Shown: one piece after another, positions 1-53,193 of the stretch
How positions within the stretch are numbered: the stretch's first letter is position 1
Layout: every line of letters starts with the position of its first letter
Assembly (NCBI GenBank): GCA_023663945.1
Contig: JAMPGL010000026.1
Span: forward strand, 1-53,193
Origin: Lachnospiraceae bacterium
GTDB taxonomy: Bacteria; Bacillota; Clostridia; Lachnospirales; Lachnospiraceae
Reading direction: 5' to 3'
DNA length: 53,193 bases
The notes under the pieces: model-generated
Database searches by the model: none
Told to the model about the DNA's origin: nothing
Seen by the model: the letters and a program-made list of their open reading frames with translations, nothing else
Position numbers and translations under genes: made by a program

Positions 1-1012
1 TCCTCTCAGCAAATTCTCCAACACTCCCAGCATGCACCGCTATCTTGAACCATCCTTTTAAAACAGAAACATCCGTCTGCCCTAAAATCATTTCCCGCAA
101 ATCCGCTGGAACCTCTCCATATTCTTCTAACAAATCAATTATAAACTCTGCCTTTCCCATTGCTACCCCATCCGCAATCAGCTCATCCAGCGCATTGCAC
201 ATGCTTCCTTCCTCCTCTTTCATCTGTTCTTTCTTTTGAATCAGTTTCTTTATATTTTTGGAATCAATTAAGTTGCTGAGTAAATTCCAGCTCTCCTCAT
301 CCATATTTGAACTTTCGGTATTCTTCCTGATATATTCTGCAAACTCCTCTTTGCTGTTCCGCTTTTGAAAGAGCTCCAGAAGCGGGCGGAGTTCTGTTTT
401 AAAATATTCAAAGTGCGCAAATCGCGACAGGTCAAGAAAATGCAATGGATATTCCGGAATCAGTTTCCTTAGTTCTGCGCCTGCCTGTGTGCTGCCGAAA
501 TCAACCATTTCATGCAGGCTCTTCGCGCCCTTCCACTCATCCTCACCCAAGTATACTACCAGCGTCACGACCGGCGAAAGATAGTCATCCTTTTTGACCT
601 TATACAGATATTCACCATCATCTTTATAGACTGCATCGGACCCTTTCTTCGCATTGGCTCCGCAGTCTGCCCTGTATGCCCGTTCATTCTTTTGACGAAA
701 CGCTTTTACCTGCTTCTCATATTCCAACGCCTCCTGAACCATCACGCGGACCGGCATTGCATAATCAATCTTTTCCTGATTTTCCAGTGCAAGTATCGCA
801 AAACGCTGTCCATCGTAATTTTGTTTCATGACCAGATCGCTGGTTCTTTCCAGCGACGCATCACCCTCAGACCAAGAACGGACAGGCGTAATCTCCTGCA
901 ATTCTTCTGCTCGAACCACCTGTTTTCCTTTAAATACTCCTCCATTCCATAAATCTGCATACCTTATGGCATCTTGAAGATAAGTTTTCAATTTAATATC
1001 CTTTTTCCCCAT
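1..1012 (-). CDS. Rpn family recombination-promoting nuclease / putative transposase (3' end outside window)
   Basis: The reading frame opens with ATG at 1012, behind a strong AGGAGG-type ribosome binding site, and stays open to base 1, so the C-terminus is missing. The 337 visible residues match the Rpn/PD-(D/E)XK family (transposase_31 type). The Asp of an SDL motif (about residue 59) and an E-x-Q motif (ENQ, residues 77-79) fit the expected nuclease core. A long acidic helical region follows. E. coli Rpn proteins are DNA endonucleases that stimulate RecA-independent recombination. The gene lies downstream of the flagellin modification operon on the same strand, about 390 bp away, and is probably a separate unit. 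Similar genes occur at 16184-17224 and at the right edge. Confidence 0.85.
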   Translation of the reverse strand, partial: MGKKDIKLKTYLQDAIRYADLWNGGVFKGKQVVRAEELQEITPVRSWSEGDASLERTSDLVMKQNYDGQRFAILALENQEKIDYAMPVRVMVQEALEYEKQVKAFRQKNERAYRADCGANAKKGSDAVYKDDGEYLYKVKKDDYLSPVVTLVVYLGEDEWKGAKSLHEMVDFGSTQAGAELRKLIPEYPLHFLDLSRFAHFEYFKTELRPLLELFQKRNSKEEFAEYIRKNTESSNMDEESWNLLSNLIDSKNIKKLIQKKEQMKEEEGSMCNALDELIADGVAMGKAEFIIDLLEEYGEVPADLREMILGQTDVSVLKGWFKIAVHAGSVGEFAER

Positions 1013-1402
1013 ACAACCTCCTTTGCAGGAGAAATCCGAATATATTCTGCATTGCAGTTTAAATGCAGTAAAACTTATTCTCACGAAATCTCCTGCCCCA
1101 TTCTTTTTGTTTTGAAATAAAAGCATAGATTTTCGTTTGAATCCAATAAGAGCAATCAGATAAATACCAGAAATTGGAATATATGCTTTGAATAGAGTAT
1201 ATCACCGGACAGTCTGCTTGTCATTTAAAATATTATAGAAGAAAAAATCTGAATAGCAATGTGCACAATACAATATCTTGTATCAAAAATAAAATTTTAC
1301 TTAATAAAATCTCATATTTTGTAGGCATCACAAAAAATTAAATTTGCAGGGCGTAAAATTTTTGTCACTCCATCACCTTGTTTTTAATGTTTAATCGTAC
1401 CA
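1013..1402. other. AT-rich intergenic region
   Basis: This 390-bp stretch lies between the end of the glycosylation operon and the Rpn gene. It has no convincing ORF. A small inverted repeat (CTGCATT / AATGCAG, near 1050-1070) is visible. Much of 1200-1340 is very AT rich and could hold the Rpn promoter and a weak terminator, but I cannot assign either one. Confidence 0.4.
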
Positions 1403-2566
1403 TCAGCAGGAATGTCCAAAAGAACATTTCAACATTTTTTCCATCTGTCCCACGTAAGAAAAATGCCTCTTCACTTTTTGATAGCCGTTTACAGCAATCT
1501 TTTCACGCAAATCCTCTCTTTTCAGGTAAAAATCCGCTTTATCCAAGGCATCGCCAAGGCTGTCATACAAGACAACGTCCTTCCCGTCTTCAAACCACTC
1601 CGCCAATTCCAGCTGATAATTTGACAAAAGCGCTCCGCGGCTTCCCATAATATCCAGCGCACGGAGTGGAATCCCCGAACGTATATCCTTCAACGTAATA
1701 TTTAAGTTCAAATTGCTATGCCGGAACACAAACGGCATTTCTTCATAATATTTAACCGGTCCGTAATTAAACGGCATCTCTTTGGACAGCGGCGCACTGC
1801 TGTAGCTGTAAAGATGCACGCAAAACTGCTGATTCAGTCTTTCCAAGAGCGTCTTTCGTTCCATCTGTGTAATTTTTGCCGCAATTGCATGAGAAAGCCC
1901 ACGCCTAGTCAGAGACACTTCTTTTTGTCCCATCCTTATATAAGATTGGTTTATGTCCTCCAAAAGCTCTTCCGGCAAAATCTCATCCACAAAATAATAC
2001 CCATAAGTCAGCATCTGCGCTTGCAAAATTCCCTGCAAATATCCCTTCTGATAATCATCTGCGGGCGCCAGCAGGGTATCATAGGGTGAGTCATATATTT
2101 TTCCCACAAAAGAAATCTGGCTGTAATACTTTTGCTGAGGCGGCCGCTTATACAGCAATGCGTCCAAACGTCCGGTATCCACCGCCAGCGGAAGGTGAAA
2201 TACATTTTGATAACCCTTCTTTTGATATTCCTCCGCTTCAAGACGGTCAAAAAGAAAAATCCGATTTGTCTCATAATGAAAATAGTTCTGAAGCCGTTCA
2301 TCCAGAGGGCTGTCGTAAGACCATGACAAATACAGGATCTTGCATCGGTCACACACTTTTGCCGCCAGCGGGAAAAAGTTCACGCTGAACACGCAGTCAT
2401 AAGAATCCATCCGCAGGCATTCCTCCATCCGTTCCTCAAAAAATAAGTCCTCGTATCGGTCTGGAAAATGGTAATACAATGTTCTGCAGTGATGTCCCAT
2501 CTTTTGAAATGCAGCGAGAATATCTTTATAGGTATAAGAGCCCGTATCAAAAAGCAGTATCTTCAT
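1403..2566 (-). CDS. CgeB/DUF3880-like glycosyltransferase, last gene of the flagellin modification operon
   Basis: A 387-aa protein resembling the CgeB-like / Glyco_trans_1_2 glycosyltransferases. It has an N-terminal Rossmann-like start (MKILLFDTGSY), an SYDSPL motif, a VSFVGK-like strand, and a C-terminal nucleotide-sugar-site-like stretch (SGIPLRALDIMGSRG, then NYQ). It aligns throughout with the C-terminal half of the 10196-12076 protein. The ATG at 2566 is preferred over an upstream in-frame start because it sits 5 nt behind GGAAGAG and one base after the stop of the preceding gene. Together with that gene it forms a two-gene version of the fused enzyme. Sugar donor and acceptor are unknown; flagellin is the likely acceptor from context. 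Confidence 0.8.
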   Translation of the reverse strand: MKILLFDTGSYTYKDILAAFQKMGHHCRTLYYHFPDRYEDLFFEERMEECLRMDSYDCVFSVNFFPLAAKVCDRCKILYLSWSYDSPLDERLQNYFHYETNRIFLFDRLEAEEYQKKGYQNVFHLPLAVDTGRLDALLYKRPPQQKYYSQISFVGKIYDSPYDTLLAPADDYQKGYLQGILQAQMLTYGYYFVDEILPEELLEDINQSYIRMGQKEVSLTRRGLSHAIAAKITQMERKTLLERLNQQFCVHLYSYSSAPLSKEMPFNYGPVKYYEEMPFVFRHSNLNLNITLKDIRSGIPLRALDIMGSRGALLSNYQLELAEWFEDGKDVVLYDSLGDALDKADFYLKREDLREKIAVNGYQKVKRHFSYVGQMEKMLKCSFGHSC

Positions 2567-2567
2567 T

Positions 2568-3278
2568 TCATCTCTTCCTGTCCCTAATCTGCTGGTAGGT
2601 TTTTCCAAGTGCATTTTTATATTTCTGTAAAAAAATCTGGCGGTACTGATCGTAATGAATCAAATTAGACAGTTGGTTGTCGTCGTGCAGGCACCATGGA
2701 TTTCTCTGCACGGGGACTGCAATCTTATATCCTCTTTTTAAAAATTCCATGCTTTGAAATGCATCATAAAAATCGAACCCCCGCAGCTCCTCCGTATTCC
2801 ACGGAAGGTCATATGCCGTTGCCATCAAAAGTCCGTCCACTACAGCCGCGCAGGCGTATCCATCTGAGGAAACAGAATACCGGTACTCCTTGTAATCCAT
2901 ATAGGATTCCGCATTCTTTCTCTGATAAATTGCTCCGCTCCTCTTTTGGTTCCACATAATCCCGTCTTCTGATACCCTCTCATAGCCGACCATTCCGACC
3001 ATGCCGATTTCAGGGTCAGTTTCAAAAATAGATAACAAATCCGTCAAGAAATTTTTATTTAAAATGAACACATCCTGATGCAGATAAATTTTGTATTTTG
3101 CATCGGACTGTGCCATTGCCTCCTGATACCCCTGCGTCATGGAAGCGGCATCCCCTATGGCAAGCAGGTCAATCATGTAACCGTCCGGAACCGCCAGATG
3201 CCTGATATAATGAACGCACTCTTCCAGCATAACCGGATTGTTGGTACATATGATAAAACAAAACTTATTATTGACCAT
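2568..3278 (-). CDS. GT2-like glycosyltransferase (Glyco_tranf_2_5 type)
   Basis: A 236-aa protein of the glycosyltransferase-2-like group. It begins NKFCFIICTNNP, has a central SDAKYKIYLHQDVFIL segment (HQD in place of the usual DxD), and a late GFDFYDAFQSMEF motif. The longer ORF starts at 3428, but ATG 3278 is chosen because a GGAGGAGG site lies upstream and the match to the fused paralogue begins just after it. The gene overlaps the upstream gene by 11 bp and is followed at once by 1403-2566, which indicates translational coupling. It is homologous to residues 1-230 of the 10196-12076 protein. Likely role: transfer of a sugar in flagellin modification (inference from location). Confidence 0.8.
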   Translation of the reverse strand: MVNNKFCFIICTNNPVMLEECVHYIRHLAVPDGYMIDLLAIGDAASMTQGYQEAMAQSDAKYKIYLHQDVFILNKNFLTDLLSIFETDPEIGMVGMVGYERVSEDGIMWNQKRSGAIYQRKNAESYMDYKEYRYSVSSDGYACAAVVDGLLMATAYDLPWNTEELRGFDFYDAFQSMEFLKRGYKIAVPVQRNPWCLHDDNQLSNLIHYDQYRQIFLQKYKNALGKTYQQIRDRKR

Positions 3279-4317
3279 GTCCGGATTCCTCCTCCGCCAT
3301 TTCTGCCATTTGCATAAAAAGAAGCCTTTCCTCCGCATTCCAGCTCTCACGAAGCAAATTTGACAAATACTGATAGTTCTCCCTATTGGAAGGAATCCGT
3401 TCATTCTGCAGCGCCGCATGCACCGCAAACGGAGATAAATCTGCCGATTTCAAAAACTGCTCCGCCTCATCCACCGACTCCCCAGACAGCCAAAATGCAA
3501 TGCGCCGAAGGGCAAACAGCATAACCAGATACTTCTCCAATAACTCCTCCTTCGACCGACAGCCCGAGCAAAAAAGCGGTTCCTGATATTTGGCTTCCAG
3601 CCGGATAATTGAAAGAATTTGCAGTATTCTGCGTGTTTCTCCCATATGCTTCCATGCAAGTTTTCCTTTGTCTGACTCTATATAAGGAATCAGCGTCAGC
3701 AAAGCAGATATGTCCTGCATGTCCAAGGCTTTATCCAGCACTTCGTCAATATGCCGGCAGGCTGCTTTTATCTCCGGGAGTTCTTCCTGCAACTGCCGAA
3801 AATGAAATTCCGCTACCTGCGACGGGGACAGGAAATACGGCAGACCGCATTTTCCAGCTGTCTTGTAAACTGCATAAGCCATTCTCCCTGCATTCCGCAG
3901 TACAGCCTCCTCATCAGAGTTGTCTTCCCATTCACTCAGCTCTTCCAAATATGGAATCTCCGGATATTTCTTTAATAAATATTCCTTATATTCCTTTCCC
4001 ACGCAGTAAAAAAACATGGATATGCTGAGAGGCTTTTGCAAAATAATCTCATTTTTAAGATTACGCTTTAGCAGAAAATGGACAAACTTGGCATTCCACA
4101 AATTGTAAGAAATCCCGCCAGTCAAAGTAGTAAGCTCAAAGCCTGACAAGTTTATGGTAATGACCAGATCCGCTCCCGAGGATTGAATCCGCGGCAGACT
4201 GCCGGGGGTAATCATATGCTGTTCAATGACGTTCCGGGGATTCGCTGACAGGATTTTGGAGAGTTCATGCAGGAGCAATGTATATGCATCTTCTTTTGCG
4301 ACTATTATAACTTTCAT
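3268..4317 (-). CDS. Protein of unknown function in the flagellin glycosylation operon
   Basis: A 349-aa protein with no family I can name. The N-terminal 110 residues look alpha/beta and resemble the N-termini of CgeB/DUF3880-type glycosyltransferases (MKVIIVAKEDAY, then GADLVITINLSGF). The rest is helical and Leu/Glu rich with a CSGC pair near residue 250. No transmembrane segment or signal peptide is visible. The gene lies 12 bp after the GT-methyltransferase fusion gene and overlaps the next gene by 11 bp, the same overlap that joins 12066-12737 to the fused glycosyltransferase. It may be a partner protein for the downstream transferase. The function is open. Confidence 0.7.
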   Translation of the reverse strand: MKVIIVAKEDAYTLLLHELSKILSANPRNVIEQHMITPGSLPRIQSSGADLVITINLSGFELTTLTGGISYNLWNAKFVHFLLKRNLKNEIILQKPLSISMFFYCVGKEYKEYLLKKYPEIPYLEELSEWEDNSDEEAVLRNAGRMAYAVYKTAGKCGLPYFLSPSQVAEFHFRQLQEELPEIKAACRHIDEVLDKALDMQDISALLTLIPYIESDKGKLAWKHMGETRRILQILSIIRLEAKYQEPLFCSGCRSKEELLEKYLVMLFALRRIAFWLSGESVDEAEQFLKSADLSPFAVHAALQNERIPSNRENYQYLSNLLRESWNAEERLLFMQMAEMAEEESGHGQ

Positions 4318-4329
4318 ATCATACTTATC

Positions 4330-5661
4330 CTAATCATTGCAGTCTGCTACTACCAAATATTGATAGGCAAGGAAAAAAAATGATTCTCCGCCTCCCAATC
4401 TCTTAAGATCCGCCACAAATTGTTTGTCCTCTTCCGACATCTTTCCTATTACCGTATAAGTACAACTACTTATCTGGTAGCCCGCCTGTAAAAACATACG
4501 CACAATTTCATAATAAGTAAAAAAATGAATATGTGTTCTATCAAGTAATCCCGTATCCTGATAAGTAAAATTACCACCAATAAGATCTTTCAATATTGTA
4601 TAGTGCATAAGATTAGGAATCGATGCAATGATTTTTCCCTGTGGTTTTAAAAAATACTTACAGTATTCAATAACTTTTTCAGGATTTCGTAAATGCTCCA
4701 GCACATCTCCAAAGATAATATAATCAAATTTCGTCTCGGAATATGGCAAGTTCATTTCTTCAATATTGCCAATAAGTACTTCGCAAAAAGCTGATGCCAC
4801 ATTAGCAGCGCTAGAGTTAATTTCTAATCCAAACAGTCTAGCTTTAGGGAAAGACCTCTTAATCTGCATTAAATTTGCTCCGCAGTCACAACCAACTTCC
4901 AATACGGTAAATTCCTCATCCCTGTTTTTATTAATTGCATTAACAAGATTCTCATTTGGAATATCATTGAAATAATTCATTCCCCATTTTGCTTTTAAGG
5001 AAATACGATCAACATCTCTTCCTAAAAATGCAGCGTAATAATCTACCTGCGAAACGACCTCATATACATATGAACTCTTTACAGAAACCATTTTCCACTT
5101 CTGGCACAAGCCTCGAAAAGACCAATCCCGCATTAAGGAATCAGGAAGAAGCAATTCTTCGTCTAATTCCTCCATTTCATCAATAAATTTTCGTGTCAAA
5201 AAAATATATTGCCAAGGTACTTTCAACGCTATTTCTGCTTCTATTGCATCCGCTTTTCCCCGTATCAGCTCTAATGCCTCTGAAATACCAACTTTCTGCG
5301 AACATATTGTTGCAAAATCTGTCGGAAAAGCCATCCCGATTTTATAATCACTGTCGCATGTCTCTTCAAGATAATGAAGACAGTCGCCCAAACAAATATA
5401 ATTATCATTAAGAATAAAAATATTCTCAGTAGTTGAAAATTCTTTCATAGCAGTATTTAAAATGCTTGCATAATTTTCCAACTTTTCTGCACAAATATAA
5501 TTATATTCAACTTGTGTTTCCAAGAAGCTCCTTATTCCTTTATCAAATCCCATATCAATAATAATTACATCTTCATCCGGCATTTGGGATATTGTTTTTA
5601 AGTATTTTAAATTTAATTTTAATATCTCTATATTTTCATAAGCAATCAAAAAAATTTTCAC
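4330..5661 (-). CDS. Glycosyltransferase-like / SAM methyltransferase fusion protein
   Basis: A 443-aa two-domain protein. Residues 1 to about 230 look like a GT2-type nucleotide-sugar fold (MKIFLIAYENIEIL, IFILNDNYICLGD), although the DxD is not obvious. Residues about 245-400 form a class I methyltransferase of the Methyltransf_23 kind: VLEVGCDCGAN is motif I, LFGLEI motif II, and FDYIIFGDVLEHLRNPEKV the post-II region. It starts with GTG at 5661 behind AAGGAT. It sits inside the leftward flagellin modification operon. It may add a sugar and methylate it, or methylate an existing glycan. The order of these steps is unknown. Confidence 0.78.
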   Translation of the reverse strand: MKIFLIAYENIEILKLNLKYLKTISQMPDEDVIIIDMGFDKGIRSFLETQVEYNYICAEKLENYASILNTAMKEFSTTENIFILNDNYICLGDCLHYLEETCDSDYKIGMAFPTDFATICSQKVGISEALELIRGKADAIEAEIALKVPWQYIFLTRKFIDEMEELDEELLLPDSLMRDWSFRGLCQKWKMVSVKSSYVYEVVSQVDYYAAFLGRDVDRISLKAKWGMNYFNDIPNENLVNAINKNRDEEFTVLEVGCDCGANLMQIKRSFPKARLFGLEINSSAANVASAFCEVLIGNIEEMNLPYSETKFDYIIFGDVLEHLRNPEKVIEYCKYFLKPQGKIIASIPNLMHYTILKDLIGGNFTYQDTGLLDRTHIHFFTYYEIVRMFLQAGYQISSCTYTVIGKMSEEDKQFVADLKRLGGGESFFFLAYQYLVVADCND

Positions 5662-5702
5662 TGTAATATCCTTCTCACTCCATCCTCTTAAAACTATAAT
5701 AT

Positions 5703-6830
5703 CTACTTCTTTTCACCAAATTCCTCCACTATTACCTGTACCACTCTTTGCATTTTTTCTTCTGTCAGTCCAAGTCCGCTTGGAATATAAAAACCCTTTT
5801 TAGCAAGTTCTTCTGATACGGGGCATTTTACATCTTTAAACAAACCCATTTTCAAAAATACCGGCTGTTTATGAACTGGATAAAAAAACGGTCTTGTGCC
5901 TATTCCCCTTTTTTGAAGTATTTCCATTGCCTGCTTTCCATCCATCATTGTATTTCTCAACACAAGCCCATATATCCAGTAGATATTATCACAATATTCT
6001 GTTTTTTCCAAAGGTTGGATAAAACTTTCGGATACTGCTTCAAGATTTTCCCTATAGAATTTCCCTATTTCTCTTTTGTGTATAATTGCGTTATTAATAT
6101 TTTCCAATTGCGCACACCCAAGTGCCGCCTGCATATTTGTCATTCTAAAATTGCTTCCCAGTTCCTCATGAACAAATCTCCGTTCTGGCAAAAAACATAA
6201 ATTCCTAATTCTCCTGCACCGTTCGGCAAATTCCTCATCGTCTGTCAGCACCATTCCACCTTCCCCACATGCTATAATCTTATTCGGATAAAAGCTAAAA
6301 ATACTCACATCACCAAAACCACCACAGCGTTTTCCCCTATACGTCTGCCCATGCGCTTGTGCAGCATCTTCTATAATCTTCAACCCATATTTCCTAGCTA
6401 ATTTCAATACAGGTTCCACGTCCACTGTAATCCCATAAATATGCACCAGCATAATTGCTGAAGTTTTATCTGTTATTCTTTTTTCAATTTGGTCAACATC
6501 TATATTCCAAGTATCTTCTCGACAATCGACTACTACAGGGATAAGCCCTGCTTTTGTGATTGCCTGTGCGCAAGAAATAATTGTAAAAGCAGGCATAATT
6601 ACCTCACTTTTAAGTGGAAGATTCAATGCTTGAACCGCAGTTTCCAAAGCCGCAGTTCCGCTACTGACAGCAATGCCATATTTTCTCCCCACATAATCTG
6701 CCATCTCCCTTTCAAATCTCTTGACAAATGGACCTTCCGAAGATATCCATCCACTATCAATGCACTCACACAAATACTTTTTTTCATTTCCATTTAATAA
6801 AGGCTCATTTATTGGTATATATTTATCCAT
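5703..6830 (-). CDS. DegT/DnrJ/EryC1/StrS aminotransferase, perosamine-synthase-like
   Basis: A 375-aa PLP-dependent sugar aminotransferase. It has SSGTAALE (phosphate binding, about 56-63), DAAQAHGQTY (Asp155 contacts the PLP ring nitrogen) and SFYPNK with the Schiff-base Lys at about 184. The sequence closely resembles GDP-4-keto-6-deoxymannose 4-aminotransferases (perosamine synthases), including ISSEGPFVKRFE and NFRMTNMQAALG. It would convert a nucleotide-linked 4-keto-6-deoxy sugar to the 4-amino sugar using glutamate. ATG 6830 is chosen over an upstream start because AGGAGG lies just before it. A methyltransferase and cupin lie directly upstream. No nucleotidyltransferase or dehydratase is present in this window. 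Confidence 0.88.
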   Translation of the reverse strand: MDKYIPINEPLLNGNEKKYLCECIDSGWISSEGPFVKRFEREMADYVGRKYGIAVSSGTAALETAVQALNLPLKSEVIMPAFTIISCAQAITKAGLIPVVVDCREDTWNIDVDQIEKRITDKTSAIMLVHIYGITVDVEPVLKLARKYGLKIIEDAAQAHGQTYRGKRCGGFGDVSIFSFYPNKIIACGEGGMVLTDDEEFAERCRRIRNLCFLPERRFVHEELGSNFRMTNMQAALGCAQLENINNAIIHKREIGKFYRENLEAVSESFIQPLEKTEYCDNIYWIYGLVLRNTMMDGKQAMEILQKRGIGTRPFFYPVHKQPVFLKMGLFKDVKCPVSEELAKKGFYIPSGLGLTEEKMQRVVQVIVEEFGEKK

Positions 6831-6853
6831 ATTTCCTCCTGTATCCTGTCCCT

Positions 6854-7624
6854 TCAAATTCTTTTACTTTTTTTCGCAACACAAATAGCTGTCCATGAGT
6901 TAAAATTAGTTTTCTGTAATGTATTGCTGTCCAAGCACTCTAAAAGTTCAAATCCTGCTTGTTGCAAATAAATCTTTAATTCTGGGATAAAAAAATAACG
7001 CATTTTATGCACTTCCTCAACCAAACGTGTATATCCCGTTTCATTTTCTATTACAAATATGCAATAATTCACATCCACTACATTTTCTTCTATATGTACA
7101 GCCGGAACAGCAACACGATGCAAAGTATATTTTTCATCGTGTACTGTCTTAAAGCGAACTGTCGGCTTATCGCTTAATACTCCTGGTCCATACCACAAAT
7201 CAAAAATAAATATTCCATTTTCCCGAATAGCATTTGCAGCTGTCAAAAAGGCATTAATAATATCTTCATTTGAATTTTGGTAACTCATAACATGAAACAG
7301 AGCTGTAACCACATCATATGACTTTGATGTAACATAATTTCGTATATCGGCTACTTCATATTCAATCATAAGCCCTTTTTGCTTATTATTTCTATTGGCA
7401 ATGTCAATCATCTGAGGGCTTAAGTCCACTCCCGTCACACAATATCCCATCTTCGCAAATTCAACATCATGTCTTCCTGTTCCACATCCTAAATTTAATA
7501 TACAATTTTGTGGAAAATCACCCCATTTTTTTAATAGCATTTCAATCATTTCAGTTTCTTTTTTATAGTCCTTGTCCTTATAAAAAGCATTATAATAATA
7601 TGCATAGTCTTGAAACTGTTCCAT
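6854..7624 (-). CDS. Class I SAM-dependent methyltransferase, amino-sugar N-methyltransferase-like
   Basis: A 256-aa methyltransferase of near standard length. Motif I is LNLGCGTGRHDVEFAK, motif II VTGVDLSPQMID, followed by ADIRNY and YDVVTALFHVMSY. This pattern resembles the small N,N-dimethyltransferases that act on nucleotide-linked amino sugars (DesVI/TylM1 type). ATG 7624 has AGGAGGGG nine bases upstream. It is 3 bp after the cupin gene and 23 bp before the aminotransferase, so the three are very likely one module. The adjacent aminotransferase makes N-methylation of its amino-sugar product the simplest idea, but O-methylation is not excluded. Confidence 0.82.
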   Translation of the reverse strand: MEQFQDYAYYYNAFYKDKDYKKETEMIEMLLKKWGDFPQNCILNLGCGTGRHDVEFAKMGYCVTGVDLSPQMIDIANRNNKQKGLMIEYEVADIRNYVTSKSYDVVTALFHVMSYQNSNEDIINAFLTAANAIRENGIFIFDLWYGPGVLSDKPTVRFKTVHDEKYTLHRVAVPAVHIEENVVDVNYCIFVIENETGYTRLVEEVHKMRYFFIPELKIYLQQAGFELLECLDSNTLQKTNFNSWTAICVAKKSKRI

Positions 7625-7627
7625 GTT

Positions 7628-8044
7628 TTACCCCTCCTGTCCTACTGGGTAAAATCTGGTCTTGTCAGCCTCTCCTGCGTATGGACCTTGTTTAATCTCA
7701 ATCATTATGGTTTCTTCCAGTATCTCAAATCCATGACCCCCCCCAGCTAATAAAATAACATCGCCTTCCTGAATCACTACATTTTTTTGATACTTGCAAT
7801 TACTGTCATAAAAGTTAACTCTAATCTTTCCCTTTTTAATTACTAATGTTTCCTGCGTATAGTGAACAGTCCTTTTTACCTCATTATGAAAATGAGGGAG
7901 AATATTATATCCTTTAGGATGGTGCATGTATGCCATCTGCTGTGAAAAATCCCCAGGTGTCACAAATTCGATTCCCGCTTTATCAAAATTACTCCTTATA
8001 ATAATTGCAACCATTTCTTCTTTGCAGTAGATTTTTTCTATCAT
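7628..8044 (-). CDS. Cupin-domain protein of surface polysaccharide / glycan loci
   Basis: A 138-aa single-domain cupin with the two conserved beta-barrel motifs: HFHNEVKRTVHYTQETLVIKKG and the later GDVILLAGGGHGFEIL. Similar small proteins are often found beside DegT aminotransferases in O-antigen and glycan loci, but their reaction is usually not established. A sugar isomerase or epimerase role, as in FdtA-like or RmlC-like cupins, is possible. It lies between a glycosyltransferase and a methyltransferase with gaps of 20 and 3 bp. No membrane segment or signal is visible. Confidence 0.75.
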   Translation of the reverse strand: MIEKIYCKEEMVAIIIRSNFDKAGIEFVTPGDFSQQMAYMHHPKGYNILPHFHNEVKRTVHYTQETLVIKKGKIRVNFYDSNCKYQKNVVIQEGDVILLAGGGHGFEILEETIMIEIKQGPYAGEADKTRFYPVGQEG

Positions 8045-8064
8045 TTCTCATTTTCTCCCTTATT

Positions 8065-9060
8065 TTATATTGTGTTATCTTCAATCAGACAGGAAAAAAT
8101 CCCGTCTTGATATTTAAGTTGATTTTGATACAGCTCATGTAAGGATTTCCTTTTTAAAAGATATTCCCATATCTCTATATGCTTTTTTGCATAATTTTCC
8201 CATGTCCAGTCGGCTACAGAGACAATCTTTTTTTCTCTATCATATTGTAAGTCATACAAAACATTAGTGAACTGGTCAATCGTACAACAACTATGATCTA
8301 TTCCATTTTCTACATCTAAATGAAATCCTTGAGGAGTAACGATTGTTTTCACCCCTGCCGACAATGCATCTAAGTACCCCATGGATCCCTCGTCAAATCC
8401 AAAAAACATATAAAAATCTAAGGAAGGAATTAGTTCATGATACTGAACATAGTCAAAATCGTCATAATAATCCACTTCGAATCCCTTATCTCTCATTTCC
8501 GCTACTATATCCTGCCATCCTGCACCCATGATTTTAAATTTAAAGTATAACGGATTAACTCCCTCTAATATATCAAGTAATGCTGTAGTACGTTTTCTCA
8601 AATCATAAGAATCATAGCATCTATGTGTTATGCCAATAATATATTTTTTAGGTTGCATATTTCCGTCATGAGCAGGATTGATATAACACACTTTTTCTCT
8701 CGGGATTCCCATTTGTACTAAATGCAGCATAGTGTCTTTTGACATACAAATTGCCATTTTAGCCGTTTTTAGCTGGTGTCTGATTAATTCCACTTTATGT
8801 AATGTATCTACATGTGTTATCATTAGTGTATCGTGATAATCTTGCAGCGGTTGATAAGGATGATAGGGGATATGGTGGTTGATATCTGCTTCAGGGTTAA
8901 TTCCGCCTATGTCTGCATAAATACCTAAGTAATTCAAGTGTTCCACCAGGCGTTGAGCAAATTTAGTTAATATCCAGCCTCCCCCCTCATAATTGATAAC
9001 CCTGACTCTCAGCCTGTCATTTACTTTCTTTTTTCCATAAATGTAATCATAGCTTTCCAT
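8065..9060 (-). CDS. Glycosyltransferase, GT4-like (GT-B fold)
   Basis: A 331-aa protein with features of retaining GT-B transferases. There is a glycine-rich N-terminal loop (RVINYEGGGWILTKFA), a middle strand (KKYIIGITHRCY), and a C-terminal donor-site-like stretch (FYMFFGFDEGSMGYLDALSAGVKTIVTPQGFH) with acidic residues in the position of the EX7E motif. ATG 9060 is chosen because AAGGGG lies 10 nt upstream; an ATG at 9105 overlaps the upstream gene and has a poorly spaced site. It belongs to the leftward flagellin modification operon. Acceptor and donor are unknown. Confidence 0.78.
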   Translation of the reverse strand: MESYDYIYGKKKVNDRLRVRVINYEGGGWILTKFAQRLVEHLNYLGIYADIGGINPEADINHHIPYHPYQPLQDYHDTLMITHVDTLHKVELIRHQLKTAKMAICMSKDTMLHLVQMGIPREKVCYINPAHDGNMQPKKYIIGITHRCYDSYDLRKRTTALLDILEGVNPLYFKFKIMGAGWQDIVAEMRDKGFEVDYYDDFDYVQYHELIPSLDFYMFFGFDEGSMGYLDALSAGVKTIVTPQGFHLDVENGIDHSCCTIDQFTNVLYDLQYDREKKIVSVADWTWENYAKKHIEIWEYLLKRKSLHELYQNQLKYQDGIFSCLIEDNTI

Positions 9061-9086
9061 AATCCATGTTCCCCTTAGCTGTCTGC

Positions 9087-10154
9087 TCAATAAGGCTTTT
9101 CCCATTCCCTGCTTTTGCGGAGAAAATCATTTTTATACGTATATAAATCTGATAAGTCATAATGAAAATTATTTTTCCAACATGCATACCCAAAACTGAG
9201 CTGGTCTCTCCTGCTCTTATTTTTAACCTCGTTCCACCAGCTCAGCATTACATTCTGCAAAATATGATCATGATGCAAACGCACAAGGCAAGCGCCATCA
9301 ATCAATCCATTATTTGCAGGATACCCTTCTTGGGAATATCCGCTCATTTGTTTTTCAATTATTTCTGGAACATCTTTTCCTATTGAAGCACACACTTCGG
9401 CTTCCTCATATGCGCAATCCCTAACAAAGTGCGGAAAGCAAAGCATAGCGCTTCCTCTGCTGTATGTTTCCATATATTTCCTCAAATCACCTATAATCTG
9501 TATTTTCCCATCGATATAAATGGAAAAATCATATTCCGTTAGATATTCATGACACAAGATTTTATACTTTCTGGAAAGTCGCGCCATATCCAGTTTTTCG
9601 TTGTTATCAATGTGTCGAAAAGACCATACATTCGAAGTTAAATTTTGATTATCTGTAAAGCAGATATAATCAAAGTTCTTATCAATATATTCCGGTTCGC
9701 AAAGAGTATCATATCCTCCTGTAACTACCGTATAAATAACCCCTTTCCCATGAAATGCCAGATTAAGAGGGCACGAATGCTGGTAATATTTTTCATATAC
9801 ACTTTTTGCATATTTCTGAAATTGCCGAACTAATGACTCATCAAATTCTTCTTCCATTTTTTTCTTTTTGTCTTTAAGAAAATTTTCTTCTTTTGCTATA
9901 ATGTCTAAATCACTTACCATCTCCTCCAATAATATAATTAATCGAGCTTCATCTTTTCCTTTAACTGCCATATTGATACTTCTATCATAAACATCTACAT
10001 ATGCACTTAATTTTTGTATGTAATTGCTTGTCCATGCTTTATATTCTGCATATAGAAGTGCCGTAACATCTTCTATCGGAAAATCTTCAATTGACAAGTT
10101 TCCTTTTGCAACACAGTTTTTAAGGCTGCTTAAAATATTTGCACTTCTATCCAC
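9087..10154 (-). CDS. DUF616-like (TOD1/MUCI70) glycosyltransferase-domain protein
   Basis: A 355-aa protein. Residues 1-130 are helical and charged, with a lysine/glutamate-rich stretch (KDKKKKMEEEF). Residues about 135-350 match the DUF616 glycosyltransferase-like domain: VIYTVVTGGYDTLCEP, FDYICFTDN, DFSIYIDGKIQI (D-x-D-like metal site) and a late PANNGLIDGACLVR. The start is GTG at 10154, eight bases after AAGGGGG. It lies 41 bp after the fused glycosyltransferase and 26 bp before the GT4-like gene. The N-terminal helices could mediate interaction with a partner transferase or with flagellin; this is speculation. Confidence 0.75.
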   Translation of the reverse strand: MDRSANILSSLKNCVAKGNLSIEDFPIEDVTALLYAEYKAWTSNYIQKLSAYVDVYDRSINMAVKGKDEARLIILLEEMVSDLDIIAKEENFLKDKKKKMEEEFDESLVRQFQKYAKSVYEKYYQHSCPLNLAFHGKGVIYTVVTGGYDTLCEPEYIDKNFDYICFTDNQNLTSNVWSFRHIDNNEKLDMARLSRKYKILCHEYLTEYDFSIYIDGKIQIIGDLRKYMETYSRGSAMLCFPHFVRDCAYEEAEVCASIGKDVPEIIEKQMSGYSQEGYPANNGLIDGACLVRLHHDHILQNVMLSWWNEVKNKSRRDQLSFGYACWKNNFHYDLSDLYTYKNDFLRKSREWEKPY

Positions 10155-10195
10155 AATTTGTTCCCCCTTTGCAATATCTTGTCATTATTAATATT

Positions 10196-12076
10196 TTACA
10201 AAACCGCCACTGCATCAGCCTTATTGAAAATATAATCCAAAACTTCCTCAATTCTTCCTTTTAAAGAATGCTTTTCCCTCACTTTCTTATATCCGTTAAT
10301 TGCAATCCTGATCCTTTGATCCTCGTGCTTCAAATAATATGCTATCTTATCTTCCAATTCCTGTAGATTATGATAGACCTCCAAATCCTTTCCAATTTCA
10401 AAATACTCTTCAAGCTCCGGCTGATAATTGGTCAGGCAGAAACCGCCCACCGCCATAATATCCCAAACTCGTAAAGGTATTCCGCTCTCAATGCTTCTGG
10501 ATGTAATGTTCAAGTTTATCCTGCTCAGATAAAACACCTTAGGCATTTCATTCCCATATTCGAGCCACGGTCGAACTTTCATCTTCTTCAAAATTTTTCT
10601 TACTGAATCATCCGCATATAACACAACTGGAAATCGCTTTTGTAAAGTTTCCAGAATTTTAATCCTTTCAATCTCATTACACTTTCTTACTAACCGCATA
10701 CTTTCGCAATAATAACGCTTATCTATGTTCCAAGCTTTCCAAGTATCTTCCGGCTGTTTCGATGCCATATAATCAATCAACTCTTCCGAAGCCTTATCAA
10801 AAATGGTTGTATTTTTATCCCATACACAGTCCATTTCCTCAATAATTTTCTCAGCTTCTTCTAAATACCTTTTTCCTTCTTCATCAAATGTCTCTTCAAA
10901 GCCACGGTTATTATATAAACGCCCTACAAAAGATACTTCGCTGGAATACTTTTTCTCGTCCCTTTTTCCGATATGTACCGCTCCAAAATTGTCGATTTCC
11001 GGTGCCAGAGGGAGGTAAAATAAGTGTTTTAATCCAAGACCTTTTAAACGCTCATATTGTTTCCTGTCAAATACGCTGATATAATTGACTTCATTCAGAG
11101 CTTCTTTACTGTATAACCCCATAAGCGGGGAGTCATAAACCCATGAGTAATAAGGTATCTGAAAATCTTGGCAGGCATTGGACACTCCCTGACTGAAATC
11201 ATAAGTTACTACTAAATCATAGTGCCCTTCTTCCAAAAGCTCTTCCACAATCCCATAATCTTTAATGTCCGCACTGCCGCCATTTTCCAAAGTAATCTTA
11301 ACCATCGGTATTGTTACATTATGTCCCAATTGTGTCAGGACAGAGGGAATCCCGATAGATTGTATCTGCCTGCTGTGTAAAAATAAAATTCTCTTTCTAT
11401 CTTTCTGTGAATCAGCAATTTCCGGATATTCCCGCAATAAAATTTCCCTGTTTTCATTATAATGCCAAAAAGCCGGCGCCCCGCAGGCATGAATCACCCA
11501 ATTGTTCTTTTGAGCCGGAACCGCTATCTTATATCCTGCCCTGCGAAATTCCATACACTGTGAAATATCATAAAAATCAAAACCGCGGAAAACATCTTCC
11601 CTCCACGGAATATCATACTGGGTTGCCATCAAGAACCCGTCAATTGCTTCTACCTCTTTATGACCGCGTTTCAAATGTGTGATATTGTCAAATCCACCCT
11701 TTATAAGTTCTTCCAACTTATAAAAATTACCGCATCGCTGTTCATGCCACATAACGCCATCTTTTGACAGTTTTTCTGCTCCCACGATTCCTGCCATACC
11801 AATCTTGGAATCCTTTTTAAAAAGTTTTAACAGATAATCCAAAAAGTATGGTTCCACAACAAAAGTATCCTGATGCAGATAAATTTTATATTTTGCATCG
11901 GATGCCTGCATAGCTTCGTTATAGCCGGATGTCATAGATGAGGCATCTGTCACAGTAATCACATCTGTCTGGTATCCCTCCGGAACATGCAGAAGACTTA
12001 AATACATCATGCATTCCTGAAGCTGCTGCTCATCATTGGTACATATAATGAAACAAATTTTATATTTATCGGTCAT
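10196..12076 (-). CDS. Bifunctional GT2-like + CgeB-like glycosyltransferase
   Basis: A 626-aa two-domain enzyme. Residues 1 to about 230 are a Glyco_tranf_2_5-type domain (KICFIICTND, SDAKYKIYLHQDTF, GFDFYDISQCMEF). Residues about 245-620 are a CgeB/DUF3880-type domain (KRILFLHSRQ, SWVYDSPLMG, VSFVGRLYNNRG, SGIPLRVWDIMAVGGF). The two halves are homologous to the separate neighbours 2568-3278 and 1403-2566 in the same order. ATG 12076 is preferred to 12100 because AAGGTGG lies six bases upstream; it overlaps the preceding gene by 11 bp. A protein able to attach two sugars in sequence, or to act processively on flagellin, is plausible. Confidence 0.85.
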   Translation of the reverse strand: MTDKYKICFIICTNDEQQLQECMMYLSLLHVPEGYQTDVITVTDASSMTSGYNEAMQASDAKYKIYLHQDTFVVEPYFLDYLLKLFKKDSKIGMAGIVGAEKLSKDGVMWHEQRCGNFYKLEELIKGGFDNITHLKRGHKEVEAIDGFLMATQYDIPWREDVFRGFDFYDISQCMEFRRAGYKIAVPAQKNNWVIHACGAPAFWHYNENREILLREYPEIADSQKDRKRILFLHSRQIQSIGIPSVLTQLGHNVTIPMVKITLENGGSADIKDYGIVEELLEEGHYDLVVTYDFSQGVSNACQDFQIPYYSWVYDSPLMGLYSKEALNEVNYISVFDRKQYERLKGLGLKHLFYLPLAPEIDNFGAVHIGKRDEKKYSSEVSFVGRLYNNRGFEETFDEEGKRYLEEAEKIIEEMDCVWDKNTTIFDKASEELIDYMASKQPEDTWKAWNIDKRYYCESMRLVRKCNEIERIKILETLQKRFPVVLYADDSVRKILKKMKVRPWLEYGNEMPKVFYLSRINLNITSRSIESGIPLRVWDIMAVGGFCLTNYQPELEEYFEIGKDLEVYHNLQELEDKIAYYLKHEDQRIRIAINGYKKVREKHSLKGRIEEVLDYIFNKADAVAVL

Positions 12077-12737
12077 TTTTTGCCACCTTACGCAATTCAT
12101 TTGTCAATTTCTCAACTTGTGAAGAAGGTTTTTCTATCTTTTCAATAGCTTCCAACGCCCTTTCAAATTGATTTCCTTCCAGCCAAATATCCGCTTCCTC
12201 CAATAATAATTTTTCCTGTCCCGGAAATGCCTCATTTGCATACTGTATAAGCAAAAGAGCATTTATCGAATCTGCTTTCTGTCTAAGGCATCGCGCTATA
12301 TATATAACATTTTCTTCTCTCTTTTTTGTTTCTTTTACAATAATCGTTCCGATTGCCATTCCGCTTATCCGGTCTTCTATCAGCCATTCCAGCGCCTGCT
12401 CAATGTAGTCATTCGGAACCGCATTTTCTATCCGAAGCCCGCAATGCTTTATTCTCTGATATTTCTGTTCCACATCATCAAGAGAAGAAACTTTATAAAA
12501 AATATCTGCTTTAATTCCTAAATCGGGCAATCTTTTCTTTTCCCTCAGCCACAAATTTAAGAAGCAGTCCAGCATAATCAGCTGATTCTCTTTTCCTTTT
12601 AATTTGGAATAAGCCTTATCCTGCGCCAGATACAACATTAGATCCTTTATCTGCGTAAATCCTGTTCCCTTTTCCAGTCTTTGATTAATTTCCTTTTTCA
12701 ATTGCAATAATTCTTTGTACTGTTGCTTCAGCTTCAT
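12066..12737 (-). CDS. Helical protein of unknown function, first gene after flagellin
   Basis: A 223-aa protein I do not recognise. It is mostly helical and charged, with an N-terminal coiled-coil-like segment (KQQYKELLQLKKEINQRLE) and a C-terminal TPR-like stretch (EEADIWLEGNQFERALEAIEKIEK). No signal peptide or transmembrane helix is visible. Its start (ATG 12737, site GAGGG) is immediately beyond the flagellin terminator, and it overlaps the fused glycosyltransferase by 11 bp. It could be a scaffold or chaperone for the glycosyltransferase, or a flagellin-binding factor. This is inferred from position only. Confidence 0.68.
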   Translation of the reverse strand: MKLKQQYKELLQLKKEINQRLEKGTGFTQIKDLMLYLAQDKAYSKLKGKENQLIMLDCFLNLWLREKKRLPDLGIKADIFYKVSSLDDVEQKYQRIKHCGLRIENAVPNDYIEQALEWLIEDRISGMAIGTIIVKETKKREENVIYIARCLRQKADSINALLLIQYANEAFPGQEKLLLEEADIWLEGNQFERALEAIEKIEKPSSQVEKLTNELRKVAKNDR

Positions 12738-12751
12738 AATTCCCTCGAAAG

Positions 12752-12783
12752 AAAAAAGGGCTGACGAAAGCCAACCCCTTTTC
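12752..12783 (-). terminator. Rho-independent terminator after flagellin
   Basis: On the minus strand an eight-pair stem (GGGTTGGC / GTCAGCCC, with G-U pairs) with a TTTC loop is followed by six T. It lies just after the flagellin stop and ends right before the ribosome binding site of the next leftward gene, so readthrough would supply the modification operon at a lower level than flagellin. Confidence 0.8.
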
Positions 12784-12806
12784 TATTGGTAGTTTTACAT
12801 TCCTGA

Positions 12807-13637
12807 TTAACCAAGTAAGGACAATACGCCCTGATTAGCCTGATTAGCCTGTGCAAGCATAGCCTGACCTGCCTGAGCAAGAATCTGGCTGTTGGAGTAC
12901 TTAACCATTTCAGTTGCCATATCTGTATCGCGGATCTGGCTCTCTGCACTGGTAGTGTTCTCAACAACGTTATCCAGATTATTAATGGTGTGCTCAAGCC
13001 TGTTCTGGATGGCACCCAAATCAGAACGCTGTTTGCTGATTGCAGTCATAGCCGCTTTAATGGTGCTGATTGCATTCTGCGCATTACTCTGGCAGCTAAC
13101 GCCTGAACTACTTAACCCATTAACGGTAATCCCTTCTGCATCCATTGACTTAATTGATACAGAAATTCTGTTTCCAGAAGTTCCTTCGGATCCAACCTGC
13201 AAATCAATACCGCCACTCCAACTACCATCAAGAAGCATTTTCTCATTAAAGGTCGTAGTCTGTGCTACACGATCAATTTCCTTGATCAAAGCATCAACTT
13301 CGCTCTGGATATAGCTCTGGTCTTCTGACTGGTTGGTTCCGTTTGCAGCCTTAACTGCAAGCTCGTTCATTCTCTGAAGCATATCATGTACTTCATTAAG
13401 TGCGCCTTCTGCTGTCTGCACTGCGCTGATACCATCCTGTGCGTTCAGGGAAGCCTGTGTAAGACCTCTGATCTGACGTCTCATCTTTTCGGAAATAGCA
13501 AGACCTGCTGCATCGTCTGCCGCGCGGTTTACCTTATAACCGGAAGATAACTTCTCTGTCTGCTTAGCCTGTGTCTTGGTTGTCAGTCCTAACATTCTGT
13601 TAGAGTTGATTGCTGTTAAATTGTGTTGTACTACCAT
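12807..13637 (-). CDS. fliC: Flagellin, short Clostridia type
   Basis: A 276-aa flagellin. The N-terminal D0/D1 helices (VVQHNLTAINSNRMLG, EKLSSGYKVNRAADDAAGLAISEKMR) and C-terminal D1/D0 (QIRDTDMATEMVKYSN, ending NQGVLSLLG) are intact. The middle domain is only about 50 residues, Ser/Gly rich, and carries a cysteine near 182, unusual for flagellin. The TLR5-facing helix reads LQRMNELAVKAAN (87-99), with Asn where the Salmonella motif has Arg90. ATG 13637 follows GGAGG; an upstream in-frame start would lie in the leader. The short Ser/Thr region and downstream glycosyltransferases suggest O-glycosylation. Expression is probably tied to csrA and the invertible promoter upstream. Confidence 0.97.
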   Translation of the reverse strand: MVVQHNLTAINSNRMLGLTTKTQAKQTEKLSSGYKVNRAADDAAGLAISEKMRRQIRGLTQASLNAQDGISAVQTAEGALNEVHDMLQRMNELAVKAANGTNQSEDQSYIQSEVDALIKEIDRVAQTTTFNEKMLLDGSWSGGIDLQVGSEGTSGNRISVSIKSMDAEGITVNGLSSSGVSCQSNAQNAISTIKAAMTAISKQRSDLGAIQNRLEHTINNLDNVVENTTSAESQIRDTDMATEMVKYSNSQILAQAGQAMLAQANQANQGVLSLLG

Positions 13638-13644
13638 AGTATTT

Positions 13645-13680
13645 ACCTCCATGTGTTTGTTTTCATGCAAATCCGTTTGC
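13645..13680 (-). promoter_or_regulatory. Putative CsrA binding sites in the flagellin leader
   Basis: On the minus strand the flagellin Shine-Dalgarno is embedded in ACACATGGAGGT (13645-13656), close to the CsrA consensus ACARGGAUGU, and a second GGA motif (AAACGGAT) lies about 20 nt upstream (13671-13678). Two GGA sites with one over the SD is the arrangement known for B. subtilis hag. Binding by the adjacent CsrA-like protein is inferred. Confidence 0.55.
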
Positions 13681-13705
13681 ACGCGTTTTTAGTTTTATAA
13701 TAAAC

Positions 13706-13753
13706 CGGATGCGCTGCTTATTGCCGGGCCCTGACCTTCTGCCGGCACATCCG
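13706..13753 (-). terminator. Long hairpin between csrA and flagellin
   Basis: The arms CGGATGTGC and GCGCATCCG (one G-U pair) enclose a second GCCGG/CCGGC pairing. It begins just after the csrA stop. There is no T-run, so it may be a transcript-processing or stability structure rather than a true terminator. Confidence 0.5.
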
Positions 13754-13764
13754 CCTATTACCGT

Positions 13765-14037
13765 TTAGCGGGTTTCCAAGTTTCCCTTTGTAATAATGAC
13801 TTTGGGTTTCTTCTTGTACTTCTCCGGATGTTCTTCTTCCCTGTAATATTTAGGAAGCTTTTTTCTTTCCTCTAAATCAGTAATCTGCTTCTCCAAGACG
13901 CTGCTTCTGACGATATTGACCTCCTTGGGCGCATCGATCATGATTCTCATGTGCTTTCCGGTTCCTCCCAAAAAGACAATCTTTATATCATCTCCAAGCA
14001 TCAAATATTCTTCTGTTGCCACTGACATTCTTAACAT
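13765..14037 (-). CDS. csrA: CsrA-like carbon storage / flagellin translation regulator
   Basis: A 90-aa protein. The core (EEYLMLGDDIKIVFLGGTGKHMRIMIDAPKEVNIVR) is clearly CsrA. It differs from the family in two ways. The usual LTRK-type residues 4-7, part of the RNA-binding face, are MSVA here. It also has a lysine-rich C-terminal extension of about 38 residues. The later conserved Arg of the VxR region is kept. In Firmicutes CsrA represses flagellin translation and is antagonised by FliW; no fliW gene is seen in this window. ATG 14037 lies behind AAGGAGG. The gene is directly upstream of flagellin. Its own leader has several GGA triplets, so autoregulation is possible. Confidence 0.9.
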   Translation of the reverse strand: MLRMSVATEEYLMLGDDIKIVFLGGTGKHMRIMIDAPKEVNIVRSSVLEKQITDLEERKKLPKYYREEEHPEKYKKKPKVIITKGNLETR

Positions 14038-14085
14038 AGCTTCCTTCCTCCTTGAATTTTTTAGTCCATTCTGTTAAATACTAAT

Positions 14086-14109
14086 GTAACATAATGTATA
14101 TTGTGTTAC
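14086..14109. repeat. Recombination site A (palindromic, left end of invertible segment)
   Basis: The left arm GTAACATAAT and right arm ATTGTGTTAC flank a central GTAT on the plus strand. It is near-identical to site B at 14887-14910, whose centre reads ATAC, so the two asymmetric centres are in opposite orientation. It lies 49 bp upstream of csrA. Confidence 0.85.
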
Positions 14110-14204
14110 CTTCTACTGCCTATTGTTCCGAGGTCGGAGCTATTTCAGGCATTCCACAGTAATATGCCTTTCAAACCTGCCAATGGCAATTTCACGCATC
14201 CGGT

Positions 14205-14798
14205 TTAAATTTCAATATTGCGAAAAATCTCATCTCTGTCGTCCTGCTCAATTCCCAGATAACGCACAGTGACTTGAAAAGAAGAATGGTTATAGATATT
14301 CATAAGCAGTGCAGGCTTAATTCCCTGCTGCCATGCATAATATCCGAACGTTTTCCGCAGGGAATGGCAGCTTACCACTCCTTCCAGCTTACATGCCGTT
14401 GCCGCCTTTTTGATAATGCGGAAGGCTTGTACTCTCGAAATGGAACCGCCCTCTTTTCTATTGTTTTCAAAAAGAAATATCTCCTCCGTGACGCTCTTTT
14501 TCTGACTGGCCAGATACCTCTTGTATTCCATGAGAGCATTCTGTATATTTTGGTTTATCAGAATCATAGAATTTTTATCTGTCTTTTGCTCTGTGATGCA
14601 TAAATGTTCTTTGCACCTTTTTAAACCAAAATCATAGACATCCCCCCATCTCAAACTTAAGATGTCGGAAATGCGAAGCGCCGTATTCAATCCCATTACC
14701 AGTAGCAGATAGTTCCTCTGGTTAGGGCATGTGCTTCGATAATACTCCTTTAAATGGCGTAAATCCGCCTCTTTGCGTATTGGTTGTGCTGTATTCAT
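14205..14798 (-). CDS. Small tyrosine recombinase (probable DNA invertase) inside the invertible segment
   Basis: A 197-aa catalytic-domain-type tyrosine recombinase, similar in size to FimB/FimE-like invertases. All active-site residues can be placed: Arg42 (ALRISDILSLRW), Lys72, His145 and Arg148 (HSLRKTFG), His171 (NHSS) and nucleophile Tyr180 (VRYLGI). It lacks the separate N-terminal core-binding domain of XerC/D. ATG 14798 has an AGGAGG site. It lies between the two inverted sites, so it would flip with the segment. In this orientation it reads toward csrA, and readthrough could give basal csrA-flagellin transcription. A weak promoter (TTGTTA-N17-TGTAAA) overlaps the opposing sigma-28 promoter. 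Confidence 0.93.
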   Translation of the reverse strand: MNTAQPIRKEADLRHLKEYYRSTCPNQRNYLLLVMGLNTALRISDILSLRWGDVYDFGLKRCKEHLCITEQKTDKNSMILINQNIQNALMEYKRYLASQKKSVTEEIFLFENNRKEGGSISRVQAFRIIKKAATACKLEGVVSCHSLRKTFGYYAWQQGIKPALLMNIYNHSSFQVTVRYLGIEQDDRDEIFRNIEI

Positions 14799-14838
14799 AG
14801 CTTCCTCCTAAAAATTTTTATTTTTTTTATTTCAGCCC

Positions 14839-14865
14839 TAAAGTTTTTTCTTTACATGCCGATAT
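14839..14865 (+). promoter_or_regulatory. Sigma-28 (FliA/SigD) flagellar promoter, pointing away from flagellin
   Basis: The -35 TAAAGTTT (14839-14846), an 11-bp spacer and the -10 GCCGATAT (14858-14865) match the enterobacterial sigma-28 consensus at 15 of 16 positions, and the B. subtilis SigD pattern equally well. It is 22 bp inside site B and fires rightward, across site B toward 15131. Its only logical flagellar target in the window, csrA-flagellin, lies on the other side and strand. Confidence 0.88.
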
Positions 14866-14880
14866 AAAAAATGTAACAAA

Positions 14881-14916
14881 GAAGAGGTAACACAATATAC
14901 ATTGTGTTACCTCTTC
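14881..14916. repeat. Recombination site B (palindromic, right end of invertible segment)
   Basis: The arms GAAGAGGTAACACAAT and ATTGTGTTACCTCTTC flank a central ATAC, giving 16-bp perfect arms. The inner 24 bp (14887-14910) match site A except at one arm base and with the centre reversed. The longer symmetry than at site A could mean it is the better recombinase-binding site or that it also forms an RNA hairpin. Confidence 0.85.
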
Positions 14917-15130
14917 TTGCTATGCAGAATAAACTCAATTGCAAGCCGCACTCACTCTCTCAGATCTCTTTGCAAATCCTTTCACAGCTGCTTATGTGCA
15001 AAACCTGCAATTCCCCTCATTTTTCATATTTTTATAAAATATCTAAATTCTTTCATACGTTTTATACCTATAGTTCTATATAATTAGAACAAAAGGGTTA
15101 TTACACCCGATAATAAAAGGAGGCAGCATC

Positions 15131-16051
15131 ATGAACAGCTTAGAACTACCTATAAACGACTACTTAAACTATTGCCAATTCCAAAAACGCTTGGACGAGA
15201 AAACTCTAAAAGCATACCGCATTGACCTGATGCAGTTCAGCACTAAATTCCCACAGGCAGAAATTGGAACCATTTCCTCCGGCTCACTGGAAAATTATAT
15301 TGCCGAGCTTCATCAAAAATATAAACCCAAAACCGTAAAGCGAAAAATCGCATCCTTAAAGGCAATCTTCCATTATTGGGAATACCGTGAAATCCTTGAC
15401 CGAAATCCTTTTAACAAAATACAGATAAAGTTTCGGGAACCGGTTATTCTTCCTAAGACAATCCCGCTTCATACTGTTGAGGCTTTCCTAATGACAATGT
15501 ACCGCCAGCATTCCTGCGCCAAGACCGATTATCAGAAGAAAAGCTCCCTTAGGGATATTGCTGTTATCGAACTTCTTTTTGCCACCGGCATTCGGATTTC
15601 GGAATTGTGCTCTTTAAAACCTGCCGACGTAAATCTATACGACAAAACGATTTTGATTTATGGAAAAGGTTCCAAAGAAAGACGCGTTCAGCTTGGAAAC
15701 GATGACGTGATTTCTATTTTGAAAGAATATAAGAAATCCTATGAAAAGCAGATACAAGACTGCGGTCACTTTTTTGCCAATCAGTCCGGCAGACCCCTGT
15801 CTGACCAGTCTATCCGCAGAATGATCAACAAGTACACTGACCTTGCCGCCATCGAACAGCATATTACGCCCCATATGTTCCGCCACACCTTTGCCACAAG
15901 CCTGCTGGAAGCTGATGTTGACATCCGCTATATTCAGGAAATGCTTGGACACAGCTCTATCAATATTACCGAAATCTATACCCATGTTGCTATGTCCAAA
16001 CAAAGGGATATTCTTGTTTCAAAGCATCCCAGGAAAGATTTTCATATTTAA
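15131..16051 (+). CDS. XerC/XerD-like tyrosine recombinase next to the flagellin switch
   Basis: A 306-aa full-length recombinase. The N-terminal SAM-like core-binding domain spans about residues 5-90 and the catalytic domain about 110-300. Active-site residues are Arg155 (ATGIRISELCSL), a Lys in GKGSKERRV (179 or 182), His248 and Arg251 (HMFRHTFAT), His274 (GHSS) and Tyr283 (EIYTHV). ATG 15131 follows AAAGGAGG. The 214 bp upstream has an AT-rich possible -10 (TATAAT near 15079) but no obvious terminator, so the sigma-28 promoter at 14839 could drive it in the present orientation. It may be the inversion enzyme, a partner of the small recombinase, or act on other sites. Confidence 0.92.
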   Translation: MNSLELPINDYLNYCQFQKRLDEKTLKAYRIDLMQFSTKFPQAEIGTISSGSLENYIAELHQKYKPKTVKRKIASLKAIFHYWEYREILDRNPFNKIQIKFREPVILPKTIPLHTVEAFLMTMYRQHSCAKTDYQKKSSLRDIAVIELLFATGIRISELCSLKPADVNLYDKTILIYGKGSKERRVQLGNDDVISILKEYKKSYEKQIQDCGHFFANQSGRPLSDQSIRRMINKYTDLAAIEQHITPHMFRHTFATSLLEADVDIRYIQEMLGHSSINITEIYTHVAMSKQRDILVSKHPRKDFHI

Positions 16052-16081
16052 TCCATAAGCTCTCTGCCGTGCAGAAATCTT

Positions 16082-16145
16082 GAGAGTGTAAAATGAAACA
16101 TGTAAGTTACCGATAACAAACTTGCGTATTCTATTTTACACTCTC
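16082..16145. repeat. Perfect 13-bp inverted repeat, 38 bp apart
   Basis: GAGAGTGTAAAAT (16082-16094) pairs perfectly with ATTTTACACTCTC (16133-16145). It lies between two convergent genes. It could be a bidirectional terminator, but the long 38-nt interior and the resemblance to IS256-type ends also suggest a small deletion remnant of a transposable element. No target-site duplication is seen. Confidence 0.6.
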
Positions 16146-16183
16146 CTCTGCGGACAGTATAACCTGTGCTCTCCAACCTCAGC

Positions 16184-17224
16184 CTATGCCATACCAACCT
16201 CTCCGTACAGCCGTTCCCTGTACTTCTGGTCTGTGGCTGCTCTCATTAAATCATCATTCCTTCCAGCTTCCATGAGAATCTGTACCAGTCTGGCAAAGCG
16301 GTTTTCGCCTGCGCACCGTCCCTTCGCCTCTCCTTCTGCCAGTCCAGCAATGCGTCCACGCTCTTCTCCCTCCGCCAGTCCAGCAATGCGTCCTTCTGCA
16401 CGTCCCTTTCTTTCGTACTGGTCAAATAATTCACATACCATAATTTCTTCCTCCTCCTTGATTCCCTGTTCCTCTACCCATTGTTCAATATTTTCTATGT
16501 CCATGTCACCGGAAAGCACCTTAATCATTTTGATTAGGGCTGACTTATGCTTAATCTTCCGGTCAGAGCGGTAGGTATTCCCTTCTGCAAGGAAATCCAA
16601 CACAATCCGCATGTCGCTCTGGAACCGTTCCCGCTCTTCCTTACTTAAATGCCTCATCTCGTAAACGTGAAGGTTTAGCTCATCAATATACTTCCATTCC
16701 CTCTGCGTAAGCTCACGCTTTTTAAACAACTGCCGGAGATTACGACTGCTTTTCCAGCGGGGACTGCCCCAATACAATACCAGCCCTATCACCGGAAAGA
16801 TTCCCTTTGCCTTTCCCTCATACTGCTCCCGGTAAGCGCCTCCCACGTAACCAGCCTTGCGGAGAAGCATCTTCCCGTCAGTCCGGCTCTGGTTGGCAAT
16901 CAGGTACATTACATTAATCCTGTCTCCGGACATCTGGTATTTACACAAATCCTCGTATTGAGTCCGGAGCTTTTTCTCTCCCTGATAAATACTTTCGGTG
17001 GGTCCGGCTAACAGTGCATCCGCCTGCACCACCTCTTCCCCTTGGTACAAAAGTGCATTGAGCACGTCCGCCGTGACATCCGGAAATGCCAGAAATTCTT
17101 TCTCCACAATGTCCTGTGTTTCCTGCACCTTGTCTCTGCTGATTGGTTTTTGCACACGCCCTGCATTCTTTTTGGCATTCTTCTTTGCGTATTTTTTTGA
17201 TTTCTTCTCTTCGGGTTCTCCCAT
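16184..17224 (-). CDS. Rpn/PD-(D/E)XK nuclease-like protein, probably catalytically degenerate
   Basis: A 346-aa protein. Residues 1-25 are lysine rich. From residue 40 it follows the Rpn family (EFLAFPDVTADVLNALLYQGEEVV). The core Asp is present (YEDL, residue 92), but the E-x-Q motif reads ANQ (110-112), with Ala in place of the Glu found in the 1-1012 copy, so nuclease activity is doubtful. Near the C-terminus is a repeated GRIAGLAEGE unit (twice plus partial copies), typical of the family's tail. ATG 17224 follows AGGAGG. It lies convergently downstream of the tyrosine recombinase gene. Confidence 0.85.
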   Translation of the reverse strand: MGEPEEKKSKKYAKKNAKKNAGRVQKPISRDKVQETQDIVEKEFLAFPDVTADVLNALLYQGEEVVQADALLAGPTESIYQGEKKLRTQYEDLCKYQMSGDRINVMYLIANQSRTDGKMLLRKAGYVGGAYREQYEGKAKGIFPVIGLVLYWGSPRWKSSRNLRQLFKKRELTQREWKYIDELNLHVYEMRHLSKEERERFQSDMRIVLDFLAEGNTYRSDRKIKHKSALIKMIKVLSGDMDIENIEQWVEEQGIKEEEEIMVCELFDQYERKGRAEGRIAGLAEGEERGRIAGLAEGEAKGRCAGENRFARLVQILMEAGRNDDLMRAATDQKYRERLYGEVGMA

Positions 17225-17616
17225 GTTCCTCCTTCTGCAGGGTTCCCAAAATGCAGCATCTACGAAAGAAAATACCTTTCATGCTCTGCCTCTGCTCCCT
17301 GCTTTATTGAATTTAAGATTGATGATAAAAGCAAGGATTCTAAAACAGATGGACACATTCTGCATCGAACCAGAATGTTCCACTAGAGCAATAGATTATT
17401 GGACTATTTATATTAGAATTTCTGTGCTTTTTCTTATTTTATCAAAAGGTAGATAAAAGGTCAATAATGACTTTTTAAAACTTCGATGAATTTACTTATT
17501 ATAGTCCCACCCGTATAATAGTAACAGTTCAGCATTGACTTTCTCCCTCAGATTGATTACAATATTCTGACTGACGCTATCGGCTCAGCGCTTTACATGC
17601 AAGGGAGTTGACTACT
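17225..17616. other. Intergenic region with divergent promoters for the Rpn and MATE genes
   Basis: This is about 390 bp between divergent genes with no supported ORF. The right half contains the MATE promoter at 17535-17563. An AT-rich tract lies at 17400-17520. The Rpn promoter should lie near 17250-17330, but I see no clear hexamers. Confidence 0.5.
17535..17563 (+). promoter_or_regulatory. Sigma-A promoter of the MATE transporter gene
   Basis: TTGACT (17535-17540), a 17-bp spacer and TACAAT (17558-17563) are near consensus. A leader of about 45 nt precedes the ATG at 17617. Confidence 0.75.
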
Positions 17617-19014
17617 ATGTGGAAGAAGTTTAAATCAACCTTTATTGGCGACCGGAAGTTTTACAAGCACGTGCTGTATCTGGCAGTTCCCATGATCGTC
17701 CAAAACGCAATCACAAGCTTTGTGAGCTTTCTGGATAATATCATGGTGGGACAGATTGGCACGGAGCAGATGTCCGGCGTAGCCATCGTCAATCAATTGA
17801 TGTTTGTATTTAATATCTGTATTTTCGGCGGCGTTTCCGGTGCCGGGATTTTTGGCACGCAGTTTTATGGAAAAGGGGACTACGAGGGACAGAAGTATGC
17901 ATTCCGCTTTAAGATGTATGCAAGCGCATTGATTGTCGGTATTGCCCTCTGCCTGTTCGGCTTCGGCAGTACACAACTCATCTCCTTATACCTGAATGAC
18001 ACGGGAAGTGTGGGCGACATTGCCCTTGCCCTAAATTATGGCAAAGAGTACCTTGCCATCATGATGGCGGGTCTTATCCCTTTTGCTCTCGGTCAAACCT
18101 ACATAAGCTCTATCCGGGAGACCGGGCAGACCTTTGTTCCTATGCTGGCAGGCATTGTTGCCGTGGTCACCAACCTGATTTTGGACTATGTCCTTATCTT
18201 TGGCGTGGGAAATTTCATCCCGGCTATGGGTGTTTCCGGCGCCGCTATTGCAACGGCAGCGGCACGCTTTATTGAATGCGGTATCGTGGTGGTTTGGACG
18301 CATTTGCACAAAGAGCAGAACCCTTACATTGCGGGAGCCTACAAGAGCCCTCTGATTCCCCGTCACATTTTTAAGGGTATTTTTATCAAGGGCACTCCCC
18401 TTATGCTCAATGAAATGTTATGGGCATCGGGCATGGCGGTCATCTCACAGTGCTATGCGGTGCGCGGGCTTGAAGTAGTTGCCGCGCAGAATATCTCTTC
18501 CACCATTACCAACCTTTTTAATATTGTCTATATTCAATTGGGAAGCTGCATCTCTATTGTGGTAGGCCAGCTTTTGGGAGCGGGTAAAATCAAAGAAGCA
18601 AAAGATGCGGATAACAAGATGATTTTTTTCAGCGTGGGATGCTGCGCCGTGGTTGCCACATTTATGATTTGGGCGGGAAGGTACTTCCCTTCCATCTACA
18701 AGACGGAAGACAGTATTAAGGAATTGGCAAAAACCTTTATTTTGATTTCCGCTCTGGTTATGCCGTTGTGCGCATTTTCGCACTGCGCCTACTTTACTCT
18801 CCGTTCCGGCGGAAAAACCATCATCACCTTTTTGTTTGACAGCGTATATACTTGGGTGCTGATTATTCCTTTTGCTTATGTTCTTGCCAATCACACTGCG
18901 CTTTCCATCCAGCTGGTGTTCTTTCTTGTGCAGTTCACGGAAATTATTAAGGTTATCATCGGATTTTTCATGATTCGGAGCGGTGCCTGGGTGCAGAATA
19001 TCGTGGATGCATAA
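17617..19014 (+). CDS. MATE family multidrug/metabolite exporter
   Basis: A 465-aa integral membrane protein with about twelve hydrophobic segments arranged as two homologous halves, as in the MATE/MatE family (NorM/DinF-like). The first half begins VLYLAVPMIVQNAITSFVSFLDNIMVGQIG, a typical MATE signature. MATE proteins export cationic drugs or metabolites using a Na+ or H+ gradient; the substrate is unknown. ATG 17617 is used because AAGGGAG lies nine bases upstream; a TTG three codons earlier is too close. The last eight codons are part of a 35-bp tandem repeat that continues past the stop. It is transcribed alone, convergent with tadA. Confidence 0.92.
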   Translation: MWKKFKSTFIGDRKFYKHVLYLAVPMIVQNAITSFVSFLDNIMVGQIGTEQMSGVAIVNQLMFVFNICIFGGVSGAGIFGTQFYGKGDYEGQKYAFRFKMYASALIVGIALCLFGFGSTQLISLYLNDTGSVGDIALALNYGKEYLAIMMAGLIPFALGQTYISSIRETGQTFVPMLAGIVAVVTNLILDYVLIFGVGNFIPAMGVSGAAIATAAARFIECGIVVVWTHLHKEQNPYIAGAYKSPLIPRHIFKGIFIKGTPLMLNEMLWASGMAVISQCYAVRGLEVVAAQNISSTITNLFNIVYIQLGSCISIVVGQLLGAGKIKEAKDADNKMIFFSVGCCAVVATFMIWAGRYFPSIYKTEDSIKELAKTFILISALVMPLCAFSHCAYFTLRSGGKTIITFLFDSVYTWVLIIPFAYVLANHTALSIQLVFFLVQFTEIIKVIIGFFMIRSGAWVQNIVDA

Positions 19015-19084
19015 GTGATGCTTGAGTGCAGAATATCGTGGATGCATAAATGATGCATGAATGCAGAATATCGTGAATACATGA
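18991..19084. repeat. 35-bp tandem repeat, about 2.7 copies, starting inside the MATE gene
   Basis: Units begin at 18991, 19026 and 19061 (the last is truncated at 24 bp). Each contains the word GCAGAATATCGTG. Units 1 and 2 differ at two positions. The first unit encodes the MATE C-terminus VQNIVDA and its stop codon. Confidence 0.9.
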
Positions 19085-19105
19085 GCGCCGTCATTATGGC
19101 GGCGC
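19085..19105. terminator. Hairpin between convergent MATE and tadA genes
   Basis: GCGCCGTC and GGCGGCGC (one G-U pair) enclose a 5-nt loop. It abuts the tadA stop. T-runs are weak on both sides, so efficiency is uncertain. Confidence 0.6.
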
Positions 19106-19621
19106 TTAAATCTCTTCTTCCGGATCCCCTTCTGTCAATCGTTTCTTTTCCTCTTTCTCTATCTTATTGCGCACCCGCAGTTCTTTGAAGAACCGGGTGA
19201 GCATCTGGGAGCATTCCTCTTCCAGAACTCCGCGGACAACCCGAACCTGATGATTAAACTCCGGCATTTCCAGAATGTTCAGGATGGAACCGGCGCATCC
19301 TGCCTTGGGGTTCATGCTTCCCATCACCACCTCGTCAATCCTTGCCTGCACAATCGCCCCTGCGCACATCTGGCAGGGCTCTAACGTGACATAAAGCGTA
19401 CACCCTTCTAGCCGCCAGTCCCCGATTTTTTTGCTGGCTTTGTTGATTGCCGTAATCTCCGCGTGGGCTAAGGTGTTCTTATCTGTATTTCTGCGGTTAT
19501 AGCCTCTTCCAATAATTTTTCCCTCATAGACAATCACGCATCCAATAGGAACCTCCCCCAGCTCATAGGCTTTTTTTGCCTGCCTGAGGGCTTCCTTCAT
19601 ATACTTTTCCTGTTCCGTCAT
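19106..19621 (-). CDS. tadA: tRNA-specific adenosine deaminase TadA
   Basis: A 171-aa zinc-dependent deaminase that converts A34 to inosine in the tRNA-Arg(ACG) wobble position. The zinc/catalytic motifs are intact: LAHAEITAI (HAE, with the proton-shuttling Glu) and PCQMCAGAI (PCxxC). The length is normal, with a charged Lys/Glu tail. ATG 19621 follows GAGGAACC. It lies 14 bp after the radical-SAM activase gene, so the two are probably cotranscribed. Confidence 0.95.
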   Translation of the reverse strand: MTEQEKYMKEALRQAKKAYELGEVPIGCVIVYEGKIIGRGYNRRNTDKNTLAHAEITAINKASKKIGDWRLEGCTLYVTLEPCQMCAGAIVQARIDEVVMGSMNPKAGCAGSILNILEMPEFNHQVRVVRGVLEEECSQMLTRFFKELRVRNKIEKEEKKRLTEGDPEEEI

Positions 19622-19635
19622 CTTCTGGTTCCTCT

Positions 19636-20349
19636 CTATTCCATTCCCCGCAGGAAAACCTTTCCTTCTAAACCCGGCATCGCAGAGAGCGTCTGCTGCA
19701 TCTCCCGCATCAGTTCCCGATCCGGTTCATGGTATCCCCCGCAGATATTGTTTCCGTTGTCCTGAAATTTCTGCAAAAAATACGCCCGGCATCCCCTGAT
19801 CCATTCCCCAATTTTCATCAAATCTTCCAAGGTATGGAGCTCCTTCACCACTGTCGTGCGAAATTCGTATTGAATGCCGCCGTCAAGCAAAAGATGAATG
19901 GACTCATGGATTCTCCCCACATCAAACCCATCCGCACAGTCTCTTCCCACTGTCACCGCATATTTATCCGGACAGTTTTTAATGTCCATGGCAACATAAT
20001 CAAGCAGTCCTTCCCGCATAAGCCTTTTAAGGGCTTCCGGCTGATAACCGTTGGTATCCAGCTTAATCCGGTATCCTAATTCTTTGATACGCACAAGGAA
20101 ATCCGGAAGATCCGCCTGAATCGCAGGCTCTCCTCCGGTTATGCAGACCCCTTTCAGGATATTTTTTCTTTTCTTTAAGAAGGAAAAAAGCTCTTCCTCC
20201 GAAAGGGCTTCCCCTGCGGCCGGTTCCAGTACCAATCCGCCGTTCTGGCAGAAAGGGCACCTAAAATTGCAGCCCCCTGTAAAAACCGTAGCCGCAACGC
20301 ATCCCGGATAGTCCAGCAAAGTTGTTTTGTTTAATCCCAATAGCAGCAA
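19636..20349 (-). CDS. nrdG: Anaerobic ribonucleotide reductase activating protein (radical SAM, NrdG2/PflA-like)
   Basis: A 238-aa radical SAM protein (245 from the upstream ATG). The 4Fe-4S ligands are in FTGGCNFRCPFCQNGGLV (CxxxCxxC), followed by GVCITGGEP. It would generate a glycyl radical on an anaerobic reductase or a related glycyl-radical enzyme; the partner gene is not in the window. A TTG start at 20349 is preferred because GGGAGG lies eight bases upstream and it gives the family-typical N-terminus LLLGLNKTTLLDYPG. The ATG at 20370 has a badly spaced site but cannot be excluded. tadA follows. Confidence 0.87.
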   Translation of the reverse strand: MLLLGLNKTTLLDYPGCVAATVFTGGCNFRCPFCQNGGLVLEPAAGEALSEEELFSFLKKRKNILKGVCITGGEPAIQADLPDFLVRIKELGYRIKLDTNGYQPEALKRLMREGLLDYVAMDIKNCPDKYAVTVGRDCADGFDVGRIHESIHLLLDGGIQYEFRTTVVKELHTLEDLMKIGEWIRGCRAYFLQKFQDNGNNICGGYHEPDRELMREMQQTLSAMPGLEGKVFLRGME

Positions 20350-20447
20350 ACCAAGTACCTCCCGCGTCATGCCTCAAAAGGCTCTCTTCCTGCATCATAT
20401 TCCCAAAGGCTCTCCTTCCGCCGTCTGCACCAACAGGCTTCTTTCGG

Positions 20448-20476
20448 TTGACAAACCTCCCAAAAGACCCTATACT
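20448..20476 (+). promoter_or_regulatory. Strong sigma-A promoter of the SRP RNA gene
   Basis: A perfect TTGACA (20448-20453), 17-bp spacer and TATACT (20471-20476) precede the SRP RNA. Transcription should start near 20483. Confidence 0.88.
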
Positions 20477-20511
20477 ACAAGAAGATGTTTTCGGTTTCTC
20501 AAACCCGGAAT

Positions 20512-20745
20512 CTCAGAACAGACCGTGCGACTTTGTATACAGGGAAGCTGTCATGGCTGCCCCGTATAAGTGGCGTTTGACGATTGGGTCTTACGCAATG
20601 GAAGTCTGCGAACCGTGTCAGGTTGGGAACAAAGCAGCACTAAGCAGAATTTTCCATGTGCCGTGAGGGTGCCTGATCCTAGTTAACTGTACGGGTAACG
20701 CGTGGCAGTTTCCCCGTGGATAAAGAACACGGTCTGTTTGGTTCA
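20512..20745 (+). ncRNA. ffs: Signal recognition particle RNA, long (Bacillus-type) form
   Basis: The helix 8 core is unmistakable: GTGTCAGG, GGGAACAAAGCAGCACTAAG, then CATGTGCCG and GGGTGCCTGATCC, matching the S domain that binds Ffh. The flanking helix 5 strands (GTTTGACGATTGGGTC and GTTAACTGTACGGGTAACG) align with B. subtilis scRNA. The two ends, ACAGACCGTG and CACGGTCTGT, pair to close the molecule, so ends are set near 20512 and 20745. Length is about 235 nt, somewhat shorter than the roughly 270-nt B. subtilis RNA; the 5' Alu-like part is reduced. Confidence 0.9.
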
Positions 20746-20803
20746 TTACCATTATAAGCTTGAAAACAGCTCACCGCAAGCATCAGCAATTACTTTCCCT
20801 GCC

Positions 20804-21799
20804 TTACAGTTCCACCCTCCTCATATAAAATCCAAATTTCCCAATCTCCACAGCCCCGGCGCACTCAAAGCCTTCAAAGCCGAACATCACCGCCACCATT
20901 TTTTCCCGCTCAAAATAAGTTCCCGGAACTCCCAGATAAAAACACTCCCCATTTCTGTCTCCCAGCTCTTTATCCGGTCCCAGAATCAGATAGCGGTAAT
21001 TATAAAATCCATGTAATAAGAAGCTGTTGTTGACCAACTTTTGGCAGGATGCCCGAAGCACTATAAAATCCTTCGGTTCTATGGAAATAAATACCCTGTC
21101 GTCTCCAAAGGGATGGATTTGAGGGTACTCATGCATCAGCTGATCCCATTTGCTGTCAAAGGATAGGACTTCCTCACATTCTGCCCCGGTTCCTGCCACA
21201 TAAAAGTCCGCCGATTCCTCCTTTCCCTCACTGACACGCTTCTGCGTTTGTTCCTCCTTCCCGTTACTGACATGCCTCTGCGCCTGTCCCTCTTTCCCGT
21301 CACCCACATATCTCTGCGCCTGTCCCTGTTCCTCGCCGCCTACATACTTCTGCGTCTGTCCCTCTTCTCCGCCGCCGACATACTCATACTCCTGCCCCTG
21401 CCGCTTCCTTATCTGCTCCTGTCCTGTTTCTTCCGCTTCCGCCCTTGCTCCCGGCAGGTATCCGGCAATGCGGACGTTCTCACCGATGCGGATCCCTATC
21501 TGCGAAATCCTTCTGCTGTCATACCAGATTCCCCTGAGAAGCACATTTTCCCCATCCCGGGGAAAGTTTTTTTCAAAGCTGATTCTTCCGGCTTGTACCG
21601 GCAGAGGGCACACCGGAATCTCCTCGTTCCCCGCATAAAAAAGAAGCGTACACTCTTCCATATCCGGCGCCTTTTTTACCTGTATCTCCATCCGGCATTC
21701 CCGTTGTCTCTCCGTGAATCGTATGAATCCCGCCGGCTCTCCCTTTTGGTTCCCATGGTATACCGACAAATACAAAATCTTTTTATTCATTAAAAACAA
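20804..21799 (-). CDS. DUF6128-like protein with internal tandem repeats
   Basis: A 331-aa protein resembling the Lachnospiraceae DUF6128 group. The N-terminal beta-rich domain (about 1-125) and C-terminal domain (about 225-330; VFISIEPKDFIVLRASCQKLVNNSFLLHGFYNYRYLIL in pieces) flank a low-complexity linker. The linker has five 12-residue units built on GQAQRYVGDGKE. The function is unknown and there is no signal peptide. TTG 21799 is seven bases behind AGGAGG; the ATG three codons further (21790) is also possible. A hairpin overlaps this start region. Confidence 0.75.
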   Translation of the reverse strand: MFLMNKKILYLSVYHGNQKGEPAGFIRFTERQRECRMEIQVKKAPDMEECTLLFYAGNEEIPVCPLPVQAGRISFEKNFPRDGENVLLRGIWYDSRRISQIGIRIGENVRIAGYLPGARAEAEETGQEQIRKRQGQEYEYVGGGEEGQTQKYVGGEEQGQAQRYVGDGKEGQAQRHVSNGKEEQTQKRVSEGKEESADFYVAGTGAECEEVLSFDSKWDQLMHEYPQIHPFGDDRVFISIEPKDFIVLRASCQKLVNNSFLLHGFYNYRYLILGPDKELGDRNGECFYLGVPGTYFEREKMVAVMFGFEGFECAGAVEIGKFGFYMRRVEL

Positions 21800-21840
21800 C
21801 CTTATCCCTCCTGACAATTCTATTGTATTCGGGGATAAGG
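21800..21840 (-). promoter_or_regulatory. Hairpin overlapping the ribosome binding site of the DUF6128 gene
   Basis: A perfect 9-bp inverted repeat, CCTTATCCC / GGGATAAGG (21832-21840 and 21800-21808), has its 3' arm directly before the start codon and beside AGGAGG. Folding would mask the translation start. Confidence 0.55.
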
Positions 21841-21860
21841 CTGTTCATTACTTTCAGACT

Positions 21861-22940
21861 CTACGGATTTAGATATTTCATATAATTATAAACCATCATT
21901 GCAATTTTAAAGGTAAGAGCATCGTCAAACGTCCTGACATCAAGCCCCGTGCTCTTTTGCAGCTTTTCAATTCGGTAGACCAGCGTATTCCTATGTACAA
22001 AAAGCTGTCTTGAAGTTTCCGATACATTTAAGTTATTTTCAAAGAACTTATTTACGGTAGAAACAATCTCTTCGTCAAACTCTCCCGGGTCGTTGTCCCC
22101 AAAAATCTCACTGATAAAAATACGGCAGAGATTTGCCGGAAGCTGATAAATCAGCCGTCCGATGCCAAGGCTTCCGTAAGCGTTCACCTTCTTCTCCACA
22201 TAAAAAATCTTTCCTACATCCAGCGCCATCATCGCTTCCTTGTATGATTTTGACACATCCTTGAGTTCCCCGACAACCGTTCCGTAAGCAACCCTGACGT
22301 TCAGCATTGCCTCTGTGCTCATCATATCCACAATCGTCTGCGCTGTCTGCTCAACCTGCTCCGCTCCATCCGTCTTATCCAAAGCCTTAATCAATATTAC
22401 CCGGCTCTCGTCCACCGCAGTAACAAAATCACCGGACTGAGAAGAAAACATCCCTTTTAAAAGCTCTGATGCTGCGCCGTCCTTTCCCTGCTGCGTTTCA
22501 ACAATATACACCACTCTTGGAACCGATACTTCCAAGTGAAGTTTTTTGGCGCGGTTGTACACATCCACCAGTAAAAGATTATCCAACAGAAGATTCTGAA
22601 AAAAGTTATTGCGGTCGAAGCGCTCTTTATATGCCGTTATCAGCTGTCTGATCTGGCTTGCCGCTATCTTTCCCACCATGTATGCCTCATCATTGCTTCC
22701 CCTTGCCACCAGAACATAAATCAGCTCTCCTTCATCAGCAATTTTAAGCAGATGATCCATCCCTATCACCTGACTGTCCGCCGGTGACTGGATAAATCCT
22801 TTTAAAATATCGGATGACACGTCACTGCATTCAAATGTCGATACAACCTCAGCTCCATCCAAATCGAAAACAGCAAGATTGACTCTCGTTATCGTTTTCA
22901 ACTCCTCAATACAATTTTCCAATATCTGAGTCGATATCAT
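21861..22940 (-). CDS. CdaR/PucR-type helix-turn-helix transcriptional regulator
   Basis: A 359-aa regulator. The N-terminal part (about 1-110) looks like a ligand-sensing domain, the centre is a degenerate GGDEF-like domain as in CdaR/PucR proteins, and the C-terminus (about 300-355) is the PucR-type HTH (NVSETSRQLFVHRNTLVYRIEKLQKSTGLDVR). ATG 22940 is used; a GTG three codons earlier has an equally plausible site. It lies downstream of the UgpC/MsmK gene past a strong terminator. In related bacteria such regulators sit beside this ATPase gene, which suggests control of carbohydrate uptake. Confidence 0.87.
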   Translation of the reverse strand: MISTQILENCIEELKTITRVNLAVFDLDGAEVVSTFECSDVSSDILKGFIQSPADSQVIGMDHLLKIADEGELIYVLVARGSNDEAYMVGKIAASQIRQLITAYKERFDRNNFFQNLLLDNLLLVDVYNRAKKLHLEVSVPRVVYIVETQQGKDGAASELLKGMFSSQSGDFVTAVDESRVILIKALDKTDGAEQVEQTAQTIVDMMSTEAMLNVRVAYGTVVGELKDVSKSYKEAMMALDVGKIFYVEKKVNAYGSLGIGRLIYQLPANLCRIFISEIFGDNDPGEFDEEIVSTVNKFFENNLNVSETSRQLFVHRNTLVYRIEKLQKSTGLDVRTFDDALTFKIAMMVYNYMKYLNP

Positions 22941-22964
22941 CCCTTCCACGTCCTTTCCTGGAAG

Positions 22965-23012
22965 AAAATCGCTTTGCGATTATCTTTGAAAATCGCTTTG
23001 CAATTATCTTTA
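22965..23012. repeat. 24-bp tandem duplication with hairpin core
   Basis: Two copies (22965-22988 and 22989-23012) share AAAATCGCTTTGC; the first contains the palindrome AATCGC-TTT-GCGATT. A third similar sequence occurs inverted near 37568-37586. Confidence 0.75.
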
Positions 23013-23031
23013 AAAAAATTTCCCGTTACGC

Positions 23032-23062
23032 AAAAAAAGGGGGATGCGCTTGCATCCCCCCT
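23032..23062 (-). terminator. Rho-independent terminator after ugpC
   Basis: On the minus strand, GGGGGGATGC and GCATCCCCC form a strong stem followed by seven T. Confidence 0.92.
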
Positions 23063-23069
23063 TATCAGA

Positions 23070-24179
23070 CTAGTTTGTGATAACCTGCTCTGTCTCTTTA
23101 TCAAATACATGAATCTTCTCAACGTCAAATGCGAACTTAACTGCATCGCCAGGTCTTGCGGTTGTACGTGAGTCAACTCTTGCGGTGAGCGGGAACTCAG
23201 CCAAATCAAAGTACAGATAAACTTCAGCACCAAGTAATTCGTATACTTTGATGGTTGATTCAAATTGGCACTTAGCTGTCTCAAGGTATGCCGGTGAATC
23301 ATAAATGTCTTCCGGACGGATACCGAATGTAACAGTCTTTCCGTTGTAGCCGCCGTCGATAAGCTTTTTGGACTTCGCTGCGGGAAGCGGAATGCTGCTG
23401 CCAGCAATCTTAAGGTTTGCTACGTCGCCGCTAACCTCAACAACTGCGTCAAGGAAGTTCATCTGAGGTGATCCCATGAATCCTGCAACGAACAGGTTTG
23501 CGGGTTTCTCATACAGGTTCTGAGGTGTATCTACCTGCTGAATAACGCCGTCCTTCATAACAACGATTCTATCGCCAAGCGTCATAGCTTCTGTCTGGTC
23601 ATGTGTTACGTAGATGATTGTGGTGCCCAGTCTCTGATGCAGTTTGGAAATCTCAACACGCATCTGCACACGGAGCTTCGCATCCAAGTTGGAAAGAGGT
23701 TCGTCCATAAGGAATACCTTAGGATTACGAACAATTGCACGGCCCATAGCAACACGCTGTCTCTGACCACCGGATAAAGCCTTCGGCTTACGGTCAAGAA
23801 GGGGTGTCAGGTCAAGGATCTTAGCCGCCTCTTTAACCATCTTATCGATTTCGTCTTTCGGAACCTTTCTCAACTTAAGACCAAAAGCCATATTATCATA
23901 AACGGACATATGCGGATACAGAGCGTAGTTCTGGAATACCATTGCGATGTCTCTGTCTTTCGGTTCTACATCGTTAACGACTCTGTCGCCGATCTTCAGT
24001 TCACCGGAAGAAATATCTTCCAGACCTGCGATCATACGAAGTGTTGTTGACTTACCACATCCGGAAGGACCTACGAAGATGATGAACTCCTGATCCTTAA
24101 TCTCCAGATTGAAGTCCTTAACAGCTTCAAATCCGTTAGGATATACCTTGTAGATGTTTTTTAAAGATAAACTTGCCAT
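23070..24179 (-). CDS. ugpC: Sugar ABC transporter ATP-binding protein UgpC/MsmK
   Basis: A 369-aa ATPase that powers carbohydrate (CUT1) importers and is often shared by several of them. Walker [10 protein letters not shown] (about 37-45), Q-loop [12 protein letters not shown], signature [14 protein letters not shown], Walker [14 protein letters not shown] and the switch His (VTHDQTEA) are present. The C-terminal OB/TOBE regulatory domain (about 240-369) is complete. It lies at the inner membrane face with permeases encoded elsewhere; the gene stands alone here, as for shared MsmK/MsmX ATPases. ATG 24179 has a GGAGG site. Its leader holds CTGTGT/ACACAG around a possible -10 (TATACT). Confidence 0.95.
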
Positions 24180-24358
24180 TTCATTTGCCTCCTTAGAATA
24201 TTTGTTTCACGTTCAAGTCTGTGTTTAGTATACACAGATTTTTACTTTCTGGCTATGCCACTATTCCACAAAGATTTCAGCCCGCCTTGTAAAAAATGCT
24301 CATAAAGGGTGCTTTTTCTATTTTTGTTTGGCAACTTGACCAAAAAATCAGTCCAGCC

Positions 24359-25891
24359 TTAGACATTTTGTACAATCGCCTGCTTATCCCTGTCGTCATA
24401 GAAAGCAAGCTGGTTCTTTCCGCGCTCCTTCGCCTTATAAAGCGCCTGATCCGCCGCCTTATACAAGGTCTCAAAATCCGCACCGTCCTTGGGGAAGACT
24501 GCCGCGCCGATACTTGCCGTTGCAGAGTACTTCACATACTCTCCGGCTTCAAACTCCTTAAAGAAATCCACCAGCTTCTGCGCTTCACTTAAAGTATTGG
24601 AATCATCCTTCAAGGATTTTAAGAAGATGGTAAACTCATCCCCTCCGGTGCGCCCAATGATGTCCGTCACCCGGAAATTCTCTCCGATGTGCCTGCCAAG
24701 CGTGCGCAGCACCTCATCTCCGAAAGCGTGTCCCATGGTATCATTGATCTTCTTAAAATTATCAATATCCAGCACAAACATTAAAGCCAAATCTTTGGGA
24801 CTTTCGAGCATGTATTCCTTAATCTTGCGCTCGGTCGCTATCTTATTGCTGAGTCCCGTAAGCTGGTCGGTATCCGCCTTTTCCACCAGCGCCTTGTTGT
24901 CGCCCTCGTGCTGAATCTTGCCGATCAGATTGACAACCATGTAAATAATAACAAACAGTACCAGTATCCCGGCAACCCGCAGAACCATATTCCACGCATC
25001 GGACCAGATCAGGTTCTCCTGACGTTCGATATAATTCTGGTCATACACCGCCACAAATACCCATTCCTCCGCGGGCACATGAAAGACAACACCTTCCTGT
25101 CCCCCTGCCGACAAGTCCATCCTGCCGGAATCCCGGTTCCGCATTTTATTTTGAAGCTTCGACTGTTCCGTCTTGCCAAGCCCCTTCACATTCTGGAAAA
25201 GATCCCCTCCGGAAAAGAATGGATTCTCCTCACCGGCAGATAAAATAACCATTCCATCCGGATCTATCAGTGCAGATGATGCCGGACGGTAGGTTTCCGC
25301 GCTCATGTCAATCAGCTCTCTCAGTCCTTCCGCCGGATAGTAGAGAAGTATCCTGTCATCCCGTTCAGAAAATGGAACCACAAACAAAAACAATTTTCCC
25401 TCCGCCGCCTCTTCATCGGTAACGCAGAGAACCGTGCTTTCCTCAGCCTCCATAACCTTTTCATAATAATCTTTTTGGCTTAAATCCGCTTCTTTTCCGC
25501 CAAAATCTACTGTCACGGTTTCCTTTTCCACAAAGACAGCCTCATAGATTCCTTCCTTCGCGCAGAAAGCCTCCAAATACTGCTGAACCTGCTGCGGCTC
25601 CAAAGCCCCCGTCTCCATCAGATGCACCAACAGCTCTCCGCCTGACCGAATCGTGTCAAGTCTTGCAGAAACCCCGCCTGCATATTTTCCTTCCATTTGA
25701 AGAATACTGCTGCGGAACATGATTTCCGCCCTCTGCATAATCTTTTTGGAAGAATCAAACAGCACGGTAATAATCACCACAATAAAAGCAGCAAACAACG
25801 CCGTCCATTGCCAGACTGCCGTTTTCTGCTTCTTTTTTATTCCCGGCTGTTCCCCGGATTTTGGTTTCTTAATACTCTTTCGACTGTTCAT
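24359..25891 (-). CDS. Membrane diguanylate cyclase with extracellular sensor domain
   Basis: A 510-aa protein. One transmembrane helix lies near residues 27-47 and another near 300-320, with a Cache-like extracytoplasmic sensor between them. The C-terminal GGDEF domain (about 340-500) has RVTDIIGRTGGDEF, which keeps both the catalytic GGDEF and the upstream RxxD inhibitory site. It makes cyclic di-GMP from two GTP. Its start overlaps the yesL gene by 23 bp, so coupling is likely. A HD-GYP gene lies just upstream in the same operon. Confidence 0.92.
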   Translation of the reverse strand: MNSRKSIKKPKSGEQPGIKKKQKTAVWQWTALFAAFIVVIITVLFDSSKKIMQRAEIMFRSSILQMEGKYAGGVSARLDTIRSGGELLVHLMETGALEPQQVQQYLEAFCAKEGIYEAVFVEKETVTVDFGGKEADLSQKDYYEKVMEAEESTVLCVTDEEAAEGKLFLFVVPFSERDDRILLYYPAEGLRELIDMSAETYRPASSALIDPDGMVILSAGEENPFFSGGDLFQNVKGLGKTEQSKLQNKMRNRDSGRMDLSAGGQEGVVFHVPAEEWVFVAVYDQNYIERQENLIWSDAWNMVLRVAGILVLFVIIYMVVNLIGKIQHEGDNKALVEKADTDQLTGLSNKIATERKIKEYMLESPKDLALMFVLDIDNFKKINDTMGHAFGDEVLRTLGRHIGENFRVTDIIGRTGGDEFTIFLKSLKDDSNTLSEAQKLVDFFKEFEAGEYVKYSATASIGAAVFPKDGADFETLYKAADQALYKAKERGKNQLAFYDDRDKQAIVQNV

Positions 25892-26597
25892 CTTTCTTCT
25901 CTTCCAACCCCTGTTCTTCTTCGGTCAGAGGCGGTTCCTCCCCCTCGGCTATCGTCCAAGTGCTGTCGTCATTTGTGTTTTCTTCTTCCGGCTCAAACTT
26001 TTTAAATGTCTTATTATAAAGCATCGCGCTTAAGAATACCGGACCGGAAATCCCAAGCCCGATCACCAGCGGAAATATCTGGAACATATATAGTGATATT
26101 ATAATCGGAACCAGCCAGATTACCATCATCAGCACGGTTTTGGGAAGACTTAATATTCCCATGTATAAAGAATTTTTGAAGGTGTTTGCCACCGTATTTT
26201 CAAATCTTGCCAAAATCGGAAACACATGCATGGTTGCAAAAACTGCAAGAACGCTGATTGCAATCAACGCAATCTTAATCCAGGAAGGAAATGCAATGCC
26301 CGAATAGACAAATATAAACAAGTCTCCAATAATTACCGCTATGATCAGCAGCATGATCAGCCAGATGATCGTTGCCTGCTTAAAATTCTCCTTGAAGGAT
26401 TTAAAATATGCCCTTGTGACATATCCCTCCTCGTTCCTTACCATCTTAAGGGCAACATAGTTCAGCGCTGTGATCGCCGCCCCCGTGGTGATGATTGGAA
26501 TGCAGCAGATGAATGTCAAAATATTCAGCCAAATCAAATCCGCCAGCTTGTTTAATCCGTTCATAATCGGACTGTCGATGTTAAAAAATCTTCCCAT
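25869..26597 (-). CDS. yesL: YesL family (DUF624) membrane protein
   Basis: A 242-aa protein with four to five hydrophobic helices. It starts MGRFFNIDSPIMNGLNKLADLIWLNILTFICCIPI, the standard YesL opening, and ends in an acidic hydrophilic tail of about 45 residues. YesL proteins usually accompany carbohydrate ABC transporters, but their role is unclear. Here the gene is between HD-GYP (18 bp upstream) and diguanylate cyclase genes (overlapping), an uncommon pairing. Confidence 0.9.
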   Translation of the reverse strand: MGRFFNIDSPIMNGLNKLADLIWLNILTFICCIPIITTGAAITALNYVALKMVRNEEGYVTRAYFKSFKENFKQATIIWLIMLLIIAVIIGDLFIFVYSGIAFPSWIKIALIAISVLAVFATMHVFPILARFENTVANTFKNSLYMGILSLPKTVLMMVIWLVPIIISLYMFQIFPLVIGLGISGPVFLSAMLYNKTFKKFEPEEENTNDDSTWTIAEGEEPPLTEEEQGLEEKKDEQSKEY

Positions 26598-26615
26598 TTT
26601 GTGCCTCGCTTATAT

Positions 26616-27872
26616 TTACTGTTCTTTAAATTTGCCGGATACCTGCTTGTACTGCTGATTCAGTTTCCGATAGGTAACCAGAATCTCATCGGTACGGGTT
26701 TTTACCTTTTTGATGATCTCATCGTAATTTTTGAGGAACACATTTGCGGCTGTCTTATTGTATTTGCCGCCCGCCGCCTCCGCCCGTATCAGCGCAACTA
26801 TCTCCTCTTCCGTCATGGGAGCCGCGCGGTACGCCCTGTTTCCCAAAAGCGCCGTGATGGTGTCCGCAAGCTGTAAAATCTCCTGATCGCGTGTCATCTG
26901 CGTTCCCCTAAGTCCTCTGGGATAACCGCTGCCGTCGCATCTCTCGTGATGCGCCGCCACCAGATTTACCACCCCCGCCGCCATATGGTCTGTCAGAACT
27001 ACTTCCGCCAGATGTACGTGAGTTTTTACCTTGTCATACTCCTCATCCGTAAGCTTTCTGGGCGCCTCAATAATCTCTCTGGGGATTGCCAGCATTCCAA
27101 TGTCGTGCAGAAGGCTTCCGTAATAAAGCTGTTCCATCTCCTCCTCAGAAAGGTTCATCTTATTTCCAAGCATTTCTACAATGGACATGCAGGTCACCGT
27201 ATCCAGCACGGACTTTTCACTCCGGAACCCTTGACAGAACATCAGCATTTCCAAAAATTTCCTTTTGTCCTCGTTGGTAAAAATCATATAATCTATGATT
27301 TCTTCCAGCTCAGCCAAATACGCTCCGCTCTTTACCTTATTTAAAATGTCCTCGTCCTTTACGGTCTCCTCAAATAAACTATGCGCCCTGGGAGCAAGCA
27401 CCTTGCCTACCTGCTTTTGAAGCATATTCATGTTGAAGGAATCCTTCATCGCCTGAGAAAAAATATCTACCTTTTCCGCGTAATTCAAAAACTCTGCTAT
27501 CTCCTTATGCTCAAAGGGCAGCATCGCAAGCTTTGAGTAGTTGGTGTGATGATAAAGAATTACCGACGCATATTCAGGAATCGGTGATAAATGTTTAAAT
27601 ATCAAATAGCCATATGTAGAATGGGGCATGGGATCTTTATACTCATACCCCACCAAATCTTTGGTATTGTTGGTCTTATATGCGCCTATATCGTGAAGGG
27701 AAGCCAGACAGACCAAGTCTGCCAGTTCAAATTTCTCATAACCGCCTCTGTGTTCCAGCATTTTAAACAAATAGTACGCCACTCTGGAACCGTGGTCCAT
27801 CACTCTGCTGTCAGCCATCTTCAAGGTATCGCGCATTAATCTGAAAATGTCTTTGCTGTGAATATACTCCAT
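26616..27872 (-). CDS. HD-GYP domain protein, probable cyclic-di-GMP phosphodiesterase
   Basis: A 418-aa protein with two HD-type domains. The first (about 15-110) has LASLHDIGAYK. The second (about 215-360) has the HD-GYP signatures GSLLHDIGMLAIP, HVHLAEVVL and HHERCDGSGYPRGL, expected to bind metals and cleave cyclic di-GMP. There is no membrane segment, so it is cytoplasmic. ATG 27872 is preferred over GTG 27881 by spacing from GGGTG. It is the likely opposing activity to the diguanylate cyclase two genes downstream. Confidence 0.88.
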   Translation of the reverse strand: MEYIHSKDIFRLMRDTLKMADSRVMDHGSRVAYYLFKMLEHRGGYEKFELADLVCLASLHDIGAYKTNNTKDLVGYEYKDPMPHSTYGYLIFKHLSPIPEYASVILYHHTNYSKLAMLPFEHKEIAEFLNYAEKVDIFSQAMKDSFNMNMLQKQVGKVLAPRAHSLFEETVKDEDILNKVKSGAYLAELEEIIDYMIFTNEDKRKFLEMLMFCQGFRSEKSVLDTVTCMSIVEMLGNKMNLSEEEMEQLYYGSLLHDIGMLAIPREIIEAPRKLTDEEYDKVKTHVHLAEVVLTDHMAAGVVNLVAAHHERCDGSGYPRGLRGTQMTRDQEILQLADTITALLGNRAYRAAPMTEEEIVALIRAEAAGGKYNKTAANVFLKNYDEIIKKVKTRTDEILVTYRKLNQQYKQVSGKFKEQ

Positions 27873-27887
27873 AATATGCACCCATTT

Positions 27888-28364
27888 CTAAAATAAATAT
27901 TCCATGGGAGTATAAATAATGCCGTCCTGGCATCTCTCAGCTCCCAGATCCCGAAATCCGACCCGGTGGTAAAAAGGAACTCCATAGGGAGAGGCGTTCA
28001 CCGTCATCCGGCTTTTACCCAGCTCGTCCCTCACATATGCCGCCATATGCTCAATCAGCGCTCTTCCAATCCCCTGCCTGTGATAGTTCTTATCCACAAA
28101 CAGCAGGGAAATATGGGCTTCATTCCGCAGCGTGATCATTCCGATCATCTTTTGACCGCGGAAAGCCGTTATCATCTGATAAGCCCCCGTCCGAAACATC
28201 CGCTTCAGCCCGGTATCCGTGATAAAATCCTCAAAGCTTCTGATTCCCTCCGGAGGATAGACTCCCGCCTCAAACTCCAAAAAGGTCTTCCATGCAAGCC
28301 CCATGGCATCTTCCCACTGATTCTGATCTGCAAATCCGACTTTGTAATCTACTTCCTCAACCAT
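27888..28364 (-). CDS. GNAT family N-acetyltransferase
   Basis: A 158-aa acetyltransferase. The acetyl-CoA loop is YHRQGIGRALIEHM (about 100-113), preceded by ISLLFVDKN and followed by PYGVPFYHRVGF, all typical of GNAT proteins. The substrate is unknown. ATG 28364 follows AAGGGG with seven-base spacing. It is 15 bp upstream of the HD-GYP gene on the same strand. Confidence 0.88.
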   Translation of the reverse strand: MVEEVDYKVGFADQNQWEDAMGLAWKTFLEFEAGVYPPEGIRSFEDFITDTGLKRMFRTGAYQMITAFRGQKMIGMITLRNEAHISLLFVDKNYHRQGIGRALIEHMAAYVRDELGKSRMTVNASPYGVPFYHRVGFRDLGAERCQDGIIYTPMEYLF

Positions 28365-28430
28365 TGCACTTCCCCTTATTACTGTCAAGGAAATATTATA
28401 TCAGAAAATACATAATTTTACAATCGGCAT

Positions 28431-29423
28431 CTACGACGTCATTTCCTTGCCTACCTGATTGACCAGAGGCAGCCCGTTTTCCAGCGCGTAGGCATTTTCC
28501 AGTGTCGTATGGGCGATTGCCTGCATAGCCTCCTTGGTAAAAAATCCCATGTGGGAAGTGATGAGCACATTGGGGAAAGTCATAAGCCTTGCCAGATTGT
28601 CATCGGTTATGATCTCCCCGGAGCGGTCCTCGTAAAATACGCCCTCTTCCTCCTCATAAACGTCCAGCCCGACTCCTCCAAACTTTCTCTCTAACATAGC
28701 GTCAATCAGCGCCTCCGTATCAATCAGCCCGCCCCGCGAGGTATTGATCAGATACACGCCCTGCTTCATCAGCTTAATAGAAGCTTCATTGATAATATAT
28801 CTGGTGTCGGATGTCAGGGGGCAATGAAGGGAAATCACGTCGGAACACTTAAAAAGCTCCTCCAAAGACACATACTCCGCTTCCAATCCCTCTACCGGAT
28901 AAGGGTCATAGCAGAGCACATGCATCTGAAATCCGTTTAAAATCCGTATCATCGCCTGACCGATTTTGCCTGTTCCGATTACGCCCGCCGTCTTTTCGTG
29001 AAGGTCAATTCCCATCAGCCCATTCAGACTCATATTGAAATCTCTTGTCCGGTTATACGCCTTGTGGGTCAGCCGGTTCACGGTAAGCAAAAGCGCCATA
29101 GAGAACTCCGCCACCGCCTCCGGTGAATAGCTTGGAACCCGGAGGACAACAATCTTATCCTCCGCCGCCTTCACATCCACGTTGTTAAAGCCTGCGCTGC
29201 GAAGTAAAATAGCTTTGACCTTCATCTCATAAAGCGCATCAATCATCTCAGCATTTACATAATCGTTGACAAAAATACAGATTGCATCATATCCCTTTGC
29301 CATAAACACTGTTTCCTGATTACATGCAGCTTCAATAAAATGAATATCAAAGCCGTATTCCTTTCCCATCGGTTCAAACCAGATTTTGTCATAAGGTTTT
29401 GTCCCATAAAATGCAATTTTCAT
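28431..29423 (-). CDS. ldhA: D-lactate dehydrogenase (D-2-hydroxyacid dehydrogenase)
   Basis: A 330-aa NAD-dependent enzyme that reduces pyruvate to D-lactate in fermentation. The NAD loop is GVIGTGKIGQ (about 150-159); LINTSRGGLIDTEAL carries the catalytic Arg, DVYEEE the Glu region, and ITSHMGFFT the catalytic His. The N-terminus (MKIAFYGTKPYD) and length fit LdhA/VanH-type enzymes. ATG 29423 is chosen; an ATG four codons earlier lies too near the GGAAAGG site. Confidence 0.9.
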   Translation of the reverse strand: MKIAFYGTKPYDKIWFEPMGKEYGFDIHFIEAACNQETVFMAKGYDAICIFVNDYVNAEMIDALYEMKVKAILLRSAGFNNVDVKAAEDKIVVLRVPSYSPEAVAEFSMALLLTVNRLTHKAYNRTRDFNMSLNGLMGIDLHEKTAGVIGTGKIGQAMIRILNGFQMHVLCYDPYPVEGLEAEYVSLEELFKCSDVISLHCPLTSDTRYIINEASIKLMKQGVYLINTSRGGLIDTEALIDAMLERKFGGVGLDVYEEEEGVFYEDRSGEIITDDNLARLMTFPNVLITSHMGFFTKEAMQAIAHTTLENAYALENGLPLVNQVGKEMTS

Positions 29424-29548
29424 ATCAATAACCATGCCTTTCCATCAATCTTATCTTTATTTCTTATAGTTATGTCGTTTACTATATTTGCACATGTAGA
29501 TATTATTTGCCTGGGAATAAGGATTTTATGCTTTTTCCTGCCAAAACC

Positions 29549-30061
29549 TTAAAACAGTTTTGCAAAAAAATTTTTGATGGAATTTTTCAGGTTCTGCCAG
29601 AAGCTGCTGACTGCATTGGAAGCTGCATTTTTAACGGCTCCTTTTACCAGTTCGTCCGCATGATCCACAAAATCCGCTCCATATTCGTCATAAAGGCTCC
29701 CTGCCTTGTCTACCACATACTCTGCGGAAAATCCCAGATCCTCCAGCTTTTCCATGGTATCCACCAGCTCCTTGGCATCCGCCTCACTGATGGTCACTCC
29801 AAACTTTTCTTCTCCCTCGTCAATTGCCTTTTGAATCCCCTCTCCGGAGCTTAAATTCCCGTCCGCAGCCTGATCCTTCAAAAAGTCAAACACCTCGCCT
29901 GCCGTTTCCTGGTCCATATCGTCGAAGGCATCCGACAGCTGCTGTTTAATCTGATCCAGAACCCCCTGCGCCGTGCTGGTCTCCGAAGCGCGGGCTCCTG
30001 CCGGAAACGCCCCCGCTGTGAGGAATGCCAAAAATACGGCAATTGCTATTTTTCTTTTCAT
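29549..30061 (-). CDS. Secreted protein of unknown function
   Basis: A 170-aa protein with a clear signal peptide: MKRKIAIAVFLAFLTAGAFPAGARA, likely cut after ARA. The mature part is acidic and helical, rich in Asp/Glu, and ends in an amphipathic helix (SFWQNLKNSIKNFFAKLF) that might contact membranes. No family is recognised. It has an AGTGGAGG ribosome site. It lies between an alpha/beta hydrolase and ldhA. Confidence 0.8.
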   Translation of the reverse strand: MKRKIAIAVFLAFLTAGAFPAGARASETSTAQGVLDQIKQQLSDAFDDMDQETAGEVFDFLKDQAADGNLSSGEGIQKAIDEGEEKFGVTISEADAKELVDTMEKLEDLGFSAEYVVDKAGSLYDEYGADFVDHADELVKGAVKNAASNAVSSFWQNLKNSIKNFFAKLF

Positions 30062-30101
30062 ATTCTGCCTCCACTATTTACTCTGTCATGATTTAAAAAA
30101 A

Positions 30102-31043
30102 CTAAATCTGATATTCTTTTACGCGCTCCATGATCCACGGATAAATATCTTCGTAAACCTGAATTTTGTTGGTTTCATTTAAAATCTCATGTCTGCCGCC
30201 CGGATATAATTTGATGGAAACTCTCTCCATCCCTGCCTTGCAGAAATCCTCATAAGCCTTCCTTACGCCCCTGCCGTAATCTCCCACCGGATCCATATCA
30301 CCGGAGACAAAGTAAACCGGAAGGTTCTTCGGCATCTTGTCGATGTTTTCGCTTTTATTTAAACGGGTGAGCAGCTGAAACAGCGTCTTAAACCCGTTCA
30401 CGGTAAAGGTAAATCCGCATGTGTCGTCCTTCTCATATGCCTCGACTACCTTTTCATCTCTGGAAAGCCAGTCGTTTGCCGTTCTGGGATTGTCAATCCG
30501 CTTATTGTAAGAGCCAAAAGCCAGCCGGTCAATAATCTTTGCCGTGTGCTTCTGTCCAAATACAGCCCCGGCTGACGCGGCCGCTATCCGGCACACAAGA
30601 TTTTGAAGATTCGTTCTCGAACCCGTACCGCAGATGACGGCTCCCTCGATTCCTGTCCCGTAGCGGAACAAATAGTTTCTTAAGATAAAGGAACCCATGC
30701 TGTGTCCCATAATCACATAGGGAATGCCCGGATATTCCTCCTGAGTCATCTTTTTTAACCGATGGACATCCCGCACCACCACGGTAGCCGGATCCTGCTC
30801 ACAAAAATATCCATACACGCCGTCGGAAACGCTTTTGCCGTGCCCTAAATGGTCTTCGCCTGTTACCAGGATTCCTCTCTCCCCAAAAAACTGCGCCAGC
30901 TCCGCGTACCGCTCCATATGCTCTGCCATGCCGTGGACAATCTGCAGAATACAGACTACCTTTCCTTCCGGCACCCACCTGACCGCATGAAGCTTTGTCT
31001 TTCCGTCTCTGGAATCAAACGTAAACTCTTCTTTCTTTAGCAT
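30102..31043 (-). CDS. Alpha/beta hydrolase, monoacylglycerol-lipase-like
   Basis: A 313-aa hydrolase of the serine aminopeptidase S33 / Hydrolase_4 group. The nucleophile elbow is VIMGHSMGSFIL (GHSMG), the acid probably Asp in YFVSGDMDPVGDYG, and the catalytic His in LYPGGRHEIL. An oxyanion-type HG occurs in IVHGMAEHMERY. There is no signal peptide, so it acts in the cytoplasm. It may hydrolyse lysophospholipids or monoacylglycerols; the substrate is unproven. ATG 31043 follows GGGAGG. Confidence 0.9.
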   Translation of the reverse strand: MLKKEEFTFDSRDGKTKLHAVRWVPEGKVVCILQIVHGMAEHMERYAELAQFFGERGILVTGEDHLGHGKSVSDGVYGYFCEQDPATVVVRDVHRLKKMTQEEYPGIPYVIMGHSMGSFILRNYLFRYGTGIEGAVICGTGSRTNLQNLVCRIAAASAGAVFGQKHTAKIIDRLAFGSYNKRIDNPRTANDWLSRDEKVVEAYEKDDTCGFTFTVNGFKTLFQLLTRLNKSENIDKMPKNLPVYFVSGDMDPVGDYGRGVRKAYEDFCKAGMERVSIKLYPGGRHEILNETNKIQVYEDIYPWIMERVKEYQI

Positions 31044-31086
31044 TACAGCCTCCCAATTCTCTTCTTCCTATGTGCAACACCGACTG

Positions 31087-33063
31087 TCAACTGATCTGTG
31101 CACCTGCGGGCATCTCCTTCTCCGGCGTAAGAAGCGCCAGATTTCCTTCACTGTCCTCCGCGCACAAAAGCATTCCCTCTGAAAGCACTCCCGCTAAGAC
31201 TGCAGGCTTTAGGTTTACCAGAACCATAACCTTTTTGCCTACCATCTCCTGTGCGCTGTAGTGCTGTTTAATCCCGGAAACAATCTGTTTTACCTGACTT
31301 CCGATGCGCACCTTGGAGCAGAGAAGCTTTTTCGACTTCGGAACCTCCTCGCAGGCAATGATCTCGCCCACCTGAAACTGCATCTTGTCGAACAGGTCGT
31401 AAGTAATCTCTTCCTTGGGCTCTATGTCGATTCCTTCCGCCTGTTCAGCCTCCTTAGGCTCCTCATCTTTCTTTGCCGCAGACCTTCTCTCCGCAAACAT
31501 AGCTTCCGCCTTTTCTACGACTTCCTTTGCATCCAGCCTTGCAAAAAGAATCTCCGGCTTTTCCGTCACTTTACTTTCTGAAGGATAAAGCCCAAACTGA
31601 TCCAGCTCCTCAAATCCTCTGACCTGCGTACCAAAAGAGTCCGCAATCTTGGATGCGGTTTCCGGCATAAAAGGCTCTAAGAGCGACGCGCCTATGAGAA
31701 TGCCCTCTGCCAGATTGTAAAGCACCGTGGCAAGCCGGTCCTTCTTATCCTCATCCTTTGCCAGAACCCAGGGCTCTGTCTCGTCAATGTATTTATTACA
31801 GCGTTTAAATACCGCAAAAATCTCCGTCAGTGCATCCGCCGCGCGGAGCTCTTCCATCTTAGCCGCCGCCTTATTGTACGCCGCGATTGCCGTTCCCTTC
31901 AGTTCCTCGTCCACCGGCTCACAGACGCCCTTATCCGCAACTACGCCGCCAAAATATTTGTTGCTCATGGAAATCGTCCGGTTCACCAGATTTCCCAAGG
32001 TGTTGGCAAGGTCTGAATTAATCCGTTCCACCAAAAGTTCCCAGGAAATCGTTCCATCATTTTCAAAAGGCATCTCATGAAGCACAAAATAGCGGACTGC
32101 ATCCACCCCGAAAAAGTCTACCAAATCATCGGCGTAAATCACATTTCCTTTGGACTTGCTCATCTTGCCGTCCCCCTGTAAAAGCCACGGGTGCCCGAAA
32201 ATCTGTTTCGGAAGCGGTTCCCCTAACGCCATCAGAAAAATCGGCCAGTAAATGGTATGGAAACGGATAATGTCCTTACCTATCAAATGCAGATCCGCCG
32301 GCCACAGCTTATGATACTGATCCGTGCTGTTTCCTTCACAGTCATAGCCAATACCGGTAATATAATTGGTCAGCGCATCTAACCACACGTAAACCACATG
32401 CTTCTCATCAAAACTGACCGGGATTCCCCACTTAAAGGAGCTGCGGGATACGCAGAGATCCTGAAGCCCCGGCAGGAGGAAGTTATTCATCATTTCATTT
32501 TTGCGGGATACCGGCTGAATAAATTCCGGATGTGTATTAATATGCTCAATCAGTCTGTCCGCATACTTACTCATCTTAAAAAAGTATGCCTCTTCTTTGG
32601 CGGGTTTTACTTCTCTTCCGCAGTCAGGACATTTGCCGTCCACAAGCTGCGACTCCGTCCAAAAGGATTCGCAGGGCGTGCAGTACAGACCCTCATAGGC
32701 TCCCTTATAAATATCTCCCTGCTCATACAGCCTCTTAAAAATCTTCTGAACCTGCTTCTCGTGGTAGTCATCCGTTGTCCGGATAAAATGGTCATAGGAA
32801 GTTTCCATCAAATCCCAAAGCCCCTTGATGGTGCCGGCTACGCGGTCTACAAACTCCTTGGGCGTAATTCCCTCTTCCTGCGCCTTTAATTCGATTTTTT
32901 GTCCATGTTCATCGGTTCCGGTCTGAAAGAATACCTCATATCCATCCTTTCGCTTAAATCTGGCAATGCTGTCCGCCAGAACGATTTCGTAACTGTTGCC
33001 TATATGAGGCTTTCCCGATGTATAGGCGATTGCCGTAGTGATATAATATTTTCCCTTGCTCAT
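31087..33063 (-). CDS. metG: Methionyl-tRNA synthetase
   Basis: A 658-aa class I synthetase. The HIGH-like site is PHIGN (about 20-24), the zinc knuckle CTPC...CPDC (about 127-148), and the KMSKS loop GKMSKSKGN. The anticodon-binding domain is followed by a C-terminal tRNA-binding OB fold (EMAP/Trbp111-like; FQVGEIIACEEVPKSKKLLCSKV). The length is usual for the two-domain type. Its start overlaps the PAP2 phosphatase stop by 4 bp. Confidence 0.97.
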   Translation of the reverse strand: MSKGKYYITTAIAYTSGKPHIGNSYEIVLADSIARFKRKDGYEVFFQTGTDEHGQKIELKAQEEGITPKEFVDRVAGTIKGLWDLMETSYDHFIRTTDDYHEKQVQKIFKRLYEQGDIYKGAYEGLYCTPCESFWTESQLVDGKCPDCGREVKPAKEEAYFFKMSKYADRLIEHINTHPEFIQPVSRKNEMMNNFLLPGLQDLCVSRSSFKWGIPVSFDEKHVVYVWLDALTNYITGIGYDCEGNSTDQYHKLWPADLHLIGKDIIRFHTIYWPIFLMALGEPLPKQIFGHPWLLQGDGKMSKSKGNVIYADDLVDFFGVDAVRYFVLHEMPFENDGTISWELLVERINSDLANTLGNLVNRTISMSNKYFGGVVADKGVCEPVDEELKGTAIAAYNKAAAKMEELRAADALTEIFAVFKRCNKYIDETEPWVLAKDEDKKDRLATVLYNLAEGILIGASLLEPFMPETASKIADSFGTQVRGFEELDQFGLYPSESKVTEKPEILFARLDAKEVVEKAEAMFAERRSAAKKDEEPKEAEQAEGIDIEPKEEITYDLFDKMQFQVGEIIACEEVPKSKKLLCSKVRIGSQVKQIVSGIKQHYSAQEMVGKKVMVLVNLKPAVLAGVLSEGMLLCAEDSEGNLALLTPEKEMPAGAQIS

Positions 33064-33623
33064 TCTTCTATCCTCCTCTGATTGCTTTCTGCCGGGTCTT
33101 TGACTTTCTTTGCCAGCGCATACATCATAAGCGCCGCAAGCGTTCCAATAACAGCTCCTCCCAAAATATCGGTAGGAAAATGCACAAACAGGTACATTCG
33201 GCTGAATGCGATTATTAACGCGCCCAAAATCGCCGCAATACCGGCTTTGCGGTTATGTAAAAGAATCGTCACCGCGGAGGCAAACCCATGCATGGTGTGT
33301 CCCGATGGAAAAGAATATTCCGACGGCGGCGGGATAATCAGCATTGTGCTGTCCCCGAGCGCCTGAAAGGGTCTGGGTCTTGCCACCAGATTTTTAATCA
33401 CGCCGTTTCCGAGCGCCAGACAAAAAAGCATGGTAAGCCCCATCAGCAGCCCGCATCTTCTGGTTCTTTTAAAGCAGAGGCACACCAGCGCAATTCCAAT
33501 CCAGACAATCCCATTGTTTCCCAATTCTGTAAAAAATATCATAATGGGATCCAGCCAGTTACAGTGAAGATTCTGCAATGCAAATAAAAAGTTCAGTTCC
33601 GTATCCTGTATTGATAACAACAT
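33060..33623 (-). CDS. PAP2-family membrane phosphatase
   Basis: A 187-aa protein with about six transmembrane helices and all three PAP2 motifs: KNLVARPRPF, PSGHT and SRMYLFVHFPTDILGG. Likely substrates are undecaprenyl pyrophosphate or phosphatidic acid; these cannot be told apart here. ATG 33623 follows GGAGG by eight bases; a longer in-frame extension to 33776 lacks a site and is Cys rich. It is coupled to metG by a 4-bp overlap. Confidence 0.9.
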   Translation of the reverse strand: MLLSIQDTELNFLFALQNLHCNWLDPIMIFFTELGNNGIVWIGIALVCLCFKRTRRCGLLMGLTMLFCLALGNGVIKNLVARPRPFQALGDSTMLIIPPPSEYSFPSGHTMHGFASAVTILLHNRKAGIAAILGALIIAFSRMYLFVHFPTDILGGAVIGTLAALMMYALAKKVKDPAESNQRRIEE

Positions 33624-33757
33624 CTGCCTATCCTCCTCAAACATCTCTATTTTACATGATAGTTGCCATTCCGTCAAACGATGCGTCCAAACTATACTAA
33701 TTTTAGGTAACAGTTCTGCTTTGCAGTTCCGGCTGCAGGAAATTAAGACACAACAAT

Positions 33758-33782
33758 CCCCGGATGGTGGAAGCATCCGGGG
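33758..33782 (-). terminator. Hairpin after the ammonium transporter gene
   Basis: A perfect stem CCCCGGATG / CATCCGGGG with a seven-base loop lies about 40 bp past the amt stop. A T-rich but interrupted tail (ATTGTTGTGTCTT) follows on the minus strand. Confidence 0.65.
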
Positions 33783-33819
33783 ACTGCCTATCTAAAACAA
33801 GGGATTGGATAAAAACAAT

Positions 33820-35565
33820 TTATTCTACATCTTGAAGCGCTGCAAAATCCACTTCTCCGGTACGAACCTTCACCACTTTGTCCACATGGTATACAAAAAT
33901 CTTACCGTCGCCGATATGACCGGTATAAAGCGCTCTCTTAGCCGCCTCAATCACCTGTTCAACCGGAATCTTGCTCACTACCACTTCAATCTTAACCTTG
34001 GGAAGAAGCGTGGCATCCATCTCAACGCCGCGGTACATCTCGCCTGCGCCCTTCTGAACGCCGCATCCCATAACCTGTGTCACGGTCATTCCGGTAACGC
34101 CAAGGTCATTCATAGCCTTCTTTAAACGCTCATACCTTGATAATTTTGCAATCACAACTACCTTGTGAATACCGGTGTCTTCTACCGGAGCCGAAACTAC
34201 CTTTACGGCCGCATTCCGAAGCGTCTCGGAAGCCTGCTCATATTCTTCCACGCCAAGGCTGGTATTCTCATTTACTTCCATCGTCATGGTGTTAGAAATA
34301 TCCATAATGCTGAATCCGGAATATGCGGAAGGAAGCCCATGCTCACAGGAGTCAAGACCTACAATTTCCTCCTCCTCCGAAACGCGCAGTCCCGCCGTTG
34401 CCTTTATAATAAGGAATGCAATGGTGATGGTCACTGCCGTCCACGCCGCAACCGCCGCAAATCCTACAAGCTGAATCCCAAGCTGCTTAAAGCCTCCTCC
34501 GTAAAAAAGACCAACCACACTGTCATTTCCGGGCGCCGCCGTTGTTGCAAACAAACCGGTTGCAATGGTTCCCCAGATTCCGTTTAAACAGTGAACCGCA
34601 ACAGCGCCTACCGGATCGTCAATATGTAACTTGTAGTCCAAAAACCACACGCCGAATACCACCAGCAGACCTGCTACCGCGCCGATAATGATTGCGCCTG
34701 TCACATCCGTCACATCGCAGGGTGCCGTGATTGCTACCAGCCCGGCAAGCGATGCATTTAAACACATCGACACATCCGGCTTTCCATATTTAACCCAGGT
34801 AAAAACCATGCACACCACAGTGGCAATCGCCGGAGCAACCGTAGTGGTTACAAACACAGAACCAAGCTGTTCCACGCTGGTACATGCCGCACCGTTAAAT
34901 CCATACCAGCCAAGCCACAAAATAAACACGCCAAGACATCCAATCGGAAGATTGTGCCCGGGAAACGCATTTACCTTTGTAATCTTTCCCTGCTTATCCG
35001 TAACAAATTTTCCAATACGGGGACCAAGCATCTTCGCGCCGATTAACGCTGAAATACCGCCTACCATATGGATTGCACAGGAGCCTGCAAAATCATGAAA
35101 TCCTATCTGTGCAAGCCAGCCGCCGCCCCAAATCCAATGAGCTTCAATGGGATAAATCAGCGCGGATATGATTCCGGAATAAATACAGTAGGACAAAAAC
35201 TTTGTCCTCTCCGCCATTGCACCGGAAACGATGGTTGCCGTTGTGGCGCAGAAAACTAAGTTAAACACAAAGTTGGACCAGTCAAAATTTTCGTAAGCCG
35301 TAAAAATATCAAATCCCGGCTTTCCAATCAATCCTGCCAAATCCTCGCCAAGAAGCAGGCCAAATCCGATCAGGATAAATACCACGGTTCCGATGCAAAA
35401 ATCCATCAGATTCTTCATCAGAATATTTCCCGCATTCTTTGCTCTGGTAAATCCGGTCTCCACCATCGCAAATCCCGCCTGCATCCAAAAAACCAGTGCC
35501 GCGCCGATCAGAAACCAGACGCCGAATACCTGACCATTTACTGCGCTTAAAATCTCTTCTGTCAT
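33820..35565 (-). CDS. amt: Ammonium transporter fused to a PII (GlnB-like) domain
   Basis: A 581-aa fusion. Residues 1 to about 410 are an Amt channel with eleven membrane helices and conserved signatures (GFAMVETGFTRAKN, HMVGGISALIGA). Residues about 467-581 are a PII domain (HKVVVIAKLSRYERLKKAMNDLGVTGMTV in parts, LPKVKIEVVVSKIPVEQVIEAA, GDGKIFVYHVDKVVKVRTGE), ending like a true GlnB. PII proteins normally plug Amt with their T-loop; here the regulator is covalent. In the T-loop, GEMYRGVEMD has Met where E. coli GlnB has uridylylated Tyr51. A linker of about 50 residues joins the parts. Confidence 0.95.
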   Translation of the reverse strand: MTEEILSAVNGQVFGVWFLIGAALVFWMQAGFAMVETGFTRAKNAGNILMKNLMDFCIGTVVFILIGFGLLLGEDLAGLIGKPGFDIFTAYENFDWSNFVFNLVFCATTATIVSGAMAERTKFLSYCIYSGIISALIYPIEAHWIWGGGWLAQIGFHDFAGSCAIHMVGGISALIGAKMLGPRIGKFVTDKQGKITKVNAFPGHNLPIGCLGVFILWLGWYGFNGAACTSVEQLGSVFVTTTVAPAIATVVCMVFTWVKYGKPDVSMCLNASLAGLVAITAPCDVTDVTGAIIIGAVAGLLVVFGVWFLDYKLHIDDPVGAVAVHCLNGIWGTIATGLFATTAAPGNDSVVGLFYGGGFKQLGIQLVGFAAVAAWTAVTITIAFLIIKATAGLRVSEEEEIVGLDSCEHGLPSAYSGFSIMDISNTMTMEVNENTSLGVEEYEQASETLRNAAVKVVSAPVEDTGIHKVVVIAKLSRYERLKKAMNDLGVTGMTVTQVMGCGVQKGAGEMYRGVEMDATLLPKVKIEVVVSKIPVEQVIEAAKRALYTGHIGDGKIFVYHVDKVVKVRTGEVDFAALQDVE

Positions 35566-35611
35566 AATTTTTCCTCCTCATGAAACTACAGCATGCTTTG
35601 CAGGCTGTACC

Positions 35612-35639
35612 ATTATCCCCAAATGACTGCGCTCATCAA
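35612..35639 (-). promoter_or_regulatory. Probable promoter of the amt gene
   Basis: On the minus strand, TTGATG (35634-35639), a 16-bp spacer and GATAAT (35612-35617) precede the amt start by about 45 nt. A small ACAGC/GCTGT stem lies in the leader. Confidence 0.55.
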
Positions 35640-35656
35640 GCGTTTTCATTTGGATG

Positions 35657-35690
35657 AAAAAAAGGCACCGCGAACTTCGCAGCACCTTTG
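35657..35690 (-). terminator. Rho-independent terminator of the acetyltransferase gene
   Basis: On the minus strand, AGGTGCTGCGAA pairs imperfectly with TTCGCGGTGCCT and is followed by seven T. It lies between the acetyltransferase stop and the amt promoter. Confidence 0.85.
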
Positions 35691-35728
35691 CTTCATGTAG
35701 TGCATAATAGCACTCACATTTTTACCTG

Positions 35729-36688
35729 TCAACTATTTTTTGAAAATTTATTTTCCATATTATTTTTCCTGTTTCTGATGTAGCGGTGGTAATGGCGTCC
35801 AAGCTCCACCTCGCTGTCAAACGCAAATCCCAGCCTTTCAAGAAGGTGAATCGAAGTCCTGTTCCCGCCATCGACAAACGCCTGTATCTTCGGAAAATCC
35901 AGCTCTTCCCCTGCATACTTTAAAATAGCGGAGCAGACTTCAAACGCATAACCCTGCCTCTGATAAGCGGCGTCAATCACAAATCCCAATTCCGGAATAT
36001 CGTAGCCGTCACGGACATTCAGCCCCGCCCTGCCGATTACCTGTCCGCTTTCCTTATGAATCACTGTCCATAAGCCAAACCCGTAAAAATTGTAAATCTG
36101 TTCCACATATGCTTTTAAATATTCCAGCTCTTTCTCCCTGTCGGGAAACAAATCCTCCATATATCTGGTGATGGAAGGATTCTTATAAATACGGTAAAAG
36201 TCATCCACGTCCTCCGGAATGGTCTCTCTCACCGTCATCCGCTCCGTCTCCAGAATATCCCACGGAATCCCTGCAAGCCGTTTAAACGCTTTCTGGTAGG
36301 AGCTGTACTCCACCGCCGGAAGATCCTCCACCGCATATTTTGCCCCGGAAAAAGTCTCCTCTTTATTCCTATCATGATAAAAGGCAATTACGTAACAGCC
36401 CTTCTCATGCATATTATCAAAAACAAACGCCGTGTCCGTCACAATCAGCGTATGTTCCCTGTCAATATTCTCTAACTCATTGAGCCTTGCAGAATCGGCG
36501 GTTTTTTCAAGACCGGCGGTTTCTTCCGAATTACCGTTCTCTTCCAAGCCATCTGTTCCCTTAGAAGTAATGATAATGAACTCCGCCTGCACTCCCGCTT
36601 GTTTTAACTTTCTGATAACCTCCTCCCTGTATTTGTCCGCCGTCCTTTCATAATCCTCGGACAATAAAAACAGAATATATTTTAGCAT
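35729..36688 (-). CDS. GNAT acetyltransferase with an N-terminal HAD-like domain
   Basis: A 319-aa protein. Residues 1 to about 145 look like a degenerate HAD-type alpha/beta domain (YILFLLSEDYERT, HTLIVTDTAFVFD, CYVIAFYHDRN) without the full catalytic DxD. Residues about 150-310 are a RimJ/RimL-like GNAT domain (LETERMTVRETIPEDVDDFY, ELGFVIDAAYQRQGYAFEV, NRTSIHLLERLGF). It may acetylate a small molecule or protein N-terminus; the substrate is unknown. ATG 36688 follows GTGGAG with six-base spacing. It is divergent from ppiB. Confidence 0.85.
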   Translation of the reverse strand: MLKYILFLLSEDYERTADKYREEVIRKLKQAGVQAEFIIITSKGTDGLEENGNSEETAGLEKTADSARLNELENIDREHTLIVTDTAFVFDNMHEKGCYVIAFYHDRNKEETFSGAKYAVEDLPAVEYSSYQKAFKRLAGIPWDILETERMTVRETIPEDVDDFYRIYKNPSITRYMEDLFPDREKELEYLKAYVEQIYNFYGFGLWTVIHKESGQVIGRAGLNVRDGYDIPELGFVIDAAYQRQGYAFEVCSAILKYAGEELDFPKIQAFVDGGNRTSIHLLERLGFAFDSEVELGRHYHRYIRNRKNNMENKFSKNS

Positions 36689-36776
36689 TGTCAACTCCAC
36701 CCGCTTCCGTTAAAATAAGATTAGCCAAAAACATTATAATACAGGATAAACTAATTGAAAAGAAAGGAAAATTATC

Positions 36777-37298
36777 ATGGCACAAAATCCTATTGTCACT
36801 TTTACTATGGAAAACGGAGATGTTATCAAAGCGGAGTTATATCCCGATACCGCTCCCATCTCTGTCAATAATTTTATCAGCCTGATCAATCAAAAATTTT
36901 ATGACGGAGTCATTTTTCACCGGGTTATCAAGGGCTTTATGATTCAAGGCGGCGACCCGGAAGGGACAGGCTTCGGCGGTCCGGGATACAGCATCAAGGG
37001 CGAATTTTCTTCCAACGGCGTGGAGAATCCCTTAAAGCACACGGAGGGCGTTCTCTCCATGGCAAGAAGCATGGCTCCCGACTCTGCCGGTTCTCAGTTT
37101 TTTATCATGCACAAAAACAGCCCTCATTTAGACGGTTCCTATGCCGCCTTTGGCAAAGTCGTTGAAGGCATGGAAGCTGTCAATAAGATTGCCGAGACCA
37201 AAACAGATTATTCCGACCGTCCTTTAGAGGTTCAACGGATCAAAACGGTTACCGTTGACACTTTTGGGGTGGAATATCCGGAACCTGAGAAGCTCTAA
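36777..37298 (+). CDS. ppiB: Peptidyl-prolyl cis-trans isomerase, cyclophilin type
   Basis: A 173-aa cytoplasmic cyclophilin. Active-site residues lie in FHRVIKGFMIQGGDPEGTGFGG and SMARSMAPDSAGSQFFIM, with HLDGSYAAFGKV. It catalyses proline isomerisation during folding. ATG 36777 follows AAAGGA. A TATAAT lies at 36735-36740 but without a good -35. It is transcribed alone and followed by a hairpin. Confidence 0.95.
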   Translation: MAQNPIVTFTMENGDVIKAELYPDTAPISVNNFISLINQKFYDGVIFHRVIKGFMIQGGDPEGTGFGGPGYSIKGEFSSNGVENPLKHTEGVLSMARSMAPDSAGSQFFIMHKNSPHLDGSYAAFGKVVEGMEAVNKIAETKTDYSDRPLEVQRIKTVTVDTFGVEYPEPEKL

Positions 37299-37309
37299 TT
37301 CTTTTTTTG

Positions 37310-37335
37310 CAGGGCAGCGCTCTGGCGCAGCCCTG
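37310..37335 (+). terminator. Hairpin after ppiB
   Basis: CAGGGC / GCCCTG with an inner AGCGC / GCGCA pairing and a short loop. The tail is T-rich but interrupted (TTCATATTTTG). Confidence 0.7.
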
Positions 37336-37723
37336 TTCATATTTTGTTCACATTTAATTTAAAAAAACTTAAATATCACTCCATTTTTTAGACATTTCTC
37401 TCTCGTATACTAATACCATAAGATGCAAGGCAAATAATTCTTCATGACATTTTCAAAGTAATTGATTTATTAATAACTTTTTCATAATAAATGCCAAGTA
37501 AACGTTGTTTACTTGGCATCCTCCCTTTTTGGGAGTTTTTATTTAATAGTAGTTTTTTCAAGAGAATATTATCGCGAAGCGATTTTCTTATTTTTGCTTG
37601 TATTTTTATTCACTTTCATGTATATTAATAAACAGAAGCTTATCCAATGGGGGATTTACGAAAGGTAAATTCTTTTTTTATGCTTCCTTTCAACTATCCA
37701 TCTTATGATAAAGGAGACTATTT
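37336..37723 (+). promoter_or_regulatory. Long leader before the alanine symporter gene, with attenuator-like hairpins
   Basis: This is about 390 bp without an ORF. It contains a perfect 13-bp stem (ATGCCAAGTAAAC / GTTTACTTGGCAT, 37491-37519) directly followed by CTCCC-TTTTT-GGGAG-TTTTT (37521-37540), a clear terminator. Further down, GGATTTAC-GAAAG-GTAAATTC (37651-37672) is followed by seven T, a second terminator. I do not recognise a known riboswitch class; glycine riboswitch signatures are absent. Confidence 0.6.
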
Positions 37724-39232
37724 ATGGAAAAAGTAATGGAAACCATCGAACGGGTAAACAGTGCCATAAACGGTGTGGTATGGGGAATCCCCATGCTGAT
37801 TCTGATTATCGGCACCGGCATTTACATGACCGCAGGGCTTAAGTTCTTCCAGATTACCCGGATTAAGCACTGGATGAACGAAACTTTTCTGGCAATTTTC
37901 AAGAAAAAACACGTAACCGCACATACAGGAAAAGAGGAATCTTCTATTTCTCAATTTCAGGCGCTTTCCACTGCCCTTGCAGCAACCATCGGCGTCGGTA
38001 ACATTTCCGGCGTTGCAGGCGCAATCATCACCGGCGGAGCCGGAGCTGTTTTCTGGATGTGGCTTTCCGCACTGTTCGGAATGATGACGAACTATTCTGA
38101 AAATGTGCTGGGTATTTATTACCGCCGTAAAAATTCCAAAGATGAGTGGTCCGGAGGCGCTATGTACTATCTTCAGGACGGACTCAAAAATAAAAAGGGC
38201 ATCGGAGTTTTGGCAAAGCCTTTGGCAGTTTTGTTTGCACTGTTCTGCGTATTTGCCTCTTTCGGTATCGGAAATATGACGCAGGTGCACGAGATTGCAA
38301 GCTCCATGAGCGATACATTCAGCATTCCTCCCCTTGCTACCGGCATTATCATCACGGTAATTGCCGCTCTGGTTATCTTGGGCGGTATCAAAGTAATCGG
38401 AAATGTAGCTGAAAAAATCGTTCCTTTTATGGCATGTGCATACATAGTGGGAACCATCATTATATTGATTATGAATATTGGTTCTATTCCCGCCGTCTTA
38501 GGCGCAATCTTCACCAACGCTTTCGGACTTCGCCCTATCGCAGGCGCTACCGTAGGCATTATGATCAAGCAGGCAATGACCATGGGCTTTAAGCGCGGGG
38601 TATTCTCCAACGAGGCAGGCCTCGGTTCCTCCGTTATGGTCCACTCCGCTTCCAACGTAAAAGAACCCATTGTTCAAGGTATGTGGGGAATCTTTGAAGT
38701 ATTTTTTGATACCATTGTAGTATGTACCCTGACCGCTTTCACCGTGCTTTGTTCCGGATTGATTGATTTGGAAACCGGCGCTGTCCTTACCTCTTCTACT
38801 GGAGCTTCTCTGGTCAGTGAGGCGCTTTCCGAAGGGCTTGGTTCCCTTGCCGGCGGATTTGTCACGATAGCGATTTCACTTTTTGCATTTACCACGGTGC
38901 TTGGCTGGTCTTTCTATGGAACCAAATCCTGCGAGTATCTGTTTGGAACCAAAGCAACGATCGTCTACAAGATTATTTTCGTGGTCTGCATTACTTTTGG
39001 CGCAACCATGAACTTTGAACTGGCGTGGGCAATTGCTGACACCTTAAATGCACTGATGGCAATTCCCAACTTAATCGGCGTCCTTGCCTTGTCAGGCACG
39101 GTATTTGCCATTACTAAGAATTATCTTGACCGTAAAGTTACTAAAACTGATGTCAGCTTGAAGCCGATGTTATCTTTTGACCCTAATATTCAGGCAATGC
39201 AGGAAGAAGCTTTAAAACAGGAAGAAGAATAA
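37724..39232 (+). CDS. Sodium:alanine symporter (AGCS family)
   Basis: A 502-aa membrane protein with about ten to eleven helices. Family marks include FQALSTALAATIGVGNISGVAGAIITGGAGAVFWMW (in parts) and FSNEAGLGSSVMVHSASNVKEP. AGCS proteins import alanine or glycine with Na+. ATG 37724 follows AAAGGAG. The gene is preceded by a terminator-containing leader and followed by a shared terminator, so it is monocistronic. The C-terminal tail is acidic (EEALKQEEE). Confidence 0.95.
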   Translation: MEKVMETIERVNSAINGVVWGIPMLILIIGTGIYMTAGLKFFQITRIKHWMNETFLAIFKKKHVTAHTGKEESSISQFQALSTALAATIGVGNISGVAGAIITGGAGAVFWMWLSALFGMMTNYSENVLGIYYRRKNSKDEWSGGAMYYLQDGLKNKKGIGVLAKPLAVLFALFCVFASFGIGNMTQVHEIASSMSDTFSIPPLATGIIITVIAALVILGGIKVIGNVAEKIVPFMACAYIVGTIIILIMNIGSIPAVLGAIFTNAFGLRPIAGATVGIMIKQAMTMGFKRGVFSNEAGLGSSVMVHSASNVKEPIVQGMWGIFEVFFDTIVVCTLTAFTVLCSGLIDLETGAVLTSSTGASLVSEALSEGLGSLAGGFVTIAISLFAFTTVLGWSFYGTKSCEYLFGTKATIVYKIIFVVCITFGATMNFELAWAIADTLNALMAIPNLIGVLALSGTVFAITKNYLDRKVTKTDVSLKPMLSFDPNIQAMQEEALKQEEE

Positions 39233-39276
39233 TATTTTCTGCGTGAGTTTCTTATAATAAATCGATACAAACAAAA

Positions 39277-39322
39277 AATAAGCATCCTAACTGTTCAAAG
39301 TGTAGGATGCTTATTCTTATTT
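39277..39322. terminator. Bidirectional terminator between symporter and fba genes
   Basis: The perfect 13-bp stem AATAAGCATCCTA / TAGGATGCTTATT has T-rich tails on both strands, and lies between convergent genes. Confidence 0.92.
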
Positions 39323-39346
39323 TAAGCTTCTAAAACAATATCCTCA

Positions 39347-40210
39347 TCAAGCCTTGTCGATGGAACCAAAGATTTCCATTTTTTCCTTAACAGTAGCTTT
39401 GATTGCTTCGAAACCGGGAGCAAGAAGCTTACGAGGGTCAAATCCCTTACCCTGCTGATCCTTTCCTTCTTCGATATACTTACGTGTTGCAGCCGCAAAT
39501 GAAAGCTGGCACTCCGTATTAACGTTAATCTTTGCAACGCCCAAAGAAATTGCTTTCTTGATCATATCGGTCGGAATGCCTGTACCGCCGTGAAGCACTA
39601 AAGGCATGTCTCCTGTAAGCTGCTGGATTGCATCCAGAGTCTCAAAAGATAATCCCTGCCAGTTTGCAGGATATTTGCCGTGAATGTTTCCGATGCCTGC
39701 TGCCAGAAAATCGATACCGAGATCAGCGATAGCCTTGCACTCCTTAGGATCTGCGCATTCGCCCATGCCTACAACGCCGTCTTCCTCGCCGCCGATAGAA
39801 CCAACCTCTGCCTCAATGGAAATTCCTTTCTCATGAGCCGCCGCAACCAATTCTTTGGTCTTTGCTACGTTCTCCTCAATAGGATAGTGGGAACCGTCAA
39901 ACATTACGGATGAAAAGCCGGCTTCAATACACTTATAGCAGTGTTCATAGCTGCCGTGATCCAAATGAAGTGCCACGGGAACTGTGATATTCTGATCCTT
40001 GATAAATCCTTTCACCATGCCAACTACTACATCGTATCCGCCCATGTATTTTCCTGCGCCCTCAGATACGCCAAGGATTACAGGGGAATTGTTTTCCTGT
40101 GCCGTTAACAGGATTGCCTTTGTCCACTCAAGGTTGTTGATGTTGAACTGACCAACAGCATAGTGGCCTGCTTTTGCTTTCTGAAGCATTTCTGTTGCTG
40201 AAACTAACAT
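39347..40210 (-). CDS. fba: Class II fructose-1,6-bisphosphate aldolase
   Basis: A 287-aa zinc-dependent aldolase of glycolysis and gluconeogenesis. It has HLDHG (about 82-86, first zinc His region and catalytic Asp), FDGSHYPIEEN, the Glu-rich segment GSIGGEEDGV, GIGNIHGKYP (zinc His), and VLHGGTGIP. ATG 40210 follows GGAGG; the ORF extends five codons further without a site. It has its own promoter (40253-40281). Confidence 0.97.
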   Translation of the reverse strand: MLVSATEMLQKAKAGHYAVGQFNINNLEWTKAILLTAQENNSPVILGVSEGAGKYMGGYDVVVGMVKGFIKDQNITVPVALHLDHGSYEHCYKCIEAGFSSVMFDGSHYPIEENVAKTKELVAAAHEKGISIEAEVGSIGGEEDGVVGMGECADPKECKAIADLGIDFLAAGIGNIHGKYPANWQGLSFETLDAIQQLTGDMPLVLHGGTGIPTDMIKKAISLGVAKINVNTECQLSFAAATRKYIEEGKDQQGKGFDPRKLLAPGFEAIKATVKEKMEIFGSIDKA

Positions 40211-40252
40211 TTTATTTACCTCCATTCAATTTTTAGCGATTTCACCGTACCT

Positions 40253-40281
40253 ATTATAACCTATTCACCCAAAAAAAGCAA
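40253..40281 (-). promoter_or_regulatory. Promoter of fba
   Basis: On the minus strand, TTGCTT (40276-40281), a 17-bp spacer and a perfect TATAAT (40253-40258). Confidence 0.7.
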
Positions 40282-40345
40282 TAATGCTGCTTGTTCTTCA
40301 TCCACGGGTAACAGCTTAGTCTTGCCGTTCCGGAGAGCAGGAAAG

Positions 40346-41245
40346 TTACCCCTTCGGCACCAATATCTGCAGCGCATGTTTTTTATTGAGAATCGTAACT
40401 TCCGTATGTCTCCCTCCAAACTCCCCATCCAGCGTCCACGCGGCTTCCTCATCAGAGTAAACCTTAAGCCGCTCCGTCTTAAAGCAGTACATACATTGAG
40501 TATTGATATTTCCCGTAAGGAGCGCCGTCATAATCTGGTTTAGCTCCATTGCGTTGGCGGGACGTTTGATCAGGGTAACTTCAAATTTTCCGTCATCCAG
40601 TTCTATATACTTGCCGGTGATGCGCTTAAATCCTCCCACGGAAGTGGAGTTTGTGATCATCCCAAATAAAAACTCCCCCTCTGCGGTCAACTCTTCGCTC
40701 TCCACCCTCATCTTGTAGGATTTAACCGCAGACAAACGGCGCATTCCTTCCAGAATATAAGCCATATGTCCCAGCACATTCTTCACGTCCTGACGGGTCT
40801 CATAGGACACATCGGTAAAAATGCCAAAAGCCGCGATATAGACAAACGTGTCATCATTAAAAGCCCCTATATCGCAATAAAAGGGAGCGCCGTCTACAAT
40901 TCCCTGCGCCGCCCGTATCATATTCTTTGGAATGCCCAGACTGTTTGCAAAATCATTGGTGCTTCCGGCAGGAACATAGCCGATTGGAATCCGGTCCTCA
41001 CACTGCATCATGCCGGTGACCACCTCGTCCAAGGTTCCATCCCCGCCGCTGCACACCACAAGGTCGTAGTTTCCAGGCTGTCTCTCCTTTACTGCCACAA
41101 GCCCGTCCCCCTGCGCCTGCGTGGGATAAGCCGTGACCTCGTAATCCGCTTTGGTAAAAATATCAATAATATCCAGCAGATTACTTCTGATTTTTGCCTT
41201 GCCCGCCCGTGGATTATAGATAAAAAGCATTTTCTTCTTTTTCAT
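40346..41245 (-). CDS. Diacylglycerol kinase family lipid kinase (YegS/DgkB/BmrU-like)
   Basis: A 299-aa kinase. The N-terminal DAGK catalytic domain has MLFIYNPRAGKAKI and the glycine-rich VVCSGGDGTLDEVV, then GYVPAGSTNDFANSLGIP. It phosphorylates diacylglycerol or a related lipid with ATP at the membrane surface. ATG 41245 follows AAGGAG with five-base spacing. It lies at the downstream end of the HPr-whiA-rapZ-murB-glk-hprK cluster on the same strand. Confidence 0.92.
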   Translation of the reverse strand: MKKKKMLFIYNPRAGKAKIRSNLLDIIDIFTKADYEVTAYPTQAQGDGLVAVKERQPGNYDLVVCSGGDGTLDEVVTGMMQCEDRIPIGYVPAGSTNDFANSLGIPKNMIRAAQGIVDGAPFYCDIGAFNDDTFVYIAAFGIFTDVSYETRQDVKNVLGHMAYILEGMRRLSAVKSYKMRVESEELTAEGEFLFGMITNSTSVGGFKRITGKYIELDDGKFEVTLIKRPANAMELNQIMTALLTGNINTQCMYCFKTERLKVYSDEEAAWTLDGEFGGRHTEVTILNKKHALQILVPKG

Positions 41246-41299
41246 GGGTTCTCCTTCGCTGGATAAAAAGAGCAAAGCTTCCTGCTTTGCTCCTCTTCT

Positions 41300-41572
41300 T
41301 CATTCTCTGCGCTGCTTTTTGTTGCCGCTTAAGTACTCTTCAATGTCATCCAAAGCTTCTTTTTCATCATTGCCGTTAGCAGTGACTTTTACGGATTCTC
41401 CCGTTCCCAGCGCAAGGCTCATCATGCCCATAATGCTTTTGGCATTCACCTTTTTTCCTTCTGCTTCAATGTACACAGAGCTTTCATGCTGGTTTGCCAC
41501 CTGTACGAGCATAGCAATCGGTCTTGCTTCCAATCCGCCTGTCAGCTGGATTGTGATTGATCTTTCAATCAT
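41300..41572 (-). CDS. crh: HPr-like (Crh-type) protein lacking the PTS histidine
   Basis: A 90-aa HPr-fold protein. The site that should be GLHARP reads GLEARP, so His15, phosphorylated by enzyme I, is Glu. The HPr kinase site around Ser46 (NAKSIMGMMSLAL) is kept. This is the pattern of B. subtilis Crh (Gln15), which acts only in catabolite repression through CcpA. It follows whiA with a 4-bp overlap, as crh follows whiA in Bacillus, and hprK is 4 kb upstream. So a regulatory rather than a sugar-transport role is likely. The ATG 41572 site is AAGGAGG. Confidence 0.88.
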   Translation of the reverse strand: MIERSITIQLTGGLEARPIAMLVQVANQHESSVYIEAEGKKVNAKSIMGMMSLALGTGESVKVTANGNDEKEALDDIEEYLSGNKKQRRE

Positions 41573-42447
41573 GATTTTTCCTCCTTGCCCTTAATCTTTT
41601 CAGCTATTTCCCCCAATTTCCGTAGTCTATGATTGACACCGGATTTCCCCACCGGTGGATTAAGGTATTCGCCAAGCTCCGCCAAAGAGCTTTCCGGGTG
41701 CTCCAGCCGGATCTGGGCAGTCTGCCTGAGCCCCTCCGGTAAATTTGACAACCCGTAATACTTTTTTAAATACTCAATATCTTCAATCTGTTTGCTTGCC
41801 GCATTGACTGTCTTTGTAATATTCGCCGCCTCACAATTCACCTGCCGGTTTATGGAATTGCGGACTTCCTTTTCCACCCTGAGGCTCTCAAACTGCATCA
41901 GCGCCCGATGAGCGCCAATCACGTTCAAAAGATCTACAATGCCTGCGCCTTCTTTTACATATACCACATAATATTTTTTACGCCTGATAATTCTAGCCTC
42001 TATATCAAACCCCGCAGCCGCATGTTTAATCTGACGCGCCCAAGGCTCGTATTCACACACAAATTCCAGATGGTAACCCTTGTGCGGGTCGCTCATGGAA
42101 CCAAGGCACAAAAAAGCACCTCGCAAAAAAGCCCTCCTGCAGCAGCTGTTTTTGAGAAGCAATGGGTCAATCTCCTCCGAAAGCGGATGAATCTGTCCAT
42201 GCTCATCTAAAACCTTAACTGCTTGAAGTACTTTATCTGCAACTCCATTTATAATAAAGGTTTTTTCTAATAATGTAAAGTATTTTCTGCCAACCGACGG
42301 ATTTTCTGAGATTAACCTTATCTTTTTGTCATTTTCGCCAATCTCGCATCCGAAATGAATAATCGCCGCAAGCTCCGCCACCTGACAATGTCTGGAACTG
42401 GGAAGCACTGTCTCCAGTTCCTCTTTTACGTTTGTGGAAAAAGACAT
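41569..42447 (-). CDS. whiA: DNA-binding protein WhiA
   Basis: A 292-aa WhiA homologue, slightly shorter than the usual 310-320. The N-terminal LAGLIDADG-like domain includes RRAFLRGAFLCLGSMSDPHKGYHLEF, and the C-terminal HTH is SLAELGEYLNPPVGKSGVNHRLRKL. WhiA influences division and development in Gram-positives. It lies 39 bp after rapZ and overlaps the Crh-like gene by 4 bp. Confidence 0.95.
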   Translation of the reverse strand: MSFSTNVKEELETVLPSSRHCQVAELAAIIHFGCEIGENDKKIRLISENPSVGRKYFTLLEKTFIINGVADKVLQAVKVLDEHGQIHPLSEEIDPLLLKNSCCRRAFLRGAFLCLGSMSDPHKGYHLEFVCEYEPWARQIKHAAAGFDIEARIIRRKKYYVVYVKEGAGIVDLLNVIGAHRALMQFESLRVEKEVRNSINRQVNCEAANITKTVNAASKQIEDIEYLKKYYGLSNLPEGLRQTAQIRLEHPESSLAELGEYLNPPVGKSGVNHRLRKLGEIAEKIKGKEEKS

Positions 42448-42486
42448 CCTATTCTCACCTTCATTTACAAAGCAGGGATCTCTTCT

Positions 42487-43353
42487 CTATGATACGCCCT
42501 GTCCAACATCACGATGCGAAATTTTCATTCCGTAGCTGCCTCTGTTTTTCATTCTTGCATACAGCTGATTGGCAAGGGTCACGCTTCTATGCTTTCCGCC
42601 GGTACAGCCGATGCCGATAACCAGCTGATATTTTCCCTCTTTAATATAGTTCGGAATCAAAAACTCCACCATATCCGCAAGCTTATCAATAAAAACATGC
42701 GCCTCCTGAAAGCCCATGACATAGTCCTGAACTTCCTTATCGTTTCCTGTTTTATGCTTCAATTCATCAATATAAAAGGGGTTTGGCAGGAACCGCACAT
42801 CAAACACCAAATCCGCATCCGCCGGAATCCCATACTTAAATCCGAAGGACAAAATTGTCACCATCAGACTGTTATATTCCTCATTTTGTACAAAAATACG
42901 ATCCAGTTCCTCTTTTAATTCCCTGGTAAGAAGATTTGAGGTGTCGATCACATAATCGGACTCGTTCCTAATTCCATTTAAAATTCCTCTCTCTTTGTTG
43001 ATTCCGTCTTCAATCCGCCCATCCTGTGACAAGGGATGCATTCTTCTGGTTTCCTTATATCTTTTTAGGAGCGTTTTATCATTTGCCTCCATAAAGAGAA
43101 TCTCAAACTGATAGCCGTTCGCCTTTAAATTCTCAAGCACCTTCTGCACTTCCCCGAATGCCTGGTCCGCACGCACGTCCAGCCCCAGCACCACCTTCGT
43201 CACTTCCCCTCCGGGCGCCGCGATCAGCTCGACAAATTTTTCAATCAGAGGCACCGGAAGGTTGTCCACACAATAAAATCCCGCATCTTCCAGCATCCGG
43301 AGCGCCGTGCTTTTTCCGCCGCCGCTCATTCCCGTCACAACAACAAAACGCAT
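42487..43353 (-). CDS. rapZ: RNase adapter / nucleotide-binding protein RapZ (YvcJ)
   Basis: A 288-aa P-loop protein. Walker A is VTGMSGGGKSTAL (residues 6-18), and the C-terminal domain has GIGCTGGKHRSVTL and a HRD segment. YvcJ-type proteins hydrolyse nucleotides; in E. coli RapZ directs RNase E to GlmZ. ATG 43353 follows GGAGG. It is placed between murB (10 bp gap) and whiA. The yvcK gene that separates rapZ from whiA in Bacillus is absent. Confidence 0.96.
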   Translation of the reverse strand: MRFVVVTGMSGGGKSTALRMLEDAGFYCVDNLPVPLIEKFVELIAAPGGEVTKVVLGLDVRADQAFGEVQKVLENLKANGYQFEILFMEANDKTLLKRYKETRRMHPLSQDGRIEDGINKERGILNGIRNESDYVIDTSNLLTRELKEELDRIFVQNEEYNSLMVTILSFGFKYGIPADADLVFDVRFLPNPFYIDELKHKTGNDKEVQDYVMGFQEAHVFIDKLADMVEFLIPNYIKEGKYQLVIGIGCTGGKHRSVTLANQLYARMKNRGSYGMKISHRDVGQGVS

Positions 43354-43363
43354 GATTTCCTCC

Positions 43364-44284
43364 TCAAAAGTCTCCCAAAAAAACTACTTCCGGTTCCAGT
43401 GTTACTCCAAATCGGTTCTTTACTCTCTCCTGAACCTCCAAAATAACCTCCGCCACGTCCGCCGCAGTTGCCTTTCCTTTGTTTACCACAAATCCGCAGT
43501 GCTTTTCCGATACGCACGCCCCGCCGATAGAATATCCCCTCAGCCCGGCATCCATGATCAGCTTTCCTGCAAAATATCCTTCCGGTCTTTTGAAGGTGCT
43601 CCCGGCACTGGCGTATTCCAAAGGCTGTTTTTCTTTTCTTTTACGGGAAAGCTCTTCCATCTTTGCCTGAATCTCTCCGCCGTTCCCAGCCTTAAGACGG
43701 AGGCATACTTCAAGCACGATAAACGGCCTGTTCTTGATAATGCTGGTCCGGTATCCAAACTCCATCTCATCTCCGGAAAGCTCCAAGATTTCGCCTTGTC
43801 TGTCCATCACCGTCACACGCTCTACCACCTGCTTCATCTCCCCGTCATAGGCTCCGGCATTCATCACAACACCGCCTCCTATGGTTCCGGGAATCCCCGA
43901 TGCAAATTCAAATCCGGTGAGCTCCTGCTTATAAGCCTCTCTGGAAACTTGGGAAAGCAGCGCTCCCGCCTGTGCCAAAAGACGCTCCCCCTCCACGCTG
44001 ATTTGGTTAAACCGGTCGCTGATCTGTAAGACAACTCCCCGATACCCTTTATCCCCTACCAGCAGATTACTGCCGTTTCCAAGAATAAAAAAAGGAATTT
44101 CCACCTGCTGGAAATAGGGAATGATTTTGAGAAGCTGTTCCCTGTCACTGATACGCACAAAACATTGTGCCTCTCCCCCTACCCGAAAGGTCGTGTGCCT
44201 GCACATGGGCTCGCGGAAAAGAATATCCTCCTTCGGCACATATGCAGACAAAACTTCATAAATAGCTGAACTGATTGTTTCCAC
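43364..44284 (-). CDS. murB: UDP-N-acetylmuramate dehydrogenase MurB
   Basis: A 306-aa FAD enzyme of peptidoglycan precursor synthesis, which reduces UDP-GlcNAc-enolpyruvate. It has LGNGSNLLVGDKGYRG and GIPGTIGGGVVMNAGAYDGEMK (FAD site), YRTS, the catalytic Ser in YASAGSTFKRP, and a C-terminal Glu in LEPEVVFLG. GTG 44284 behind AGCAGGTG gives the family length and avoids overlap with the glucokinase gene; longer starts to 44368 would overlap it. Confidence 0.95.
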   Translation of the reverse strand: METISSAIYEVLSAYVPKEDILFREPMCRHTTFRVGGEAQCFVRISDREQLLKIIPYFQQVEIPFFILGNGSNLLVGDKGYRGVVLQISDRFNQISVEGERLLAQAGALLSQVSREAYKQELTGFEFASGIPGTIGGGVVMNAGAYDGEMKQVVERVTVMDRQGEILELSGDEMEFGYRTSIIKNRPFIVLEVCLRLKAGNGGEIQAKMEELSRKRKEKQPLEYASAGSTFKRPEGYFAGKLIMDAGLRGYSIGGACVSEKHCGFVVNKGKATAADVAEVILEVQERVKNRFGVTLEPEVVFLGDF

Positions 44285-44300
44285 TTTTACACCTGCTGTT

Positions 44301-45254
44301 CTATTTGATTTCACTGCAGGTATCCAGCACAAGCTTTGCCGCGCCGTAAATTCCTGCATCATTTCCAAGAGTCGCCAGAGAAAATTTTACGTCTCTGCTT
44401 CCGTGGAATACGTTTTTCTCATAATAAGGCTTAATGTAATCAATCAGGATTGCTCCTGCCTTGGATACTCCTCCGCCAAGCACGATTGCCTCCGGATTTA
44501 CCACGCCTGCAATTGCCGCAAGGCAGTTTCCAAGATATTTGCCAAACTCCCCGGCAACCTCCACTGCAAGCTCATCTCCTGCTTTCACCGCATCAAAAAC
44601 CGTTTTGGCGGAAATCTCCCCGCTCCTGAGCACGCTTTCCTTTGCGCTCTCTTTCAGTTTACGGTTTGCCAGTCTTGTAACTCCGGTTGCCGAAGCGTAC
44701 TGCTCCAGACAACCTGTATTTCCGCAGCCGCACACTTCCGTCTCACTGTCCTCAACGTGAATGTGCCCAATCTCACCGCCTGCTCCTGTGACACCCGTGA
44801 GAATCTTTCCGTCTACAATGATTCCGCCGCCTACGCCGGTTCCCAATGTGACAACGATCAAATCACTGCTTCCCTGACCGCCGCCCTTCCACATTTCTCC
44901 AAGCGCCGCCACATTGGCGTCATTGCCTGCCATAACCGGCATTTGCAAAATCTCTTCCAAAGTATCCTTAATGCTGAATACGCCCCAGCCCAAGTTGACT
45001 GCCCGGTGGACTACGCCCTGATTATCTATAGGACCGGGAGCTCCCACGCCGACCCCTGCAATGCTCTCCTTCGGAATCTGCTTTTCGTCAATCTTCCGCT
45101 GAATATCCTTTGCAATATCCGGCAGAATGCAGCTCCCCGATTCCTCGGTTCTGGTAGGAATCTCCCATTTATCCAGAAGATTGCCCTCCTCATCAAATAA
45201 CCCCAGCTTAACGGTCGTACCGCCAATGTCCACTCCAAAAACATACTGACTCAT
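44301..45254 (-). CDS. glk: ROK family glucokinase
   Basis: A 317-aa sugar kinase. Phosphate loop VDIGGTTVKLGLFD (about 9-22), GAPGPID, the catalytic Asp in MAGNDANVAALGE, GTGVGGGII, and the ROK zinc motif CGCGNTGCLEQYAS. It makes glucose 6-phosphate from glucose and ATP. It is 16 bp before murB and near hprK and the Crh-like gene, so its neighbours point to glucose signalling and catabolite control. Confidence 0.95.
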   Translation of the reverse strand: MSQYVFGVDIGGTTVKLGLFDEEGNLLDKWEIPTRTEESGSCILPDIAKDIQRKIDEKQIPKESIAGVGVGAPGPIDNQGVVHRAVNLGWGVFSIKDTLEEILQMPVMAGNDANVAALGEMWKGGGQGSSDLIVVTLGTGVGGGIIVDGKILTGVTGAGGEIGHIHVEDSETEVCGCGNTGCLEQYASATGVTRLANRKLKESAKESVLRSGEISAKTVFDAVKAGDELAVEVAGEFGKYLGNCLAAIAGVVNPEAIVLGGGVSKAGAILIDYIKPYYEKNVFHGSRDVKFSLATLGNDAGIYGAAKLVLDTCSEIK

Positions 45255-45323
45255 AAACAGCCCTCTCTTTATCTTTATTATCGTTCTCTAAATTTATTCA
45301 TAAGAAGCAAAAATATCCAAAGC

Positions 45324-46268
45324 TTACTCGTCTTCGTCCTCGTCCCGTCTTCTGGTCAAGGATTCCTGGACTCTCCGGTAAAGCTCCTGCGCCGCGTTGT
45401 AGCCCATCTTCTTCTGACGGTGGTTGATTGCCGCGGACTCACAGATAATGGCAAGATTCCGCCCCGGACGGATAGGGATGTTATGGCATACTATCTTAAT
45501 TCCCAAGTACTCCGTATACTCCTCTTCCAGACCAAGCCTGTCGTATTCCTTTTCCTTGTCCCAGTCCTCCAAGCGGATTACAAGGTCAATGCTCTGCGTA
45601 TCCTTAACGCTGGATACTCCGTACAAAGTCTTAACATCCACAATGCCGATACCGCGCAGTTCAATGAAATGTTTGGTGATATTCGGCGCAGATCCTACAA
45701 GAGTCTCGTCGCTGACCCTGCGGATCTCAACCGCATCGTCCGTAACCAGACGGTGCCCCCGGCGGATCAGCTCCAGAGCCGCCTCTGATTTACCGATGCC
45801 GCTTTCTCCGGTAATCAATACGCCTTCTCCAAATACATCCACCAAAACCCCATGCACGGAAATACAGGGAGCAAGCTGAACGTTCAGCCACCGGATAATC
45901 TCCGCTGTAAATGCGGATGTTGCCTTTTTGCTCATCAAAAGCGGCACGCCGTGTTTCACTGCCGTCTTCTTAAAAAGCTCGTTAGGTATAAGCTCCCGGC
46001 AAAAAACAATCGCCGGTATGTCGCAGGAAAGGATTCTTTCAAAAATCTCCTTCTGCCTTGCTTCCGGAAGCCCCTCCATATAGGTATATTCCACAAAACC
46101 GATAATCTGCAGTCTGGTAGCTTCAAAATGCTCGAAATAGCCTGCCATCTGAAGCGCCGGACGGTTAATATCCGGCTGTGTGATCTTAATTTTGGAAATA
46201 TCCAGTTCCGGGGTCAGATTTTCCAGTTTCATTTTTGTGATAATGTCTTCTAACTTAACGCTCGCCAT
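45324..46268 (-). CDS. hprK: HPr kinase/phosphorylase
   Basis: A 314-aa enzyme that phosphorylates Ser46 of HPr or Crh according to ATP and fructose bisphosphate, and removes the phosphate when Pi rises. Walker A is LITGESGIGKSEAALELI (P-loop 154-161), HG at 139-140 and the conserved LRGIGIVDVKTLYG (HprK signature region) are present. ATG 46268 follows AGGAG. It begins the hprK-glk-murB-rapZ-whiA-crh run. The probable target is the Glu15 Crh-like protein and an HPr encoded elsewhere. Confidence 0.96.
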   Translation of the reverse strand: MASVKLEDIITKMKLENLTPELDISKIKITQPDINRPALQMAGYFEHFEATRLQIIGFVEYTYMEGLPEARQKEIFERILSCDIPAIVFCRELIPNELFKKTAVKHGVPLLMSKKATSAFTAEIIRWLNVQLAPCISVHGVLVDVFGEGVLITGESGIGKSEAALELIRRGHRLVTDDAVEIRRVSDETLVGSAPNITKHFIELRGIGIVDVKTLYGVSSVKDTQSIDLVIRLEDWDKEKEYDRLGLEEEYTEYLGIKIVCHNIPIRPGRNLAIICESAAINHRQKKMGYNAAQELYRRVQESLTRRRDEDEDE

Positions 46269-46316
46269 ATCCCTGCTCCTTTTTGTTTGTTTCGTCCTTT
46301 TCGCTGATTATAACAC

Positions 46317-46349
46317 AAAAAGACCGCAATCTCAATAGTCCGGGTCTTT
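46317..46349 (-). terminator. Terminator overlapping the uvrC stop codon
   Basis: On the minus strand, AAAGACC and GGTCTTT pair around a 17-nt loop that contains the uvrC stop, followed by TTTT. Confidence 0.7.
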
Positions 46350-48215
46350 CTGCTCCTGCGGATGAAAAAACTGATAAATTCCTTTTGCCACGGATTCTGG
46401 AATCTCTCTTAACCCTGCAAGGGTCTCCACATCCGCATTTTTTATCTCCTCGATGGATTTAAACCGGCGCATCAACGCCTTTCTTCTGGATGCCCCTACC
46501 CCCGGAATCTCATCCAGCACCGACTGCACCTGTGCCTTAGAGCGCAGGGAACGGTGATATTCAATGGCAAACCGGTGCGCCTCGTCCTGAATCCTGGTAA
46601 TCAGCTTAAATCCCTCTCCGCTCCGGTTAATCCGAATCTCTTCATTATTGTAATAAAGCCCTCTGGTGTTATGGTTGTCGTCCTTTACCATGCCGCACAC
46701 CGGAATGTCCAGCTTAAGCTCCTTAAGCACCTGCAGCGCAATGTTCACCTGTCCCTTTCCGCCATCCATCAAAAGCAGGTCAGGGAACTTGGTAAAGTTG
46801 CCAAACTCATTTTCAAGCTCCTTCTGCGAAAGCTCCTTTTGTTCCTCCATACCGTGCACAAATCTTCTGGTCAAGACCTCCTTCATGCAGGCATAATCGT
46901 CCGGTCCCGACACGGTTTTAATCTTAAACTTGCGGTAATCGCTCCGCTTGGGCTTTCCTTTCTCAAAGACAACCATGGAACCTACATTGGCAAAACCGCT
47001 GATATTGGAAATATCAAACGCTTCCATCCGGTGAATCTGCTCAAGCCCCAATAGACCCGCAATCTCCTTTACCGCCCCGATGGTTCTCCCCTCTTCCCTC
47101 CGAATGCGCTCTTTGTCCTGAGACAGTACCAGCATGGCGTTTTTGGCGGCAAGCTCCACCAGCTTCTCCTTGGAACCGATCCGCGGCACTTTCAGATAAA
47201 CTCTGTTTCCCTTCCGCCCGGTAAGCCATTTCTCAATGACTTCCATGTCTTCAATCTCTTCCTGAAGGATTAATTCCCTTGGAATAAACGGCGTTCCCGC
47301 ATAAAATTGTTTAACAAAGTCAAGGAGAATCTGAGGCTTGGATATTCCCGACACGTGTGTCATATAAAAGTGTTCCCTTCCAATCAGCTTTCCGTTCCGG
47401 ACAAAGAAAACCTGCACAACCGCGTCCTGCTCATCCGCCGCCAGCGCGATAATGTCCTTATCCTCACCATCGCTGCCCTCCATCTTTTGTTTCAGCGCCA
47501 CCTGCTTTACGCTGTTATATAAATCCCTGTACCGGATTGCCTCCTCAAAGTCCAGTCTTTCCGACGCCTGCTGCATCTGCTGTTCCAAGTTTTTTAGGGT
47601 CTCCTGATAACTCCCGTTCAAAAAGTCCAGCGCCTTTTTTACCTGTTTCTGGTAGTCCTCCTTGGAAACCAGCCCCTGACAGGGCGCAAGGCATTGTTTG
47701 ATATGATAATTCAAACACGCCCTGTCATTCCCACAGTCCTTTGGCAGATTGCGGTTACAGGTTCGGAGCTGATACAGCTTATTGATCAGTTCAATCGTAT
47801 CCTTCACCGCTCCCGCACTCGTGTAAGGGCCAAAATATCTGGAATGATCCTTTTTCATCTGTCTGGAAAAGAGAACCCTCGGATAATCCTCCGCAACCGT
47901 CACCTTGATATAAGGATAAGTCTTGTCATCCTTGAGCATCGTATTGTATTTCGGACGGTGTTCCTTGATCAGATTGTTTTCCAGCACCAAAGCTTCCAGT
48001 TCAGAGTCCGTGACAATATATTCAAATCTGCTGATCAAGGAGACCATCTTATCAATTTGAGGTCCCCTCCCGATATTTTTGCGAAAATAAGAACGAACCC
48101 GGTTGTGCAGATTAACCGCCTTTCCCACATAGATAATCTCATCCCTATCGTCATGCATAATATAAACTCCCGGACATTTTGGAAGCTTTTTCAATTCCTC
48201 CTGCACATCAAACAT
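46332..48215 (-). CDS. uvrC: Excinuclease ABC subunit C
   Basis: A 627-aa nucleotide excision repair nuclease. The N-terminal GIY-YIG domain ([17 protein letters not shown], about 14-90) makes the 3' cut. A UvrB-binding UVR motif (about 200-235), the UvrC RNase H-like domain ([34 protein letters not shown]) and C-terminal helix-hairpin-helix repeats ([19 protein letters not shown]) complete it. ATG 48215 follows AGAGAGG; upstream in-frame codons fall inside the ftsH terminator. Confidence 0.97.
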
Positions 48216-48277
48216 TTCTGTCCTCTCTTTTATCCTGATATACTTATCCACTCTTTGAAGAAATTTCCTTCCGCATG

Positions 48278-48326
48278 AAAAACAGGCATCATTAGTCCGT
48301 CTGCGCCGCATAATGATGCCCTGTTT
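48278..48326 (-). terminator. Rho-independent terminator after ftsH
   Basis: On the minus strand, AACAGGGCATCATTA and TAATGATGCCTGTT form a 14-bp stem (one bulged G), followed by five T. Confidence 0.92.
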
Positions 48327-48330
48327 CCTT

Positions 48331-50640
48331 TTATTTAATATCTAAAGATGAATTGGAAAACCTGCCTGTCACCCGGCTTGTGCCTTCCGCATTTCCTCCG
48401 TCCTGCTTTGCCTCGTCCTGAGGCTGAGATTCTGCCGTCCCTTTGCTCTCCCCATTCAAAGAGGACGCTTGATTTCCTTCCGGCTTCTGTTCCTTGAATG
48501 AAGACTCCGAATTTTCCTCCGGTCTCTGCTCCCTTAACGGAGAATCTGAATTTCCCTCCGGTCTCTGCTCTCCCGGGTCATTCTTACTCCCCAAAGCGCT
48601 GTCCGCAAAGAAGGAATCATCCTTTTTGGCAAAGAAATCATCTTTTTTGGATTTGACGATTTCCTCATCACTCTTTTCTTCCGGCTCCGGAATCCCCTTC
48701 TCTGCGCGGTAAATCTTCATAAATTCTTTACCGCTGATGGTCTCCTTCTCAATCAGGTGAGCCGCCAGCTTATCCATAATCTCCCGGTTTGCCGAAAGCA
48801 ATTCCTTGGCTTCCTCGTAGCACTGCTTTAGGGTTTCCATTATCTCAGTGTCCACATCCGCCGCCGTCCTGTCGCTACAGGTAAGACGCGCTCCGCCTCC
48901 TAAGTATTCGCTTTCCACCGTGGCAAGCCCCATAAGCCCGAAGCGCTTGCTCATGCCAAAACGGGTAATCATATTGGTTGCCATATTGGTCGCCTGTTCA
49001 ATATCGTTTGCCGCGCCCGTGGTGACATTGCCGAATACAATCTCCTCCGCCGCACGTCCTCCCAGCAGACTTACCAGCCTGTCGTGAAGCTCCGCTTCCG
49101 TCTGAAGATACTTTTCCTCCTCAGGCACATGCATTACATAACCCAGCGCCCCCATAGTTCTGGGAACAATGGTAATCTTCTGCACCGGCTCGGAGTTTTT
49201 CTGCAGGGCGCTGATCAGCGCATGACCCACCTCGTGGTAGGAGACAATCTTTCTCTCCTCCGCGCTCATAATGCGGTCTTTCTTTTCTTTGCCCACCAAA
49301 ACCTGCTCTACGGCATCAAACAAATCCTTCTGCGTCACATATTCTCTGCCATGCTGCACTGCATTGATGGCGGCCTCATTGATCATATTTGCAAGATCGG
49401 CTCCCACCGCCCCGCTGGTGGCAAGGGCTATCGCGTCCAAATCCACATTCTCTGCAAGATGTACATCCTTGGCGTGCACCTTTAAGATTTCAACACGCCC
49501 CTTTAAATCCGGCTTATCTACAATGATCCTCCGGTCAAACCGCCCCGGACGCAGCAGCGCCTTATCCAGTATTTCCGGCCGGTTGGTGGCGCCAAGCACC
49601 AAAATTCCCTTGGAGGTGTCAAATCCATCCATCTCCGAAAGGAGCTGGTTGAGAGTCTGCTCACGCTCCTCATTTCCGCCTCCGTATTTACTGTCACGGC
49701 TCCTGCCGATGGCATCAATCTCATCGATAAAAATAATACACGGTGCGTTCTTGGTTGCCTCCTTAAACAAATCCCTCACACGGGATGCACCCACGCCTAC
49801 ATATAATTCTATAAAATCTGAACCGGACAAAGAGAAAAAGGGCACCTTTGCCTCCCCTGCAACAGCCTTGGCGAGAAGCGTTTTGCCGGTTCCGGGCGGT
49901 CCCACAAGCAGGGCGCCCTTGGGAAGCTTTGCGCCAATCTTTCCGTACTTGCCCGGATTGTGCAGGAAATCTACAACCTCCTGTAAAGATTCCTTTGCCT
50001 CATCCTCTCCCGCCACATCTTTAAAGGTAATTCCCGTCTCCCTCTGCACATAAACCTTGGCATTGCTCTTTCCCACGCCCATAGGACCGCCTCCCTTGGA
50101 CATTTTCCGGAACAAAAACACCAAAAAGACCCACATCAAAAGGAAGGGGAACACATAGGACAGCAGAAAGCTGATAAGTGCGCTGGTGCCATCCGCTACC
50201 TGGCCTTTCACTTCCACGTTGTATTTCAGAAGCCTTGCCGTCAGGGTATCGTCCTCTTCGATTTTACCCGTATAATAGGATACGGATGGATTCATCCCAT
50301 ACAAATAAAGAAGCGGATTGGAAGCTCCCTTTTCTGTTTTCGGCTGGATATAAACCCGGTCTCCTCCGATTACCACGGTCTCCACCTTTTGTTCTTCCAG
50401 CATGGAAATAAATTCGTTGTATGAAATTTCCTGCTCGGAGCCTCCGGTAATCAGCTTTACAAAAGAACTGATCAGAAGCAGGGAAATCAATGCCGCAATC
50501 AGAAACATTACAATGTTCTGCTTCCGGGGATCCTTCCCTCCGTTCCCGTTGCCGCCGTTTCCGTTTCCGCTTGGCGGGCCTGCGTTTCCACCGTTTCCGC
50601 CCGCGCCCCCGTCATACTTGTTTAAATTGTTTTCACTCAT
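48331..50640 (-). CDS. ftsH: ATP-dependent zinc metalloprotease FtsH with extended tail
   Basis: A 769-aa membrane AAA protease that degrades misfolded and regulatory proteins. It has transmembrane helices at about 43-63 and 153-178, Walker A GPPGTGKT (247-254), Walker B IIFIDEID (302-309) and zinc site HEVGH (469-473). It is longer than usual at both ends. Residues 11-36 are Gly/Asn rich before the first helix. About 110 residues after the protease domain are Glu/Ser/Lys rich, with repeats of [12 protein letters not shown] type. ATG 50640 follows AAAGGAAAG. It lies just after the DUF1846 gene (4 bp). Confidence 0.97.
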
Positions 50641-50644
50641 TGGA

Positions 50645-52117
50645 TTAATTACTCTTTCCTTTTATTATTGGTTCGCTGGTCAAATCAATTCCCAGCTTTT
50701 TAAATGTATTAATATCCACGTTGGAGAGCATCCCAGACGTATGTACCTGACATCCTTTCAGCTTTGGAAGCTGTTCTAACGCTTTGTGCGCATTTCCATC
50801 CGTTAAGGCGGAAATGGAAAGCGCAATCAGTACTTCATCCGTATGCAGCCTGGGATTTTTGCCTCCCAGATATTTTATCTTTAATTCCTGTATCGGTCCG
50901 ATTGCTTCCGGTGAAATCAAATGCGTATCGTGATCCACGTCACCCAAGTGCTTCAGCGCATTGAGAAGCAGCGCCGCCGATGCACCCAAAAGATCCGAAG
51001 TCTTGGAGGTAATAATCGTCCCGTCCGAAAGCTCAATCGCCGCAGTTGGAACTCCCAGCTCCTTCTCACGGTTCATGGCCGCTACCGTCACCTTGCGGTC
51101 GTCCGTTGTGATCTTTGCCTGCTTCATCAGAAGCTCAATCTTATAAACCTCGTTTTCGCTTGCCTTTTCTTTGACCACCCCGTTTAATGCCGTATAGTAG
51201 CGGCGGATAATCTCCATGTGGGACGCTTCCCTGCACACCTCATCGTCCACAATACAGTTTCCTGCCATATTCACGCCCATATCCGTAGGAGATTTGTAAG
51301 GATTTTCTCCATAAATACCTTCAAATATCGCATTCAGCACCGGAAAAATTTCAATATCCCGGTTGTAATTAACGGTGGTCTCCCCATAAGCTTCCAGATG
51401 GAAAGGATCGATCATGTTAATGTCGTTTAAATCCGCCGTTGCCGCCTCATAAGCCAGATTTACCGGATGCTTTAGAGGAATATTCCAAATCGGGAAAGTC
51501 TCATACTTCGCATAGCCTGCTTTAATTCCCCTCTTATTATCATGATAAAGCTGGGACAGACAGGTTGCCATCTTACCGCTTCCCGGTCCGGGCGCTGTAA
51601 CCACCACCAGCGGTCTGGTCGTTTCAATGTATTCGTTCCTTCCATAACCCTCATCGCTGACAATCAGCGGAATGTTGGAAGGATAACCCTCTATGGTATA
51701 ATGCAGGTATACCTTTACATTTTTCTTCTCCAGCCTCTCTTTAAAAAGAGCCGCTCCGGTCTGCCCTGCGTAATGTGTGAGAACCACGCTTCCCACGTAA
51801 AGTCCCCGGCTCTCAAATTCCTTCATCAGCCTGCGCACATCCTCATCGTAGGTGATTCCCAAATCGCCGCGTACTTTATTCTTTTCAATATCCGCCGCAT
51901 TTATTACAATAACAATCTCCGCACGGTCGGAAAGCTTCATCAGCATACGAAGCTTGCTGTCCGGCTCAAACCCCGGAAGCACCCTTGACGCATGGTAATC
52001 GTCAAACAGCTTTCCGCCAAATTCCAGATATAACTTATCCCCAAACTTGTTAATTCTCTCTTCAATATGCTCTGACTGCATTTTCAGATATTTTTCGTTG
52101 TCAAATCCTATCCTCAT
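50645..52117 (-). CDS. DUF1846 family protein
   Basis: A 490-aa protein matching DUF1846 over its full length, starting MRIGFDNEKYLKMQSEHIEERI. It has a P-loop-like VVTAPGPGSGKMATCLSQLY (about 175-194) and long conserved stretches (NPYKSPTDMGVNMAG, AAIELSDGTIITSKTSDLLGASAA). The family is structurally known but its reaction is not. ATG 52117 is preferred as the family start; CAGGT lies upstream. It probably forms an operon with ftsH. Confidence 0.93.
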   Translation of the reverse strand: MRIGFDNEKYLKMQSEHIEERINKFGDKLYLEFGGKLFDDYHASRVLPGFEPDSKLRMLMKLSDRAEIVIVINAADIEKNKVRGDLGITYDEDVRRLMKEFESRGLYVGSVVLTHYAGQTGAALFKERLEKKNVKVYLHYTIEGYPSNIPLIVSDEGYGRNEYIETTRPLVVVTAPGPGSGKMATCLSQLYHDNKRGIKAGYAKYETFPIWNIPLKHPVNLAYEAATADLNDINMIDPFHLEAYGETTVNYNRDIEIFPVLNAIFEGIYGENPYKSPTDMGVNMAGNCIVDDEVCREASHMEIIRRYYTALNGVVKEKASENEVYKIELLMKQAKITTDDRKVTVAAMNREKELGVPTAAIELSDGTIITSKTSDLLGASAALLLNALKHLGDVDHDTHLISPEAIGPIQELKIKYLGGKNPRLHTDEVLIALSISALTDGNAHKALEQLPKLKGCQVHTSGMLSNVDINTFKKLGIDLTSEPIIKGKSN

Positions 52118-52171
52118 AGTACGAACCTGCCCGCTCCCCCACATTTCTTTTGTCTGCACATATCGCTTTTT

Positions 52172-52180
52172 ATTGTAGCA
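52172..52180 (-). promoter_or_regulatory. Candidate extended -10 promoter of the DUF1846-ftsH operon
   Basis: On the minus strand, TG-C-TACAAT lies about 60 nt before the DUF1846 start. No good -35 is seen. Confidence 0.4.
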
Positions 52181-52326
52181 CAGCTTTCTCAATTATTCCA
52201 TAAAAAAGAAGTGAAGGAATCTCAAAAATTTATAAACTTATAATTAACGGTTCCTACAGGCGGGATAAAAAGTGAAATTTGTTGCATATACACACCCATT
52301 CCCTTCTGTACTATATCCAACATTAT

Positions 52327-52494
52327 TTAAATTGCTTCATTTTCTTTTTGAAGATTGAGCAGACTATTATTGTCCAGATTGTCCTCTGCATTGCATGATA
52401 TTGTTGCAGAACCTAAAAATATTATGACTGCCAAAGAGAAAAGCCCTCTCAACCATAAGTTCTTTTTCAAATTTATTTCCCCCTTTTTCTCCAT
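52327..52494 (-). CDS. Small lipoprotein-like peptide, 55 aa
   Basis: A short ORF, MEKKGEINLKKNLWLRG followed by a hydrophobic segment LFSLAVIIFLGSATIS and Cys34, then an acidic Asn/Asp/Leu-rich tail ending NEAI. The n/h/C pattern suggests a lipoprotein signal peptide, although the residues before Cys are not an ideal lipobox. ATG 52494 has GAGG eight bases upstream; an ATG two codons earlier is too close. It lies alone between DUF1846 and a Rpn gene. An overlapping ORF in another frame (52367-52579) looks less protein-like. Confidence 0.55.
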   Translation of the reverse strand: MEKKGEINLKKNLWLRGLFSLAVIIFLGSATISCNAEDNLDNNSLLNLQKENEAI

Positions 52495-52605
52495 ACCCAT
52501 TACCTCTATGATTAAAACATCTTACTGCAATTAATAAAAAATGAAGCAGTGCCGAATGGATTTTGCATATCAATCTCATTCTACACTGCTATTTTACATA
52601 CCTGA

Positions 52606-52645
52606 TGCATCATAATTGCATCATTTTTGCATCAAAGTTGCATCA
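52606..52645. repeat. Four TGCATCA heptamers at exact 11-bp spacing
   Basis: Plus-strand TGCATCA begins at 52606, 52617, 52628 and 52639. The 4-bp spacers vary (TAAT, TTTT, AAGT) while the heptamer does not. It lies between the small lipoprotein ORF and the Rpn stop, about 110 bp upstream of the ORF start. Confidence 0.85.
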
Positions 52646-52663
52646 TTTTCCTTTTATGTCTTT

Positions 52664-53193
52664 TTAAGTCAAAAATTCCTGCGCTTGTTCTACGCTGATT
52701 TGAAACTGCTCACAAATTCGAGTCCTGATTTCCTGCTCCGGCATTTTCAAATTTTTTAAAAGAGCCGCTGCATTTCTAATCCCATGCTTCCATGTTTCAT
52801 CTATTGCCCTTGTATGTTCCTCCTGCATTTCGCCAATAATCTGCTCCTGCTCCTTTATTGTCGCGTTCTGCTCATCTATTTTTGCTTCCTGCATATCGAT
52901 AGCTGACTGCTGGTCAATCGTCTCCTGCATCTCGTCAATCATATACTGCACGGTATTCTTATCCAGCTCATATAATTCCTTTGAGAACATATCCATCACC
53001 CTCTCCACATTCAGACAAATCTCGTATGCCTCCTTATAAATCTCACGGAACTCCGGATATGCCTCTGCAATCTCGATTATCTTGTCCGGGTCATCGCTGG
53101 AAAATAAGGTCAGCCACGCGTCTTTTCTCGCCCTTATGTCTACATTGTGCGCATTTTTCTGGAAGATGTCAAGGGGGATAAACAGGTATTTCT
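52664..53193 (-). CDS. Rpn/PDDEXK family protein (5' end outside window)
   Basis: The frame stays open to the right edge, so only the C-terminal 176 residues are seen. WLTLFSSDDPDKIIEIAEAYPEFREIYKEAYEICLNVE is characteristic of the PD-(D/E)XK transposase-like family C-terminal domain. It is followed by a coiled-coil Glu/Gln stretch (QQSAIDMQEAKIDEQNATIKEQEQ in parts) and a terminal helical motif (LKNLKMPEQEIRTRICEQFQISVEQAQEFL) common in these proteins. The nuclease motifs lie outside the window, so activity cannot be judged. Confidence 0.85.
   Translation of the reverse strand, partial: KYLFIPLDIFQKNAHNVDIRARKDAWLTLFSSDDPDKIIEIAEAYPEFREIYKEAYEICLNVERVMDMFSKELYELDKNTVQYMIDEMQETIDQQSAIDMQEAKIDEQNATIKEQEQIIGEMQEEHTRAIDETWKHGIRNAAALLKNLKMPEQEIRTRICEQFQISVEQAQEFLT

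Follow-up and report, generated by a model that had tools for sequence, protein, structure and literature searches.

Whether a Lachnospiraceae bacterium switches a flagellin gene on and off by inverting its promoter is the question raised by a short segment in a stretch of 53,193 nucleotides. This stretch, hereafter the window, is the whole of contig C26 in an assembly of 3.74 Mb, 107 contigs and 94% completeness. The initial annotation had proposed an invertible sigma-28 promoter at this place. The 825-bp segment (14086..14910, both sites included) was delimited by repeat search and pattern scan, and its inversion is indicated by comparison with related loci. It is very likely a Hin-like promoter-inversion switch flipped by the tyrosine recombinase that it encodes, a reading supported by loci of relatives in the ON orientation and by a pair of mutually inverted loci in one genome.

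The segment is delimited by two recombination sites, the left one on the csrA side (14086..14109, +, GTAACATAATGTATATTGTGTTAC), with no T-tract on its outside, and the right one on the far side (14887..14910, +, GTAACACAATATACATTGTGTTAC). The inverted repeats extend over 26 nt (14086-14111 and 14885-14910) with a complementarity of 96% and a spacing of 773 nt. Each site is near-palindromic, following the pattern GTAACAYAAT-RTAY-ATTGTGTTAC, and the asymmetric centres (GTAT and ATAC) are inverted relative to each other, just as had been annotated. Allowing up to three mismatches, the pattern was detected at two places only in the 3.74-Mb genome, namely the two ends of the segment, and the reversed control pattern was not detected. 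Inverted sites bounding a promoter-bearing segment, the arrangement by which invertons are recognised, were found here and in 87 loci of relatives.

The motif scan revealed a sigma-28-type promoter motif, TAAAGTTT-N11-GCCGATAT, at 14839..14865 (+), with the full sequence TAAAGTTTTTTCTTTACATGCCGATAT. It is the single zero-mismatch occurrence of TAAA-N15-GCCGATAT in the genome. One-mismatch versions were found at 45 further places and the reversed control gave 28 matches in total, so that a one-mismatch motif by itself means little. Against the longer sigma-28 consensus, TAAAGTTT-N11-GCCGATAA, the window motif scored 15 of 16, the value claimed initially; the consensus TAAA-N15-CCGATAT is quoted in the literature (PMC3720852). 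A FliA-type sigma factor is encoded in the genome (270.6 bits, cut-off 189.6). The motif points away from csrA and flagellin, which corresponds to the OFF state. When the mirrored position was recomputed, the promoter came to lie at 14131-14157 (-) with 94 nt between the end of the -10 element and the csrA start, in agreement with the leader of about 90 nt announced beforehand.

An ORF of 197 aa (14205..14798, -) is located between the sites. Its sole Pfam match is Phage_integrase (65.4 bits, cut-off 27.1), and R42, K72, H145, R148, H171 and Y180 are invariant among 13 aligned recombinases, window copy included; these are presumably the catalytic residues of tyrosine recombinases. By homology and alignment, the predicted invertase is assigned to the tyrosine recombinases, as in the initial annotation, with its presumed catalytic residues in place. 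A XerC/D-like recombinase of 306 aa is encoded on the far side (15131..16051, +), where it is faced by the promoter in OFF. Its scores remain under the model cut-offs (240.7 of 335.15 bits for XerC, 235.8 of 329.6 bits for XerD). It was considered as the invertase and rejected: no further close copy was found in 22 loci, taken with some 1.5 kb of flanking DNA as far as the contigs reached, and the remaining matches in these loci (19-27% identity) fall on the small recombinase itself. The XerC/D-like gene is probably a bystander. Beyond it, the region 16184-17224 matches PF04754 (putative transposase, YhgA-like) and displays a repeated RIAGLAEGE near the C-terminus.

On the other side of the segment, csrA (13765..14037, -, 90 aa) is the predicted first gene of the switched unit, followed by the gene of the flagellin MVVQHNLTAINS... 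(12807..13637, -, 276 aa), its predicted structural gene; both were identified by Pfam. Folding revealed a terminator-like hairpin after flagellin (12750..12784, -, -19.0 kcal/mol), which is absent from the list of the terminator scan. The genes further downstream (1403..12737, -) comprise glycosyltransferases, methyltransferases, a DegT aminotransferase and four ORFs without Pfam match, and probably serve flagellin glycosylation. The initial annotation had the promoter feeding the entire cluster. The csrA and flagellin genes were confirmed at their positions; it is not claimed here that the glycosylation genes are switched too, since the terminator-like hairpin separates them from flagellin.

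The same genome contains a diverged second recombinase (51% identity) on contig C10, with its own sites, csrA and flagellin. The C10 inverted repeats (27 nt, TGCAAC..., 93% complementary) are unlike the C26 sites in sequence, and the C10 sigma-28 motif has one mismatch and is directed away from csrA-flagellin. The OFF state, correctly annotated for the window, is thus displayed by both loci of this assembly. Flagellin_N matches were obtained for four genes (on C26, C10, C36 and C79). Only those on C26 and C10 combine a MVVQHN/MIVQHN start with adjacent csrA and recombinase, and the two csrA genes of the genome are both within these switch loci. The flagellin of C10 is 544 aa long and that of C26 276 aa; at their two ends the proteins are 83% and 71% identical.

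Relatives were collected from a genus group (37 genomes, recombinase E<=1e-30) and a family spread (396 genomes, E<=1e-50), the window genome being included in both. The recombinase was detected in 15 of the 37 and in 29 of the 396 genomes. Named genomes were sampled as the best 80 of 567 confirmed relatives, with a profile built from 13 copies which all have csrA and inverted repeats. Among these best 80 of 567, 41 titles read Lachnospiraceae and 11 Roseburia, and 68 are metagenome-assembled genomes; the isolates include Roseburia porci, R. inulinivorans, R. faecis, Butyribacter intestini, Velocimicrobium porci, Petralouisia muris and GAM79. The pool, which includes the best 80 of 567, excludes 21 locus ids (other recombinases, loci of other families, stretches that other loci overlapped or replaced), and merging of 12 near-identical places reduced it from 141 to 129 distinct recombinase places. 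An outward csrA adjoins 101 of them, a share biased upward because csrA-linked copies had supplied the search profile; the other 28 have no adjacent csrA. Flanking inverted repeats were found in 90 of the 101 csrA-linked copies, and 87 additionally reached a sigma-28 score of 10.25 or more out of 13; these 87 are referred to as complete loci. No inverted repeat was detected in 11 of the 101, and a promoter over threshold was absent in 3 more. A flagellin N-terminus was detected behind csrA in 79 of the 87. Two places without csrA found adjacent, L041 and L026, display a 12-point sigma-28 motif, L041 with inverted sites and L026 cut by a contig end; it is possible that they switch other targets.

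Shuffled controls ruled out chance repeats or a chance promoter as the origin of this anatomy. An inverted repeat score of at least 14.5 was reached in 90 of 101 loci versus 1 of 101 shuffled flank pairs. For the sigma-28 match, the threshold of 10.25 was reached in 87 of 90 loci versus 81 of 1800 shuffles, and a threshold of 11.75 in 60 of 90 versus none of 1800. Only two layouts occur among the complete loci. In layout A (21 loci, window type), the promoter is at the 5' end of the recombinase gene and reads against it, and in layout B (66 loci, C10 type) it is at the 3' end and reads with it. The two layouts correspond to two recombinase clades (support 0.885) with no locus misplaced.

The initial annotation had called for a search of related genomes for the opposite orientation, and it was found: 83 complete loci are OFF and 4 are ON (L031, L033, L055 and L150). 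Both orientations occur within each layout, with 64 OFF and 2 ON of the C10 type and 19 OFF and 2 ON of the window type. The promoter call was at least 1 point above the next candidate in 85 of 87 loci and narrow in two, L064 and L061 (R. inulinivorans). Restricting the count to the 60 strong promoters gave 56 OFF and 4 ON. The clearest case is a pair of loci in one genome (G414), L149 being OFF and L150 ON. Their segments are 94% identical over 1001 bp in plus orientation and their flanks align in minus (csrA side, 142 bp at 97%; far side, 62 bp at 94%), with breakpoints falling within the sites of about 30 bp. Being separate loci rather than alternative states of a single locus, the two reflect inversion since duplication and not flipping in culture. 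The same inversion pattern was observed at 69-81% identity between L033 (ON) and L064 (OFF) in one bin from sheep rectum. Judged from these comparisons, both orientations occur in nature, between loci and species, the window locus itself being seen in one orientation.

With OFF so predominant (83 of 87), the ON state may occur rarely or only under certain conditions. Since most named records are metagenome bins, the bias could conceivably stem from selection against flagellin in the gut, but the scorable isolates (L039, Roseburia porci; L044, Lachnospiraceae bacterium GAM79; L053, Butyribacter intestini; L061 and L074) are OFF as well. Such a shared functional orientation would also be expected of a formerly invertible element that is now locked with its promoter pointing away, flagellin being silent or read from elsewhere. 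Consistent with this are the 14 of 101 csrA-linked copies without detectable repeats or over-threshold promoter, and the decay of the ON locus L031, in which the csrA match is truncated and no flagellin was found apart from a remnant seen by eye. In addition, a sigma-70-like site within the segment (14189-14161, -, 9/12) faces csrA in the present orientation and could leak into csrA in OFF; such sites numbered 4, versus 6.1 in shuffles. However, the recombinase match is free of stops in each of the 87 complete loci, and ON loci are present in both recombinase clades, with 4 state changes on the tree. The 94% identity of L149 and L150 points to recent flipping, and the site cores, identical within loci yet of many versions between them, argue against fossils too. 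A locked element is therefore considered very unlikely, and ongoing flipping of the promoter segment in living populations is the expectation.

These cores were defined by aligning the site pairs of 86 of the 87 complete loci about their symmetry centre (L108 was excluded, as a contig end is too near). Mismatches between the two sites of a locus amounted to 1/570 at distances |d|<=3 from the centre, 123/688 at |d| 4-7 and 3/344 at |d| 8-9, where the conserved arms lie, and the similarity is gone beyond about 16 positions from the centre. Picking the sites by similarity lowered all mismatch rates, not selectively that of the core, and the informative point is how much the core differs from positions 4-7. 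The 7-bp core is asymmetric in 86 of 86 loci, with 56 distinct versions. Strand exchange by tyrosine recombinases needs a matching asymmetric core to give inversion rather than deletion. A core that is identical within a locus, asymmetric and variable between loci fits inversion by such an enzyme.

The two flanks of the segment differ clearly. In the 14 nt outside the site, the T count averages 8.4 on the far side and 2.9 on the csrA side, with no locus reversed (n=86, Wilcoxon p ~7e-16), and runs of at least four T were found in 63 loci on the far side versus 4 on the csrA side. In the four ON loci, too, it is the far side that is T-rich, which agrees with a flank that does not move along with the segment. 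The end of the -10 element is separated from the site that the promoter traverses by a median of 18 nt (range 1-68, n=87). In the window, the right site is embedded in an extended stem of 18 bp (14879..14918), terminator-like in repeat search and fold. The OFF transcript would form this hairpin with -26.5 kcal/mol, and the ON transcript a hairpin of 10 bp and -11.1 kcal/mol at the csrA-side site; in the C10 locus the two are nearly alike (OFF -14.1, ON -12.3 kcal/mol). The far-side T-tract of the window is weak (TTCTTGCTATGC), and the terminator scan calls the hairpin at 14879-14918 on the minus strand only. As a T-tract abuts the far-side site hairpin across the loci, the OFF transcript probably ends there.

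Such a stop would be at odds with a two-way switch, in which the promoter would serve either csrA-flagellin or a far-side gene, here the XerC/D-like recombinase. The outward promoter of the window does face this co-stranded ORF, which starts 220 nt past the site, and that of C10 faces an ORF of 328 aa, which by eye we take to be phosphate acetyltransferase-like. Yet among 78 loci with sufficient flank, the first far-side ORF (90 aa or longer) shares the promoter's direction in 32 and opposes it in 46, and by eye no common family emerged from the initial 60 residues of these ORFs. On account of these directions and the lack of a shared family, the idea that the promoter alternately serves a conserved gene on the far side was rejected, and a two-way switch is very unlikely.

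The varying far-side neighbours would equally suit a recombinase that is the passenger of a phage or mobile element, with repeats serving integration or excision instead of inversion. Relatives of the enzyme are indeed encoded on 64 IMG/VR contigs (L160-L223). These viral relatives share 27-48% identity, and no csrA or flagellin was found in the 64 loci by tblastn on the fetched DNA, so that they belong to another setting; a phage element was rejected on these grounds. The sites at the switch loci are moreover inverted and not direct, and 101 of 129 pooled places adjoin an outward csrA, even if this share is biased upward. A passenger is an extremely unlikely reading of the segment. The small tyrosine recombinases of L160-L223 are perhaps part of phage switches.

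For the self-encoded promoter-inversion switch, the following course of events is proposed. The recombinase of the segment would bind the palindromic arms of both sites, and strand exchange across the asymmetric core of about 7 bp would flip the segment. In ON, the internal sigma-28 promoter would read over the csrA-side site into csrA and flagellin, the lack of a T-tract at this site letting the transcript through. In OFF, the promoter would read outward and probably be halted at the hairpin formed by the far-side site. CsrA co-produced with flagellin may then attach to the leader of the flagellin mRNA and reduce its translation.

This last step is suggested by the flagellin leader itself. 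It carries a hairpin, TGCAAA[CGGA]TTTGCA (13666..13681, -), predicted as CsrA site 1, and ACATGGAGG (13646..13654, -), a Shine-Dalgarno sequence overlapping the predicted CsrA site 2. All 81 flagellin leaders compared have ANGGA at the Shine-Dalgarno, and 53 of them a perfect stem (5 bp or longer) just above it whose loop contains GGA, the stem sequences being different. The pattern fits control of flagellin translation by CsrA, as in Bacillus. In the window genome, a co-directional csrA could act on both flagellin leaders. FliW, the usual antagonist of CsrA, was not found in this assembly and is present in 30 of the 37 genus-group genomes; this may reflect a loss or, at 94% completeness, an assembly gap, and makes the CsrA circuit uncertain here.

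Promoter inversion as such is classical, and known systems share one part or another of the locus. In Salmonella, hin lies inside the H segment and the fljBA promoter is of the sigma-28 type. Within the H segment, this promoter is flanked by hixL and hixR (PMC3535392), and Hin is a serine recombinase (PMC11868660). The H segment is the nearest layout, with a flagellin promoter (here by motif) and the recombinase both within the inverting segment. Unlike Hin, the window enzyme is of the tyrosine type, with Phage_integrase as sole Pfam match and no assignment to the serine recombinases, a difference of class that indicates an apparently separate origin from the Salmonella flagellar switch. The ON unit begins with csrA, in contrast to fljBA with its flagellin and repressor of the other flagellin, and many separate loci with their own cores and a far-side hairpin with T-tract have no counterpart in Salmonella. 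The initial annotation knew of no described system with this arrangement: the layout as such is not new, being that of the H segment, from which the tyrosine enzyme, the leading csrA and the multi-locus cassette set it apart. No description of a csrA-flagellin inversion cassette was found in the open-access literature, to which the search was confined.

The nearest enzyme and habitat are those of Clostridioides difficile, in which flagellar phase variation occurs by inversion through the tyrosine recombinase RecV (PMC7446863). The switch is upstream of the flgB operon, its OFF state is Rho-dependent, and RecV flips other switches too (PMC7446863). Both cases thus combine a tyrosine recombinase and flagellar inversion in a Gram-positive gut bacterium, whereas here the target is csrA-flagellin instead of the flgB operon, the moving part is the promoter of flagellin itself and every locus encodes a recombinase of its own. 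With about 200 aa, the enzyme also resembles FimB and FimE as a small stand-alone tyrosine invertase, although these are encoded outside the fimS switch. Two NCBIfam models of tyrosine-type DNA invertases, presumably FimE and FimB, gave 39.6 bits (cut-off 222) and 37.4 bits (cut-off 221), below both cut-offs. In E. coli, fimS carries an invertible promoter that drives the structural gene beside it (PMC7446863), its target being fimbriae and not flagellin as here. The hag leader of B. subtilis has two CsrA sites, and the GGA hairpin and the GGA at the Shine-Dalgarno of the flagellin mRNA are alike. PMC3720852 cites the inhibition of flagellin by CsrA in B. subtilis; the difference is that here csrA heads the switched flagellin unit, and that this unit is under DNA inversion.

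The main surprise is the breadth of the system. Genome G414 has seven recombinase copies (L149, L150, L151 at G414:C9:117000-134600, L152 and L153), three of them within about 10 kb. Six copies have csrA and flagellin, five being OFF and one ON, and the seventh is without orientation call. The six flagellins are distinct (482-723 aa, 50-87% identical) and the centres of the six scored loci all differ. Locus-specific cores would keep several loci of one genome apart. A flagellin repertoire of the family, with several loci per genome, each flipped singly by its own invertase at its own core and CsrA keeping the filament type near-exclusive, is a tentative idea that we consider rather doubtful.

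Flagellins of gut Lachnospiraceae are prominent immune antigens. If the switch operates as proposed, a flagellin gene in a metagenome would not equal flagellin production, and the state could be read from the orientation of the reads. Flagellin amounts were variable in R. inulinivorans cultures, and sigma-28 promoters were assigned in Roseburia and Eubacterium (PMC3720852). The main text of that article contains no 'recombinase', 'integrase' or 'phase varia...', and its sole 'invert...' concerns plots. A heritable on/off switch, if true, could explain such variable flagellin expression. The site cores, the two part orders and the far-side hairpins constitute a natural series on how switches diverge.

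In two loci of the human gut species R. faecis (L084 and L101), the recombinase adjoins csrA with no inverted repeats detected, and these may be switches that have become locked or have decayed. At L107, one csrA-recombinase locus is flanked on both sides by a tandem flagellin array, seen as five N-terminal matches in the same direction.
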